From Bacillaceae bacterium IKA-2 (GTDB lineage: Bacteria; Bacillota; Bacilli; Bacillales; Anaerobacillaceae), in assembly GCA_031761875.1 (NCBI GenBank), contig CP134492.1, forward strand, positions 62,001 to 126,000: a stretch of DNA of 64,000 nucleotides, given 5' to 3'. Below the pieces are notes generated by a model that made no database searches, was not told the origin of the DNA, and saw nothing but the letters and a program-made list of their open reading frames with translations. The position numbers and the translations under genes were made by a program. Of this stretch, positions 1 through 64,000 are shown in pieces (the stretch's first letter is position 1; every line of letters starts with the position of its first letter).

Positions 1-92
1 AAGGCCCCAAATAAAAGGAGTATTATTTATTTTGTGAATTAATGTTTGCTCGTCGCAAATCTTGCAAAGGCGTTTGTTCGGCGTAGTAGAAT

Positions 93-166
93 TGGAGCGG
101 GTGATGAGAATCGAACTCACGACCAGAGCTTGGAAGGCTCTTGTTTTACCACTAAACTACACCCGC
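93..166 (-). tRNA. tRNA-Gly (anticodon TCC)
   Basis: On the minus strand the sequence folds as a cloverleaf with acceptor GCGGGTG paired to CACCCGC, a TTCGATTC T-arm and anticodon loop CTTCCAA. CCA is encoded. It is the last tRNA of the array in transcription order. Confidence 0.95.
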
Positions 167-278
167 ATGTATAAAATACTTGAATTAAGTTTGACTAATA
201 GATTTATTAATTTGCAAAATGTGCCGCTTCGCTTGCTCGTCGCAAATCTGCAAAGAAGCTTATTCGACGAAGTAGATT

Positions 279-353
279 TGGAGCGGAAGACGAGATTCGA
301 ACTCGCGACCCCCACCTTGGCAAGGTGGTGTTCTACCACTGAACTACTCCCGC
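279..353 (-). tRNA. tRNA-Gly (anticodon GCC)
   Basis: Minus-strand cloverleaf with acceptor GCGGGAG, anticodon loop TTGCCAA and encoded CCA. Its 3' flank resembles the 3' flank of the neighbouring tRNA-Gly(TCC), so the two Gly units probably share a duplicated segment. Confidence 0.95.
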
Positions 354-447
354 ATGTGGAAAGTTATTTTGCTTCGCAAAAAACTCAGGAAGGTTATTTT
401 GCTTTGCAACATTAAGGAAGGTTATTTTGCTTTGCAAAAAACCTATA

Positions 448-520
448 TGAGCCATGAAGGATTCGAACCTTCGACCCTCTGATTAAAAGTCAGATGCTCT
501 ACCAACTGAGCTAATGGCTC
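448..520 (-). tRNA. tRNA-Lys (anticodon TTT)
   Basis: Minus-strand cloverleaf with acceptor GAGCCAT/ATGGCTC and anticodon loop CTTTTAA. CCA is not encoded, so it must be added by the CCA-adding enzyme. Confidence 0.95.
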
Positions 521-526
521 GAAAAA

Positions 527-601
527 TGGCTGGGCTAGAAGGATTCGAACCTTCGCATGACGGAGTCAAAGTCCGATGCCTTACCGCTTGGCTATAGCCC
601 A
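527..601 (-). tRNA. tRNA-Gln (anticodon TTG)
   Basis: Minus-strand cloverleaf with acceptor TGGGCTA/TAGCCCA, anticodon loop CTTTGAC and encoded CCA. Only six bases separate it from tRNA-Lys. Confidence 0.95.
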
Positions 602-609
602 ATATGAAA

Positions 610-694
610 TGGTGGAGGGGGACGGTTTCGAACCGCCGAACCCGAAAGGAGCGGATTTACAGTCCGCCGCGTTTAGCCACTTCGCTACCCCTCC
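610..694 (-). tRNA. tRNA-Tyr (anticodon GTA)
   Basis: An 85-nt class II tRNA with a long variable arm, acceptor GGAGGGG, anticodon loop CTGTAAA and encoded CCA. Confidence 0.95.
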
Positions 695-714
695 AAAAAT
701 CTCTAAAGTAAGAG

Positions 715-787
<73 letters not shown>

Positions 788-797
788 ATATTTATTT

Positions 798-915
798 GGA
801 AAGTTATTTTTGCTTCACTTCGTTACGCAGCTAAAGTAAAGGAAAGTTATTTTTGCTTCACTTCGTTACGCAGCTAAAGTAAAGGAAAGTTATTTTTGCT
901 TCACTTCGTTACGCA
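798..915. repeat. Tandem 43-bp repeat between tRNA genes
   Basis: Two identical 43-bp units (798-840, 841-883) are followed by a 32-bp partial third copy (884-915), all in the spacer between tRNA-Val and tRNA-Thr. Each unit starts GGAAAGTTATTTTTGC. Shorter diverged relatives with the core GGAAGGTTATTTTGC lie at about 358-445 and 1010-1100, also between tRNA genes. No coding potential is visible. Confidence 0.9.
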
Positions 916-924
916 AAAAAAATT

Positions 925-1000
925 TGGTGGAGGATGACGGGCTCGAACCGCCGACCCCCTGCTTGTAAGGCAGGTGCTCTCCCAGCTGAGCTAATCCTCC
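925..1000 (-). tRNA. tRNA-Val (anticodon TAC)
   Basis: Minus-strand cloverleaf with acceptor GGAGGAT/ATCCTCC, anticodon loop CTTACAA and encoded CCA. Confidence 0.95.
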
Positions 1001-1106
1001 AGTATAATGAAAGTTATTTTCACTAGCTCTAATTATTGATAGTTATTTTTTCTAGCGTGAATTAAGGATAGTTATTTTTTCTCCACTTCGTTAAGCAAAA
1101 AAACTT

Positions 1107-1181
1107 TGGTGACCCGTACGGGATTCGAACCCGTGTAACCGCCGTGAAAGGGCGGTGTCTTAACCGCTTGACCAACGGGCC
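1107..1181 (-). tRNA. tRNA-Glu (anticodon TTC)
   Basis: Minus-strand cloverleaf with acceptor GGCCCGT, anticodon loop CTTTCAC and encoded CCA. Its T-arm and acceptor match the usual Bacillus tRNA-Glu. Confidence 0.95.
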
Positions 1182-1197
1182 ATATAACATTATGAAA

Positions 1198-1273
<76 letters not shown>

Positions 1274-1274
1274 A

Positions 1275-1349
1275 TGGCTCCACAGGTAGGACTCGAACCT
1301 ACGACCGATCGGTTAACAGCCGATTGCTCTACCACTGAGCTACTGTGGA
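1275..1349 (-). tRNA. tRNA-Asn (anticodon GTT)
   Basis: Minus-strand cloverleaf with acceptor TCCACAG/CTGTGGA, anticodon loop CTGTTAA and encoded CCA. It is the first tRNA transcribed and sits just after a sigma-A type promoter. Confidence 0.95.
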
Positions 1350-1364
1350 ATGTTAACAACTGAT

Positions 1365-1393
1365 ATATTAAAACAATTTTCTGTCCCTGTCAA
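1365..1393 (-). promoter_or_regulatory. Sigma-A promoter for the tRNA array
   Basis: On the minus strand a perfect -35 TTGACA (1388-1393) is followed after 17 bp by TAATAT (1365-1370). It lies between 5S and tRNA-Asn, so the tRNAs can be transcribed independently of the rRNA operon. This is a pattern call only. Confidence 0.7.
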
Positions 1394-1504
1394 TACTTTA
1401 AATTTGCTTCATGCAGCTTTGCGACGAGGATACGACGCTAGGAGTACCGCAGGAGCACAATACCAAATACTATTCAGTCAATTTACTTATTTAGAAAAAA
1501 TTTT

Positions 1505-1620
<116 letters not shown>

Positions 1621-1840
1621 CTATTTTCAGTCAAAGAAATTGTCCAGCTCCAACACCTAACTCCTTGTGACGCTTCAACTCACATTCAGAAGTTAAAAAA
1701 CAACTTCTTCGGTAAGTCTCCATCGCACTGCGAAGTTGACCAAGGTGTTTCCGCTTTTCGTTTCATTCTTTGAAAACTAGATAACAACCGTACACACATT
1801 CAAGATTTGAGCTTCATTGAATTCAATTCGTCTTATTTTT
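1621..1840 (-). other. 23S-5S spacer
   Basis: No gene is present. It contains the 3' half of the pre-23S processing stalk (1766-1788), which is the exact reverse complement of a segment upstream of 23S. Confidence 0.7.
1766..1788. other. Pre-23S processing stalk, 3' half
   Basis: These 23 bases are perfectly complementary to the transcript segment encoded at 5051-5073, upstream of 23S. In the precursor RNA they would pair and loop out the 23S rRNA. Such stalks are RNase III or Mini-RNase III substrates in Bacillus, and the Mini-III gene mrnC is also in this window. Confidence 0.75.
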
Positions 1841-4798
<2,958 letters not shown>

Positions 4799-4810
4799 TA
4801 ATCTTTTTGT

Positions 4811-4918
4811 GATAAGCTTCGCATTTCTTCGTCAACTGCGCTCGAAATCGTCCTCATGTACCCAAAAGTACATTGCGGGGATCGCCTCGCTTGTTTCCTT
4901 GAACTACTCGCTTCTCTC
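4811..4918 (-). repeat. Dispersed palindromic repeat, family R2, copy 1
   Basis: About 108 bp in the rRNA spacer. It is similar over its length to 5087-5192 and shares its outer arms and central hairpin plan with 21036-21165. The centre is an inverted pair TGTACCCAAAAGTACA. One arm contains TTCTTCGTCA and the other CTTGAACTACTCGCTTCT. Confidence 0.75.
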
Positions 4919-5050
4919 AAAAAAATACCTGGTGTCTTTTTACAAAAACACCTGTTAAAAGGATTTCTACGTCGAATTGAATTCTTGACTACTCAAATTT
5001 ACCTTCACGTTTTTACAAACTTTCCGGTAAAACTTAAATGTGTTGTTATT

Positions 5051-5073
5051 GTTGTTATCTAGTTTTCAAAGAA
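5051..5073. other. boxA-like element and pre-23S processing stalk, 5' half
   Basis: The transcript strand contains TTCTTTGAAAACTAG, the boxA-like antitermination sequence typical of Bacillus rrn leaders. The whole 23 bases pair perfectly with the 1766-1788 segment downstream of 23S. Confidence 0.75.
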
Positions 5074-5086
5074 CGAAAAGCCAATT

Positions 5087-5192
5087 GATAAGCTTCGTAT
5101 TTCTTCGTCAGCGGCGTGTGCCAATCGTCCTCATGTACCTTATGTACATTCCGGGGATTGTCCCACTTGCTTTCTCGAACTACTTGCTTCTA
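5087..5192 (-). repeat. Dispersed palindromic repeat, family R2, copy 2
   Basis: Second copy within the same rRNA spacer, in the same orientation as copy 1. The centre is CATGTACCTTATGTACAT. The outer arms contain GATAAGCTTCGTATTTCTTC and CTCGAACTACTTGCTTCT, nearly identical to copy 1. Confidence 0.75.
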
Positions 5193-5219
5193 AATTGCCT
5201 TTATAAAATTGGGAGATTA

Positions 5220-5242
5220 TTCTTCCAAAACTGAACACACAA
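5220..5242. other. Pre-16S processing stalk, 3' half
   Basis: These bases are complementary, with about two mismatches, to the transcript segment encoded at 6974-6996 upstream of 16S. Together they would form the stalk that excises pre-16S rRNA. Confidence 0.65.
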
Positions 5243-5297
5243 CGTAAGCGTACTTCTACTAATGAAAGTAAAAGTATCGACTAGAGTTTTAACTCCA

Positions 5298-6861
<1,564 letters not shown>

Positions 6862-6973
6862 GTGTTGTTTGATTTAGCTCTTCTTACATAAGATGTGTCC
6901 GCTTCGACGTTAGTCGGGCTCCCCATCCTATTTCTTGCATTGACGAGATATTACTATCTCTACTTCGCTTGGC

Positions 6974-6996
6974 TGTGTGTTCAGTTTTCAAAGAAC
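6974..6996. other. boxA-like element and pre-16S processing stalk, 5' half
   Basis: The transcript strand reads GTTCTTTGAAAACTGAACAC, a Bacillus rrn boxA-type sequence just downstream of the promoter. It is complementary to 5220-5242 on the other side of 16S. Confidence 0.65.
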
Positions 6997-7036
6997 AATT
7001 AAGTTAAAAAGTTGTTGTTTTTTTAACAAGAAATTA

Positions 7037-7065
7037 ATTATATCACAATAACTTTATCGCGTCAA
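7037..7065 (-). promoter_or_regulatory. rRNA operon promoter (sigma-A)
   Basis: Minus-strand TTGACG (7060-7065), a 17-bp spacer and a perfect TATAAT (7037-7042), about 175 bp upstream of 16S. Only one clear promoter is visible here, whereas many Bacillus rrn operons have tandem P1 and P2. Confidence 0.8.
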
Positions 7066-7145
7066 TAACTAATTAAAAATTTTCGATCACTCAAATAAGC
7101 GACTTTATAAATATAACAATTTATTATTTCAATGTCAATATATAT

Positions 7146-7376
7146 TTACATTTTTTCAGAGTGCTGATTTTTATTCCTAATATACTTATAATACTCTTTA
7201 GGCGAAACGAAGCGTCTATATAATCCAAAAATAATTTTATATCTTTCCTCCATCGCTCTTTTAACTATTCCATCAATTCTCGAATCGCTTAAATCTAATA
7301 ATAGCTCTTCAAGTTCCCTTTTTAACAAATACTCAATCTCCAAAGATTCTTTCAAATTTAACATTACACCAAACAT
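7146..7376 (-). CDS. Small conserved-looking protein of unknown function
   Basis: A 76-residue protein of unknown function between the rRNA promoter and pdaB. I place the start at the ATG at 7374-7376 because GGAAGGGCGG lies 6-7 bases upstream; the frame stays open to a TTG at 7392-7394, inside that Shine-Dalgarno. The product is charged and helical, with a heptad-like stretch LLKRELEELLLDLSDSRIDG (residues about 15-34) and a basic C-terminus (YYKYIRNK). No transmembrane segment or catalytic motif is visible. Its reliable Shine-Dalgarno and regular amphipathic pattern argue for a real gene. It could be a DNA- or RNA-binding or scaffold protein, but that is speculation. Confidence 0.6.
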   Translation of the reverse strand: MFGVMLNLKESLEIEYLLKRELEELLLDLSDSRIDGIVKRAMEERYKIIFGLYRRFVSPKEYYKYIRNKNQHSEKM

Positions 7377-7454
7377 AAGCGTCCGCCCTTCCAAAATAAG
7401 AGTGAAGTTAACTTGCTACTACCTGAAATTATTTTCTTATTTCCAGTTTTTTAT

Positions 7455-7483
7455 TCATATCATTTTTTTTAGTCGCATACATA
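7455..7483 (+). promoter_or_regulatory. Candidate sigma-E (mother-cell sporulation) promoter of pdaB
   Basis: TCATATC (7455-7461), 14 bp, then CATACATA (7476-7483) closely fits the sigma-E pattern KMATATT-N14-CATACAHT. It lies about 30 bp upstream of pdaB, a gene known to be sporulation-controlled in B. subtilis. Confidence 0.65.
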
Positions 7484-7514
7484 TAAGGCAAGTAAATGGA
7501 CAAGGAGGGGTGGT

Positions 7515-8276
7515 ATGAACTTTATTTGGATATGGAACGGTAGAAAAATAAAGCAATATATGATTATCATTATTGCTGCATTTTTTACAGCAGGGATTTT
7601 ATATGTAGAAAGAAGTCAAGTAACCGTATTTTCACCAACCGCGGCAGCAACAGCTATTTATAAGGCAGAAACAGAAGAAAAGAAATTAGCGCTAACATTT
7701 AATATTAGCTGGGGAGAAGCAAAAGCAGTTCCGATTTTAGACATTTTAAAAGAACACGAGATCAATAACGCTACTTTCTTTTTATCAGCATCATGGGCTG
7801 AGAGGCATCCTGACATCGTTGAGAGAATTAATAAAGACGGCCACGAAATTGGAAGTCACGGCTATCGTTATGAAGACTATCCTCAATGGGATGAAGATAA
7901 AATCCGCAAAGATATACAACGAGCGCATCAAGTTCTTTACGAACTTACGAATAAATCAGCAAAGCTTCTTCGCCCACCTAACGGAAACTTTGACAAGAGA
8001 GTATTAAAAATTGCTGAAGCCCAAAAATATAAACTAATTCATTGGAGTGTCGATTCTAAAGATTACAGCAACCCCGGTGCGGACCAAATCATTCGAAATG
8101 TTGTAGATGTCGTTTCCAACGGGGACATTGTCTTATTTCACGCTTCTGACCGCGTAAAACAAACTCATACAGCGCTGCCTACTATTATTAAAGAATTAAA
8201 AAAGCAAGGTTATTCTTTTGTGTCTGTTTCTGAACTAATTGCAAGTACAGATGCAAAAAGCAAAGAAGTAAACTAA
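7515..8276 (+). CDS. pdaB: Polysaccharide deacetylase-family sporulation protein PdaB
   Basis: A 253-residue NodB-homology protein needed for spore stability in B. subtilis (also called YbaN). It has an uncleaved-looking N-terminal membrane anchor (residues 15-31), then the NodB fold. The motifs are TFNIS (62-65 region), HEIGSH (110-115), RPPNG (153-157) and LFH (207-209). The usual metal-binding Asp-His-His set is not intact: Asn63 and Ile64 replace the TFDD aspartates, and Tyr119 replaces the second His of the H-x3-H motif. The protein may therefore bind glycan without deacetylating it. AGGAGGGG precedes the ATG. It is one of only two clear plus-strand genes and has its own sporulation-type promoter. 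Confidence 0.93.
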   Translation: MNFIWIWNGRKIKQYMIIIIAAFFTAGILYVERSQVTVFSPTAAATAIYKAETEEKKLALTFNISWGEAKAVPILDILKEHEINNATFFLSASWAERHPDIVERINKDGHEIGSHGYRYEDYPQWDEDKIRKDIQRAHQVLYELTNKSAKLLRPPNGNFDKRVLKIAEAQKYKLIHWSVDSKDYSNPGADQIIRNVVDVVSNGDIVLFHASDRVKQTHTALPTIIKELKKQGYSFVSVSELIASTDAKSKEVN

Positions 8277-8280
8277 ACTT

Positions 8281-8335
8281 AAGAAAAGCGAAAGCCGGTC
8301 GAGCCGATGGCGCCTGGAGCTAGACAGACGACAAA
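8281..8335 (+). repeat. Dispersed repeat, family R1, copy 1 (short)
   Basis: Begins AGAAAAGCGAAAGC and ends GGAGCTAGACAGACG. It shares both ends with copies at 13869-13990, 49703-49827 and 59663-59752, but its middle is shortened. It lies between the pdaB stop and the following terminator. Confidence 0.65.
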
Positions 8336-8354
8336 AATTTATACTTGATTAACT

Positions 8355-8404
8355 AAAAAAAAACACTGAGCTTGAGCAAATCACTCAAGTACAGTGTTTT
8401 TTTT
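8355..8404. terminator. Bidirectional terminator between pdaB and kbaA
   Basis: A hairpin built from CACTGAGCTTGAG and CTCAAGTACAGTG around a short loop is flanked by A-runs on the left and T-runs on the right, so it can serve both converging genes. It overlaps the last two bases of kbaA. Confidence 0.85.
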
Positions 8405-9011
8405 AGTTGGTGTCTTTTTGTGAAATAAGACGGTGCAATACTAGAAGCTGCCAAGTGTTAGCGACTATAAGTGGGGTAAGATAAATCCATAACCATTTCG
8501 GGTCATTCACTCTTAAAGCAGGGAGCCATTCTAGTGTGCTCACAACAACAATAAAAAATAAACCTGGAATAAAAGCACCAAAATTAGTTTGTTTACTTTT
8601 AATGTATGCGATTATGATCCCATAAATAAGCAAAAGAATTGGGATCAGCGTAAATGCTAGTAAAGTTTGATCTTCCGTAGCAAAGGATACATAACGTAAA
8701 TACGCTAAACCTTGAAGGACAAAAGCAATAATAAAAACTTGAATCAAGTTCCAGGTTTTTGCAGTTTTAAAAATCCCTAATGCAAAACGATGGACCGTTA
8801 AATATGCAAAGAAACCCATTTGACTTATTAAAGTCCACATTGCCGCAATACCAAATAACCAAACTAACACCAGTATAAAATCGATGATTTCTCCAGACAT
8901 TAAGCCTGACCAATATGTTTCAAAATCTAATAATAAACCTACTATTGCGCCACTAGTAGCACCTATTAACAAAGTTGAAAAGAATAAATAAACTACTTTT
9001 CTTGAATTCAC
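8403..9011 (-). CDS. kbaA: KinB-signalling pathway activation protein KbaA
   Basis: A 202-residue polytopic membrane protein with about six hydrophobic segments and a basic C-terminus. In B. subtilis KbaA activates the sensor kinase KinB and thereby the Spo0 phosphorelay at sporulation onset. Identification rests on overall sequence, the conserved position between pdaB and gerD, and length. The start is GTG at 9009-9011, with GGGGG about nine bases upstream. It converges with pdaB on a shared terminator and diverges from gerD. Confidence 0.9.
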   Translation of the reverse strand: MNSRKVVYLFFSTLLIGATSGAIVGLLLDFETYWSGLMSGEIIDFILVLVWLFGIAAMWTLISQMGFFAYLTVHRFALGIFKTAKTWNLIQVFIIAFVLQGLAYLRYVSFATEDQTLLAFTLIPILLLIYGIIIAYIKSKQTNFGAFIPGLFFIVVVSTLEWLPALRVNDPKWLWIYLTPLIVANTWQLLVLHRLISQKDTN

Positions 9012-9204
9012 TCTGTGATCCCCCGTCCAAATTAATTAACTCACTGATTGTACCAAACATTACGAATAAAAAGCTAGTAATTGTGGAGCAAAACTAATTC
9101 TAATCCAAAAAAAAAGAAATTACCTTAAATAGAGTATATATTGGATATTTTTCGCCTCTTTGTTCCATATTAAAAAAAGAATGCTATGGAAAGGGGCGAA
9201 AACC

Positions 9205-9801
9205 TTGAAAAGCTTTGTTAAGCTCCTCTTATTATTATCGGTAACTTTAACGGTTAGTTGTGCAGCAACTGAGGATCAAGGAAGTCAACCTGATTATGAA
9301 AGCACCAAAAAAATGATGGTTGATATGCTAAAGACAGATGAAGGAAAAAAATCTATTCAAGAAGTATTAAGTGATGAAGAGGTTAAACAAGAAATCATCA
9401 TGGAACAAGCTCTCGTAAAGGAAACGATCCAACAAGTGTTAACCTCTGAAAAAGGGAAAGAGTTTTGGGAAGAATTAATGCAAGACCCTGAGTTCGCAAA
9501 AGTTTTTGCAGAAAGTTTGCAAGAAGAAATAGAGAAGGTAATGAAAAATCTCATGAAGGACCCTGAATATCAAGCAATGATGATGGATATTTTACAAGAT
9601 CCAGAAATGGAAAAATCAGCTTTAGATCTAATGAAAAGCAAGGCATACCGCCAACAAGTAATGCTCATCATGGCAGACGCTTTTGAAAGTCCTTACTTTA
9701 AAGCTCAAGTTAATGATATTTTGGGTAAAGTTGCTAGTGAACAAATGAAAAAAGAAGAAGAAAGTAAAAAAGAAGAGGAAGAAAACGATAAAGAAGAATA
9801 A
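9205..9801 (+). CDS. gerD: Spore germination lipoprotein GerD
   Basis: A 198-residue spore germination lipoprotein. I chose the TTG at 9205-9207: AAAGGGGCG lies seven bases upstream, and the product then starts with a compact lipoprotein signal (MKSFVKLLLLLS) and the lipobox-like LTVSC with Cys19. An upstream in-frame TTG at 9160 would add 15 residues before the signal. The mature part is acidic and helical, with repeats of the type MKDPEYQAMMMDILQDPE, and ends in a highly charged Lys/Glu tail. In Bacillus GerD clusters nutrient germinant receptors in the inner spore membrane. It is transcribed towards salA. Confidence 0.92.
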   Translation: MKSFVKLLLLLSVTLTVSCAATEDQGSQPDYESTKKMMVDMLKTDEGKKSIQEVLSDEEVKQEIIMEQALVKETIQQVLTSEKGKEFWEELMQDPEFAKVFAESLQEEIEKVMKNLMKDPEYQAMMMDILQDPEMEKSALDLMKSKAYRQQVMLIMADAFESPYFKAQVNDILGKVASEQMKKEEESKKEEEENDKEE

Positions 9802-9838
9802 CAAAACCAGGAAGATTTATTCGCCTATAAAAGTAAAA

Positions 9839-9869
9839 GGGTATCCAAAAGCTAAGCTCTTGAATACCC
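9839..9869. terminator. Bidirectional terminator between gerD and salA
   Basis: The inverted repeat GGGTATCCAAAAGCT / AGCTCTTGAATACCC is followed by T-rich sequence on both strands. It lies between the converging gerD and salA stops. Confidence 0.75.
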
Positions 9870-9879
9870 ATTTCTTTAT

Positions 9880-10929
9880 TTAATTCTCAACCTTATCGAT
9901 TATCTTCTGTGCCATCTTCATATAGATTTCTCCAATCGGGTGTTCCTGAGCATAGATAGAAGGAGCAAAATCCTTTTCATCAATTTCAGGTTGTCCGAGT
10001 GGTATTTGCGCTAGAATTTCTGTTTTCAATTCTTGTGCAAGGCGCTCACCACCACCTTGACCGAATACAAATTCTTTTTCGCCTGTTAACTGACTTTTAT
10101 AGTAAGCCATGTTTTCGACTACCCCTAAAATTTCATGATCCGTTTTTATTGCCATGACACCAGCTCTAGCCGCTACAAATGCGGCAGTCGGGTGTGGCGT
10201 TGTAACAATAATTTCTTTACTGCTCGGAAGCATTTGGTGAATATCTAAAGCTACATCGCCGGTTCCAGGTGGTAAATCTAATATTAAATAGTCTAAATCA
10301 TCCCACTCAACTTGGCTAAAGAAATTATTAATCATTTTTCCAAGCATCGGACCTCTCCAGATGATTGGAGAGTTATCTTCCACAAAAAATCCCATTGAGA
10401 TTACTTGTACACCCAATCGAGTTACTGGGAAAATCCGTTCACCTCTAATTTTTGGTTTTTCTTCGATCCCCATCATGTCTGGAACACTGAACCCATAGAT
10501 ATCGGCATCAAGAATACCAACTTTTTTGCCTAAACGAACTAGTGAAGTCGCTAAATTAACCGATACAGTCGATTTACCAACACCACCTTTACCACTGGTT
10601 ACTGCAATAAATTTCGTTTTAACACCTTTGTCTAATAACGATTTCGGTGCTTGTTTTTTCTCAATACCAAACTTACTCATTTCTTCATCTGTAAGCTCTT
10701 CAAAACGCAACCCTACAGAATCTGCTCCTGCATTTTTAATAGCGGCAACAATTTCTTGCTGCAATTTCAATTGCTCTTGTGAAGCTTCTTTAGAAATCGC
10801 TACTTTTACACTGACAAAATTTTCTTTAATTTTTATTTCTCTAACACCATCAATTTCTACCAGGCTTTTATTTATAAACGGTTCGTTTACTGTCTTTAAA
10901 GCTTCTAATATTTTCTCTTGTGTAAGCAA
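9880..10929 (-). CDS. salA: Mrp/ApbC-family P-loop ATPase SalA
   Basis: A 349-residue protein with an N-terminal MIP18-type domain (about 5-75) and a Mrp-type P-loop ATPase domain with the deviant Walker A SGKGGVGKS (112-120). The CxxC that binds Fe-S in classical Mrp proteins is absent: the segment reads VENMAYYKSQLTG. That matches SalA of B. subtilis, which acts in gene regulation rather than cluster carriage. The start is TTG at 10927-10929, nine bases after AAAGGTGG; a GTG nine bases upstream lies inside that ribosome binding site. Confidence 0.88.
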   Translation of the reverse strand: MLTQEKILEALKTVNEPFINKSLVEIDGVREIKIKENFVSVKVAISKEASQEQLKLQQEIVAAIKNAGADSVGLRFEELTDEEMSKFGIEKKQAPKSLLDKGVKTKFIAVTSGKGGVGKSTVSVNLATSLVRLGKKVGILDADIYGFSVPDMMGIEEKPKIRGERIFPVTRLGVQVISMGFFVEDNSPIIWRGPMLGKMINNFFSQVEWDDLDYLILDLPPGTGDVALDIHQMLPSSKEIIVTTPHPTAAFVAARAGVMAIKTDHEILGVVENMAYYKSQLTGEKEFVFGQGGGERLAQELKTEILAQIPLGQPEIDEKDFAPSIYAQEHPIGEIYMKMAQKIIDKVEN

Positions 10930-11065
10930 AATTAACACCCACCTTTATGTATTCAATTACATAAGTAGTATATCACAAATACTTAAATGCATTGTATTTA
11001 GCGCCTATGAAATATATACCTTTATTAACTTTATTTAAGTAGGATATTTAAAAAGTTTGATAATT

Positions 11066-11114
11066 ACACAAATGAACCAGCCGACTACGTTAAGGGAGCT
11101 GGCTCATTTGTGTA
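11066..11114 (-). terminator. Hairpin overlapping the 3' end of cwlD
   Basis: The long inverted repeat ACAAATGAGCCAGC / GGCTGGTTCATTTGT starts inside the last codons of cwlD. The following T-tract on the minus strand is weak, so it may protect the 3' end as much as terminate. Confidence 0.55.
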
Positions 11115-11801
11115 GTATCGCAAAATACCTTGGTATATTGATGCTGCTATTTTCTGCTGGTAAGCTTCTGTATTTAACAGCTCAGCTTCTGTTGGATTAG
11201 ACAAAAATCCGACTTCTACTAAAGCACCTGGTATCTTTGCATGTTTTAGTAAATAGACATTTCCAATTGGTTTTGCAAATCTTGTAGTATTTTCTAAATT
11301 ATTTCTAATTTCCTCTTGAATAAATTTTGCAACTTTTTCATTTTCAGATATGGTTCGGTTGTAAAATGTTTGGGCACCAAACCAACGTGCTGATGGTATT
11401 GCATTAAGATGAAGGGAAACAAAAAGGTCGCCTCCCGCTTCATTAACAAGTTCGACTCGTCTTTTTAGATCGGCGACTTTTCGATTTCTTACTCCACTGA
11501 TTGAAGAGTCAGCTAAGTCACGATCTTCTTCTCTAGACATGATGACTAGGGCTCCTGATTCCTGTAAATAATCTCTAAGAATTAAACTGATATTTAAAGA
11601 TACATCCTTTTCTAAAAGGCCTAGTTTTGACACCGCACCGCCATCAATACCTCCATGCCCAGGGTCAACAATTATGATTTTACCTGATAGTGGAAGTGAC
11701 CACGAAGAACCAGAATTTGCAGTTAAAAACTGATATTGTATATAAAATAATAAACAAATAATAATCGCTACAAATGTCCCACCTTTCACAAACTTGCCCA
11801 T
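11085..11801 (-). CDS. cwlD: N-acetylmuramoyl-L-alanine amidase CwlD
   Basis: A 238-residue Amidase_3 enzyme. CwlD removes stem peptides to make muramic lactam in spore cortex, a step needed for germination. It has an N-terminal signal or anchor (9-26) and zinc ligands in DPGHGG (His49), EKD (Glu64) and SLHLN (His131), plus catalytic Glu196 in VEVGFLSN. The start is the ATG at 11799-11801, six bases after GGAGGG; an upstream ATG in the same frame precedes that ribosome binding site. It is downstream of ybaK in one minus-strand unit. Confidence 0.93.
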   Translation of the reverse strand: MGKFVKGGTFVAIIICLLFYIQYQFLTANSGSSWSLPLSGKIIIVDPGHGGIDGGAVSKLGLLEKDVSLNISLILRDYLQESGALVIMSREEDRDLADSSISGVRNRKVADLKRRVELVNEAGGDLFVSLHLNAIPSARWFGAQTFYNRTISENEKVAKFIQEEIRNNLENTTRFAKPIGNVYLLKHAKIPGALVEVGFLSNPTEAELLNTEAYQQKIAASIYQGILRYYTNEPAPLT

Positions 11802-11861
11802 TTCTTTCCCTCCTATCATCTCAATACATTATATTGGGACAAGGTGGGAAATATGAGTGAA

Positions 11862-12296
11862 TTAGTGTAATTTCAGCCGGTATCGTTTTTCACCTTCTTG
11901 AAATCCTTTTTCCCACCAGTAGAGAATAAAGGATTCACACAATTTTAATAAAAATTCATCTTCGTCATTTGTATAAAGCCAGCCTGAAAGTTGACGATAA
12001 AGATGACTAACGTGGTTCCCATACATATCTTTACACCGTCTACGCACTAATAGCTCAGACTCTCCATAATAACCAAAACGGCTAAATTCCGCTCCTAATA
12101 AATAGGCATCAATGGCAAAGTCAACACATATATCTTCTATAAAGCTTTCACCATTTTTTTGGTGCTCAAATACTGAAGGGAAATGGCTATGAACATTATC
12201 TCTAATCGTCGACAACGAAAGTTTTCGCAGTACTTTCCGCTCAAAGTTCCACTGTTTTTTGCGTCTGCGCTCTTCAAACGTCGTAATTACATTCAT
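11862..12296 (-). CDS. ybaK: YbaK-like protein (DUF2521 family)
   Basis: A 144-residue protein of unknown function, matching YbaK of B. subtilis in length, aromatic-rich sequence and position just upstream of cwlD. It has a basic N-terminus (FEERRRKKQWNFERKVLRK) and a Trp/Tyr-rich C-terminal half (ILYWWEKGFQEGEKRY). No membrane segment is evident. GGAGGGAGAAAA precedes the ATG. Co-transcription with cwlD suggests a sporulation link, which is inference. Confidence 0.8.
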   Translation of the reverse strand: MNVITTFEERRRKKQWNFERKVLRKLSLSTIRDNVHSHFPSVFEHQKNGESFIEDICVDFAIDAYLLGAEFSRFGYYGESELLVRRRCKDMYGNHVSHLYRQLSGWLYTNDEDEFLLKLCESFILYWWEKGFQEGEKRYRLKLH

Positions 12297-12417
12297 TTTT
12301 CTCCCTCCTTTTTACTGTTAGTGTCAATCAACAGTACATGCTTAATCCTATGGAAAAAGACTCTAAAAAGGGAAATATAGCTATGTATAGATTAAACTCA
12401 AGGCGTTTTTTAAAAAC

Positions 12418-12449
12418 ACAAAAAAACCTCGGCACACTACCGAGGTTTC
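12418..12449 (-). terminator. Terminator after the disulfide reductase gene
   Basis: The stem AACCTCGG / CCGAGGTT is followed on the minus strand by a run of seven T. It lies 15 bp after the stop codon at 12465. Confidence 0.88.
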
Positions 12450-12464
12450 ATTGAATAGAACTTT

Positions 12465-13826
12465 TTAAAAATCAATTGCCCTAATAGCTTCGACTACCGT
12501 TTCGGCTAATGTTGGATGTACTGGGATTATCTCGACAAAATCATCAACCGTTAATTTACCTTTAATAGCAACTGTTATCAAATGAATTAACTCATCAGCT
12601 TCTTCACCAATAAAATGTGCTCCAATAATTTGTCTTGACATACGATCTGCTACTATTTTAAAAAAGCCTTCTGTCTCCCCCATGAGAATCGCAGTCGCTG
12701 AATGAGTATAGGGAACTTTACCCACAACCACGTCAAAACCTGCCTCTTCTGCTTCAGCTTCCGTATAGCCAACGCTCCCAATAGGTGGCATCGTAAATAC
12801 TGCCTTTGAAATGTTTTTACTATTAAATAGATGTTTATTACCAGTTAAGGCATTTCTTACAGCAAATTTTGCTTCTTGCGCTGCCATTGTCGTAAGCATT
12901 ATACCACCAATTACATCCCCAGCAGCATATACCTTTTCATTTGTCGTTTGAAAATATTCATTTACGATAATTCCTGTTTCTTCTTGATAGTTAATACCAG
13001 CCACTTCCAAACCCATTTCTGCTAGTGCCGGCTTTCTACCAATTGCCATTAATACTTCATCAGTTACAATCGTTATTTCTGATTCCTCTTTTTGTACCAG
13101 TACACTTAGTTGTCCTTTTTTTGTTTTCACAATCTTTTTTACATCACTTTGAAAGAGAATTGTCACTCCATGCTTTTCTGTCATTTCCTCAATCGCGAGT
13201 GATATTTCGATGTCCTCATTTTTTAGTAAACGATCTCCTCTATGGATAATTGTTACTTGGCAACCAGCCACTGCAAGCATATGAGCAAATTCCATGGCAA
13301 TAATGCCACCGCCAACAACGACCATCTGCTTTGGCAACTCTTCTAAATATAAAAATTCTTTACTGGTTAATGCATACTCAATACCTTCTATATCAGGTAA
13401 AATCGATTCGGAACCTGTGCCCAATAGAAATTTTGCTGCAGAATATGTTTCATCGCCAACTTGGATGATTTCAGAAGAGATAAATCGTGCATCTCCAGAA
13501 ACTAAATCAACACCCATTTTCTTTAAATACGGACCTTTTCCTTTAACGAAACCATTAATTAATTTGTTTTTTCTGTCCATTACTTGATTCCAATTTAAAT
13601 CCGTTTCGGCAAAATTTAGTCCATAGCTAGATGCGTTCCGTTGTTGACTCCAAATCTTCATAGACCTTACCAAGGCCTTTTTTGGCAGTCAACCCCAATT
13701 AATACAAGTTCCGCCGACTCTCTCCTTTTCCACTAATAAAACTTTAGCACCATGAGAAGTCGCTTCTCTTAATCCATCAAAACCAACCGTCCCTGCACCA
13801 ATAATGATAATATCGTAATGTTTCAT
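12465..13826 (-). pseudogene. Flavoprotein disulfide reductase with in-frame TGA at the second redox Cys (candidate selenoprotein or nonsense pseudogene)
   Basis: One continuous 453-codon frame for a class I pyridine nucleotide-disulfide oxidoreductase (lipoamide dehydrogenase / mercuric reductase type). The ATG at 13824-13826 follows AGGGGG. The FAD motif GAGTVG is at 10-15. The active site reads GGTCINWG then TGA at codon 46 (13689-13691), then LPKKALV, where the family has CxxxxC followed by xPxK. Cys41 is present and the TGA takes the place of the charge-transfer Cys. Downstream parts look intact: NAD motif GGGIIAME from 172, AAGDV around 300-305, and the His437-Glu442 dyad of VHPTLAE. 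No frameshift is visible. It may be a Sec-containing enzyme or a recent loss-of-function allele. FDG just after the FAD motif is atypical and slightly favours decay. Confidence 0.8.
13672..13688 (-). promoter_or_regulatory. Hairpin just after the active-site TGA (SECIS-like)
   Basis: Directly after the TGA the RNA contains a 6-7 bp stem AGGCCUU / AAGGUCU with a GGU loop. The loop begins 17 nt after the UGA. Bacterial SECIS elements usually have a G in the first two loop bases and lie 16-37 nt from the UGA, so the geometry is compatible. The stem is short and the call is tentative. The structure extends downstream to about 13663. Confidence 0.35.
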
Positions 13827-13868
13827 AATAGTTCCCCCTATTTTTAGTCTTATCCTCCCAATTACTAT

Positions 13869-13990
13869 AGCATAAGAAAAGCACAAGCGCCTTGGTCAGC
13901 AAGGGCAAGCACTCGAAGTCTGCTAAGCAATTACAACCTTAGGCTGAAGTGACCTCGAGAAGCTAAACAGACGCGAAATTTTATGCTTTC
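13869..13990 (+). repeat. Dispersed repeat, family R1, copy 2
   Basis: About 120 bp starting ATAAGAAAAGCACAAGCGCC and containing CCTTGGTCAGC and AAGTGACCTCGAGAAGCTA, segments shared with 49703-49827. It separates the disulfide reductase gene from the rpsI terminator. Confidence 0.75.
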
Positions 13991-13999
13991 TTATCTCTC

Positions 14000-14030
14000 A
14001 AAAAAGACCCCCAACCATAATGGTTGAGAG
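14000..14030 (-). terminator. Terminator after rpsI
   Basis: The stem CTCAACCA / TGGTTGGG with a TTA loop is followed by TCTTTTTTG on the minus strand. It closes the long ribosomal protein and rplM-rpsI transcription unit. Confidence 0.88.
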
Positions 14031-14047
14031 CCTTGAAACGTAAATTT

Positions 14048-14440
14048 TTAACGTTTTGAGAACTGAGGTGCACGACGTGCTGATTTAAGACCTGGTTTTT
14101 TACGTTCTTTCATACGTGGATCACGTGTTAAGAATCCAGCACTCTTTAAAGTTGGGCGGAATTCTGGATCTGCTAATAAAAGCGCACGTGATACTCCGTG
14201 ACGAATAGCGCCTGCTTGTCCAGTGTATCCTCCACCGCTCACATTTACTAATACATCATATTTTCCAATAGTTTCTGTTTCTACTAGTGGTTGCTTACAA
14301 ATAAGCTTTAATGTCTCTAATCCGAAATACTCGTCAAAGTCGCGATTGTTGATTACGATACGTCCATCCCCAGGGATTAAACGTACACGTGCAACTGAGT
14401 TTTTACGACGACCAGTACCGTAATATTCTACTTGTGCCAA
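14048..14440 (-). CDS. rpsI: 30S ribosomal protein S9
   Basis: A 130-residue S9 of normal length, ending in the invariant basic tail APQFSKR that reaches toward the P-site tRNA. The early sequence [16 protein letters not shown] is diagnostic. The start codon is TTG at 14438-14440 with AAGGAGGG upstream. It follows rplM by 19 bp, the usual L13-S9 pair. Confidence 0.97.
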
Positions 14441-14459
14441 AGAAAACCCTCCTTATTTA

Positions 14460-14897
14460 TTAACCGCGAAGTTCATAAACTTCTGGTTGTTGTGCTTGGT
14501 GTTGGTGCTCACTACCAGCATATACATGTAATTTCATGCCTTGCTTACGACCTAAAGTGTTTTTAGGAAGCATTCCTTTAATCGCCAACTCAAGCATTTG
14601 AATTGGATGGTTTGTGCGCATTTCAAGCGCCGTTCTTTGCTTTAATCCACCTGGGTGGTTACTGTGTCGGTAATAGATCTTATCCGTTAACTTCTTACCT
14701 GTTAAATGGATTTTTTGAGCATTGATCAGAATTACGTTGTCACCAGTATCCACGTGTGGAGTAAATGTTGGTTTATTTTTACCACGAAGAATCGCGGCAA
14801 CTTCACTAGCTAAACGACCTAAAGTTTGACCTTCAGCATCGATAACATACCACTTACGATCAACTTCGTTAGGCTTTGCCATATATGTCGTACGCAT
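14460..14897 (-). CDS. rplM: 50S ribosomal protein L13
   Basis: A 145-residue L13 of normal length with [16 protein letters not shown] near the N-terminus. It is an early assembly protein of the large subunit. GGAGGG precedes the ATG by eight bases. It is the first gene after its own promoter (15014-15042) and a structured leader, and heads the rplM-rpsI pair. Confidence 0.97.
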
Positions 14898-15013
14898 GCT
14901 TCTTTCCCTCCTAAATCTTTCACATTCTAATTATAAAAATATTTTTTATTACCACATATCTAAAATATCATTCCGCAACCCGGGGCTAGTGGGTTTTAGA
15001 ATTACCATAGTAC
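14898..15013 (-). promoter_or_regulatory. rplM leader (L13-leader type)
   Basis: The transcript between the promoter and rplM contains AACCCACTAGCCCCGGGTT, which pairs AACCC with GGGTT, followed by GCGGAA. This resembles the L13 leader motif known from Bacillus and may mediate feedback by L13. Family membership is inferred from memory of the motif. Confidence 0.55.
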
Positions 15014-15042
15014 ATCGTACAACATCCACAGTTCAATGTCAA
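15014..15042 (-). promoter_or_regulatory. Sigma-A promoter for rplM-rpsI
   Basis: Minus-strand TTGACA (15037-15042), 17 bp, TACGAT (15014-15019). It lies in the truA-rplM gap. Confidence 0.7.
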
Positions 15043-15060
15043 CAAAATGTTACACTAGGA

Positions 15061-15804
15061 TCAGTTGTTATAGTTTACTCCCCATAAAAATAGGCCATGA
15101 CCAGGTGCCGTAAGCCCTGCCTTTTCTCGATCAATACTATTTAACACCTTTGAGATATTTTCTTGCTTCCGTTTCCCTCTACCCACCTCTAATATCGTTC
15201 CAACAAGAATTCTTACCATATTGCGTAGAAAACCATCACCGACAAACCTAAATTCATATTCAAATTCTCTTTCAATAATATCAATAGAATAAATTGTTCT
15301 AACTTTGTCTGTTTTATCGGTTTTAGCTGAAGAAAAAGAAGTAAAATCATGCTTTCCTATTAATTGACTTGCAGCCTTGCGCATTTCTTCAACAGCTATC
15401 TGATATGGATAAAAATAACGATAATGCCGTTGGAAAATATCTACCTGCCTACCTTTTTGAACAAAATACCGATATTCTTTACTAACTACATCAAAACGCG
15501 CATGAAAATCAGCGCTTACTTCCTTTACTTCCAATACAGCAATATCATTAGGGAGAACAGTTGCAACCGCATTAGGCCACCGTTCAATTTGAATTTTTAA
15601 TGGTGTATCAAAGTGAAACACTTGCCCTTTTGCGTGAACAAGAGCATCGGTTCTTCCTGAAGCAAAGATTTTGACGACAGTTCCCTTATGGAGTTTTTGC
15701 AGACCTCGTTCAATTTCTGCCTGTATTGTTCTTCCTTTTGGTTGTATTTGAAATCCGTTAAAAAAAGTTCCGTCATAAGCGATTTTGCATTTTAATCTTT
15801 TCAC
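15061..15804 (-). CDS. truA: tRNA pseudouridine(38-40) synthase TruA
   Basis: A 247-residue TruA that modifies U38-U40 in the tRNA anticodon arm. The catalytic motif SGRTDALVHA places the nucleophile at Asp53. The start is the GTG at 15802-15804, preceded at good distance by AGAGG; an in-frame TTG three codons upstream abuts that site and is unlikely. It follows ecfT with only 15 bp between, so it is probably part of the ecf operon. Confidence 0.95.
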   Translation of the reverse strand: MKRLKCKIAYDGTFFNGFQIQPKGRTIQAEIERGLQKLHKGTVVKIFASGRTDALVHAKGQVFHFDTPLKIQIERWPNAVATVLPNDIAVLEVKEVSADFHARFDVVSKEYRYFVQKGRQVDIFQRHYRYFYPYQIAVEEMRKAASQLIGKHDFTSFSSAKTDKTDKVRTIYSIDIIEREFEYEFRFVGDGFLRNMVRILVGTILEVGRGKRKQENISKVLNSIDREKAGLTAPGHGLFLWGVNYNN

Positions 15805-15819
15805 TGTCCACAACCTCTT

Positions 15820-16617
15820 TTATGACCTTAATAAAATTAACAAAGTACCTACTAAAATAATCATCGCAACGGTAATTGAATCGCTAATTCCCCAATGGAG
15901 CTCCCTAAACCTCGTTCTGCCCTCTCCACCTCGATAACCCCGCGCTTCCATAGCTGTCGCTAAATCTTCAGCCCTCCGAAACGACTGCATAAAAAGCGGC
16001 ACCAATAAAGGAATAATGGCCTTTACTCTACTGACAATAGGTCCACTTGCAAAATCAGCGCCTCTAGCCATTTGCGCTTTCATAATTTTTTCTGTTTCCT
16101 GTAATAACGTTGGAATGAAACGGAGTGAAATCGACATCATTAAGGCTATCTCATGAACAGGAACATTTATTTTGCGAAGTCGACCAAATATATTTTCTAA
16201 ACCATCTGTAAGTGTAATTGGAGGTGTAGTAAGAGTCAGTAAAGTTGTCATCATAATTAGCAACAATAACCTCAATGCAATGAATAAACCTTTGATTACC
16301 CCACCTAGATAAACTTCAAACCAGCCAATACTCAGAAGTAATTCCCCTTCTTTTGTCATAATGGTATGAAGAATAAACATAATGATCACTAGAAAAAAAA
16401 TAGGTTTCATACCGTTGTAGATATATCTAGGCGATACTTTTGATACGAATAGTGCAACCAATACTGTCAAAAATAAGAACGTATAAGTAATCCAGTTGTT
16501 AGCTAAAAATATAATCATTATGAATAGAAATGTTGCCGTTAGCTTTGACCTAGGATCGAGCTGATGGATAACTGAGTTTCCTGCTACATATTGTCCAATA
16601 ATTATATTTTGAAACAC
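15820..16617 (-). CDS. ecfT: Energy-coupling factor transporter transmembrane protein EcfT
   Basis: A 265-residue integral membrane scaffold of the group II ECF vitamin/metal transporters. Hydrophobic segments lie at about 27-58, 72-86, 104-132 and 246-264. The two coupling motifs are Ala-Arg-Gly at 184-186 and 225-227, which contact the ATPases. It follows the two ATPase genes by two bases. Substrate specificity is set by S components encoded elsewhere. Confidence 0.95.
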   Translation of the reverse strand: MFQNIIIGQYVAGNSVIHQLDPRSKLTATFLFIMIIFLANNWITYTFLFLTVLVALFVSKVSPRYIYNGMKPIFFLVIIMFILHTIMTKEGELLLSIGWFEVYLGGVIKGLFIALRLLLLIMMTTLLTLTTPPITLTDGLENIFGRLRKINVPVHEIALMMSISLRFIPTLLQETEKIMKAQMARGADFASGPIVSRVKAIIPLLVPLFMQSFRRAEDLATAMEARGYRGGEGRTRFRELHWGISDSITVAMIILVGTLLILLRS

Positions 16618-16619
16618 AG

Positions 16620-17486
16620 TTATCGATTCTCCTTTTTAATAAGGCTTGTAATTTCTTCTATGAGATCTCGATTCGTAAATAAGCTTTTTGAAACGGGAGT
16701 GACGAAACACTCTTCTAGCATTAGTGCTAATTGTACTGTTTCTGGAACATCAAGTCCGATTTTTTTAAGTTTCGCTTGTGATTTAAATATTTCCTCCGGA
16801 GGGCCTTGCATAAATATTTTCCCTTTATCCATCACTACAATGATATCTGCATACTTGGCGGCAATGTCCATATTATGTGTCACTAATACGGTTGTCAGCT
16901 TTTCTTCCTTATGAAGCGTTGCAAACAGTTCCATTATTTGTTTTCGCCCAACTGGATCAAGTCCGGCAGTAGGTTCATCCAGTAAAAGCACGCGGGGATT
17001 ACTTGCCAAAACACCTGCAATAGCAACGCGTCGCTTTTGGCCACCACTAAGATCAAAAGGTGAAGTCTGGAGAAGCGCCTCATCTAATTTAACTAACCTG
17101 ATTGCTTTTCTTACCATTTTTAGAGCTTGTTCTTTTGTCCAACCGAAGTTTAATGGCCCAAAGGCAATGTCTTTTTCAACTGTTTCATCAAAAAGTTGGT
17201 GCTCCGGATATTGAAACACCATACCTACTAACTGACGTAGTTTTTTTAATTGTTTATTTTTTTTATTAGCTTCTATTAGATAATTACCTATCTGCACCTG
17301 ACCTGTTGTTGGTTTTAATAAGCCATTTAAATGTTGAACAAGCGATGACTTACCTGAGCCTGTATGACCAATTATCACAACAAATTGTCCAGACTTTATA
17401 TGCAAATTAATGTTTGTTAAAGCACAGTGTTCAAAGGGAGTACGAGGCATATAAATATGCTCTAAATTTGTTGTTTTAATTTCCAT
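16620..17486 (-). CDS. ecfA2: Energy-coupling factor transporter ATPase EcfA2
   Basis: A 288-residue ABC ATPase. Walker A GHTGSGKS at 40-47, signature LSGGQ at 146-150 and Walker B LLLDEP at 167-172 are intact, so it should hydrolyse ATP. Its start overlaps the 3' end of ecfA1 by 25 bp, showing translational coupling. It forms the EcfA1-EcfA2-EcfT energising module. Confidence 0.95.
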   Translation of the reverse strand: MEIKTTNLEHIYMPRTPFEHCALTNINLHIKSGQFVVIIGHTGSGKSSLVQHLNGLLKPTTGQVQIGNYLIEANKKNKQLKKLRQLVGMVFQYPEHQLFDETVEKDIAFGPLNFGWTKEQALKMVRKAIRLVKLDEALLQTSPFDLSGGQKRRVAIAGVLASNPRVLLLDEPTAGLDPVGRKQIMELFATLHKEEKLTTVLVTHNMDIAAKYADIIVVMDKGKIFMQGPPEEIFKSQAKLKKIGLDVPETVQLALMLEECFVTPVSKSLFTNRDLIEEITSLIKKENR

Positions 17487-18307
17487 AATTCATTCACCAA
17501 ATCTTCCTTTGTTAAACAGGCCTTTGCTATGAAGTAACCTTTCTCCATTAAGTCCTTTTGAATTTGCAGAGAGAACGGTAAATCTAAGCCAGCTTCGATA
17601 ATTTTATCGTGTTGAGTGAAAATTTCATGAGGGGAACCGATCGCAGAAATTTGTCCGTTGTTCATGACTATTATTTTGTCTGAATGGACAGTTTCATCTA
17701 AATCATGGGTAATATATATGACTGTAATTTCTTCATTCTTGTTTAACTGTTTTACCGTATCAATAACTTCTTGCTTCCCCATTGGATCAAGCATTGATGT
17801 AGCTTCATCTAATATTAAAACAGAAGGTTTCATAGCAATAATACCAGCTATCGCAAGACGTTGTTTTTGTCCCCCAGAAAGACGATGAGGTTCATAATCC
17901 AAAAAAGCGCTCATCTTCACTTTATCTAAGGCCCAATCGATTCTCTCGAGCATTTCGTTTCTAGGTATACCGATATTTTCTAGACCAAAAGCAATATCGT
18001 CACGAACAGTTGTAGCTACCATTTGGTTATCAGGATTTTGGAATACCATCCCAACTTTTTTTCGTACTTCCCAGATGTTTTCCTCAAAGAAGGTATCGTA
18101 GCTTTCAATTAAAACAGTATTAGCGTTGGTAGGAATAAGGAGACCATTTAGAAATTTCGCTAAGGTAGATTTTCCCGAACCGTTATGGCCGATTATCGAG
18201 ACCCACTCGCCTTTGGAAATCGTTAAATTAATCTCTTTAAGCACTTCACTAGCCTCATCGTCATACTTAAATGATAGACTATTTATGTTAATTAGAGCTC
18301 TGTTCAA
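17462..18307 (-). CDS. ecfA1: Energy-coupling factor transporter ATPase EcfA1
   Basis: A 281-residue ABC ATPase with Walker A GHNGSGKS (40-47), signature LSGGQ (143-147) and Walker B LILDEA (164-169). The Walker B is followed by Ala in place of the more common Pro, as is usual for EcfA1. It lies downstream of rplQ as in B. subtilis, but a strong terminator precedes it, so it may have its own promoter. Confidence 0.95.
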   Translation of the reverse strand: MNRALININSLSFKYDDEASEVLKEINLTISKGEWVSIIGHNGSGKSTLAKFLNGLLIPTNANTVLIESYDTFFEENIWEVRKKVGMVFQNPDNQMVATTVRDDIAFGLENIGIPRNEMLERIDWALDKVKMSAFLDYEPHRLSGGQKQRLAIAGIIAMKPSVLILDEATSMLDPMGKQEVIDTVKQLNKNEEITVIYITHDLDETVHSDKIIVMNNGQISAIGSPHEIFTQHDKIIEAGLDLPFSLQIQKDLMEKGYFIAKACLTKEDLVNELWKLKQQI

Positions 18308-18427
18308 TGTTGTTCACCTACTTTTTGATTAGAAAAAATTCTGTCTATGAAAACTTCTCTCCTGTTTCATTTATTCCTCTTTTATAAACCGTTTCTATAT
18401 TTACCATTGTACATTTTACTTTCCAAA

Positions 18428-18472
18428 TAAAAAAGGGCGTAGACTAAGATTGTAAAATCTTGTCCTGCCCTC
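18428..18472 (-). terminator. Terminator after rplQ
   Basis: A long hairpin with GGGC...GCCC at its base and AAGATT / AATCTT inside, followed by six T on the minus strand. It ends the S10-spc-alpha superoperon. Confidence 0.88.
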
Positions 18473-18484
18473 ATTAATTTATTT

Positions 18485-18847
18485 TTAAACTAACTCAATA
18501 ATAACCATTGGTGCTCCGTCTCCGCGACGAGGTCCAATTTTTAAAATTCGAGTGTAACCACCTTGTCTTTCCTGATAACGTGGAGCGATGTCAGAGAAAA
18601 GCTTTTGAATTGCATCTTGACCGGACTCTTGATCAGCTACTTCACGACGAACGAAAGAAGCAACTTGACGTCGAGCATGTAGGTCGCCACGCTTTCCAAG
18701 TGTAATCATTTTTTCAACGATTGAACGAAGTTCCTTTGCTTTTGGCTCAGTAGTTTTGATTCTCTCGTTAATGATTAAATCCGTTGTTAAATCACGGAAT
18801 AAAGCCTTTCTAGCAGAACTGTCGCGGCCTAATTTTGCGTATGCCAT
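18485..18847 (-). CDS. rplQ: 50S ribosomal protein L17
   Basis: A 120-residue L17 beginning [21 protein letters not shown] use the ATG at 18845-18847, which follows AAAGGAGGGA; the frame stays open 40 codons further upstream but that part overlaps rpoA and is not L17-like. It is the last gene of the alpha operon. Confidence 0.96.
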
Positions 18848-18929
18848 TAGAGATTCCCTCCTTTTTGATTTAAAGTTAAGAAGAGATATCGTTCTTGGTA
18901 ACTCTTCTGTTCTAGCAAATCTATGATAA

Positions 18930-19874
18930 TCAATCCTCTTTTCGAAGTCCCAAGCCAAGCTCACCAAGTTTTTCTTGTACTTCTTCTAAAGACTTACGTC
19001 CAAGATTTCGAACTTTCATCATATCTTCTTCTGTCTTATGTGTTAGCTCTTGTACAGTGTTAATACCAGCACGCTTTAGGCAGTTATATGAACGAACAGA
19101 CAAATCTAGTTCTTCTATTGTCATTTCAAGAACTTTTTCTTTCTGATCTTCTTCTTTTTCTACCATAATTTCAGCATTTTGTGCTTGGTCAGTAAGACCG
19201 ACAAAAATATTTAAGTGTTCTGTTAGAATTTTTGCACCAATAGCAACTGCTTCTTCTGGCCGGATGCTTCCATCTGTCCAGACGTCTAGTGTTAGCTTAT
19301 CATAGTTTGCTACTTGCCCAACACGAGTATTCTCCACTTGATAATTTACTCTAGATACAGGTGTGTAAATAGAATCAATTGGTACTACGCCAATAGGCAT
19401 GTCATCTTTTTTATTTGCTTCTGCTGGAACATAACCACGACCACGACGAGCTGTTAAGCGCATATGGAAATGCGCCCCTTTTGCAAGGGTTGCAATATGC
19501 AAATCTGGGTTTAAGATATCTACATCGCTGTCGTGAGTAATATCTGCTGCAGTAACTACACCTTCGCCCTGAATATCAATTTCTAATGTTTTATCTTCAT
19601 CAGAATAGATTTTTAGAGAAAGCTTCTTTAAATTAAGAATGATTGAAGTTACGTCTTCAACGACGCCTTCAATAGTTGAAAATTCATGTAATACTCCATC
19701 AACTTGTACTGCTGTTATAGCCGCACCTGGTAGCGATGAAAGTAAAATACGTCGCAAGGAATTACCTAAAGTTGTTCCGTAACCGCGTTCGAGCGGTTCA
19801 ACAACAAACTTTCCAAACTTTGCATCATCACTAATTTCAACCGTTTCAATCTTTGGTTTTTCAATTTCTATCAT
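18930..19874 (-). CDS. rpoA: DNA-directed RNA polymerase subunit alpha
   Basis: A 314-residue alpha subunit. The N-terminal dimerisation and assembly domain (about 1-230) contains [20 protein letters not shown]. The C-terminal domain (about 245-310) contains the DNA-contacting helices [17 protein letters not shown] and [16 protein letters not shown]. It lies between rpsK and rplQ as in all Bacilli, about 200 bp after rpsK, a wider gap than its neighbours. Confidence 0.98.
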
Positions 19875-20072
19875 TAAACAAACCCTCCTTCAAAACGTCG
19901 AAACTCCGGTCGACTAGGTATAGTTCAACCGGAATTCCCCATTAGGTAGTTCTGAACCGTTCATACCTAATTGAGTCAATCGTGTAAGAAACGTACCATT
20001 ATTATACAAATAACTTCTTACACATTATTGACAATTCAAGGAAATCTATACAATATTTTGATTTCTTTTTTT

Positions 20073-20465
20073 TTAGACGCGACGACGTTTTGGTGGACGG
20101 CAGCCATTATGTGGAACTGGAGTAACGTCACGAATCATGCTTAGTTCAAGTCCTACTGCTTGTAATGAACGAATTGCTGCTTCACGACCAGCACCTGGTC
20201 CTTTAACAGAAACTTCAAGTGTCTTCATGCCATGTTCCATTGCCGCTTTACCAGCACTTTCTGCTGCCATTTGAGCCGCAAATGGAGTTGACTTACGTGA
20301 TCCTTTAAATCCTAAAGCACCAGCACTTGCCCAAGAAATTACGTTTCCTTGTGGGTCAGCGATTGTGACAATTGTATTGTTAAAAGTTGAACGAATATGC
20401 GCAACGCCAGCTTCAATATTTTTGCGTGCTTTACGTTTAGGACGAGTAGTTTTGCCTTTTACCAT
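20073..20465 (-). CDS. rpsK: 30S ribosomal protein S11
   Basis: A 130-residue S11 with [13 protein letters not shown] and the C-terminal signature [11 protein letters not shown]. It forms part of the platform near the mRNA exit site. AAAGGAGG precedes the ATG. It is 18 bp downstream of rpsM. Confidence 0.97.
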
Positions 20466-20483
20466 TCTATGCTACCTCCTTTA

Positions 20484-20849
20484 CTATTTCTTCTTGTTTG
20501 CTACAGTACGACGAGGTCCTTTTCGTGTACGAGCATTGTTTTTTGAATTTTGACCACGAACAGGTAATCCACGGCGGTGACGAACACCACGATAACAACC
20601 AATTTCAATTAAACGTTTGATGTTTAAAGATACTTCACGACGAAGGTCACCTTCAACTTTATGGCCATCTACAATATCTCGAATTTTACCTAATTCTTCT
20701 TCTGTTAAATCGCGAACGCGAGTACTTTCAGAAACTCCTGCTTTAGCAAGAATATCAGAAGCCTTTGTTTGTCCGATTCCATATACGTACGTTAAAGACA
20801 CAACAACTCGCTTATCACGAGGAATGTCTACACCAGCTATACGTGCCAT
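20484..20849 (-). CDS. rpsM: 30S ribosomal protein S13
   Basis: A 121-residue S13 beginning [15 protein letters not shown], with the helix-hairpin-helix [10 protein letters not shown] and the C-terminal [11 protein letters not shown]. It contacts the P-site tRNA and 50S bridges. GAAGGAGGTG lies upstream. It follows rpmJ by 23 bp. Confidence 0.97.
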
Positions 20850-20872
20850 TTAAGCCTGCACCTCCTTCATTG

Positions 20873-20989
<117 letters not shown>

Positions 20990-21035
20990 TTATACCTCCC
21001 AATACTACGGAGTGTGTTCACGTTTTTTCTTTAAA

Positions 21036-21165
21036 AGGATGTTTAAAAAATCTTGGAACAATCGCCTGCGAATCTCTTCGTCAGCTTTGATGATCCGCTA
21101 CTCACGTATGAAATTATACGTTCAGTTGCTCACAACTTCGCTTCCTTGACCTTCTTGACTCTTGT
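21036..21165 (-). repeat. Dispersed palindromic repeat, family R2, copy 3
   Basis: About 130 bp in the infA-rpmJ gap. It has the same plan as 4811-4918 and 5087-5192: an arm with TCTTCGTCAGC, a central palindrome CACGTATGAAATTATACGTT and an arm with CTTCCTTGACCTTCTTGAC. It is more diverged than the two rRNA spacer copies. Confidence 0.65.
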
Positions 21166-21193
21166 TTTCCTCTTTTTTAAACAAACTCCTAGT

Positions 21194-21412
21194 TTATTTA
21201 TATCGATACGTGATACGCCCACGTGTTAAGTCATACGGTGACAATTCAACTGTTACTTTGTCTCCTGGTAAGATGCGAATAAAATGCATTCTAATTTTAC
21301 CAGAAACATGAGCTAGTACTTTATGTCCGTTTTCAAGCTCTACTCGGAACATGGCATTTGGTAAGGGTTCAATGACCTTACCTTCTACCTCGATTACATC
21401 TTCTTTGGCCAT
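21194..21412 (-). CDS. infA: Translation initiation factor IF-1
   Basis: A 72-residue S1/OB-fold protein starting [20 protein letters not shown] and ending RGRITYRYK, normal length. It occupies the 30S A site during initiation. The frame extends 24 codons upstream, but that part overlaps the preceding KOW gene; AAGGAGAGT before the 21412 ATG supports the shorter form. A repeat-filled gap of about 200 bp separates it from rpmJ. Confidence 0.96.
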
Positions 21413-21416
21413 GAAT

Positions 21417-21722
21417 TTACTCTCCTTCCATAAGGAAACTATTATCGTATATATATGTGGAAATTGCAAACCGCAACTTCGCATTGGTTACACGTCCAGT
21501 TTGTTCAATACTATTTTTAACTTCTAGAGATATAAAGTCAAATAATTCTAGATGATTCACGTTTTTCTTCTTGGAACGATCAACTTTTCGATTATCACCA
21601 TTAGCAATTTGTACGAAACGAGAATCATTTATTAGAATAATACACGCTACACCACCAGCATCTCTGCCTTTTAATATCCGCACCATTTGTCCAATACGCG
21701 GTACCTTTTCAGGATCCATCAT
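21417..21722 (-). CDS. KOW-domain RNA-binding protein (YbzG/L14e-like)
   Basis: A 101-residue protein with an N-terminal KOW-like segment ([20 protein letters not shown]) like eukaryotic L14e/L6e, found between map and infA in many Bacilli. The function is unknown, possibly ribosome-associated. A second Met immediately follows the first, so the start is uncertain by one codon. Its stop lies four bases before the infA ATG. Confidence 0.85.
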
Positions 21723-21738
21723 AATTAATCACCATCAC

Positions 21739-24491
<2,753 letters not shown>

Positions 24492-24492
<1 letters not shown>

Positions 24493-24932
24493 TAAATCAC
24501 CTCAGTTTTTCCGCCAGCAGCTTCAATTGCTTCTACTGCAGATGCAGAGAATTTATTAGCTTTTACAGTAAGATTTTTCTCAAGCTTACCGTTTCCGAGG
24601 ATTTTAATACCGTCCTTTTCGTTACTTACAATACCTGTTTCGATCAGTAACTCTGTAGTTACTTCCGTACCATCTTCAAAGCGATTTAACTGATCAAGGT
24701 TAAGGATCGCAAATACTTTTCGAGTTGGGTTCGTAAATCCACGTTTCGGAAGACGACGAGATAATGGGTTTTGACCACCTTCAAAACCTAGTCGTGTTCC
24801 ACCGCCTGAGCGAGAATTTTGTCCATTATGGCCACGTCCAGAAGTTTTGCCGTTACCAGAACCAATACCACGTCCTACACGATTACGTTCTTTACGTGAA
24901 CCTTCAGCAGGTTTAAGTTCGTGAAGTTTCAT
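24492..24932 (-). CDS. rplO: 50S ribosomal protein L15
   Basis: A 146-residue L15 starting [14 protein letters not shown], with the Gly/Arg-rich extended N-terminal region and a globular C-terminal part. AAGGAGGTG precedes it. It is coupled to secY by a one-base overlap. Confidence 0.97.
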
Positions 24933-24958
24933 GTTGGCACCTCCTTCATCTATATAAA

Positions 24959-25147
24959 TTAAGCTTCTATTTCTTTTACAGTTACTAAATGAGAAACTTT
25001 GTTTACCATACCGCGAGTAGCGGCATTATCTTCTTGTACTACTGTATGGTGCATTTTACGTAAACCTAATGTGTTAACAGTAACACGCTGATCCTCAGGA
25101 CGACCAATTAAGCTTCTAGTGAGGGTAATTTCTAATTTCTTAGCCAA
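24959..25147 (-). CDS. rpmD: 50S ribosomal protein L30
   Basis: A 62-residue L30 starting [20 protein letters not shown]. The start codon is TTG with GGAGGGA ten bases upstream. It lies between rpsE and rplO. Confidence 0.96.
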
Positions 25148-25161
25148 TTTAAGTTCCCTCC

Positions 25162-25659
25162 TTATCCTAATAGTTCTTCTACGGTTTTTCCGCGTAATTT
25201 CGCGACATCTTCAGCTCTTTTTAAGTTTTTAAGTCCGTCTACAGTTGCTCGAACCATATTAATTGGATTATTTGAACCTAAAGATTTAGATAGGATGTCA
25301 CCTACACCAGCCAATTCTAGTACGGCACGAACTGGTCCACCAGCGATAACTCCCGTACCTTCACTTGCAGGCTTTAAAAATACATTACCAGCTCCGAAGT
25401 GGCCAATAATTTGGTGTGGTATTGTTGTACCAACAATTGGCACGACAACTATATTTTTCTTTGCATCTTCAATTCCTTTTCGAATAGCTTCTGGTACTTC
25501 TTGGGCTTTACCCATACCAAAGCCGACATGACCATTTTTATCTCCAACAACAACCAGTGCAGCAAAGCGGAAACGACGTCCACCTTTAACAACTTTTGCT
25601 ACACGGTTGACCGCTACTACTTTTTCTTCTAGTTCCAAAGTATTTGGGTCAATGCGCAT
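25162..25659 (-). CDS. rpsE: 30S ribosomal protein S5
   Basis: A 165-residue S5 with the N-terminal double-stranded RNA-binding fold and the loop [18 protein letters not shown], where spectinomycin-resistance changes arise in other bacteria. GGAGGGA precedes the ATG. It helps decoding accuracy. Confidence 0.97.
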
Positions 25660-25679
25660 TATTTTCCCTCCTTTGCTCT

Positions 25680-26042
25680 TTAGAATTGCAATCCAGCTCC
25701 TCTGGCTGCTTCTGCTAATTCTTTAATACGTCCGTGGTATAAGAAACCGCCACGATCAAATACAACTGTATCATTTCCTTTTTCAATAGCACGTTTAGCT
25801 ACAAGTTCGCCTACTTTTTTCGCTGCTTCTATATCTCCGCCGTTTTCAAGATTTAGTTCTTTGTCTAAGCTATTAGCTGATGCTAATGTTACACCAGCAA
25901 CATCATTAATTAATTGTGCATAAATGTGCTTAGAAGAACGGTATACATTTAAACGAGGACGTACTGCAGTTCCTGTAATTGTACGACGAACATGTGCATG
26001 TCTTTTCTTACGTGCCAGATTTTTACTTGGCTTCGTAATCAT
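25680..26042 (-). CDS. rplR: 50S ribosomal protein L18
   Basis: A 120-residue L18 with [14 protein letters not shown] near the start and a C-terminal [14 protein letters not shown]. It binds 5S rRNA with L5. Normal length and place in the spc operon. Confidence 0.97.
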
Positions 26043-26072
26043 TGAACGTCAGTCCTTTCCGTTAATTATTGC

Positions 26073-26609
26073 TTATTTACCAGTTTTTCCTTCTTTACGA
26101 CGAACAAATTCACCTTGATAACGAATTCCTTTACCTTTATAAGGCTCAGGTAAACGTACAGAACGAATATTCGAAGCAAGGGCGCCAACGCGTTCCTTGT
26201 CTATACCTTTAACAATGACTATCGTGTTTTTAGGAACCTCAACCTCAAGACCAGCTTCAGGTTCAATTTCTACTGGATGAGAGTACCCAACATTAAGAAC
26301 TAATTTTTGTCCTTGTTTAGTTGCTCGGTAACCAACTCCGATAAGTTCTAATGATTTTTCGTAACCTTTCGTTACACCCTCAACCATGTTGTTGATAATA
26401 CTACGAGTAGTACCGTGCAAAGATCGGTGTAATTTATTATCAGTAGGACGCTCAACAGTAAGGATATTTTCTTCAACTTTTACAACCATATCAGGATGTA
26501 GCTGACGAGAAAGTTCTCCTTTAGGTCCTTTTACAGTAATGTTAACAGTATCTAATGTAATTGTTACATCAGATGGGATTACAACTGGCTTATTACCAAT
26601 TCGAGACAT
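26073..26609 (-). CDS. rplF: 50S ribosomal protein L6
   Basis: A 178-residue L6 starting [13 protein letters not shown], made of two similar domains and ending in the conserved [11 protein letters not shown] signature. It sits near the sarcin-ricin loop. GGAGGTG precedes the ATG. Confidence 0.97.
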
Positions 26610-26638
26610 TCGTTACACCTCCATTTCTTTTCATATTC

Positions 26639-27037
26639 TTACCAAACGTAAGCTAGGATTTCTCCGCCCATTTGTTGTTGACGTGCTTCTTTATCAGTAA
26701 GAATTCCGTTAGAAGTTGATACGATCGCAATTCCTAAACCACCAAGAACACGAGGTACTTCAATAGCTTTAGCGAATACACGTAAGCCAGGCTTACTAAT
26801 ACGCTTTAGTCCTGTGATGACACGTTCGTTGTTCGCACCGTACTTTAGGAAGATGCGGATAATACCTTGTTTGTTATCTTCAATATACTCAACTTCACGA
26901 ATGAAACCCTCACGCTTAAGAATTTCAGCGACTTCTTTTTTTAAATTAGATGCAGGTAGCTCAAGCTTCTCGTGACGAACGATGTTCGCATTACGAATTC
27001 TTGTTAACATATCTGCAATAGGATCTGTCATGACCAT
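26639..27037 (-). CDS. rpsH: 30S ribosomal protein S8
   Basis: A 132-residue S8 starting [18 protein letters not shown] with the C-terminal [13 protein letters not shown] signature. It binds central-domain 16S rRNA early in assembly. GGAGGTAAAACAA precedes the first ATG. Confidence 0.97.
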
Positions 27038-27065
27038 TTGTTTTACCTCCTTCCGTACTTGGAAA

Positions 27066-27281
<216 letters not shown>

Positions 27282-27821
27282 TTATTTTTGAAATGGCATT
27301 CCCATATGAGTTAATAATTCGCGAGCTTCTTCATCTGTATTTGCCGTAGTTACTACAACAATATCCATACCGCGAACTTTTTCAACTTTATCATAATCGA
27401 TTTCTGGGAAGATTAATTGTTCTTTAACACCTAGTGTATAGTTTCCGCGACCGTCAAATGCTTTTTTAGAAATACCACGGAAGTCACGAACACGCGGTAA
27501 AGTTACTGTAACTAATTTATCTAAAAACTCAAACATGCGAACGCCACGAAGTGTAACCTTGGCTCCAATTGGCATCCCTTCACGAAGTTTAAAACCGGCA
27601 ATTGATTTTTTTGCTTTCGTGATAAGTGGCTTTTGGCCAGTAATTTGAGTTAATTCTTCAACAGCTTTATCTAAAGCTTTTACGTTAGAAACCGCGTCTC
27701 CAACACCCATGTTTATAACGATCTTTTCAACTTTTGGCACAGCCATTACAGAGCTGTAGTTAAATTTCTCAACAAGAGCAGGAACGATCTCATTTTGGTA
27801 TTTTTCTTTTAAACGGTTCAT
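27282..27821 (-). CDS. rplE: 50S ribosomal protein L5
   Basis: A 179-residue L5 starting [20 protein letters not shown]. The ATG at 27819-27821 follows AAAGGAGG by seven bases; an upstream ATG precedes that site. It binds 5S rRNA and contacts P-site tRNA. Confidence 0.97.
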
Positions 27822-27846
27822 GTGATTGCCTCCTTTCATGACCTGA

Positions 27847-28173
27847 CTACTTATCTAAAACTTCGCCAGATTTTTTTGCTATACGTACTTTTTTACCATT
27901 TTCTAATTTATAACCTACGCGTGTAGGCTCACCTGTCTTTGGATCGAGAGGCATAACATTGGATGAAGCAATTGGCGCTTCCATATTAATGATTCCGCCT
28001 TGCGGATTTGCTTGAGAGGGTTTCGCATGTTTCTTAACCATGTTAATTCCTTCAACAAGGACACGCCCTTTTCTTGGGAATGACTCTAAAATAACGCCTT
28101 GCTTTCCTTTATCTTTACCAGAGATCACTTTTACAGTGTCACCTTTTTTTACATGCATATTAGGTGTTGACAT
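27847..28173 (-). CDS. rplX: 50S ribosomal protein L24
   Basis: A 108-residue KOW-domain L24, an assembly initiator protein. The Shine-Dalgarno AGGAGGTG is seven bases before the first ATG, giving a five-residue extension (MSTPN) before the usual MHVKKGD start. Confidence 0.96.
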
Positions 28174-28218
28174 AACTGCACCTCCTTAAAAGCAATTTCT
28201 TAATTAATCCGTTTATCA

Positions 28219-28587
28219 TTATAGAACTTCTGGAGCAAGTGAAACAATTTTCATAAATTGCTTTTCACGAAGTTCGCGGGCAACAGGTCCAAAAATACGA
28301 GTTCCACGAGGACTTTTGTCTTCTTTAATGAGTACCGCTGCATTTTCATCAAACTTGATATATGAGCCGTCATTGCGACGAGCGCCTGTTTTTGTACGAA
28401 CAATAACAGCTTTGACGACGTCACCTTTCTTAACAACGCCACCTGGTGTTGCTTGTTTTACTGAACAAACAATTACATCACCAATGTTACCTGTTTTGCG
28501 GCCTGAACCACCTAACACCTTTATACAAAGCACTTCACGTGCTCCTGAGTTATCAGCTACTTTTAAACGAGTTTCTGATTGAATCAT
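28219..28587 (-). CDS. rplN: 50S ribosomal protein L14
   Basis: A 122-residue L14 starting [20 protein letters not shown] and ending [11 protein letters not shown], normal length. It forms an intersubunit bridge. Confidence 0.98.
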
Positions 28588-28630
28588 ACGATCTTACCTC
28601 CCTTCGGAAACGATACAAGATCTAATACTA

Positions 28631-28894
28631 TTAGATAACTACTGCCACTTCAATAATCTCAGTTAAACGGAAACGCTTGTCCTTTGATGTAGGGCGAGTT
28701 TCCATAATTTTTACAACATCATTGATTTTTGCAGTATTATTTTCATCATGTGCTTTAAGTTTCTTTGAATACTTAACGCGTTTGCCGTACAACTTTTCAA
28801 TTTTGTAAGTTTCTACTAATACTGAAATCGTCTTGTCCATTTTATCGGATACAACCTTACCAGTATATTCCTTACGTTGATTACGCTCAGTCAT
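28631..28894 (-). CDS. rpsQ: 30S ribosomal protein S17
   Basis: An 87-residue OB-fold S17 with [18 protein letters not shown] and the signature [23 protein letters not shown] precedes the ATG. Confidence 0.97.
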
Positions 28895-28914
28895 TGCGCA
28901 AACCTCCTTTCAAA

Positions 28915-30204
<1,290 letters not shown>

Positions 30205-30207
30205 ACT

Positions 30208-30549
30208 TTAGCCCTCCTTTTTTTCTGTTACAACGATCGTAATATGACTAGAACGCTTATTTATTCTACTTGCACGTCCCATAGCACGTGGACGAAATCT
30301 TTTTAAAGTTACTCCCTCATCAACAAATGCTTCACTTATAACTAATTTATTAACGTCCATTTCATAGTTATGTTCAGCATTTGCAATCGCAGAGTTTAGA
30401 AGCTTTTCTACTACTGGAGAAGCTCCCTTAGGTGTATGACGTAGAATAGCTATCGCTTCACCAACTTGCTTGCCTCGAATTATGTCTACTACTAGACGTA
30501 CCTTACGAGCAGCAATACGCACTTGTTTAGCAACTGCTTTCGCTTGCAT
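30208..30549 (-). CDS. rplV: 50S ribosomal protein L22
   Basis: A 113-residue L22 starting [20 protein letters not shown], with the extended beta hairpin ([19 protein letters not shown]) that lines the exit tunnel. Confidence 0.97.
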
Positions 30550-30569
30550 ATAGAGTACCTCCTCTCATC

Positions 30570-30848
30570 TTAACGTCTTGTTTTCTTATCATCTGCAGCG
30601 TGCCCTTTGTACGTTCTTGTTGGTGCAAATTCACCTAACTTATGACCGACCATATCCTCAGAAACATATACTGGTACATGCTTGCGTCCATCATATACAG
30701 CAATTGTATGACCAATAAATTCTGGGAAGATCGTTGAACGGCGCGACCAAGATTTTATTACTTTTTTATCACCTTTTTCGCCCATATCAATAACTTTTTT
30801 CATTAAGTGATCATCGACAAAAGGTCCCTTTTTTAAACTACGACCCAT
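30570..30848 (-). CDS. rpsS: 30S ribosomal protein S19
   Basis: A 92-residue S19 starting [19 protein letters not shown], with the signature [25 protein letters not shown] precedes the ATG. Confidence 0.98.
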
Positions 30849-30908
30849 AATTGTACCTCCCTTCGCGATTTTGCTACTGCTCTTATGAACATCATCAGTG
30901 CAACACCG

Positions 30909-31739
30909 TTATTTTTTACGACGACGTACGATGTACTTGTCAGAGTGTTTGGTTTTCTTGCGTGTTTTGAAACCAAGAGTTGGTTTACCCCAAGGAGACA
31001 TTGGTGATTTTCGTCCAATTGGCGAACGACCTTCACCACCACCGTGCGGATGATCATTAGGGTTCATTACAGAACCACGAACTGTTGGTCTCTTACCTAA
31101 CCAACGGTTACGACCCGCTTTACCGATGTTCACAAGTTCATGTTCAACGTTCCCAACTTGACCAATTGTAGCTCGGCAAGTAGAAAGGATCATTCGTGTT
31201 TCGCCCGAGTTAAGTCGAACAAGTACATATTGTCCTTCTTTTCCTAGTAACTGAGCTTCAGTTCCAGCTGAACGAACTAATTGTCCTCCACGTCCTGGTT
31301 TTAACTCAATATTATGAATGATAGTACCAACTGGGATGTTGATAAGCGGCAACGTATTACCTACTTTAATATCAGCTTTATCCCCGCTGAATAATACCAT
31401 ATCAACTTTAAGACCTTTTGGAGCTAAGATATAACGCTTTTCTCCATCGGCATAGTGAATTAATGCAATGTTAGCAGTACGGTTTGGATCGTATTCGATC
31501 GTAGCAACGCGTCCTGGAATTCCATCTTTGTTACGTTTGAAGTCAATGATACGGTACTGACGCTTATGTCCACCACCATGATGACGAACCGTTATCCTAC
31601 CTTGGTTATTACGTCCGCCTTTTCTATGAATAGGCGCTATTAACGACTTTTCAGGCTTATCAGTAGTGATATCTTGGAAGTCTAATACAGACATTCCTCG
31701 GCGACCAGCACTGGTTGGTTTATATTTTTTGATCGGCAT
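30909..31739 (-). CDS. rplB: 50S ribosomal protein L2
   Basis: A 276-residue L2 with the RNA-binding OB/SH3 core and the C-terminal signature [14 protein letters not shown], which includes the His implicated near the peptidyl transferase centre. AAAGGAGG precedes the ATG. Confidence 0.98.
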
Positions 31740-31765
31740 TATTATTTTCCTCCTTTACTTAAAAC

Positions 31766-32056
31766 TTAAACTCCTTCAAAGAATTCTAATTCTTTGCTTT
31801 CAGCAGTTAACGTAACGATTGCTTTTTTACGACGTGGCGTATAGCCTGAGTGGCGTCCGAATCGCTTAAATTTACCTTTGTAATTCATTGTATTTACATT
31901 AGATACTTTTACTGAAAAAATTTCTTCAACAGCATCTTTAATTTGTGTTTTATTAGCACGAACATCTACTTCAAATGTGTATTTCTTAGTTGCCATAAGA
32001 TCAGTTGAACGTTCTGTTATAACGGGGCGCCTAATGATGTCACGAGCGTTTTCCAT
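31766..32056 (-). CDS. rplW: 50S ribosomal protein L23
   Basis: A 96-residue L23 starting [20 protein letters not shown]. It sits at the exit tunnel and docks trigger factor and SRP. Its ATG shares a base with the rplD stop. Confidence 0.97.
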
Positions 32057-32679
32057 TACGCTAGCACCTCCTCTACCTTTTGAACGGCTTCTTTAGTAAT
32101 AATTAGTTTATCATGCTTCAATACATCTAGAACGTTAATTCCCTCAGCAGTAACAAATGTTATGCCAGGAATGTTACGAGCTGATAATGCAATATTATCA
32201 TTATACTCAGCAGTAACTACTAACGCTTTACGATTAGCTGAAAGGCTATTTAAAACTAAAACCATTTCTTTTGTTTTTGGAGCATCGAAGTTTAATCCTT
32301 CAAGTACTACGATTTCTGCAGCAATCACTTTTGAGGAAAGAGCTGATTTAATCGCTAAACGACGAACTTTCTTTGGTAATTTGTAGCTGTAGCTACGCGG
32401 AGTCGGTCCAAATACTACTCCACCACCCTTCCATTGGGGTGCTCTAATCGTACCTTGTCTTGCGCGACCAGTTCCTTTTTGACGCCACGGCTTACGTCCA
32501 CCACCGCGAACAGCCGAACGGTTCTTTACAGCATGATTACCTTGTCGTAATGAAGCTTGCTGCATAACGACAGCATCATGTAATACATTTTGATTAGGTT
32601 CAATACCGAATATATCATCTAATAATTCGATATCGCCAACTTGCGTTCCGTCTTGGTTATATAATGCGACTTTTGGCAT
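32056..32679 (-). CDS. rplD: 50S ribosomal protein L4
   Basis: A 207-residue L4 with the tunnel loop [26 protein letters not shown] precedes the ATG. In enteric bacteria L4 regulates the S10 operon; there is no evidence for that here. Confidence 0.97.
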
Positions 32680-32696
32680 GAGGCATCCTCCTTTCT

Positions 32697-33326
32697 CTAG
32701 TGCGCTTTGATAGCGCTCTTGATAGTTACGTAACCCTTTTTAGCTCCTGGTACATTACCTTTTACTAATATCAAGTTTCGTTCTGTATCAATTTTAATAA
32801 TTTCTAAATTTTGAACTGTAATTTGTCCTCCACCCATACGTCCAGGTAATTTCTTACCTTTAAATACACGGTTTGGAGCTACCGGTCCCATTGAACCTGG
32901 ACGACGGTGATAACGAGAGCCGTGAGACATTGGTCCGCGAGATTGGTTATGACGCTTAATAGAGCCTTGAAAACCTTTCCCTTTCGAAACGCCCGTCACA
33001 TCTACTATGTCACCTTCGTTAAAAATATCAACCTTGACTTCTTGACCAACTTCACCGACAGCTATATCATTGCCGCGAATTTCTTTCATGTAGCGCTTAG
33101 GAGCTGCTTCAGCCTTTGCTGCATGGCCTTTAGCTGGCATTATTATACGTGAAGCTTTCACATCATCAAATCCCAATTGAGTTGCTTCGTAGCCGTCAGA
33201 TTCAACGGTTTTCTTTTGTAGAACTACGTTTCCATTAGCTTCGATTACTGTTACTGCTATTGCTTCACCTTTTTCAGTAAATACTTGAGTCATTCCTAAT
33301 TTTTTCCCTAAGATTCCTTTGGTCAT
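32697..33326 (-). CDS. rplC: 50S ribosomal protein L3
   Basis: A 209-residue L3 starting [16 protein letters not shown], with the extension [19 protein letters not shown] that approaches the peptidyl transferase centre. GGAGGTGTG precedes the ATG. Confidence 0.98.
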
Positions 33327-33392
33327 AAGTCACACCTCCTGATATAAATAATTTATTATTTCTTGCCATTTTTTGTTTGGTCTTCTTACAAA

Positions 33393-33896
<504 letters not shown>

Positions 33897-33925
33897 ATTA
33901 TATAGAGTTGCTTCTATTAATGCAA
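33897..33925 (-). promoter_or_regulatory. Sigma-A promoter for the S10 operon
   Basis: Minus-strand TTGCAT (33920-33925), 17 bp, perfect TATAAT (33897-33902). It lies in the tuf-rpsJ gap and would drive the roughly 15-kb ribosomal protein superoperon. Confidence 0.75.
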
Positions 33926-34033
33926 GTATTAATTTTAAATTTATAGTTCTATCTACTAAATGCGGTTAGTTTTTTGTGGTTAGGTAGATCACAAGCTTTC
34001 TAAGATTGGTTGGTTTTTGGCTTTCAACTTTTC

Positions 34034-34069
34034 AAAAAAAAGGTAGCTCCCGAAGGGCTACCTTTTTTT
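34034..34069 (-). terminator. Terminator after tuf
   Basis: AAAGGTAGC and GCTACCTTT pair around a CCTTCGGGA loop, followed by a run of eight T on the minus strand. It is a very strong factor-independent terminator that separates the str and S10 units. Confidence 0.95.
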
Positions 34070-34081
34070 ACTTATTAAAAA

Positions 34082-35272
34082 CTACTCAACAATCGTTGCA
34101 ACTACTCCAGCGCCAACTGTTCGGCCGCCTTCACGAATAGAGAACTTAGTTCCCTCTTCGATTGCGATTGGTCCGATTAATTCAACAGTCATTTCGATAT
34201 TGTCTCCAGGCATTACCATCTCAACGCCTTCTGGAAGTTGAATAATTCCAGTAATGTCAGTTGTACGGAAATAAAACTGAGGACGATAGTTAGAGAAGAA
34301 CGGAGTGTGACGTCCACCCTCTTCTTTTGATAAAACATAAACTTCTGATTTGAACTTAGTGTGTGCTTTAACAGTACCCGGCTTAGCAAGTACTTGACCG
34401 CGCTGAATATCTTCACGAGCTACACCACGAAGTAACGCACCAATATTGTCTCCAGCTTCAGCATAATCAAGAAGCTTACGGAACATTTCTACTCCAGTTA
34501 CAGTTGTTGTTTTCGGCTCTTCAGTTAAACCGAGGATTTCAATTACATCCCCAACTTTAACTACTCCACGCTCAACACGTCCTGTAGCAACAGTACCACG
34601 ACCAGTGATTGAGAATACGTCCTCAACTGGCATCATGAAAGGCTTGTCAGTTTGACGAGTTGGTGTTGGGATGTATGAATCTACTGCATCCATAAGTTCA
34701 TGGATTTTAGCTTCCCAAGCAGCGTCTCCCTCAAGAGCTCTAAGTGCAGAACCTTTAATTACAGGAATGTCATCTCCAGGGAAGTCGTATTCCGAAAGAA
34801 GATCACGTATTTCCATTTCTACTAATTCAAGTAATTCTTCGTCGTCAACTGTATCACATTTGTTCATGAATACAACAAGGAATGGTACACCAACTTGACG
34901 AGAAAGCAAGATGTGCTCACGAGTTTGTGGCATCGGGCCATCAGCAGCTGATACTACTAAGATACCGCCGTCCATTTGGGCAGCACCCGTAATCATATTC
35001 TTAACGTAGTCAGCGTGTCCTGGGCAGTCAACGTGTGCATAATGACGTGCGTCAGTTTCATACTCAACGTGTGCAGTGGAAATCGTAATTCCACGCTCGC
35101 GCTCTTCTGGAGCCGCGTCGATTTGATCAAAAGCCATTGCTTTACCTTTACCAGACTTCTTATGAAGAACTGATGAAATTGCAGCAGTTAATGTAGTTTT
35201 ACCATGGTCAACGTGTCCGATTGTACCCACATTAACATGGGGTTTCGAACGGTCAAATTTTTCTTTACCCAT
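34082..35272 (-). CDS. tuf: Elongation factor Tu
   Basis: A 396-residue GTPase delivering aminoacyl-tRNA. G1 GHVDHGKT (19-26 region), G3 DCPGHADY and G4 NKCD are intact. The frame is open 22 codons upstream, but AAGGAGGAATTT before the ATG at 35270-35272 fixes [14 protein letters not shown] as the start. It follows fusA by about 115 bp; a TATAAT at 35356-35361 could belong to a tuf promoter, but no good -35 is seen. Confidence 0.98.
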
Positions 35273-35386
35273 TGGAAATTCCTCCTTAAAATAAATGTAA
35301 ATGTATTTTTTTATAAGAAAGGTAATTGTTAAAATCACCTATCCTGACTTACCATATTATACTTTTCAGTGCAATAATCTTTACTA

Positions 35387-37465
35387 TTATTGTCCTGTTT
35401 GCTTTTTGATAATTTCTTCAGAAATACTCTTAGGTACTTCTGAATAGTGATCGAAGTGCATTGAATATGTTCCTCGTCCTTGTGTACGAGAGCGTAATGA
35501 TGTTGCGTAACCAAACATTTCAGAAAGTGGCACCATCGACTTAACTAATTGTGCGTTTCCACGCGCCGTCATTCCTTCAACGCGGCCACGACGACTCGTA
35601 ATGTCACCCATAATATCACCCATGTAATCTTCCGGAACGACAACTTCAACCTTCATTATCGGTTCTAGAATTGCTGGGTCACAATGAGCTCTTGCATTCT
35701 TAAGTGCCATAGATCCGGCAATCTTAAACGCCATTTCATTCGAGTCAACATCATGGTATGATCCATCAAAGATTTTAGCTTTTAAGTCAAGTAATGGGTA
35801 CCCTGCAAGCATACCATTTTTCATTGATTCTTCGATACCAGCTTGAACAGCCCCAACGTATTCACGAGGAACAGACCCACCAACAACTTTGTTTTCAAAA
35901 ACAAAGCCAGCGCCTTCTTCAAGTGGTTCAAATTCAATCCAAACATGACCATATTGTCCACGTCCACCAGATTGACGAACAAACTTACCTTCAACTTTAG
36001 CTGATTTACGGATTGTTTCACGGTACGCAACTTGAGGTGCACCAACATTGGCTTCAACTTTAAACTCACGGCGCATACGATCGACGAGAACATCAAGGTG
36101 AAGTTCGCCCATGCCACCAATGATTGTTTGACCAGTTTCCTCGTCAGTGTGAGTTTTAAACGTTGGATCTTCCTCTGCTAGTTTCGCTAATGCCATACCC
36201 ATTTTATCTTGGTCAGCCTTTGTTTTTGGCTCAACTGATAAATGAATTACTGGATCAGGAAATACCATTGACTCAAGGATAACTTGGTCTTTCTCATCAC
36301 AAAGCGTGTCTCCAGTTGTCGTATCTTTAAGCCCAACACCAGCAGCAATATCTCCTGCATAAACGACTGAAATTTCTTGACGTGAATTGGCGTGCATTTG
36401 AAGAATACGTCCAATTCTTTCACGTTTGCCTTTAGTTGAGTTGACAATGTATGAGCCTGCATTAACTGTACCTGAGTAGACACGGAAGAATGTAAGCTTA
36501 CCAACATAAGGGTCAGTCATAACTTTAAAAGCAAGTGCCGAAAATGGTGCATCATCACTCGCCTGACGAGTTACCTCTTCATCCGAGTCAGGTAAAACAC
36601 CTTTAATTGCTTCAACATCTGTTGGAGCGGGAAGAAAATCTAGAACGGTATCAAGTAATAATTGAACACCTTTGTTCTTAAAGGCCGAACCACAAACTAC
36701 AGGAAACAATTCTACATTTAATGTACCTTTACGGATTGCCCCTTTAAGCTCTTCTTTCGTGATTTCTTCACCTTCTAGGTACTTCATCATTAACTCTTCA
36801 TCAAAATCTACTGCCGCTTCAATTAGCTTCATACGGTATTCTTCAGCTTGCTCTTTGTAATCAGCTGGAATTTCCCTTGCGTCAGTACGTGTTCCAAGGT
36901 CATCTTCATAAAAATAAGCTACGTTTTCGATTAGATCAATAATGCCCACGAAATCATCCTCAGCTCCAATTGGTAACTGAACTGGGTGAGCGTTAGCTCC
37001 TAATTGATCGCGCAACGTACCTAGGGAATATATGAAGTCTGCACCAAGTTTATCCATTTTATTAACAAATACTACACGGGGAACACCATATGTAGTTGCT
37101 TGACGCCAAACAGTTTCTGTTTGTGGTTCAACTCCTGATTGTGCATCAAGAACAGCTACGGCACCATCTAGTACGCGTAATGAGCGTTCAACTTCTACTG
37201 TGAAGTCTACGTGCCCGGGTGTATCAATAATATTAATACGGTGACCTTTCCATGAAGCAGTTGTTGCAGCAGAAGTGATTGTAATACCACGTTCTTGCTC
37301 TTGCTCCATCCAGTCCATCTGTGAAGCTCCTTCATGAGTTTCACCAATTTTATGGATACGTCCTGTATAAAAAAGTATACGTTCAGTACAAGTTGTTTTC
37401 CCGGCATCAATGTGAGCCATGATACCTATATTACGAGTCTTATCTAAGGAGAACTCTCTTGCCAT
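35387..37465 (-). CDS. fusA: Elongation factor G
   Basis: A 692-residue translocase GTPase with G1 AHIDAGKTT (17-25), G3 DTPGHVDF and G4 NKMD, then domains II-V ending near the conserved [16 protein letters not shown] precedes the ATG. It is in the str operon between rpsG and tuf. Confidence 0.98.
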
Positions 37466-37599
37466 AGGTTTCTTTCTCCTTCCTATTCTTGAAAGTAATT
37501 ATTAAATATAGCTAAGTGAGCCTGGCGGCAAACAGTTAACAAACAGCTAATCGTTTACCCGACTCCTTGACTATATAGAAAAAATAAATTCGATTGATC

Positions 37600-38070
37600 T
37601 TACCAACGATAGTGAGCGAAAGCTTTGTTAGCTTCAGCCATCTTATGAGTGTCTTCACGCTTTTTCACAGCTGAGCCAGTGTTATTGGCGGCATCCATGA
37701 TTTCATTCGCTAAACGCTCTTCCATTGTTTTTTCTCCACGAAGACGAGCATAGCTTACTAACCAACGAAGTCCTAATGTCGTACGACGTTCAGGTTTTAC
37801 TTCAATCGGCACTTGGTAGTTAGCTCCACCAACACGGCGTGCTTTAACTTCAAGAACTGGCATGATATTTTTAATAGCTTGTTCAAAAGCTTCCATTGGA
37901 TCATTGCCACTACGTTCTTTAACCAAATCAAAAGCTCTATATAAAATCGTTTGTGCTACCCCTCTCTTACCATCAACCATAATACGGTTAATAAGACGAG
38001 TTACCAACTTTGAATTATATAATGGATCAATTAATACATCACGACGAACTACAGGTCCTTTACGAGGCAT
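37600..38070 (-). CDS. rpsG: 30S ribosomal protein S7
   Basis: A 156-residue S7 starting [20 protein letters not shown]. The ATG at 38068-38070 follows GGAGGGAAAAT; an upstream ATG precedes that site. It nucleates the 30S head. Confidence 0.97.
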
Positions 38071-38113
38071 TATTTTCCCTCCTTCCAATCATTAACTCTT
38101 ATTATTTAAAATA

Positions 38114-38536
38114 CTATTTTTTCGCTTTTTTCGGTCTCTTAGCACCATACTTAGAACGACCTTGCATACGATTTTGTACACCAGCTGTATCTAATGCTCC
38201 ACGAACGATGTGGTAACGTACTCCTGGTAAATCTTTTACACGACCACCACGAATAAGTACAACACTGTGCTCTTGTAGGTTATGGCCAATCCCCGGAATG
38301 TATGCAGTTACCTCGATTCCGTTTGTTAAACGTACACGCGCATACTTACGTAAAGCTGAGTTTGGCTTCTTTGGAGTCATTGTACCAACACGAGTACAAA
38401 CACCACGTTTTTGTGGTGAAGATTGATTTGTTTGTGACTTTTTGAAACTGTTGTAACCTTTGTTTAACGCTGGCGAGTCAGACTTTTTAATTTTATCTGT
38501 ACGACCTTTACGTATCAATTGGTTAATTGTAGGCAT
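38114..38536 (-). CDS. rpsL: 30S ribosomal protein S12
   Basis: A 140-residue S12 with the decoding-centre segment [15 protein letters not shown]. The lysine in this segment matches the streptomycin-sensitive form. AAGGAGG precedes the ATG. Confidence 0.98.
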
Positions 38537-38642
38537 TTTGTTTCCTCCTTCCTAATACATTTTAAAGACCACTGAGCCAGGCGGTTCATACTTTTGCAAA
38601 AGTAACGTTTTTGCAAAAAGAGTCATCCTTTTGCAAAAACGT
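38537..38642 (-). promoter_or_regulatory. rpsL upstream region with repeated TTTTGCAAAA palindromes
   Basis: Three copies of TTTTGCAAAA lie at 38592-38638. The outer two arms pair as ACGTTTTTGCAAAA with TTTTTGCAAAAACGT to make one long hairpin (about 38602-38641). It sits between the rplGB stop and rpsL, in the transcribed leader. Confidence 0.5.
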
Positions 38643-38644
38643 AT

Positions 38645-38893
38645 TTACTTTAATATCGCTACAGTGGCTGCTGAAACATCAATTCCACAAGCTTTTCCAA
38701 GCTTTTTCATGGATAGTACTTTTATGGTAGGGATATCTTTTTTTTCAGCTAATGCAAGCACTTTAAAGACGATTTTTCCGTCCGCATCACTTGCAATGTA
38801 AAGCTCTTTGACGATCCCATCCTCTAAAGCCTTTAATGTTTGCTTTGTACCAATTACTTTTTCTTTAGCCTGTGCTACTTTTTCATAAGACAT
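38645..38893 (-). CDS. rplGB: L7Ae-family K-turn RNA-binding protein RplGB (YbxF)
   Basis: An 82-residue L7Ae/L30e-fold protein that binds kink-turn RNA; its role in the ribosome is not settled. Length, the internal segment VKELYIASDAD and the position between rpoC and rpsL match B. subtilis YbxF. GGAGGATAAAAA precedes the ATG. It is the first gene after a strong promoter. Confidence 0.92.
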   Translation of the reverse strand: MSYEKVAQAKEKVIGTKQTLKALEDGIVKELYIASDADGKIVFKVLALAEKKDIPTIKVLSMKKLGKACGIDVSAATVAILK

Positions 38894-38936
38894 TTTTTAT
38901 CCTCCAAAGTATCAGGTATCTTTTACGCACTAAGAA

Positions 38937-38965
38937 ATGATATCATCCTCATACTTCACTGTCAA
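38937..38965 (-). promoter_or_regulatory. Sigma-A promoter for the str operon
   Basis: Minus-strand TTGACA (38960-38965), 17 bp, TATCAT (38937-38942), directly after the rpoC stop. It would drive rplGB-rpsL-rpsG-fusA-tuf. Confidence 0.78.
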
Positions 38966-38971
38966 TGTATT

Positions 38972-41900
38972 TTAGTCGCGAAGTACAATTTCTTTTTCAG
39001 TTTCTTGTTTCTCTGCCTCAGAAGGTTCTTCTTTACTTTCTAGAGCAAGGTCAATATTACGGTAGCGAGCCATACCAGTTCCAGCCGGAATAAGCTTACC
39101 AATAATAACATTTTCCTTAAGGCCAAGAAGTTCGTCACGTTTACCTTTAATAGCTGCATCGGTAAGAACACGGGTCGTTTCTTGGAAAGATGCTGCTGAT
39201 AAAAATGAATCTGTTTCTAATGAAGCTTTTGTGATCCCTAGAAGCACTGGGTGACCTGTTGCAGGAGCACCGCCACTTACTAAGACTTTCTTATTGGCAT
39301 CAATGAAGTGTTGAATTTCAATAAGTGCTCCAGGTAAAACTTCTGTATCACCGGCATCTAATACTCTTATTTTTCTAAGCATTTGACGCACCATTACTTC
39401 AATGTGTTTATCTCCGATTTCTACCCCTTGCATACGGTAAACTTTTTGAACTTCACGTAGCAAGTACTCTTGGACACCGTTAACACCGGTGACTTTTAAT
39501 AATGCCTTAGGATCAATTGAACCTTCAGTTAGTTCCATACCGGCATGAACCTCTTGCCCAATTGTAACTTTAATTCTCGATCCATAAGGAATGGGATAGA
39601 CTCTTGTCTCAATATCATCTTGAACAGTAACTTCACGTTTTTCAGATGCCTCGTCGACATCAACAACTTTACCGTCAATTTCTGAGATAACCGCTTGCCC
39701 TTTTGGATTACGAGCTTCAAATAATTCCTGAATACGCGGTAAACCTTGAGTAATATCGTCTCCCGCTACCCCACCTGTATGGAAAGTCCGCATTGTAAGC
39801 TGTGTACCGGGCTCGCCAATTGATTGGGCTGCGATAATTCCTACAGCTTCCCCAACTTCAACATCGGAACCTGTAGCTAAATTACGTCCATAACATTTCT
39901 TACAAACACCGTGTCTTGTATTACATGTAAATGCCGAACGAATCATTACTTTTTCAATTCCAAGTTCTTCAATTTCCTTTGCAATATCTTCTGTAATTAG
40001 CTCATTTTTGCTAATAATAATCTTATTTGTTTGTGGATGGTATAAAGTTTTAAAGATGAAGCGACCTTCTAAACGATCATATAATCCTTCAATAACTTCT
40101 TTTCCGTCTTTTATTGCAGCAACCTCTAAGCCTCTATCTGTACCACAATCATCATCACGAACAATGACATCTTGAGCTACATCTACTAGACGGCGAGTTA
40201 AGTAACCTGAGTCAGCAGTTTTTAACGCTGTATCGGCAAGACCTTTACGGGCACCGTGAGTAGAAATAAAGTATTCTAACACAGTTAAGCCTTCACGGAA
40301 ACTTGACTTGATTGGTAATTCAATGATTCGACCAGATGGGTTTGCCATAAGTCCACGCATTCCGGCGAGCTGAGTAAAGTTAGATGCGTTACCACGGGCA
40401 CCAGAATCACTCATCATAAAGATTGGATTGAAGTTATCAAGAGTACCCATTAATTTATTTTGAATTACGTCTTTTGCAGCACTCCAAATCGAGATAACTC
40501 TGTCATATCTCTCTTCCTCGGTAATTAATCCGCGACGGAATTGCTTAACTACACGATCGACCTTCTCTTCTGCGTCAGCTAATATCACTTTCTTTTCAGC
40601 CAATACGACAATGTCTGAAACACCAACAGTAATACCTGCTTTTGTCGAAAATTTAAAACCTAAAGCTTTCATCTTATCGAGCATTTTTGAGGTCTCAGAA
40701 ATTTTAAATATTTTAAACACTTCCGCGATAATGTTTCCTAAGAAACCTTTTCTGAACGGCGGAACTACGTCTCTCTGTTGAAAGATTTCTGCTACATTTG
40801 AATTAAATGGCACAATGTAATTTTCAGGAGTTAACTCCTGAAGATTTATCATTGACGGCTCATTAATATACGGGAACGTTGCTGGTAAAATTTCGTTAAA
40901 TATCAACTTACCAACTGACGTCAAGAGCAATTGTCCTTGCTGTTCATCTTTAAAAGTTATTTTCTTTAAGCATGCCACAGGGACCGCCACTCGACTGTGC
41001 AAATGAACGTACCCATTTTGATAAGCAGTTAAGGCTTCATTAGTATCTTTAAAGATCATACCTTCTCCAACCGCATCTTTACGCTCTAATGTTAGATAAT
41101 AGTTACCTAATACCATGTCCTGAGATGGCGTAACAACTGGCTTACCATCTTTTGGATTTAGAATGTTTTGCGCCGCTAACATTAAAATCCTTGCTTCAGC
41201 TTGCGCTTCGGCTGAAAGCGGAACGTGAACCGCCATTTGGTCACCATCAAAGTCGGCGTTATAAGCGGTACATACAAGTGGGTGTAGCTTAATTGCTCTT
41301 CCTTCCACAAGCGTTGGTTCAAACGCTTGGATACCTAATCGGTGAAGAGTCGGTGCACGGTTCAAAAGAACAGGGTGCTCTCTAATAACTTCTTCTAAGA
41401 CATCCCAAACTTCCGATTGTACTCGTTCTATTTTTCGTTTTGCACTCTTAATATTATGGGCTATCCCTTGAGCTACTAGTTCTTTCATAACGAAAGGTTT
41501 AAATAACTCTAGAGCCATCTCTTTCGGTAAGCCGCACTGATACATTTGTAATTCTGGACCTACTACGATTACTGAACGTCCGGAATAGTCAACACGTTTA
41601 CCTAGCAAGTTTTGGCGAAAGCGCCCTTGCTTACCTTTTAACATATGTGATAAAGACTTTAATGGTCTGTTACCAGGGCCGGTAACAGGACGACCACGAC
41701 GACCGTTATCAATTAATGCATCAACGGCTTCTTGAAGCATACGTTTTTCGTTTTGAACTATTATATTCGGTGCTCCAAGGTCTAGTAGACGCTTAAGACG
41801 ATTGTTACGGTTTATGACTCGACGATATAAATCGTTTAAATCAGATGTCGCAAAACGACCTCCATCTAGTTGAACCATTGGACGTAGTTCTGGCGGAATA

Positions 41901-42598
41901 ACAGGCAGTACATCAAGAATCATCCACGAAGGATCATTTCCTGAATTCCTAAACGCCTCTAATACTTCTAAACGTTTAATAGCTCGTGTCCGACGTTGCC
42001 CTTGAGCTATTAGTAACTCTTCTTTCAATGAGTCTACTTCTTTATCCAGATCAATATCAGATAAAAGCTTCCTAATTGCTTCTGCACCCATTTGTGCTTG
42101 AAAACCTTTACCGTATTTTTCCCGATAAGCACGATACTCTTTTTCAGATAAAAGCTGCTTCGTTTCAAGCGGCGTTTCCCCAGCATCTGTAACTACGTAT
42201 GAAGCAAAGTAAATTATTTCTTCTAATGATCTTGGTGACATATCAAGACCAAGACCCATTCGACTTGGAATTCCTTTGAAATACCAAATGTGAGAGACAG
42301 GGGCCGCCAATTCAATATGCCCCATGCGCTCACGGCGAACCTTTGACCTTGTGACTTCTACGCCACAACGATCACAAACAACGCCTTTATAGCGAACGCG
42401 CTTATATTTTCCACAGTGACATTCCCAGTCTTTCGTTGGTCCAAAGATCCTTTCACAAAACAAACCATCTTTTTCTGGCTTTAATGTCCGATAGTTAATA
42501 GTTTCAGGCTTTTTTACCTCGCCGTGAGACCATGAACGAATTTTGTTAGGTGAAGCAAGACCTATTTTCATATATTCAAAATTATTTACATCTATCAA
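38972..42598 (-). CDS. rpoC: DNA-directed RNA polymerase subunit beta'
   Basis: A 1208-residue beta' subunit. The N-terminal zinc site uses Cys60, Cys62, Cys75 and Cys78. The catalytic loop NADFDGD is near residue 450, the second zinc cluster around [13 protein letters not shown], and the trigger loop around [16 protein letters not shown]. It has the short Gram-positive architecture without large enterobacterial insertions. The start is TTG at 42596-42598, preceded by GGGAGG. It lies 320 bp after rpoB, an unusually wide gap. Confidence 0.98.
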
Positions 42599-42918
42599 GG
42601 GGTCAACCTCCCTTTCGACTTTCAGGTTCTGTGACTATTAGGTATCGTAAAGAAAATAACGGAGCAAAGATGATGAGGTTATCTTGTGTCAGACAACCCG
42701 ATAGGTTCCAAAGGTAGAAGGCTACCTTTGGGTTCTATCAACGGAGTATGATGCAAAATAGACCATCGAGTAAATTTCATAATATCAATTAATTAGCCAT
42801 ATAAGAGCAGAATTTAGTTGAGAATGCTTTAGCTCAACAAAATTTTGCTTCCTAATGGCACCCTAAAATATAATTATGAATTTTATCATACTGAACCATT
42901 ATTTTTTTTGGAGATGCC
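42599..42918 (-). other. Structured 320-bp rpoB-rpoC spacer
   Basis: No gene is visible. It holds two hairpins: 42701-42740, where CCAAAGGTAG pairs with CTACCTTTGG inside a longer GATAG/CTATC stem, and 42807-42848, a stem of about 16 bp with two mismatches around a 10-nt loop. Neither has a T-run on the minus strand, so they look like processing or stabilising structures rather than terminators. Confidence 0.6.
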
Positions 42919-45900
42919 TCAATTAGACTCAGTGGATTCAAGGTTTAAATTAAGCTTTTCATTCGTTTGCTCATCTTCATCAAGGTCACGCAACTCAATT
43001 TCTTCTTCATTACTAGACAACATTTTAACATCCATACCTAGGCTTTGAAGTTCCTTAATTAATACTTTAAATGATTCTGGAACACCAGGTTCTGGTACAT
43101 TTTCACCTTTAACAATCGCTTCGTATGTCTTCACACGACCAATCACATCGTCTGACTTAACAGTAAGAATTTCTTGTAGCGTATAAGCTGCACCATAAGC
43201 TTCTAAAGCCCATACTTCCATTTCTCCAAAACGTTGTCCACCAAATTGCGCTTTACCACCTAATGGTTGTTGCGTAACGAGTGAATAAGGCCCTGTAGAT
43301 CTAGCATGCAGTTTATCATCAACCATGTGAGCAAGTTTAATCATATACATAACTCCAACGGAAATACGATTATCAAATGCTTCTCCTGTTCTTCCATCAT
43401 AAAGGACAGTTTTAGCATCTCTTGCCATTCCGGCTTCAGCAACTGTTCCCCAAACATCTTCTTCACTAGCACCATCAAATACCGCAGATGCAACATGAAT
43501 GCCGAGTATTCTAGCAGCCATACCTAAGTGTAATTCAAGCACTTGTCCAATGTTCATCCGCGAAGGAACACCTAGTGGGTTAAGCATGATATCGATTGGC
43601 GTACCATCTGGCATAAATGGCATATCATCTTCAGGCATAATTCTCGAAATTACACCCTTATTTCCATGACGTCCAGCCATTTTATCACCTTCATGAATTT
43701 TACGCTTTTGAACAATATAAGCACGAACTAGTTGATTTACTCCTGGCGGAAGCTCATCACCGTCTTCACGGTTAAAGACTTTCACATCCAGAATGATACC
43801 ATCTCCACCGTGAGGGGCTCTTAGTGACGTGTCACGAACTTCCCTTGCTTTTTCGCCGAAGATTGCATGCAATAGGCGCTCTTCTGCCGTAAGCTCAGTT
43901 ACCCCTTTTGGAGTTACTTTACCAACGAGAATATCCCCATCTTTTACCTCAGCACCAACACGGATAATTCCACGCTCATCTAAATTACGAAGCGCATCCT
44001 CACCAACGTTTGGAATATCACGAGTAATTTCCTCCGGCCCTAATTTTGTATCTCTAGCCTCTGATTCATATTCCTCAATATGAATCGATGTGTAAACATC
44101 ATCTTTAACAAGGCGTTCACTTAAAATAATCGCATCTTCATAGTTGTAACCTTCCCATGTCATAAATCCAACAAGAACGTTACGACCAAGGGCTAGTTCC
44201 CCAAGTTCCATTGATGGTCCATCAGCAAGGATTTCACCTTTAGTAATAATGTCACCCGGCATTACGATTGGACGTTGGTTATAACAAGTCCCTTGGTTAG
44301 AACGAACAAATTTTAAAAGGTTATAACGGTCGATATCACCTTTTACTTCATTTCCATCTACATCTAAAAGTCGACGAACTTGAACTTCTTTTGCTGTAAC
44401 TCGCTCGACTATGCCTTTATATTTAGCGACAACAGCAGCACCCGAGTCTCTTGCAGATACATGTTCCATCCCAGTACCAACTAATGGTGATTCAGATTGT
44501 AACAGCGGAACTGCCTGACGTTGCATGTTTGCTCCCATAAGGGCACGGTTTGAGTCATCATTTTCTAAGAACGGAATACACGCGGTTGCCGCCGAAACTA
44601 CTTGTTTCGGAGAAACGTCCATATAGTCTACACGTTCACGCTTAACGATCGTATTCTCACCACGGAAACGGGCAATAATATCTTCATTAATGAATGAACC
44701 GTCGTCTGCAAGTTTTGCATTCGCTTGTGCAACAACATAAAGATCTTCTTCATCTGCAGTTAAGTAATCGATTCGCTTCGTAACTTTTCCCGTTTCAAGG
44801 TCAACACGACGATACGGGGTTTCCATAAAACCGAATTTATTAACTTTTGCATAAGATGACAAAGAGTTAATTAAGCCAATATTCGGCCCTTCTGGCGTTT
44901 CAATTGGACACATCCGACCATAGTGAGAGTAGTGAACGTCACGCACTTCAAAACCTGCTCGTTCACGAGTTAAACCACCGGGTCCTAGTGCTGATAAACG
45001 ACGCTTGTGCGTTAACTCTGCTAATGGATTTGTTTGATCCATAAACTGAGATAGCTGAGAGCTTCCAAAAAACTCTTTAATAGATGCAATAACAGGACGA
45101 ATATTAATTAACGCTTGCGGCGTAATCATGTTAGCATCTTGAATACTCATGCGCTCACGAACGACTCGTTCCATTCTTGATAGTCCAATTCTAAATTGAT
45201 TTTGTAACAATTCACCAACAGAGCGCAAGCGTCGGTTTCCTAAATGATCAATATCATCTGTGTCACCGATACCATGAAGTAGATTAAAGAAATAATTTAT
45301 TGAGGCAATAATATCAGCAGGGGTAATATTTTTGATTTTTGTATCTACACTGCCATTACCAATTACATTAACAATCATCTCTTCTTCTTGATTATTTGGA
45401 GCATATACCTTTATTGATTGAAGCGGCACTTCTAATTCATCGAGAATGCCACCATTTAAATCTATATTTTTATAGCCTACGTTATTTTCCAAGTACGGAA
45501 TTAAGCGATCGAGAAGGCGTCGGTCAATAATTACTCCTTCTTCCGCTAAAACTTCACCCGTTTCTGGGTCAATTAAGGTTTCGGCTAAACGTTGATTGAA
45601 AAGGCGGTTTTTAATGTGTAATTTTTTATTAATTTTATAACGACCTACATTAGCTAGGTCATATCGCTTTGGATCGAAAAAGCGTGATTCTAATAAACTT
45701 TTTGCATTTTCTACTGTCGGAGGTTCTCCGGGACGAAGACGTTCATAAATTTCTAGTAACGCTTTCTCAGTACTGTCAGTATTGTCTTTTTCTAATGAGT
45801 TTCTTAAATACTCATCTTCACCTAATAGATCAATGATCTCTTGATCAGATCCGAACCCTAAAGAACGCAATAGAACAGTTACAGGAATTTTTCTTGTGCG

Positions 45901-46455
45901 ATCAATACGTACATAGACAACATCCTTAGCATCTGTTTCTATCTCTAACCATGCTCCACGGTTTGGAATTACAGTTGCAGAAAAACCTTTTTTTCCATTT
46001 TTATCGATTTTTTTGCTATAATAAACACTTGGAGATCGAACAAGCTGTGAGACAATAACACGTTCAGCACCATTGATAACAAATGTGCCTGTTTCAGTCA
46101 TTAACGGGAAATCGCCCATAAAAACTTCTTGTTCTTTTACTTCTCCTGTTTCTTTATTTATTAGACGCACTTTCACCCTTAAAGGAGCGGCATAAGTAAC
46201 ATCTCGTTCTTTCGATTGTTCCACGGAGTATTTAGGCTCGCCCAAACTGTAATCAATAAACTCCAAAATTAAGTTCCCTGTAAAATCTTGAATCGGAGAG
46301 ATATCATGAAACATTTCTCTTAAACCCTCATCAAGAAACCATTGATAAGAAGTAGTTTGAATTTCAATAAGATTAGGTAATTCTAATACTTCTTTAATTC
46401 TAGCATAACTTCTTCGTTGGCGGTGTCGTCCATACTGAACTAGTTGAGCTGTCAA
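42919..46455 (-). CDS. rpoB: DNA-directed RNA polymerase subunit beta
   Basis: An 1178-residue beta subunit. The rifampicin region reads [20 protein letters not shown] with the standard sensitive residues, and [12 protein letters not shown] near the C-terminus is conserved. I choose the TTG at 46453-46455 ([20 protein letters not shown]); AAGGGGTG lies six bases upstream, whereas the in-frame GTG nine bases earlier is part of that site. The C-terminal tail is acidic, as in Bacillus. Confidence 0.98.
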
Positions 46456-46886
46456 CTGATTCACCCCTTAAATCTAGCGTTTTTGTGTCCATCTCGATAA
46501 ATAATAAGTCGCGAAAAAGCACGACTGAAATTGATGCTTAGTTGTCAAACTAAGCTTATAAAAACTTAGTTTTGCCCACATTGGTCAAATACTAAGTTCC
46601 TAGTTAATAAATTCCTTCTAAAAAAATAAAATTCATAAAGGCCTTTTTTATAAATATAAAAAGACCAAATGTTCAAAGCATGCCTCTCTCGGTTGTTAAT
46701 CATTGTTTATGTACTTAACCTCTAGGCTTGCTTAAAAACCTTAAAAAAAATTAGATTTTTTTTGATTATATAAGCTTGCCCAATAAATGGATTTTTATAC
46801 AAAAAAAGTTGGTTGACTTTTGAGAAAAACTAGTTTTAATGCTATTCATACGCATTAAATAACACTACCACAAACGAAAAATAAAA
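46456..46886 (-). other. Long spacer upstream of rpoB
   Basis: About 430 bp without a gene. It has a hairpin at 46547-46572 (AAACTAAG / CTTAGTTT), an AT-rich palindrome at about 46640-46667 (GGCCTTTTTTATA / TATAAAAAGACC) and a TATAAT on the minus strand near 46767, without a convincing -35. It may hold an rpoBC promoter and leader. Confidence 0.5.
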
Positions 46887-47489
46887 TCAATATTTTTTTG
46901 AATGGATGATATAGTAACCTTTTACTTTTTTTTCTATAACAACTTCATCAAATAAACTCTCTAGTTTTTTCAACGCCGAGGGCGCACCTTGTTTCTTTTG
47001 GATCACAATCCAAAACTCTCCTCCATCATCTAAATGTGCATAAGCATCCTCGAATAACTGGTGAACAACTTCCTTACCAGCTCTAATTGGCGGATTCGAA
47101 AAGATAACATTGAACGTTTCTTCATTAACTTCATTAAGAAGGTAACTTTTTAGAATCGTTGTATTTTTTATTCCGTTTTGAATTGCGTTTAATTGAGCTA
47201 ACTCAAGCGCCCTCTCATTAATATCAACTAATAAAACTTTAGATTCGGGTCTTTCTTTCGCTATAGTTAACCCAATCGGCCCATAGCCGCAGCCTACATC
47301 CAAAATCGTGATCGCTTTTTCTGATAAATTGCACGTCTCCAAAAGAAGCCTCGTACCAAAATCTACCTCTTTTTTAGAAAAAACACCTGCATCAGAGGTA
47401 AAAGACATATTTAATCCTCTTAGCTCAATCTCCCAACTTAACCGTGAGCTTTTGGCAGTTGGTTGCTCTGAATAATAGTGGTTGGACAT
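46887..47489 (-). CDS. Class I SAM-dependent methyltransferase, RsmC-like (YbxB)
   Basis: A 200-residue protein related to RsmC, which methylates G1207 of 16S rRNA in E. coli. The SAM motif is ITILDVGCGYGPIGL (about 63-77) and the catalytic motif is SNPPIRAG. It is shorter than RsmC because only the C-terminal catalytic half is present, as in B. subtilis YbxB, whose activity is less certain. The ATG at 47487-47489 follows AAAGGCG. A MITE-like repeat lies directly upstream. Confidence 0.88.
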   Translation of the reverse strand: MSNHYYSEQPTAKSSRLSWEIELRGLNMSFTSDAGVFSKKEVDFGTRLLLETCNLSEKAITILDVGCGYGPIGLTIAKERPESKVLLVDINERALELAQLNAIQNGIKNTTILKSYLLNEVNEETFNVIFSNPPIRAGKEVVHQLFEDAYAHLDDGGEFWIVIQKKQGAPSALKKLESLFDEVVIEKKVKGYYIIHSKKY

Positions 47490-47508
47490 TTTTATCACGC
47501 CTTTACTT

Positions 47509-47616
47509 GAATGAATTTCATAATACCAATAAATTAGCTACATCAAGCTTGCTAGTAACTTGCTAGTGATTCAAGTTACCTAAGTGGCGTAGAAAGAGCA
47601 TTATGAAGTTCATTTA
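47509..47616. repeat. MITE-like palindromic element, family R3, copy A
   Basis: About 108 bp with inverted ends GAATTTCATAAT / ATTATGAAGTTC. Its left arm (CCAATAAATTAGCTACATC) matches the right arm of the copy at 55725-55868 and its right arm (GTGGCGTAGAAAGAGC) matches the other's left arm, so the copies lie in opposite orientation. Confidence 0.72.
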
Positions 47617-47728
47617 CTTAATAAGACAATATTCATTATTTCTCTAATAAAATAAAACTATACGAGCTATCCATATAATAGCACTGCGTTATTGTAAAAA
47701 TATTGAAATTTTTTTTTAAATATAGACA

Positions 47729-47762
47729 AACAAAAAGCTCGCAAAATGCGAGCTTTTTGTGG
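47729..47762 (-). terminator. Terminator after rplL
   Basis: A perfect stem AAAGCTCGCA / TGCGAGCTTT with a TTT loop, followed by TTGTTTG on the minus strand. It may be leaky and set the ratio of L7/L12 to RNA polymerase expression. Confidence 0.85.
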
Positions 47763-47767
47763 AAAAA

Positions 47768-48127
47768 TTACTTAACTGTAACAGAAGCGCCTGCGCCTTC
47801 AAGCTTAGCTTGTACTTCTTCAGCTTCTTGTTTAGAAACTGCTTCTTTAACTGGAGTTGGAGCTCCATCAACTACTGCTTTAGCTTCTTTCAATCCTAAA
47901 CCAGTGATTTCACGAACAATTTTAATTACGTTGATCTTAGAACCACCAGCAGCGTCAAGAATTACGTCGAATTCAGTTTGCTCAACTTCTTCAGCTACCG
48001 CAGCGCCACCAGCAGCTACTGGAGCGGCTGCAGTTACACCAAACTCTTCTTCGATCGCTTTCACTAAGTCATTTAATTCTAAAACTGTCATTTCTTTAAT
48101 CGCTTCAATCATTTGTTCTTTACTCAT
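47768..48127 (-). CDS. rplL: 50S ribosomal protein L7/L12
   Basis: A 119-residue L12 with the N-terminal dimerisation part ([20 protein letters not shown]), an Ala/Gly-rich hinge near 35-50 and the C-terminal factor-binding domain containing [29 protein letters not shown] precedes the ATG. Confidence 0.98.
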
Positions 48128-48171
48128 TTTATATGTCCTCCTAATTTTAAGTTAATTTTTTTTATGCTAAA

Positions 48172-48669
48172 TTAAGCACCTTGCTCTTCTTTTTGTTCAG
48201 CAACAGCTTTAGTAACCAATGCAAAGTTGCGCATCGGAGCTTGAAGAACACTAAGTAACATAGAAAGTAATCCGTCTCTTGAAGGAAGTTCGGCAAGCGC
48301 CTTAACTTCTTCTAATGAAGCGAATTTTCCTTCAATTACACCAACTTTAATTTCTAACGCATTATGCTTTTTAGCAAAGTTGTTAAGAATTTTAGCCGGA
48401 GCGATTACATCGTCATTACTAAACGCAATGGCAGTCGGACCAACTAAAGACTCATCAAGTTCAGTTAGCTCAACTTCTGCAGTCGCACGACGCGTCATTG
48501 AATTTTTATAAACTTTAAATTCAACACCAGCCTCACGAAGTTGTTTACGTAATTCCGTTACTTGTGTAACGTTTAAACCACGGTAGTCAACAACTACTGT
48601 AGCTTTACTATCACGAAGTTTTCCAGCGATTTCAGAAACTACTTGTTGTTTTTGTTCATGTACGCTCAT
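48172..48669 (-). CDS. rplJ: 50S ribosomal protein L10
   Basis: A 165-residue L10 that anchors L12 dimers to the ribosome. It begins with a conserved [20 protein letters not shown] region and ends in the L12-binding helix. AGGAGGTG precedes the ATG. It is preceded by a long leader for feedback control. Confidence 0.97.
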
Positions 48670-48918
48670 ATTTACACCTCCTATGATTAATAGAAAAACA
48701 TAACCCAGTCTAAAGTTTTTGACGCTATCAGTAATTCGACAGCATTAAAACCATACCGCATAAATGAGGCGGCCTTCATAGAAGAAGCCTCCGTGTATAG
48801 ACACACAGAGGCTTTTTGTTATAGTGTTTAGATCTTAAGATCCCTATTAACAAACCTCGGTAGGGAATTAAGCACTTTAGCGCTCCTACTGTCTACGGTA
48901 TGAACTATTTAATTCACA
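48670..48918 (-). promoter_or_regulatory. L10 leader (ribosomal protein autoregulation)
   Basis: About 250 nt between promoter and rplJ. It has the CTACCGAGGT-type core seen in L10 leaders and, near the gene, a strong hairpin (48780-48817) with AAGCCTC / GAGGCTT that could act as an attenuator. L10-(L12)4 binding to such leaders is established in other bacteria. Confidence 0.78.
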
Positions 48919-48924
48919 TTCGCT

Positions 48925-48953
48925 AGTATACCTATTTGTTTCACATCAGTCAA
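48925..48953 (-). promoter_or_regulatory. Sigma-A promoter for rplJL
   Basis: Minus-strand TTGACT (48948-48953), 17 bp, TATACT (48925-48930). It overlaps the rplA stop region and feeds the L10 leader. Confidence 0.78.
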
Positions 48954-48956
48954 CTA

Positions 48957-49655
48957 TTATTGTTTAACAGCCGCCGCGATGTTAACTTTAACGCCAGGTC
49001 CCATAGTAGAAGCTACTGCGATGTTTCTCATATATATTCCTTTTGCAGCTGCTGGCTTAACCTTAACTAAAATTCCAACAACAGTTGCAAAGTTTTCGAT
49101 TAATTTGTTAGTATCGAAAGAAACTTTACCGATTGGCGCATGCACGTTTCCGGCTTTGTCGACACGGTATTCAATCTTACCAGCTTTAATTTCATTAACG
49201 GCTTTTTCTACATCGAAAGTAACTGTTCCAGTTTTTGGGTTTGGCATTAAACCTTTTGGCCCTAATACACGTCCAAGTTTACCAACTTGACCCATCATAT
49301 CTGGAGTTGCTACGATAACATCAAAGTCGAACCAACCTTGTTGAATTTTATTAATATAATCTTCATCACCAACGAAATCTGCTCCTGCCGCTTCAGCTTC
49401 TTTAGCTTTATCGCCTTTTGCAAATACTAACACACGTTGAGTTTTACCTGTTCCATGTGGAAGTACAACTGCTCCACGAATTTGTTGATCAGCTTTCTTA
49501 GGATCAACACCTAAGCGAACAGCGATTTCAACAGTTTCATCAAAAGAAGCCGATGAAGTCTTTTTTACTAATTCAATTGCTTCTTCTACTTGATAAGCTT
49601 TTGTGTGATCAATTAGCTTAATAGCCTCTTGATACTTTTTGCCTTTTTTAGCCAA
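48957..49655 (-). CDS. rplA: 50S ribosomal protein L1
   Basis: A 232-residue L1 starting [20 protein letters not shown]. The start is TTG at 49653-49655, after AAGGAGGAAAT; the frame is open 28 codons further but that part lies before the ribosome binding site. It forms the L1 stalk that helps release E-site tRNA. Confidence 0.97.
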
Positions 49656-49702
49656 TTTTATTTCCTCCTTGATTGTGGTTTTAGCGGTAATACCTCCCAC
49701 TA

Positions 49703-49866
49703 AGAAAAGCGCAAATGCCTTGGTAGCTTCGACAAGCACTGGAAGACCGGCAAGTTGCGGTCCGAACTTTGACCGTAACTGACGGTCTGAAGTGATCGAG
49801 AAGCTAGGCGTTGGAGCTAGACATTAGAAAAGCGCAAATGCCTTGGTAGCTGCGAGCTAGATAAAG
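49703..49866 (+). repeat. Dispersed repeat, family R1, copies 3 and 4 in tandem
   Basis: A 124-bp copy (49703-49827) ending GGAGCTAGACAT is followed by a truncated second copy (49828-49866) that repeats AGAAAAGCGCAAATGCCTTG. The long copy contains a strong inner palindrome, GACCGGCAAG...TTGACCGTAACTGACGGTC. It splits rplK from rplA. Confidence 0.78.
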
Positions 49867-49932
49867 GTTGCGCGCCTATAAAGATAGACATAACGCAACC
49901 TCGCTCATTGCTTTTTTGCATGAGAAAAGGAA

Positions 49933-50358
49933 TTAATCTTCGATAACGATTCCCATACTACGTGCAGTACCTTCTACCATACGCATAGCTGACTCTACGT
50001 TAGCTGCGTTAAGATCTGGCATCTTTGTTTCTGCGATTTCACGTACTTTATCACGATTAATTGTTGCTACTTTACTACGATTCGGTTCACCTGAACCACT
50101 CTCAATACCAGCTGCTTTTTTAAGTAATACTGCAGCAGGTGGAGTTTTCGTAATGAATGTAAATGAACGGTCTTCAAAAACCGTAATTACTACCGGAATA
50201 ATTAAACCAGCTTGATCAGCAGTACGAGCGTTAAATTCTTTACAGAATCCCATAATATTAACTCCCGCTTGACCTAGTGCTGGTCCAACTGGCGGTGCTG
50301 GATTTGCTTTCCCAGCAGGAATTTGTAACTTTACCAATTTAATAACCTTTTTAGCCAC
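49933..50358 (-). CDS. rplK: 50S ribosomal protein L11
   Basis: A 141-residue L11 starting [20 protein letters not shown]. The start is GTG at 50356-50358, eight bases after AGGAGGTG; the in-frame GTG three codons upstream is part of that site. It binds the GTPase-associated region of 23S and is needed for RelA sensing. Confidence 0.97.
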
Positions 50359-50488
50359 GCGACACACCTCCTTAAGTCCGTGATGTGGTAACCGGATCTT
50401 CTTAATTAGATCCTCCCACTCGATTTACTTTCTATAAGTGAAAATTGATAGAAAGTTCTGTTCGAAATTTACATTAAGAACATAAAAA

Positions 50489-50517
50489 ATTTTAACACTT
50501 TAAAAACAAGATAGCAA
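50489..50517 (-). promoter_or_regulatory. Candidate sigma-A promoter for rplKA
   Basis: Minus-strand TTGCTA (50512-50517), 17 bp, TAAAAT (50489-50494). It lies just after nusG and 130 bp upstream of rplK. Confidence 0.6.
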
Positions 50518-50523
50518 GTTTTT

Positions 50524-51057
50524 TTAGATTTTTTCTACTTGAGAAAACTCTAATTCAACTGGTGTCTCTCGACCAAACATGTTTACGTGCACTTTAAGCT
50601 TTCTTTTCTCAGCTGAAATGTCTTCAATTGTTCCGACAAAATTCGCAAATGGTCCTTCTTTTACCTTAACAGATTCTTTTAATTCATATTCGATACCTGC
50701 CCTCGGTTCTTCCACACCCATTTGACGTAAAATTGATTCTACTTCTTCTGGAAGAAGTGCTGTTGGTTTAGAACCAGCACCAGCTGAGCCAACAAATCCA
50801 GTGACTCCAGGAGTGTTTCTTACCACATACCAAGAATCGTCAGTCATAATAATTTCAACAATTACATATCCTGGGAATATTTTCTTTGTTACAGTCTTTG
50901 TTTTTCCATCTTTTGTTTCTGTTATTTCTTCAACTGGAACAAGGACACGAAAGATCTTGTCTTCCATGGACATAGATTCTACTCTTTTTTCTAAATTTGC
51001 TTTAACTTTGTTTTCATACCCTGAATAAGTATGAACTACATACCAATTTTTCTCCAT
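50524..51057 (-). CDS. nusG: Transcription elongation/pausing factor NusG
   Basis: A 177-residue NusG with an N-terminal NGN domain ([20 protein letters not shown]) and a C-terminal KOW domain ([16 protein letters not shown]). The start is fixed by similarity at the ATG 51055-51057, but the only good Shine-Dalgarno (GAGGAGGGA) is 23 bases upstream. A small hairpin (51065-51080) sits in between and would shorten that distance to seven bases. Confidence 0.96.
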
Positions 51058-51064
51058 AATCAAC

Positions 51065-51080
51065 AGGACCGTTTTGTCCT
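51065..51080 (-). promoter_or_regulatory. Hairpin between the nusG Shine-Dalgarno and its start codon
   Basis: AGGAC pairs with GTCCT around a six-base loop. The Shine-Dalgarno GAGGAGGGA (51081-51089) directly abuts one side and seven bases lead to the ATG on the other. Confidence 0.5.
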
Positions 51081-51180
51081 TCCCTCCTCTATGGATCAAT
51101 CTCACTTATAAGAAGACATTCAAAAAGTTCAAAAACGATAACTCTTTTGAACAGCTCTTAAAACTAAATGGAAAGACCTT

Positions 51181-51375
51181 TTACCCTAAAATCAAACGCA
51201 CTAACTCAGAGACCCCTAAGTCAACAACCGTAAAGAAAAGCGCAATAAAAATTACAGTAACAAGAACTACTATAGTATAACGAGTTAATTCTTTTCTAGT
51301 AGGCCATGATACTCTTTTAAGTTCAAATACTACATCTCGTAAAAATCGGATATTTTTCTTAACAATTCCGGCCAT
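51181..51375 (-). CDS. secE: Preprotein translocase subunit SecE
   Basis: A 64-residue single-span SecE with the conserved amphipathic segment VVFELKRVSWPTRKELTRYT and one membrane helix after it. The ATG at 51373-51375 follows GGTGGAGGTG. It stabilises SecY and lies between rpmG and nusG as usual. Confidence 0.95.
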   Translation of the reverse strand: MAGIVKKNIRFLRDVVFELKRVSWPTRKELTRYTIVVLVTVIFIALFFTVVDLGVSELVRLILG

Positions 51376-51463
51376 TAACGACACCTCCACCCTTTAAGCA
51401 CTTACTTTAAATCTAGCTATTTATTGTTTGAACATCAGCTCGTACAAATCAAAATAATACGGA

Positions 51464-51613
51464 TTATTTAGTTTCAAGATGAAGGGTGTGCTCGTTGCAT
51501 ACTTTACAGAACTTTTTAGTTTCCACTCGTTCCGGATTTAAAGCTGGGTTTTTTTCAGTTGTATAGTTACGAGCCTTACAAATACCGCATCCTAAAACAA
51601 CCTTTTTCCGCAT
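51464..51613 (-). CDS. rpmG: 50S ribosomal protein L33, zinc-binding form
   Basis: A 49-residue L33 starting [20 protein letters not shown]. Zinc ligands are Cys9, Cys12, Cys36 and Cys39. I use the ATG at 51611-51613, preceded by AGGGG at ten bases; an earlier ATG seven bases upstream is in another frame. It is upstream of secE, as in B. subtilis. Confidence 0.94.
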
Positions 51614-51660
51614 TTTTCATTACCCCTATCTTGCAAATGATAATATTCACATATTCGCTA

Positions 51661-51689
51661 ACTTTATCATAGAGCTTTCAGAGTGTCAA
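51661..51689 (-). promoter_or_regulatory. Sigma-A promoter for rpmG-secE-nusG
   Basis: Minus-strand TTGACA (51684-51689), 17 bp, TAAAGT (51661-51666), about 48 bp upstream of rpmG. Confidence 0.7.
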
Positions 51690-51821
51690 TATCAGTCTAA
51701 ATTACTATAATTAAGTTTATCCATATTACTAAATTTAAAACTAGATAGCATATTTAATTTGTAATTAATGAAACTATTACTTGCCGACTCTGGATTAAAT
51801 TATTGCTATTTGCTTTTTTGG

Positions 51822-51848
51822 CAACAAAAAAACAGGGGCTTCCCTGTT
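51822..51848 (-). terminator. Terminator after sigH
   Basis: AACAGGG / CCCTGTT with an AAGC loop and a run of seven T on the minus strand. It starts at the sigH stop codon. Confidence 0.9.
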
Positions 51849-52501
51849 TAAATGCTAGCTCCTTTAAATTCAACAAAACGTTCTAGCTTTCGTTTTACTC
51901 TTTGCAGGGCATTATCAATTGATTTAACGTGCCTGTCTAAATCAATTGATATCTCTTGATATGATCTTCCATCTAAATAAAGCATTAAAACTTTTCTTTC
52001 AAGTTCACTTAGTATTTCTCCCATTTTTAACTCAATATCAACAAATTCTTCTTGATTAATTAGTAACTCCTCAGGATTAGTTACTCGATTTCCACAAATA
52101 ACGTCGAGAAGTGTACGATCACTGTCTTCATCATAGATTGGTCTATCTAAAGAAACATAAGAGTTTAAAGGGATGTGCTTTTGCCTTGTCGCTGTCTTAA
52201 TTGCTGTAATAATTTGTCTTGTAATACAAAGTTCAGCAAACGCTTTAAAGGATGATAGCTTGTCCCCTTTAAAATCGCGAATCGCTTTATAAAGACCAAT
52301 CATTCCTTCTTGAACGATATCTTCATGATCAGCACCAATCAAAAAGTAGGATCTAGCTTTTGCCCTTACAAAGTTCTTATATTTATGAATAAGAAATTCT
52401 AGAGCCCCACTATCCCCTTCTCGAACATACTCAACTAAGTACTCATCTTCCATTTTTTCGAAGTCAGTATTTGTGATTGTATTGAGGCTTATGCTCACCA
52501 T
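51848..52501 (-). CDS. sigH: RNA polymerase sigma-H factor
   Basis: A 217-residue sigma factor for early sporulation and post-exponential genes (Spo0H). Region 2 contains the segment RAKARSYFLIGADHEDIVQE and the -10 binding part ITRQIITAIKTATRQ; region 4 helix-turn-helix is at about 172-206 (DGRSYQEISIDLDRHVKSID). The start could be the ATG at 52499-52501 or the next codon GTG, which is better spaced from GGAGGG. In B. subtilis its promoter is repressed by AbrB. Confidence 0.96.
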   Translation of the reverse strand: MVSISLNTITNTDFEKMEDEYLVEYVREGDSGALEFLIHKYKNFVRAKARSYFLIGADHEDIVQEGMIGLYKAIRDFKGDKLSSFKAFAELCITRQIITAIKTATRQKHIPLNSYVSLDRPIYDEDSDRTLLDVICGNRVTNPEELLINQEEFVDIELKMGEILSELERKVLMLYLDGRSYQEISIDLDRHVKSIDNALQRVKRKLERFVEFKGASI

Positions 52502-52566
52502 AATCCCTCCGACCTTTGCTGAATTGTGTGAAAAATCAAGTGAATTAATTACCTAATTATAGGAAT

Positions 52567-52596
52567 ATTATATAGCATCTATTAAAGTAACGTCAA
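52567..52596 (-). promoter_or_regulatory. Sigma-A promoter for sigH
   Basis: Minus-strand TTGACG (52591-52596), 18 bp, perfect TATAAT (52567-52572), about 65 bp upstream of sigH. The downstream stretch is AT-rich, which would suit AbrB-type control as in B. subtilis; that part is inference. Confidence 0.7.
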
Positions 52597-52600
52597 CCAC

Positions 52601-53113
52601 TCACATGTCACCGCGGCGCCATTTTTCGAAAATTTCTGTCATTTCGTCAGAAATCGGGATTTTTAGTGCGTTTCTTTGTTTTTTCGACTTCTTTAATTCA
52701 TCTTTAATTCCTTTTTCGATGACGTCCATTTCTGTTCGCAATTCTCTTGCTGAAATACGTAAAGCCCCATAACCAAATGTAACAGATTGTTCTACAAAGT
52801 CAGATGTTGCCACATACACTTGCGTATTAATATTTTTTAATTGTTTCACTAGTTTTTCGATTCGCTCATCAGCAGTCTCATTTTCCTTAGTATAAACAAT
52901 TTCGAGCCTGTAGTTTTTATATTTTTTTCCAACCCCCGGTACCATATGAGCATCAAAAACAACACAAACTTTCATGCCACTATATGCTTGATATTCAGCC
53001 ATATTTTCAATGAGCTGATCTCTAGCATCCTCGAAATTACTTTTTTTTAGAACTTTTAATTCTGGCCAGTCTCCAATAATATTGTAACCATCAACGAGAA
53101 GGATATCTACCAT
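52601..53113 (-). CDS. rae1: Ribosome-dependent mRNA endonuclease Rae1 (YacP, NYN domain)
   Basis: A 170-residue NYN/PIN-like nuclease. Acidic residues that should line the active site are in LLVDGYNIIGD (about 5-15), VVFDAH (51-56) and YVATSDFVEQ. In B. subtilis Rae1 cuts mRNA in the ribosomal A site. It is one base downstream of rlmB and shares its operon. Confidence 0.93.
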   Translation of the reverse strand: MVDILLVDGYNIIGDWPELKVLKKSNFEDARDQLIENMAEYQAYSGMKVCVVFDAHMVPGVGKKYKNYRLEIVYTKENETADERIEKLVKQLKNINTQVYVATSDFVEQSVTFGYGALRISARELRTEMDVIEKGIKDELKKSKKQRNALKIPISDEMTEIFEKWRRGDM

Positions 53114-53114
53114 T

Positions 53115-53864
53115 TTATTTCGTTCCTACTGGATTACGCTTTCTAAGAACCTCATACATTAAGAGGCTAGCCGCTACTGATGCATTTAACGAAGTGACTT
53201 TCCCTAACATCGGAATTCGAAGTAAAAAGTCACACTTTTCTTTTATCAATCGACTTATACCCTTACCCTCACTGCCAATTACTAAACCAATCGGTAAGTC
53301 AAAGCTCGCTTGTCTAAAATCAGTATCTCCTGTTGCATCTGTTCCCGCAAACCATAAACCGCGCTTTTTTAACTCCTCCATTGTTCTCGCAAGATTAGTG
53401 ACCCGAACAACTGGTACATACTCAATTGCGCCTGCTGATGCCTTGGCCACTGTCGCCGTCAAGCCAACAGCTCGACGTTTAGGGATAATTACACCGTGGG
53501 CTCCAGCAGCATCAGCTGTCCGAATAATCGAACCTAAATTATGGGGATCCTCTAGTTCGTCAAGTAAAAGAAAGAATGGCTCTTGACCTTTTTCTTTTGC
53601 ATTTGTAAACAAATCTTCTAATTCAGCATATTCATATGCCGCTACTGAGGCAACAACACCTTGATGATTTTGCGTATCAACAAGAGACTCAAGTTTCTTC
53701 TTAGGGACGAATTGAAATAGAATTCCATTTTCTTTCGCAAGATCAATAACTTGATCTATTTGTCCTTTTTGTGAACCTTCACCAATCCAAATTTTATTAA
53801 TAGGATGCCCAGCACGAATCGCCTCTAAAATCGGATTTTTACCAATAATAAATTCACTACTCAC
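53115..53864 (-). CDS. rlmB: 23S rRNA (guanosine-2'-O-)-methyltransferase RlmB-like (TrmH family)
   Basis: A 249-residue SPOUT methyltransferase with an N-terminal substrate-binding domain (FIIGKNPILEAI) and a C-terminal knot domain with motifs DPHNLGSIIRTADAAG, GSEGKGI and TSLNASVA. I use the GTG at 53862-53864, which follows AAAGGAG; the frame extends 32 codons upstream into mrnC. Genes annotated rlmB or trmH in Bacilli may differ in target. Confidence 0.92.
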   Translation of the reverse strand: MSSEFIIGKNPILEAIRAGHPINKIWIGEGSQKGQIDQVIDLAKENGILFQFVPKKKLESLVDTQNHQGVVASVAAYEYAELEDLFTNAKEKGQEPFFLLLDELEDPHNLGSIIRTADAAGAHGVIIPKRRAVGLTATVAKASAGAIEYVPVVRVTNLARTMEELKKRGLWFAGTDATGDTDFRQASFDLPIGLVIGSEGKGISRLIKEKCDFLLRIPMLGKVTSLNASVAASLLMYEVLRKRNPVGTK

Positions 53865-54288
53865 TGCTCTCACTCCTTTCATTTTTTTCGATAATTTTAA
53901 ACGTTTCAATAATAACTTCATCGAGTCTTCCGTAGCGATTGAGTAAATATAAGTAACCAATTAATGCTTCATAAGCTGTACTAAGGCGATAAGTTTGTAA
54001 ATCTGTATTCTTCCGAACATTACCAGGCTTAGCATTCCTGCCCCGCATCACAACAGCACTCTCTTCATCTGTCAAAAAACCATCAGCTAGCAGTTGGTTG
54101 ATTACGACTGCCTGCGCCGGCGCCGATACATACGTGGTGGCTGTTTTATGAAGCTTATTTGGTCTAACTTTCCCTTGCGCAATCAAGTGGTAGCGCACAT
54201 ACATGTCTAGTACTGAATCGCCCATATACGCTAACGCCAGTGCATTTAATTGTATTAAATCAATTTTAGATTCTGTTAATTTCATCAT
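53857..54288 (-). CDS. mrnC: Mini-ribonuclease 3 (MrnC)
   Basis: A 143-residue RNase III catalytic domain without a dsRNA-binding domain. The signature region LNALALAYMGDSVLDMYVRY holds catalytic acids, and the second acidic motif is in YEALIGYLYL. Mini-III matures both ends of 23S rRNA. It overlaps rlmB by eight bases. Confidence 0.95.
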   Translation of the reverse strand: MMKLTESKIDLIQLNALALAYMGDSVLDMYVRYHLIAQGKVRPNKLHKTATTYVSAPAQAVVINQLLADGFLTDEESAVVMRGRNAKPGNVRKNTDLQTYRLSTAYEALIGYLYLLNRYGRLDEVIIETFKIIEKNERSESSE

Positions 54289-54295
54289 AACTATC

Positions 54296-55696
54296 CTATA
54301 CCCTCTTCCAACGTACCCCTTGTGATGTGTCTTCTAAAACAATCTTCATTTCTTTTAAATCGTCTCTAATTTTATCAGCTAAAGTAAAGTCTTTATTTTT
54401 TCTAGCTTCGTTTCTTTGTTCAATCAGCTTATCGATCTCAGAATCTAATAACTCTTTTGGGGCAGTCAGGACAAAACCAAGCACCTGAGATAACTCCTCA
54501 AATTGAGTGAGAAACTCTTCTAAGACCCTTTTTGATGAATGACCTTCTCGCAAGTATACATTAGCCAATTTTGCTAAATCAAACAAGGTCGCAATAGCGT
54601 TGGCGCTATTAAAATCGTCATCCATCTCTTTAATAAAGTTCACTTTTTCAGTATTGATTTTCGCTAACCATTCTTCCTCATTTTCACCTAAGTTAACCGT
54701 TTCTGTTAAACGATACTCTAAATTAGCAACCGTGGTTTTCAAACGATCCAAACCATTTTTAGCACTACTTAAAAGCTCATCATTAAAATTAATCGGACTA
54801 CGATAATGAGCCATTAGCATAAAGAAACGAATGATTTCAGGATGATATTTTTTGATAATATCGTGAACTAAAATAAAGTTCCCTAACGACTTAGACATTT
54901 TTTCATTATCAATATTAATATATCCATTATGCATCCAATAGTTTGCCATCGGTTTACCTGTCATTGCTTCTGATTGGGCAATTTCATTTTCATGATGAGG
55001 AAATGACAGGTCTTGACCACCTGCATGAATGTCAATTGTGTCTCCTAAATATTTTTTTACCATTGCCGAACACTCAATATGCCAACCAGGTCTTCCTTCT
55101 CCCCAAGGACTTTCCCATGAAATTTCAGCTGGTTTTGCTTTTTTCCAAAGGACAAAATCGAGCGGGTCTTTTTTTTGTTGTTCAACTTCAATTCTTGCTC
55201 CAGATTGTAAGTCATCGATCGACTGCTGCGAAAGTTTTCCATATCCCTTGAATTTCCTTGTACTATAATAGACGTCTCCGTTAACTTCATAAGCAAACCC
55301 TTTTGTAACTAGACCTTCAACAAACTCAATAATTTCTGTCATCGTTTCTGTTACCCGAGGATGGGCATCTGCTGTGCAAACCCCTAGGGCACCAACATCT
55401 TCAAAATAGGCTTTAATAAAACGGTCCGCAATTGTTGGCACATCTTCCCCAAGTTCATTGGCTACTCGAATTAACTTATCATCAACATCAGTAAAGTTTG
55501 AAATATAATTTACTTCATAGCCTCGGAACTGAAAATATCGTCGTACCATGTCAAAAATAATCGCCGGTCTTGCATTTCCAATATGAATATAGTTATAGAC
55601 TGTTGGCCCACAAACATACATTTTTACTTTATTAGCTTCTATTGGTTTAAAAAGCTCTTTTTGTCTCGTCAACGTGTTATAAACTTTAATCGACAT
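54296..55696 (-). CDS. cysS: Cysteinyl-tRNA synthetase
   Basis: A 466-residue class I synthetase with HIGN at 38-41 and KMSKS near 268. The active-site zinc is bound by Cys29, the Cys of HIECSAM, and His/Glu of SFPHHENE, which select cysteine. GGGAGTG precedes the ATG. It is downstream of cysE and under the same T-box. Confidence 0.97.
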
Positions 55697-55724
55697 TTTT
55701 ACACTCCCTATACAATTTTAGCTG

Positions 55725-55868
55725 ATTGAATTTCATAATGCTGATTTGACGCCACTATGATACTTCATCTAGTTGAATTAAAACTCTTTCAACTAGGGAG
55801 TTGAAATGAACCGTTTTCAACTTTGTAGCTTGATGTGGCTAATTTATTGGTATTATGAAATTCACTCT
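55725..55868. repeat. MITE-like palindromic element, family R3, copy B
   Basis: About 144 bp with near-perfect inverted ends GAATTTCATAAT / ATTATGAAATTC, filling the cysE-cysS gap. Arms match those of 47509-47616 in swapped order. The centre carries a separate inverted pair TAGTTGAA / TTCAACTA. Confidence 0.75.
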
Positions 55869-55877
55869 AGCTGATTT

Positions 55878-56516
55878 CTATTTGTTTTTTAATAAATTTA
55901 TTTCTTCTTTTAGCTTTTTGATCTCAACTTCAAGTTCTTTAAATTTATCTGCAACCGGGTCCGGTAAATTAATGTGGTCAAGGTCTCTACTTATTTTCAC
56001 ACCATCTTGCACAACGACGCGGCCTGGAATACCAACAACTGTCGAGTTTGGTGGCACCTCATTGAGAACGACAGAACCCGCACCAATCCGTGAGTTCTTA
56101 CCAATTGTCATTGATCCCAAAATTTTTGCTCCTGTTGCGATCAAAACGTGATCTTCAATTGTAGGATGACGCTTTCCTTTTTCTTTTCCGGTACCACCTA
56201 GAGTCACACCTTGATAGATCGTTACACTATTACCAATTTCACAAGTCTCCCCAATGACTACACCCATTCCATGGTCGATAAACAAACGTTGGCCAATGAC
56301 AGCGCCTGGGTGAATTTCAATCCCTGTTAACCAACGAGCAAATTGAGAGAAAAACCGCGCTAAAAAAAACAGTCTCTTTTTCCACAAGTAATGGGCTATT
56401 CGATGCCCCCATACCGCATGAAGTCCTGAATACGTAAAAATGACTTCAAGTATATTTCTGGCTGCAGGATCTTGCTCAAAAACTACATCAATATCGTTTC
56501 TTATTGTTTTAAACAA
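55878..56516 (-). CDS. cysE: Serine O-acetyltransferase
   Basis: A 212-residue serine acetyltransferase for the first step of cysteine synthesis. The left-handed beta-helix contains the hexapeptide segment [17 protein letters not shown], with the catalytic His, and [21 protein letters not shown] choose TTG at 56514-56516, nine bases after GAAAGG; upstream frame lies in the leader. It is followed by cysS, so both make cysteine available for translation. Confidence 0.94.
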
Positions 56517-56563
56517 TATTTTCACCCTTTCATAATTTATTAAGAAAAACATTGGAGCTATAC

Positions 56564-56810
56564 AGAAAAAAAACGCCCCCGTGCATTGCTGCACAGAGAC
56601 GCTTTTTGGCGTGGTTCCACTCTGTTTGAGTATTTTCATACCCCACTTAACTCATTAACGGTGAGTACCGCCGCTACTTACTTAGCTAAAAGCCGTTTAG
56701 TATCAGACTCAGAGGGGCATTTCAAAAGTCATCTCTTAAGCTGCTTACACCTTAGACAGCTCTCTCTAAAAAGAGAATGAATCCTTTTACTTATCCTCAT
56801 CAACGTAATT
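56564..56810 (-). promoter_or_regulatory. T-box riboswitch (Cys) upstream of cysE-cysS
   Basis: The leader has the T-box sequence AGAGTGGAACCACGCC (56608-56623), followed by a terminator hairpin with GCGTCTCTGTGC / GCACGGGGGCG and a T-run (56566-56605). A TGC triplet in the Stem I loop region (AAATGCCCC, about 56713) is the likely Cys specifier. It would allow readthrough when tRNA-Cys is uncharged. Confidence 0.9.
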
Positions 56811-56846
56811 TATAAGAAAAGCGCAAAAACTTTACACTTTCTGTTC

Positions 56847-58301
56847 TTACAATAAATTTTCTAATCGCTTTAAAATTGTTTCTTTACCTAACAAACTAAT
56901 CGCTTGAGGTAAGTCAGGGCCATGCGTTTGCCCAGTTGTTGCAACGCGGATTGGCATGAATAATTGTTTGCCTTTTTGTCCTGTCGCCTTTTGTGTGGCC
57001 TTTGTTGCTGCTTTTATATGTGCAGCGGTAAAGGTCGGTAATCCTTCTAGCTGCGCTTTAAACTCGGCAATAACTTGAGGCACTTGCTCACTGTTTAAAA
57101 TTTCTCTTGCTTCTTCATTATACTCAATATTAGCATTAAAGAACAACTCAGTTAACTCAACAATTTCTTGACCATAGTTCATTTTTTCTTGATGTAGTAA
57201 AATTAAGTCTCTGCCCCATGCCAATTGTTCAGGAGTCATCTCTTGGGGAAGTCTACCACTACTTACTAAATGAGGCAATGCTAGGGCAACTACCTTATCA
57301 GCATCTGCGGCTTTAATATATTGATTATTCATCCAATCTAATTTTTGTGTATCAAAAACAGCTGGCGCTTTTGAGACTCTTTCTAAGTTAAATTGCTCAA
57401 ATAGCTCTTCTTTTGTAAAAATTTCTTCTTCCCCAACAGGAGACCAGCCCAGTAAAGCTAAAAAATTAACGATTGCCTCAGGCATATACCCTAAATCACG
57501 ATATTGTTCAACAAACTGAATAATAGATTCATCTCGTTTACTCATTTTTTGACGATCTTGGTTTAAAATTAAGGAAGCATGAGCAAATTTAGGGGTTTCC
57601 CATTCAAATGCCTGAAATAACAAAACTTGTCTTGGCGCATTAGACAAATGTTCTTCACCACGAATAATGTGGGAGATTTCCATTAGATGATCGTCGACGA
57701 CAACAGCAAAGTTGTACATTGGAATGCCATCACGTCTCGCAATAATAAAATCACCAATACCATCTGCTTCAAAAGTAACTTGGCCACGAATAGCATCATC
57801 GACAATGATTTCTTTAACCTCCGGGATTAGGAAACGAATGACGGGTTTACGTCCTTCTTTTTCATAAGCCACTCGCTCTTCCTCAGTTAAGTTTCGATCA
57901 CGACCACTATACTTAGGCGTCTCACCTCGAGCTAATTGCTCTTCGCGTTCTTTTTCACTTTCCTCTTCACTCATATAACAATAATACGCTTTTCCTTCGT
58001 TAATTAACTGTTGAAGATACTTTTTATAAATATCTAATCGCTCCATACAACTATATGGACCGTATTCACCACCGATGTCAGTACTTTCGTCCCAGTTAAT
58101 GCCTAACCATTTCATACTTTCAAGAAGCTTTGCCTTTGCTGTTTCAACATTTCTCGCTTGGTCAGTATCTTCAAATCGAATAATAAATTTCCCGCCTTCT
58201 TTACGAGCAAATAAATAATTGAAAAGAGCGGATCTCGCTCCACCGATGTGTAAATGCCCCGTTGGACTTGGAGCAAAGCGTACTCTAACTTGTTTTGACA
58301 T
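56847..58301 (-). CDS. gltX: Glutamyl-tRNA synthetase
   Basis: A 484-residue class I synthetase with HIGG at 18-21 ([16 protein letters not shown]) and KMSKR near 250. The ATG at 58299-58301 is chosen by family length; only a weak GGATG lies upstream, and an in-frame ATG six codons earlier is an alternative. In Bacilli it also charges tRNA-Gln, later amidated by GatCAB. Confidence 0.96.
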
Positions 58302-58440
58302 ATTTAACACATCCATTTCTATCATAATATTGTTTTTGTTTATCTTACCAGAGTGAATTCGAATTTTAAAGTTGGATTTCAAATCAGGTGGTCTTAGACT
58401 CCATCTATTTTTCCAATTTTCTAGCATTCTAGATCGAGTT

Positions 58441-58917
58441 CTATTTCTTAATTAAAAGAACCACTGCTTGGGCGGCAATACCTTCTTCTCTCCCACAAAA
58501 CCCTAGTTGTTCGGTTGTTGTTGCTTTCACATTTACTTGGTTTAAATCAGCTTCAAGTAATTCGCTTATTCGGCGTCTCATCGCCGGGATATACGGTGCC
58601 ATTTTTGGCTTTTGGGCAATAATTGTACAGTCAACATTACCAAGCACATACCCTTTATTTTTTGCGATTTCCCAAACACGGGAAAGTAGTTTCGCCGAAT
58701 CTGCATCCTTAAATGCTGGGTCATTATCGGGAAAGTGTTTCCCAATATCTCCCTCGCAAATAGAACCTAAGATTGCATCAGCAACTGTATGTAGTAAAAC
58801 ATCCGCGTCGGAATGACCTAACAAACCTTTTTCATATGGAACCTCAATCCCACCGATAATTAACGGTCGTCCCTCTACTAATTGATGTACATCGAATCCT
58901 TGTCCAATTCTTATCAA
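58441..58917 (-). CDS. ispF: 2-C-methyl-D-erythritol 2,4-cyclodiphosphate synthase
   Basis: A 158-residue IspF of the MEP isoprenoid pathway. The metal ligands are Asp9, His11 and His43, and HSDADVLLH and GQGFDVH motifs are intact. The start is TTG overlapping the ispD stop (TTGA), with GAGGTG upstream. Confidence 0.97.
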
Positions 58918-59606
58918 TGCGTTTCACCTCGTTTCAATCGTAAAATTGATTCAGCAAAAATAATATCTTCTGGGGTCGTCAGCTTAATATTAAAATAATC
59001 TCCGGTAACAATCGAAACCGTTCTATTTAACCCTTCCATTAAACTAGCGTCATCAGTTCCCACGAACTCACTTTGTTCAGCCCATTCATGCGCTTCTAAA
59101 ATTGCTTTTAAATGAAATGCTTGTGGTGTTTGGACAGACCAAAGGTTAGTACGGTCAACTGTACGTGAAACTTTGCAACCGCTACTTTCCTTTACAGTAT
59201 CTTTAATTGGAACTGCTAAAATAGCTGCTTCAGTAAGACTTGCTTCTTTAACTAAATCATGAAGAAGATCTGTTTTCACAAATGGCCTTGCTCCATCATG
59301 AATAAGCACAATCAGATCTCCAGTTAAAGCCTTCAAACCATTATAAACACTTTGTTGCCTTTCTTTTCCACCGGAGATAATTCTTTTTAATTTTGAAATT
59401 CCATATAATTTGGTTAGTTCCCTTATTTCCTCTTTTTCACTCTCGTTTCCAACAACGATTATCGCTTCACACCAGTCATCACATTGGAAAATTTCCAATG
59501 TATGAATAATAACAGGCTTATCTTCAAGAAGAAGGAACTGTTTATTTTTGTTTAACTTCATCCTTTTCCCTTGGCCTGCTGCCGGGATTACTACCGAGTA
59601 TCTCAT
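58914..59606 (-). CDS. ispD: 2-C-methyl-D-erythritol 4-phosphate cytidylyltransferase
   Basis: A 230-residue IspD that activates MEP with CTP. The nucleotide-binding loop is [17 protein letters not shown] (8-24) and the substrate motif [20 protein letters not shown] precedes the ATG. It is coupled to ispF by a four-base overlap. Confidence 0.97.
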
Positions 59607-59662
59607 CTTATTTCCCCCAATAATCCATTCTCACGACTATGATTATTATAGCTAACTTTATA

Positions 59663-59752
59663 AGAAAAGCACAAGGCGCCTGCTCCTGCGGTTACTCGTC
59701 GTAAAACCTAGCTATGAAGTAACTCATTGATTTGTCTTGGAGCTAGAAAAAA
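59663..59752 (+). repeat. Dispersed repeat, family R1, copy 5
   Basis: Starts ATAAGAAAAGCACAAGGCGCC and ends TTGGAGCTAGAAA, matching the ends of the 13869 and 49703 copies. A short further piece with the same start is at 56814-56832. It lies in the yacL-ispD gap. Confidence 0.7.
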
Positions 59753-59792
59753 AGGAAACGTCAGGTGGGTACGAAACTCACCTAACGTTTTT
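59746..59792 (-). terminator. Terminator after yacL
   Basis: AACGTTAGGTGAG / CACCTGACGTT form the stem, followed by CCTTTTTTT on the minus strand. Confidence 0.85.
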
Positions 59793-59805
59793 ATAAAACC
59801 TCTAT

Positions 59806-60888
59806 TTATAATGCCTTTTCCATTAACTTGGGTTTAGCAAAAATCATTCTTCCGGCTGATGTTTGTAAAACACTAGTGACAATTACATCAAGATACTTCC
59901 CAATATGATCACGGCCGCCTTCAACAACGATCATTGTACCGTCATCTAAATAGGCAATCCCTTGATTATGCTCTTTACCATCTTTAATGACTTGAACGTG
60001 TAGTTCCTCACCTGGTAAAACAATTGGTTTAACAGCGTTTGCTAAATCATTTATATTTAGTACAGGGACGCCTTGAAGGTCACAAACTTTGTTTAAGTTA
60101 AAGTCATTCGTAACAACAAGTCCAGATAAGAGTTTTGCAAGCTTTACTAACTTACTATCGACCTCTTGGATTTCTTCGAAGTCACCCTCATAAATCTCAA
60201 CATTAATTGATAATTCTTTTTGAATTTTATTTAAAATATCTAATCCACGACGACCGCGATTTCTTTTGAGAACATCTGAAGAATCAGCAATATGTTGAAG
60301 TTCTTCTAGTACAAACTGTGGAATAATTAGTGTTCCTTCTAGGAAACCGGTCTGGCAAATATCAGCAATTCGACCGTCAATAATTACACTTGTGTCTAAT
60401 ATCTTAAGCTCGACACCGTGTCTTTCTTTTATGTCTTCATCATTATCTTTTTTCTTACTTCTGGAAATTAAATTAATTAGTTCATCACGTTTTTTAAATC
60501 CTACTTGAAAACCTAAATAACCTAAAAGTAATGTCAGGAAAATTGGCAAGATCGAACTCAAGACGGGTACATTAGTTGAACTTATTGTCTGTACAATTAA
60601 AAATGCAACTATTAGTCCAAATATAATTCCCATTGTTCCAAATAGAACATCTGTTACTGGTGCCTTAACTAACTTTTCTTCTACTAGGCGAATTAATCCT
60701 ACAATATAATCAGTAACCCAAAAAGAAGATAAATATAATATAATTGCACCAATTCCAGCACCAACATATGCGTTTGAAACCCAATTAGGTAAACCAAAAT
60801 CCAAAACTTGTATTAAGCTTGGAACAAATAGGAATCCTAAAGTAACACCTAAAATTACAAAGAAAAGCTTTACTATCCATCTAATCAT
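59806..60888 (-). CDS. PIN/TRAM-domain membrane protein (YacL)
   Basis: A 360-residue protein with four membrane helices in the first 130 residues, a PIN nuclease-like domain ([19 protein letters not shown]) and a C-terminal TRAM-type RNA-binding segment. It matches YacL, whose exact role is unknown; RNA cleavage at the membrane is an inference. The ATG at 60886-60888 follows AAGGAGGTG. It lies between disA and ispD. Confidence 0.9.
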
Positions 60889-61063
60889 TAATTTCACCTC
60901 CTTACCATTATAGACATTCTTTAAAAATTGAAACATTATTTTTAAAAATTTTCTATTTTAAGGTATCGTACATAAATAAAAATAACAAAGTGACGATAGG
61001 TTGTCAATTTTAATGAAAATATTTTAGTATAACGTCAATAAATTAGACCGTCAAGAGGTTTAT

Positions 61064-62137
61064 CTAAATATGTCGATCTATAAACAACTGCTCTTGAATT
61101 CTTGTTAAGCCTTCTTTTATTTTTCGAGCTCTCGCCTCACCAATACCATCAACTTCATCAAGCTCCTTAATACTCGCCCGCATAATTTGAGTTATGTACT
61201 CAAATTTATCAATAATATTTTCTACAACCAAAGGTGGAATTCTTGGTATCTTATGAAGAAGACGATAACCTCTAGGTGTAATTGTATGTTCTGTTAACTT
61301 TACATTTTTAGAGTAGCCCAATAACTTTACAATTACTTGGTCATCAAGCAATTCCTCATTTGATAGTTTCTTTAATTGCTTTAAAATAATTTTTTCATCA
61401 TGATCTGGGTCTTTCATATAATCTTTAATTAAAAGGCCAGCGTCTTTTTCAATATTAGAAACTAACTCTTCTAACTGCATTGAAATTAATCTTCCTTCAT
61501 TTCCTAGCTCATTTACATAGTTCAATATTTCACTTTTAATCCGTAACACCATCTCGACTCGGTGAATGACTTGGGATACTTCTTGAAAAGTTACAAGCTC
61601 TTCGAACTCTAGAGCACCTAAATTTGTGATTCCTTGGTCGAGTACCGATTTATATTTTTCAAGAGTTTGAATGGCTTGGTTTGCTTTCGTCAGTATTACA
61701 CCAATGTCTTTTAATGAATAGCGAAAATCACCTTGATAAAGAGTGATAACATTCCGTCGTTGAGAGATAGAAATAACTAAATTCCCTGTTTGTCGTGCTA
61801 CTCTTTCTGCGGTTCGATGACGAATTCCGGTTTCAATAGATGCAATTGTTGAGTTGGGAACTAGCTGTGTATTGGCATACAAAATTCGGTTCCCTTCTTC
61901 ACTTAAAATAATGGCTCCATCCATTTTTGCCAATTCATACAAATATGCAGGAGAGAATTCACAATTAATAAAAAAACCACCATCAACAATATTCATCATT
62001 TCGCTATTATATCCTAAGACGATTAACCCCCCTGTTTTTGATCTCAACACATTATCGATCCCTTCACGCAAAGGGGTTCCAGGGGAAACTATTTTTAAAA
62101 TATCATTTATAAAAGTTGTTTTTTTACTATTTTCCAA
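61064..62137 (-). CDS. disA: DNA integrity scanning diadenylate cyclase DisA
   Basis: A 357-residue DAC enzyme making c-di-AMP. The N-terminal cyclase domain has Asp-Gly-Ala at 73-75 and RHR at 106-108; a helical middle precedes the C-terminal helix-hairpin-helix DNA-binding domain ([17 protein letters not shown]). In Bacillus it pauses at DNA lesions and checks chromosome integrity before sporulation. The start is TTG at 62135-62137, with AGGAGG upstream. Confidence 0.97.
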
Positions 62138-62519
62138 GTGATTAACCTCCTATCAAGATATCGATTGCCTTTTTTATGTTGGAAACCACTACAACTGCTG
62201 TCAATTCGGTAGGTTCCAGCCTCGAAGATTTTGCTTAGGCACGATATTAATAAAAATCTTTTATTTCTTTTCACTCACCTATTTATAGTATATATTAACA
62301 CACTTTAAAGAAATGGTATTAACAACAATCATCATATTATGATAAGAATTGACAAAATATTAAAAGTTCAATGCTTTTCTGTAAAAAGTAAATGGCAGCT
62401 GCTACTTTTTGTTAAGAGTATGGGCATTAAATCAGCTTTGTTTCTTATAATTATCATACCTGGCTTTTGTTATACTAAAAGTAATCTTAATTAAAACCAG
62501 CTAATTTAATATCGTGGCA
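62138..62519 (-). other. disA-radA spacer
   Basis: About 380 bp without a gene. A weak terminator-like hairpin (62382-62415, AAAAAGTA / TACTTTTT) lies after radA. AT-rich sequence near 62290-62320 holds TATA-like boxes but no convincing promoter. The spacing suggests radA and disA are separate transcripts, unlike their tight arrangement in B. subtilis. Confidence 0.5.
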
Positions 62520-63914
62520 TTATTCCTTGCTAAATACTCTGCTTATTACCTCAGAAAGTGTATTACACTGGATCACAGTGATTTTTTTAAAGGCTGAAGG
62601 GTTCCGAATCGTATTACGAGCTACAAAAACTTTTTTAAAGCCCATACGTTCAATTTCTTTTATTCGACTTTCAACAGCAGGCACCTTTTTTAATTCACCT
62701 GTTAATCCAATATCCGCTATAAAAACAGTATCATTCGGTATTCCTTTATTTTTGTATGAAGAAATGATACTCATCAAGACTGCAAGATTACTTGATTGCT
62801 CTTTCAATTGAATTCCACCAGTTGCCTTTATAACGACATTTTTTGTAAATAATTCTATGTTGGCCCTTTGTTCCAAAATAGATATTAGCGTACTTAATTG
62901 GTCTCTTCTCATACACTCTCCTAAACGTGAAGGATATGGCATGAAGGTTTGCGATACTAAACTTTCTACTTCAACGATTATAGGTCTTGTCCCTTCTTTT
63001 ATAACGGTTAATGCACTACCACTAACTATTTCTCCCTCTTCGCGTTGTGTCATGAAATACTCCGAAGGATTATCAATTGCTTTTAAACCTTCCTCCTCCA
63101 TAGAGAAAAAACCAATTTCTCCTGTACTTCCATACCGATTTTTAGAGGTTGAAAGTTGCTTTAACTCCTCTCCATTCTCACCATCAAGAATTAGAACTGC
63201 ATCCACTAAGTGTTCTAGTGCTCGTAAGCCAGCTAACTCGTTATCTTTAGTCATTTGCCCAACCATCATAACTGCCCTTGGTCGTTCTGAATCTTTTGCA
63301 ACATTTAACAAAGCATTTGCGCATTCCATTGTTTGGGTTGGGCTGCCTGGTCGAGATGGAAATTCTTCTAAAACGAAAGTTTGAATACTATCAATGATAA
63401 TAATATCAGGGTTAATTTGTTCAATAGCACCTAAAACATTATTCATGCTAGTGTCACTATATATCCATATATTTTGCTCTATATTAGACATAATTCTTTC
63501 TGCTCGACTTTTTATTTGACTTTCACTCTCTTCTCCACTTGCATAAAGAACACGATAACCTTTTAAGGCGACATCTTGACTAATTTGTAAAAGCAACGTT
63601 GATTTTCCTGCGCCAGGCACCGCAGTTAAAATAGAAATAGAATCTTTAACGATCCCTCCACCCATTACTCGATTAAACTCTGAAATTGACGTAATAATCC
63701 TGTCGCTTTTAGATGAAGACGCTTCTATTAGTCGCTTTACAGAGACATTCCTTTTTGTTATTTCTGGACTTGCCTGTTTTGATTGTGCATTGCCTTTACT
63801 TACCTCTTTTAGTGAATTCCACTCCTGACAATTATCACATTTCCCTTGCCATTTTGGGTGTTCATGATCGCATTTAAAACAGATAAAAACCATTTTCTTC
63901 TTCAATTTAATCAT
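62520..63914 (-). CDS. radA: DNA repair protein RadA/Sms (divergent)
   Basis: A RadA of 464 residues with an N-terminal zinc ribbon (CFKC...CDNC), a RecA-like ATPase with Walker A AVPGAGKST and the RadA-specific KNRYGST, and a C-terminal Lon-like domain (ADIGLTGELKKV). Many conserved Bacillus positions differ: GDPGIGKST becomes AVPGAGKST and VGHVTKEG becomes VGQMTKDN. The start is uncertain. The ATG at 63912-63914 is only three bases after GGAGG, and a TTG at 63903-63905 is 12 bases away. The position next to disA is orthologous. Confidence 0.9.
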   Translation of the reverse strand: MIKLKKKMVFICFKCDHEHPKWQGKCDNCQEWNSLKEVSKGNAQSKQASPEITKRNVSVKRLIEASSSKSDRIITSISEFNRVMGGGIVKDSISILTAVPGAGKSTLLLQISQDVALKGYRVLYASGEESESQIKSRAERIMSNIEQNIWIYSDTSMNNVLGAIEQINPDIIIIDSIQTFVLEEFPSRPGSPTQTMECANALLNVAKDSERPRAVMMVGQMTKDNELAGLRALEHLVDAVLILDGENGEELKQLSTSKNRYGSTGEIGFFSMEEEGLKAIDNPSEYFMTQREEGEIVSGSALTVIKEGTRPIIVEVESLVSQTFMPYPSRLGECMRRDQLSTLISILEQRANIELFTKNVVIKATGGIQLKEQSSNLAVLMSIISSYKNKGIPNDTVFIADIGLTGELKKVPAVESRIKEIERMGFKKVFVARNTIRNPSAFKKITVIQCNTLSEVISRVFSKE

Positions 63915-64000
63915 CTTCCTCCCATAACCATAAAGCATCAATGACCTTTTCTAAGCCTTGCCTATTTTGCTCATTTATTTATCACTTTACCACGAACTAA

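What the first reader, a model, noticed from the sequence alone, without database searches (positions are those of the whole stretch)
13663..13720. In-frame TGA exactly at the second redox cysteine of a flavoprotein disulfide reductase
Seen: the minus-strand frame 13826-12465 is continuous over 453 codons except for one TGA at codon 46. It reads GTCINWG-TGA-LPKKALV, where the family has CxxxxC followed by xPxK, so the TGA replaces the charge-transfer cysteine. All other family motifs downstream are intact. Seen: after the UGA there is a 6-7 bp hairpin with a GGU loop starting 17 nt away. Established: bacterial selenocysteine insertion uses UGA plus a nearby hairpin with a G early in the loop, and Sec often replaces a redox Cys. 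Inference: this may be an undescribed Cys-to-Sec disulfide reductase with a Cys-Sec pair. The alternative is a one-base Cys-to-stop mutation. Selenoprotein genes in Bacillaceae are rare but exist.
Basis: partly seen in the sequence, partly recalled or inferred. Interest (0 to 1): 0.88.

Follow-up and report, generated by a model that had tools for sequence, protein, structure and literature searches.

The report
New selenium-containing bacterial flavoprotein reductase family
A "stop" codon sitting exactly at an active-site position of a bacterial redox enzyme is almost certainly read as the rare selenium amino acid selenocysteine, and the same codon with the same RNA signal is kept in related enzymes of several other bacteria, so this looks like a selenoprotein family that was not on the lists we could check.

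Summary
Observation confirmed. The minus-strand frame 13826-12465 has 453 codons and one TGA, at codon 46 (13691-13689), where 72 of 72 Cys homologues compared have the second redox cysteine. A 7-bp hairpin follows, its GGU loop 17 nt from the UGA.

The genome has selA, selB, selD and tRNA-Sec, and other UGA-containing genes: selD and two formate-dehydrogenase-type genes. Orthologues are not Cys forms: 7 more full-length ones (47-60% identical, four further families) each carry exactly one TGA, at the same codon. All 8 genomes have SelB. The hairpin is identical in 7 of 8 genes although synonymous sites elsewhere are saturated; in the eighth it re-forms from other letters.

Best reading: a selenoprotein family, a CxxxxU flavoprotein disulfide reductase, probably NADPH-dependent, substrate unknown. 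It is not in a 119-entry inventory of 2026, and no model of its own shows among the NCBIfam matches listed. A ninth, frame-broken relative has the UGA at the other redox position. Selenium itself was not measured.

The parts
12465..13826 (-). CDS of the selenoprotein (453 codons, UGA = Sec46); NAD(P)H/FAD disulfide-reductase fold
   Evidence: Pfam PF07992/PF02852
13689..13691 (-). TGA codon 46, read as selenocysteine; position of the second (charge-transfer) redox Cys
   Evidence: TGA in 8 of 8 family members; Cys in 72 of 72 Cys homologues
13704..13706 (-). codon 41, first (interchange) redox Cys, partner of Sec46
   Evidence: invariant in 8 of 8
13662..13678 (-). SECIS hairpin, 7 bp, GGU loop (13671-13669), inside the coding sequence
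   Evidence: hairpins with a GGUCU loop at +19 in the two UGA-containing formate-dehydrogenase-type genes of the genome
12501..12518 (-). HPTLAE: His437 and Glu442, the group's acid-base pair
   Evidence: H437, P438, T439, E442 invariant in 8 of 8; role recalled from glutathione reductase / lipoamide dehydrogenase
13239..13241 (-). Arg196 after strand beta-2 of the NAD(P) domain; suggests NADPH
   Evidence: meaning recalled
13833..13839 (-). ribosome-binding site AGGGGGA
   Evidence: by eye
12423..12449 (-). terminator-like hairpin after the gene
   Evidence: 1 found, 1.1 expected in shuffles; notable only for its place right after the stop codon

Best explanation
The gene encodes a selenoprotein. 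UGA46 is decoded as selenocysteine by SelB and tRNA-Sec under the direction of the hairpin whose loop lies 17 nt downstream (inferred from conservation; machinery and hairpin shown in sequence). The product is an FAD enzyme of the glutathione reductase / lipoamide dehydrogenase / mercuric reductase group (shown by profile; homodimer inferred) in which the usual Cys-Cys pair is Cys41-Sec46. Electrons pass from NAD(P)H, probably NADPH, to FAD, then to the Cys41-Sec46 selenenylsulfide; the selenolate at 46 sits beside the flavin, Cys41 attacks the substrate disulfide, and His437-Glu442 of the other subunit act as acid-base (inferred from the recalled mechanism of the group). The substrate is unknown: a small disulfide, or a protein-bound one such as lipoyl, is most likely.
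For: Sec machinery: selB 337 bits, cut-off 242; tRNA-Sec 58.7 bits, cut-off 47 and ARAGORN tRNA-SeC; selA 559 bits, selD 366 bits. selD itself reads MTGKAG-UGA-GCKIG. Two formate-dehydrogenase-type genes have one in-frame TGA each (L065 at 797 bits, over the cut-off of 666; L068 at 205 bits, below it), each followed by a hairpin with loop GGUCU at +19. Family: 8 of 8 full-length members have exactly one internal TGA, in the same column; 8 of 8 carrier genomes have SelB over the cut-off, against 2 of 14 control genomes. Hairpin: 18 nt identical in 7 of 8; L115 has other letters, a 6-bp stem and a GGUU loop at the same distance; codon identity 0.80 against 0.35, 0 of 100,000; synonymous sites saturated (pS 0.80-0.83) with pN 0.12-0.31 downstream of the UGA in the six pairs tried; the 18 nt occur in 0 of 69 Cys homologues. 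One side of one branch, SH-aLRT 100, apart from 72 Cys rows. In L115 TGA is also the gene's own terminator, so the code is not simply reassigned. H437, E442 and R196 invariant.
Against: No selenium measurement. By folding energy alone the hairpin is modest: 4 of 8 genes are below P 0.05 against synonymous recodings; on a 36-nt cut 3 of 8 (the window among them) give -7.0 kcal/mol, weaker than the -7.5 of the published model, and on a 51-nt cut with the UGA L074 prefers another fold. A hairpin with G among the first two loop bases at 16 nt or more is found by the same folding in 21 of 69 Cys homologues, in 2 of them at -7 kcal/mol or below, so the model fit alone is weak evidence. No SECIS family of Rfam matched (one chance-level hit to another family). 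Base-pair change rests on one gene. No close orthologue was found in 6 of 7 genomes of the genus (three of them 62-90% complete) or 2 of 3 of G092's family although these have SelB, so the gene looks dispensable. Enzyme function is by homology; no structure could be computed.
Confidence: 0.93

Rival explanations
1. One-base Cys-to-stop mutation (pseudogene or polymorphism) or a sequencing error.
For: TGA is one base from TGT/TGC; no close orthologue was found in the 6 other genomes of the genus.
Against: The same codon is TGA in 8 of 8 orthologues from separate assemblies and 5 families, with purifying selection downstream and no other stop in any.
Confidence: 0.01
2. Two polypeptides: UGA is a real stop and translation restarts at the next codon (ATG in 7 of 8).
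For: TGA-ATG adjacency in 7 of 8 genes.
Against: In the window the next codon is CTG; the break would split the FAD domain inside the redox loop and leave out a residue that is Cys in 72 of 72 homologues; it explains neither the conserved hairpin nor SelB in 8 of 8 carriers.
Confidence: 0.02
3. UGA is read through by something other than SelB (tryptophan suppression or a reassigned code).
For: The frame is continuous across it.
Against: TGA is the terminator of the same gene in L115; the window's genome has the full Sec machinery; the residue at this place is a redox Cys in homologues.
Confidence: 0.01
4. It is a selenoprotein, but functionally an ordinary dihydrolipoyl dehydrogenase (E3) for a 2-oxo acid dehydrogenase.
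For: TIGR01350 is the best NCBIfam match of all 8 members, over its cut-off in 1 of 8. In G414 one divergent ORF separates the gene from a 2-oxo acid dehydrogenase set (E1-alpha over its cut-off; E1-beta and E2 best matches but below cut-offs) beside phenylacetate genes (PaaA), and I saw no E3-like ORF among those listed there (by reading).
Against: 7 of 8 fall below the E3 cut-off; the Glu that ends strand beta-2 in 46 of 50 His-type Cys homologues is H, L or Q followed by Arg in 8 of 8, which points to NADPH, not NAD; I saw no such set in the other loci read.
Confidence: 0.25

Closest known systems
Lipoamide dehydrogenase / glutathione reductase / mercuric reductase group (Pfam PF07992 + PF02852)
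   Same: Domains, GGTCxNxG-x-xPxK redox loop, His-Glu pair; family profile matches PDB 5x1y (mercuric reductase) at 3.1e-109, then 8k40, 3o0h, 1ebd
   Different: Sec in place of the second redox Cys; nearest Cys row 39.5% identical to any member; own side of the tree; signatures GxGxV..DG, U-[LM]-PKK, R196
FAD-dependent oxidoreductase (CoA-disulfide reductase) selenoprotein, TIGR03385, motif UGxP (PMC13188914 Table 1; PMC9312934 table)
   Same: A Sec-containing member of the wider FAD disulfide-reductase superfamily
   Different: Motif UGxP against CxxxxUxPK here; TIGR03385 scores 108 bits against a cut-off of 579. That this class has a single redox Cys is recalled.
NAD(P)/FAD-dependent oxidoreductase / type III sulfide quinone reductase selenoprotein, NF049943 (PMC13188914; PMC12013277)
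   Same: FAD oxidoreductase with Sec
   Different: HxxU motif, other family; NF049943 is not among the 25 best NCBIfam matches shown
Thioredoxin / glutathione reductase with Sec (TIGR01438)
   Same: Sec-containing enzyme of the same fold
   Different: There Sec is in a C-terminal GCUG tail (recalled); here it is in the N-terminal redox loop and no such tail is seen; TIGR01438 scores 201 bits, cut-off 476

Membership tests
Bacterial selenoproteins | In-frame UGA at a redox Cys position, conserved as UGA in homologues | tested here: met
   8 of 8 members TGA; Cys in 72 of 72 other homologues
Bacterial selenoproteins | Host has selA, selB, selC, selD | tested here: met
   Window genome: all four. 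In the other 7 genomes only SelB was tested: 7 of 7
Bacterial selenoproteins | Selenium present in the protein | not testable with these tools
   needs 75Se or mass spectrometry
Bacterial SECIS model (PMC13188914 Fig 2 legend) | 3-9 nt loop, 4-16 bp stem, G in the first two loop bases, 16-37 nt spacing | tested here: met
   Window: 3-nt GGU loop, 7 bp, 17 nt; 8 of 8 genes fold this way on a 36-nt cut. Control: a looser form of the same test is met by 21 of 69 Cys homologues
Bacterial SECIS model (PMC13188914 Fig 2 legend) | Energy <= -7.5 kcal/mol | tested here: inconclusive
   -7.0 to -13.8 on 36 nt; -8.5 to -15.7 with the UGA and 48 nt
Flavoprotein disulfide reductases (PF07992/PF02852) | Both domains over the Pfam cut-off | tested here: met
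   161 and 115 bits, cut-offs 26 and 25
Flavoprotein disulfide reductases (PF07992/PF02852) | Redox-active Cys-Cys pair CxxxxC | tested here: not met
   CxxxxU; works like the pair only if Sec is inserted
Dihydrolipoyl dehydrogenase TIGR01350 | Score over the curated cut-off 408.8 | tested here: not met
   393.5 for the window; 1 of 8 members over (L115, 422)
Mercuric reductase TIGR02053 | Score over the curated cut-off 454.45 | tested here: not met
   369 for the window; 396 the best of the members listed; has HPT..E, absent from the MerA row L078
CoA-disulfide reductase TIGR03385 (the listed selenoprotein) | Score over the curated cut-off 578.8 | tested here: not met
   107.6 bits

The most novel reading that the evidence does not exclude
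Sec can occupy either place of the redox pair in this family: charge-transfer (CxxxxU, 8 genes) and, in G265 (L075), interchange (GGT-UGA-LNRG-TGT-IPKKALVRS, i.e. UxxxxC), served by the same conserved hairpin at two distances (17 and 32 nt). The family would then be a natural swap of selenium between the two redox positions of one enzyme.
Probability: 0.3. Interest if true: 0.85.

Novelty: new variant of a known kind. Interest (0 to 1): 0.75.

Why it matters
The charge-transfer thiol beside the flavin is among the best-studied residues in redox enzymology (recalled). A natural enzyme with a selenolate there would allow a direct test of what selenium adds at that step: rate, redox potential, resistance to over-oxidation. 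It adds a family to the selenoproteome of Bacilli, and such genes would be annotated as broken or N-terminally truncated reductases by programs that read UGA as stop. The 18-nt hairpin inside a coding sequence is also a compact candidate SECIS element to study.

Tried and rejected
Pseudogene or point mutation: rejected (7 orthologues with the same TGA). Whole-code change: rejected (TGA terminates the same gene in L115). Restart of translation at the next codon: judged unlikely. MerA and classical lipoamide dehydrogenase as names: below cut-offs, except 1 of 8 members for the latter.

Viral contigs: 3 stretches matched a pattern, none a relative. Plasmids: the 5000 best records (limit reached) all under 60% identity; the 20 listed 34.4-35.6%. 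Genome contigs, with the piece after the TGA as query: 9 loci, 29-33% identity. Phylum sample with the family profile, 398 genomes: 14 genomes with a match at 1e-120, only the window's own at family level (764 bits); the rest 404-433 bits, no internal stop. Rfam: one chance-level hit, no SECIS family. Structure prediction: 'busy' on all 12 tries, so no fold comparison was made. Conserved operon: none seen; a metA ORF (L117: homoserine O-acetyltransferase model over its cut-off) lies downstream in 3 of the 4 f73 loci (not in 51; L118 and L120 named by reading).

Papers. Passages: PMC13188914, PMC9312934, PMC12013277, PMC5029168, PMC7996765. Named section: PMC13188914 section 7 parts 1 and 2 of 3, which hold all of Table 1. 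PMC12013261 and PMC9879109 (two Haft papers) are not held; I know their families only through the review's table. Listings only: 20 of 51 shown; 20 of 330; 20 of 43; 2 of 2; 2 of 2; 20 of 224; 8 of 8; 10 of 11; two searches found 0.

Full report
1. The observation. On the minus strand the frame from ATG 13826 to TAA 12465 is open for 453 codons except for one TGA at codon 46, 13691-13689. AGGGGGA stands 6 nt before the ATG and a terminator-like hairpin follows the stop (1 found, 1.1 expected in shuffles). The part after the TGA matches PF07992 and PF02852 well above cut-off. The residues around the TGA, GGTCINWG-U-LPKKALVRSM, are the redox loop of flavoprotein disulfide reductases. In 72 distinct Cys homologues both redox columns are Cys in 72 of 72. 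These come from 79 loci that the searches had handed out (not every match they found); all 79 gave an ORF and 7 duplicates were dropped. A 7-bp hairpin AGGCCUU-GGU-AAGGUCU follows, with 17 nt between UGA and loop.

2. Does this genome insert selenocysteine? By gene content, yes. The genome (one contig, 4,424,890 bases) has selB (337 bits, cut-off 242), tRNA-Sec (58.7 bits, cut-off 47; ARAGORN, anticodon tca), selA (559 bits) and selD (366 bits). selD carries its own in-frame TGA, MTGKAG-U-GCKIG. Two formate-dehydrogenase-type genes have one TGA each: L065 (797 bits, over the model's cut-off of 666) and L068 (205 bits in its best stretch, below it); a further one over the cut-off, L066, has none. 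The hairpins after those two TGAs have a GGUCU loop that starts at +19; in the reductase GGU starts at +18. All 7 genomes of the genus have selB over the cut-off.

3. Orthologues. In 61 genomes (the window's own and 60 relatives) the piece after the TGA found nothing above 36% in the matches listed, apart from itself. In 397 genomes of the order, 170 had a match at 1e-75; of those listed only two lie above 38% identity: L074 in G092 (47%, full length, one TGA) and the partial G265 match (44%) treated below. L074's TGA is at the same place. In 398 genomes of the class, 7 had a match at 1e-88, the window's own and L111-L116 (47-60% identical); each has exactly one TGA and no other internal stop. 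Aligned, the TGA is one column in 8 of 8. The genomes fall in five families (f1, f4, f65, f73, f77). In f73, 4 of 4 held genomes carry it; in f4, 1 of 3. SelB is over the cut-off in 8 of 8 carriers, against 2 of 14 control genomes. Three non-carriers outside the genus were tested: G009 and G055 have SelB, G017 has not; G265, which has only the broken copy, has it too. SelB prevalence in the class sample was not measured. In 398 genomes of the phylum the family profile found only the window's own gene at family level (764 bits; next 433), so the family is sparse.

4. The hairpin is under selection as RNA. The 18 nt AAGGCCTTGGTAAGGTCT are identical in 7 of 8 genes. L115 has AAGGCTCTGGTTAGAGCC, which folds into a 6-bp stem with a GGUU loop at the same distance. 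Among residues invariant in all 8 proteins, codons agree in 0.80 of pairs at the five hairpin positions and 0.35 at the other 111; none of 100,000 random draws of five reached 0.80. In six pairs of genes tried, pS downstream of the UGA is 0.80-0.83 (saturated) and pN 0.12-0.31, so the part after the UGA is translated and constrained. The 18 nt occur in 0 of 69 Cys homologues whose DNA could be placed (3 of 72 could not). Against this: the same call finds some hairpin with G in the first two loop bases, 16 nt or more away, in 21 of those 69, 2 of them at -7 kcal/mol or below, so fitting the published model (PMC13188914, passage) is not special by itself. By energy alone only 4 of 8 genes stand out at P < 0.05 from synonymous recodings, the model's -7.5 kcal/mol is missed by 3 of 8 on a 36-nt cut (-7.0), L074 folds otherwise on a 51-nt cut while the other 7 keep the hairpin, and no SECIS family of Rfam matches.

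5. What the protein is. A tree of 8 Sec and 72 Cys rows puts the Sec rows on one side of one branch, SH-aLRT 100 (quick method, root only for drawing, Sec as X). No Cys member of that side was found. TIGR01350 (lipoamide dehydrogenase) is the best NCBIfam match of all 8, but over its cut-off in 1 of 8 (L115); six Cys homologues score 487-585 bits on it (the seventh scanned is a MerA). No selenoprotein model was among the matches shown (25 for the window, those at 1e-110 or better for the others). PDB profile search: best 5x1y, mercuric reductase, 3.1e-109; then 8k40, glutathione reductase 3o0h, dihydrolipoamide dehydrogenase 1ebd. H437, P438, T439 and E442 are invariant. The Glu that ends strand beta-2 in 46 of 50 His-type Cys homologues is H, L or Q in the Sec family and is followed by Arg in 8 of 8, as in most of the non-His (MerA-like) rows; this points to NADPH (inference; the meaning of these residues is recalled). 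The family also has D17-G18 in the FAD loop and U-[LM]-P-K-K.

6. How it most likely works. SelB with Sec-tRNA binds the hairpin and inserts Sec at UGA46 (inferred). NADPH reduces FAD; FAD reduces the Cys41-Sec46 selenenylsulfide; the Sec46 selenolate stays beside the flavin and Cys41 attacks the substrate disulfide, with His437-Glu442 of the partner subunit as acid-base (inferred from glutathione reductase and lipoamide dehydrogenase, recalled). The substrate is open. In G414 one divergent ORF separates the gene from a pyruvate-dehydrogenase-type E1-alpha (469 bits, cut-off 411) with E1-beta and E2 (best matches, below cut-offs), near PaaA; I saw no E3-like ORF among those listed there. The other loci show no such set to my reading. 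So a lipoyl substrate is possible but not favoured.

7. The odd ninth copy. G265 (L075) has GGT-TGA-LNRG-TGT-IPKKALVRS: UGA at the first redox position and TGT at the second, with the identical 18-nt hairpin, its loop now 32 nt from the UGA, and another hairpin whose loop is 12 nt from the UGA. The reading frame then shifts. The piece after the shift groups with the Sec rows (96). The genome has SelB. Either this is a decayed copy, or selenium has moved to the other redox position and the frame break is an assembly error; the data do not decide.

8. Novelty. Table 1 of the 2026 review PMC13188914 (119 families and subfamilies) lists no CxxxxU protein of the lipoamide dehydrogenase / glutathione reductase / MerA type; the nearest are a CoA-disulfide reductase type with UGxP and a sulfide quinone reductase type with HxxU. 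Full-text searches (selenoprotein or selenocysteine with dihydrolipoyl or lipoamide dehydrogenase and a UGA term) found 0 papers; the listings, several of them partial, showed no title of that kind. Two Haft papers could not be read. So 'not in print' holds only for this library and this table. I rate it a new variant of a known kind: a known enzyme superfamily and a known recoding mechanism, combined at a site not listed before.

Mended: the second formate dehydrogenase is below its model's cut-off, the 21 of 69 control was added, the plasmid identities were corrected, and several neighbour genes were named by a search.

Noticed in passing
L075:1370-1520 and L104 (genome G265): Relative with UGA at the first redox position and TGT at the second (UxxxxC), identical 18-nt hairpin, then a frame change. 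Nearby: a mercuric reductase (TIGR02053 645 bits) and an ArsR/SmtB-type regulator; CcdA- and TlpA-like ORFs by reading.
   Followed up: partly
L026:4120-5171 (G000): selD of the window's genome has an in-frame TGA in the MTGKAG-U-GCKIG loop, so SelD is itself a probable selenoprotein.
   Followed up: yes
L065 and L068 (G000): Two formate-dehydrogenase-type genes with an in-frame TGA and a GGUCU-loop hairpin at +19 (L068 is below the model's cut-off); a further copy over the cut-off, L066, has no internal stop.
   Followed up: partly
L122 and L144 (genome G414): UGA-reductase gene near PaaA and a 2-oxo acid dehydrogenase set (E1-alpha over cut-off, E1-beta and E2 below), with no E3-like ORF seen among those listed.
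   Followed up: partly
L117, L118, L120 (family f73): metA-type ORF downstream (L117: homoserine O-acetyltransferase model; the other two by reading) and an SseB-like ORF upstream (by reading; the L118 one had no NCBIfam match) of the UGA-reductase in 3 of 4 genomes.
   Followed up: partly
window 11085-14897: The gene sits between ribosomal protein genes S9 and L13 and cwlD; no close orthologue was found in the 6 other genomes of the genus, which suggests a gain here or losses there.
   Followed up: no
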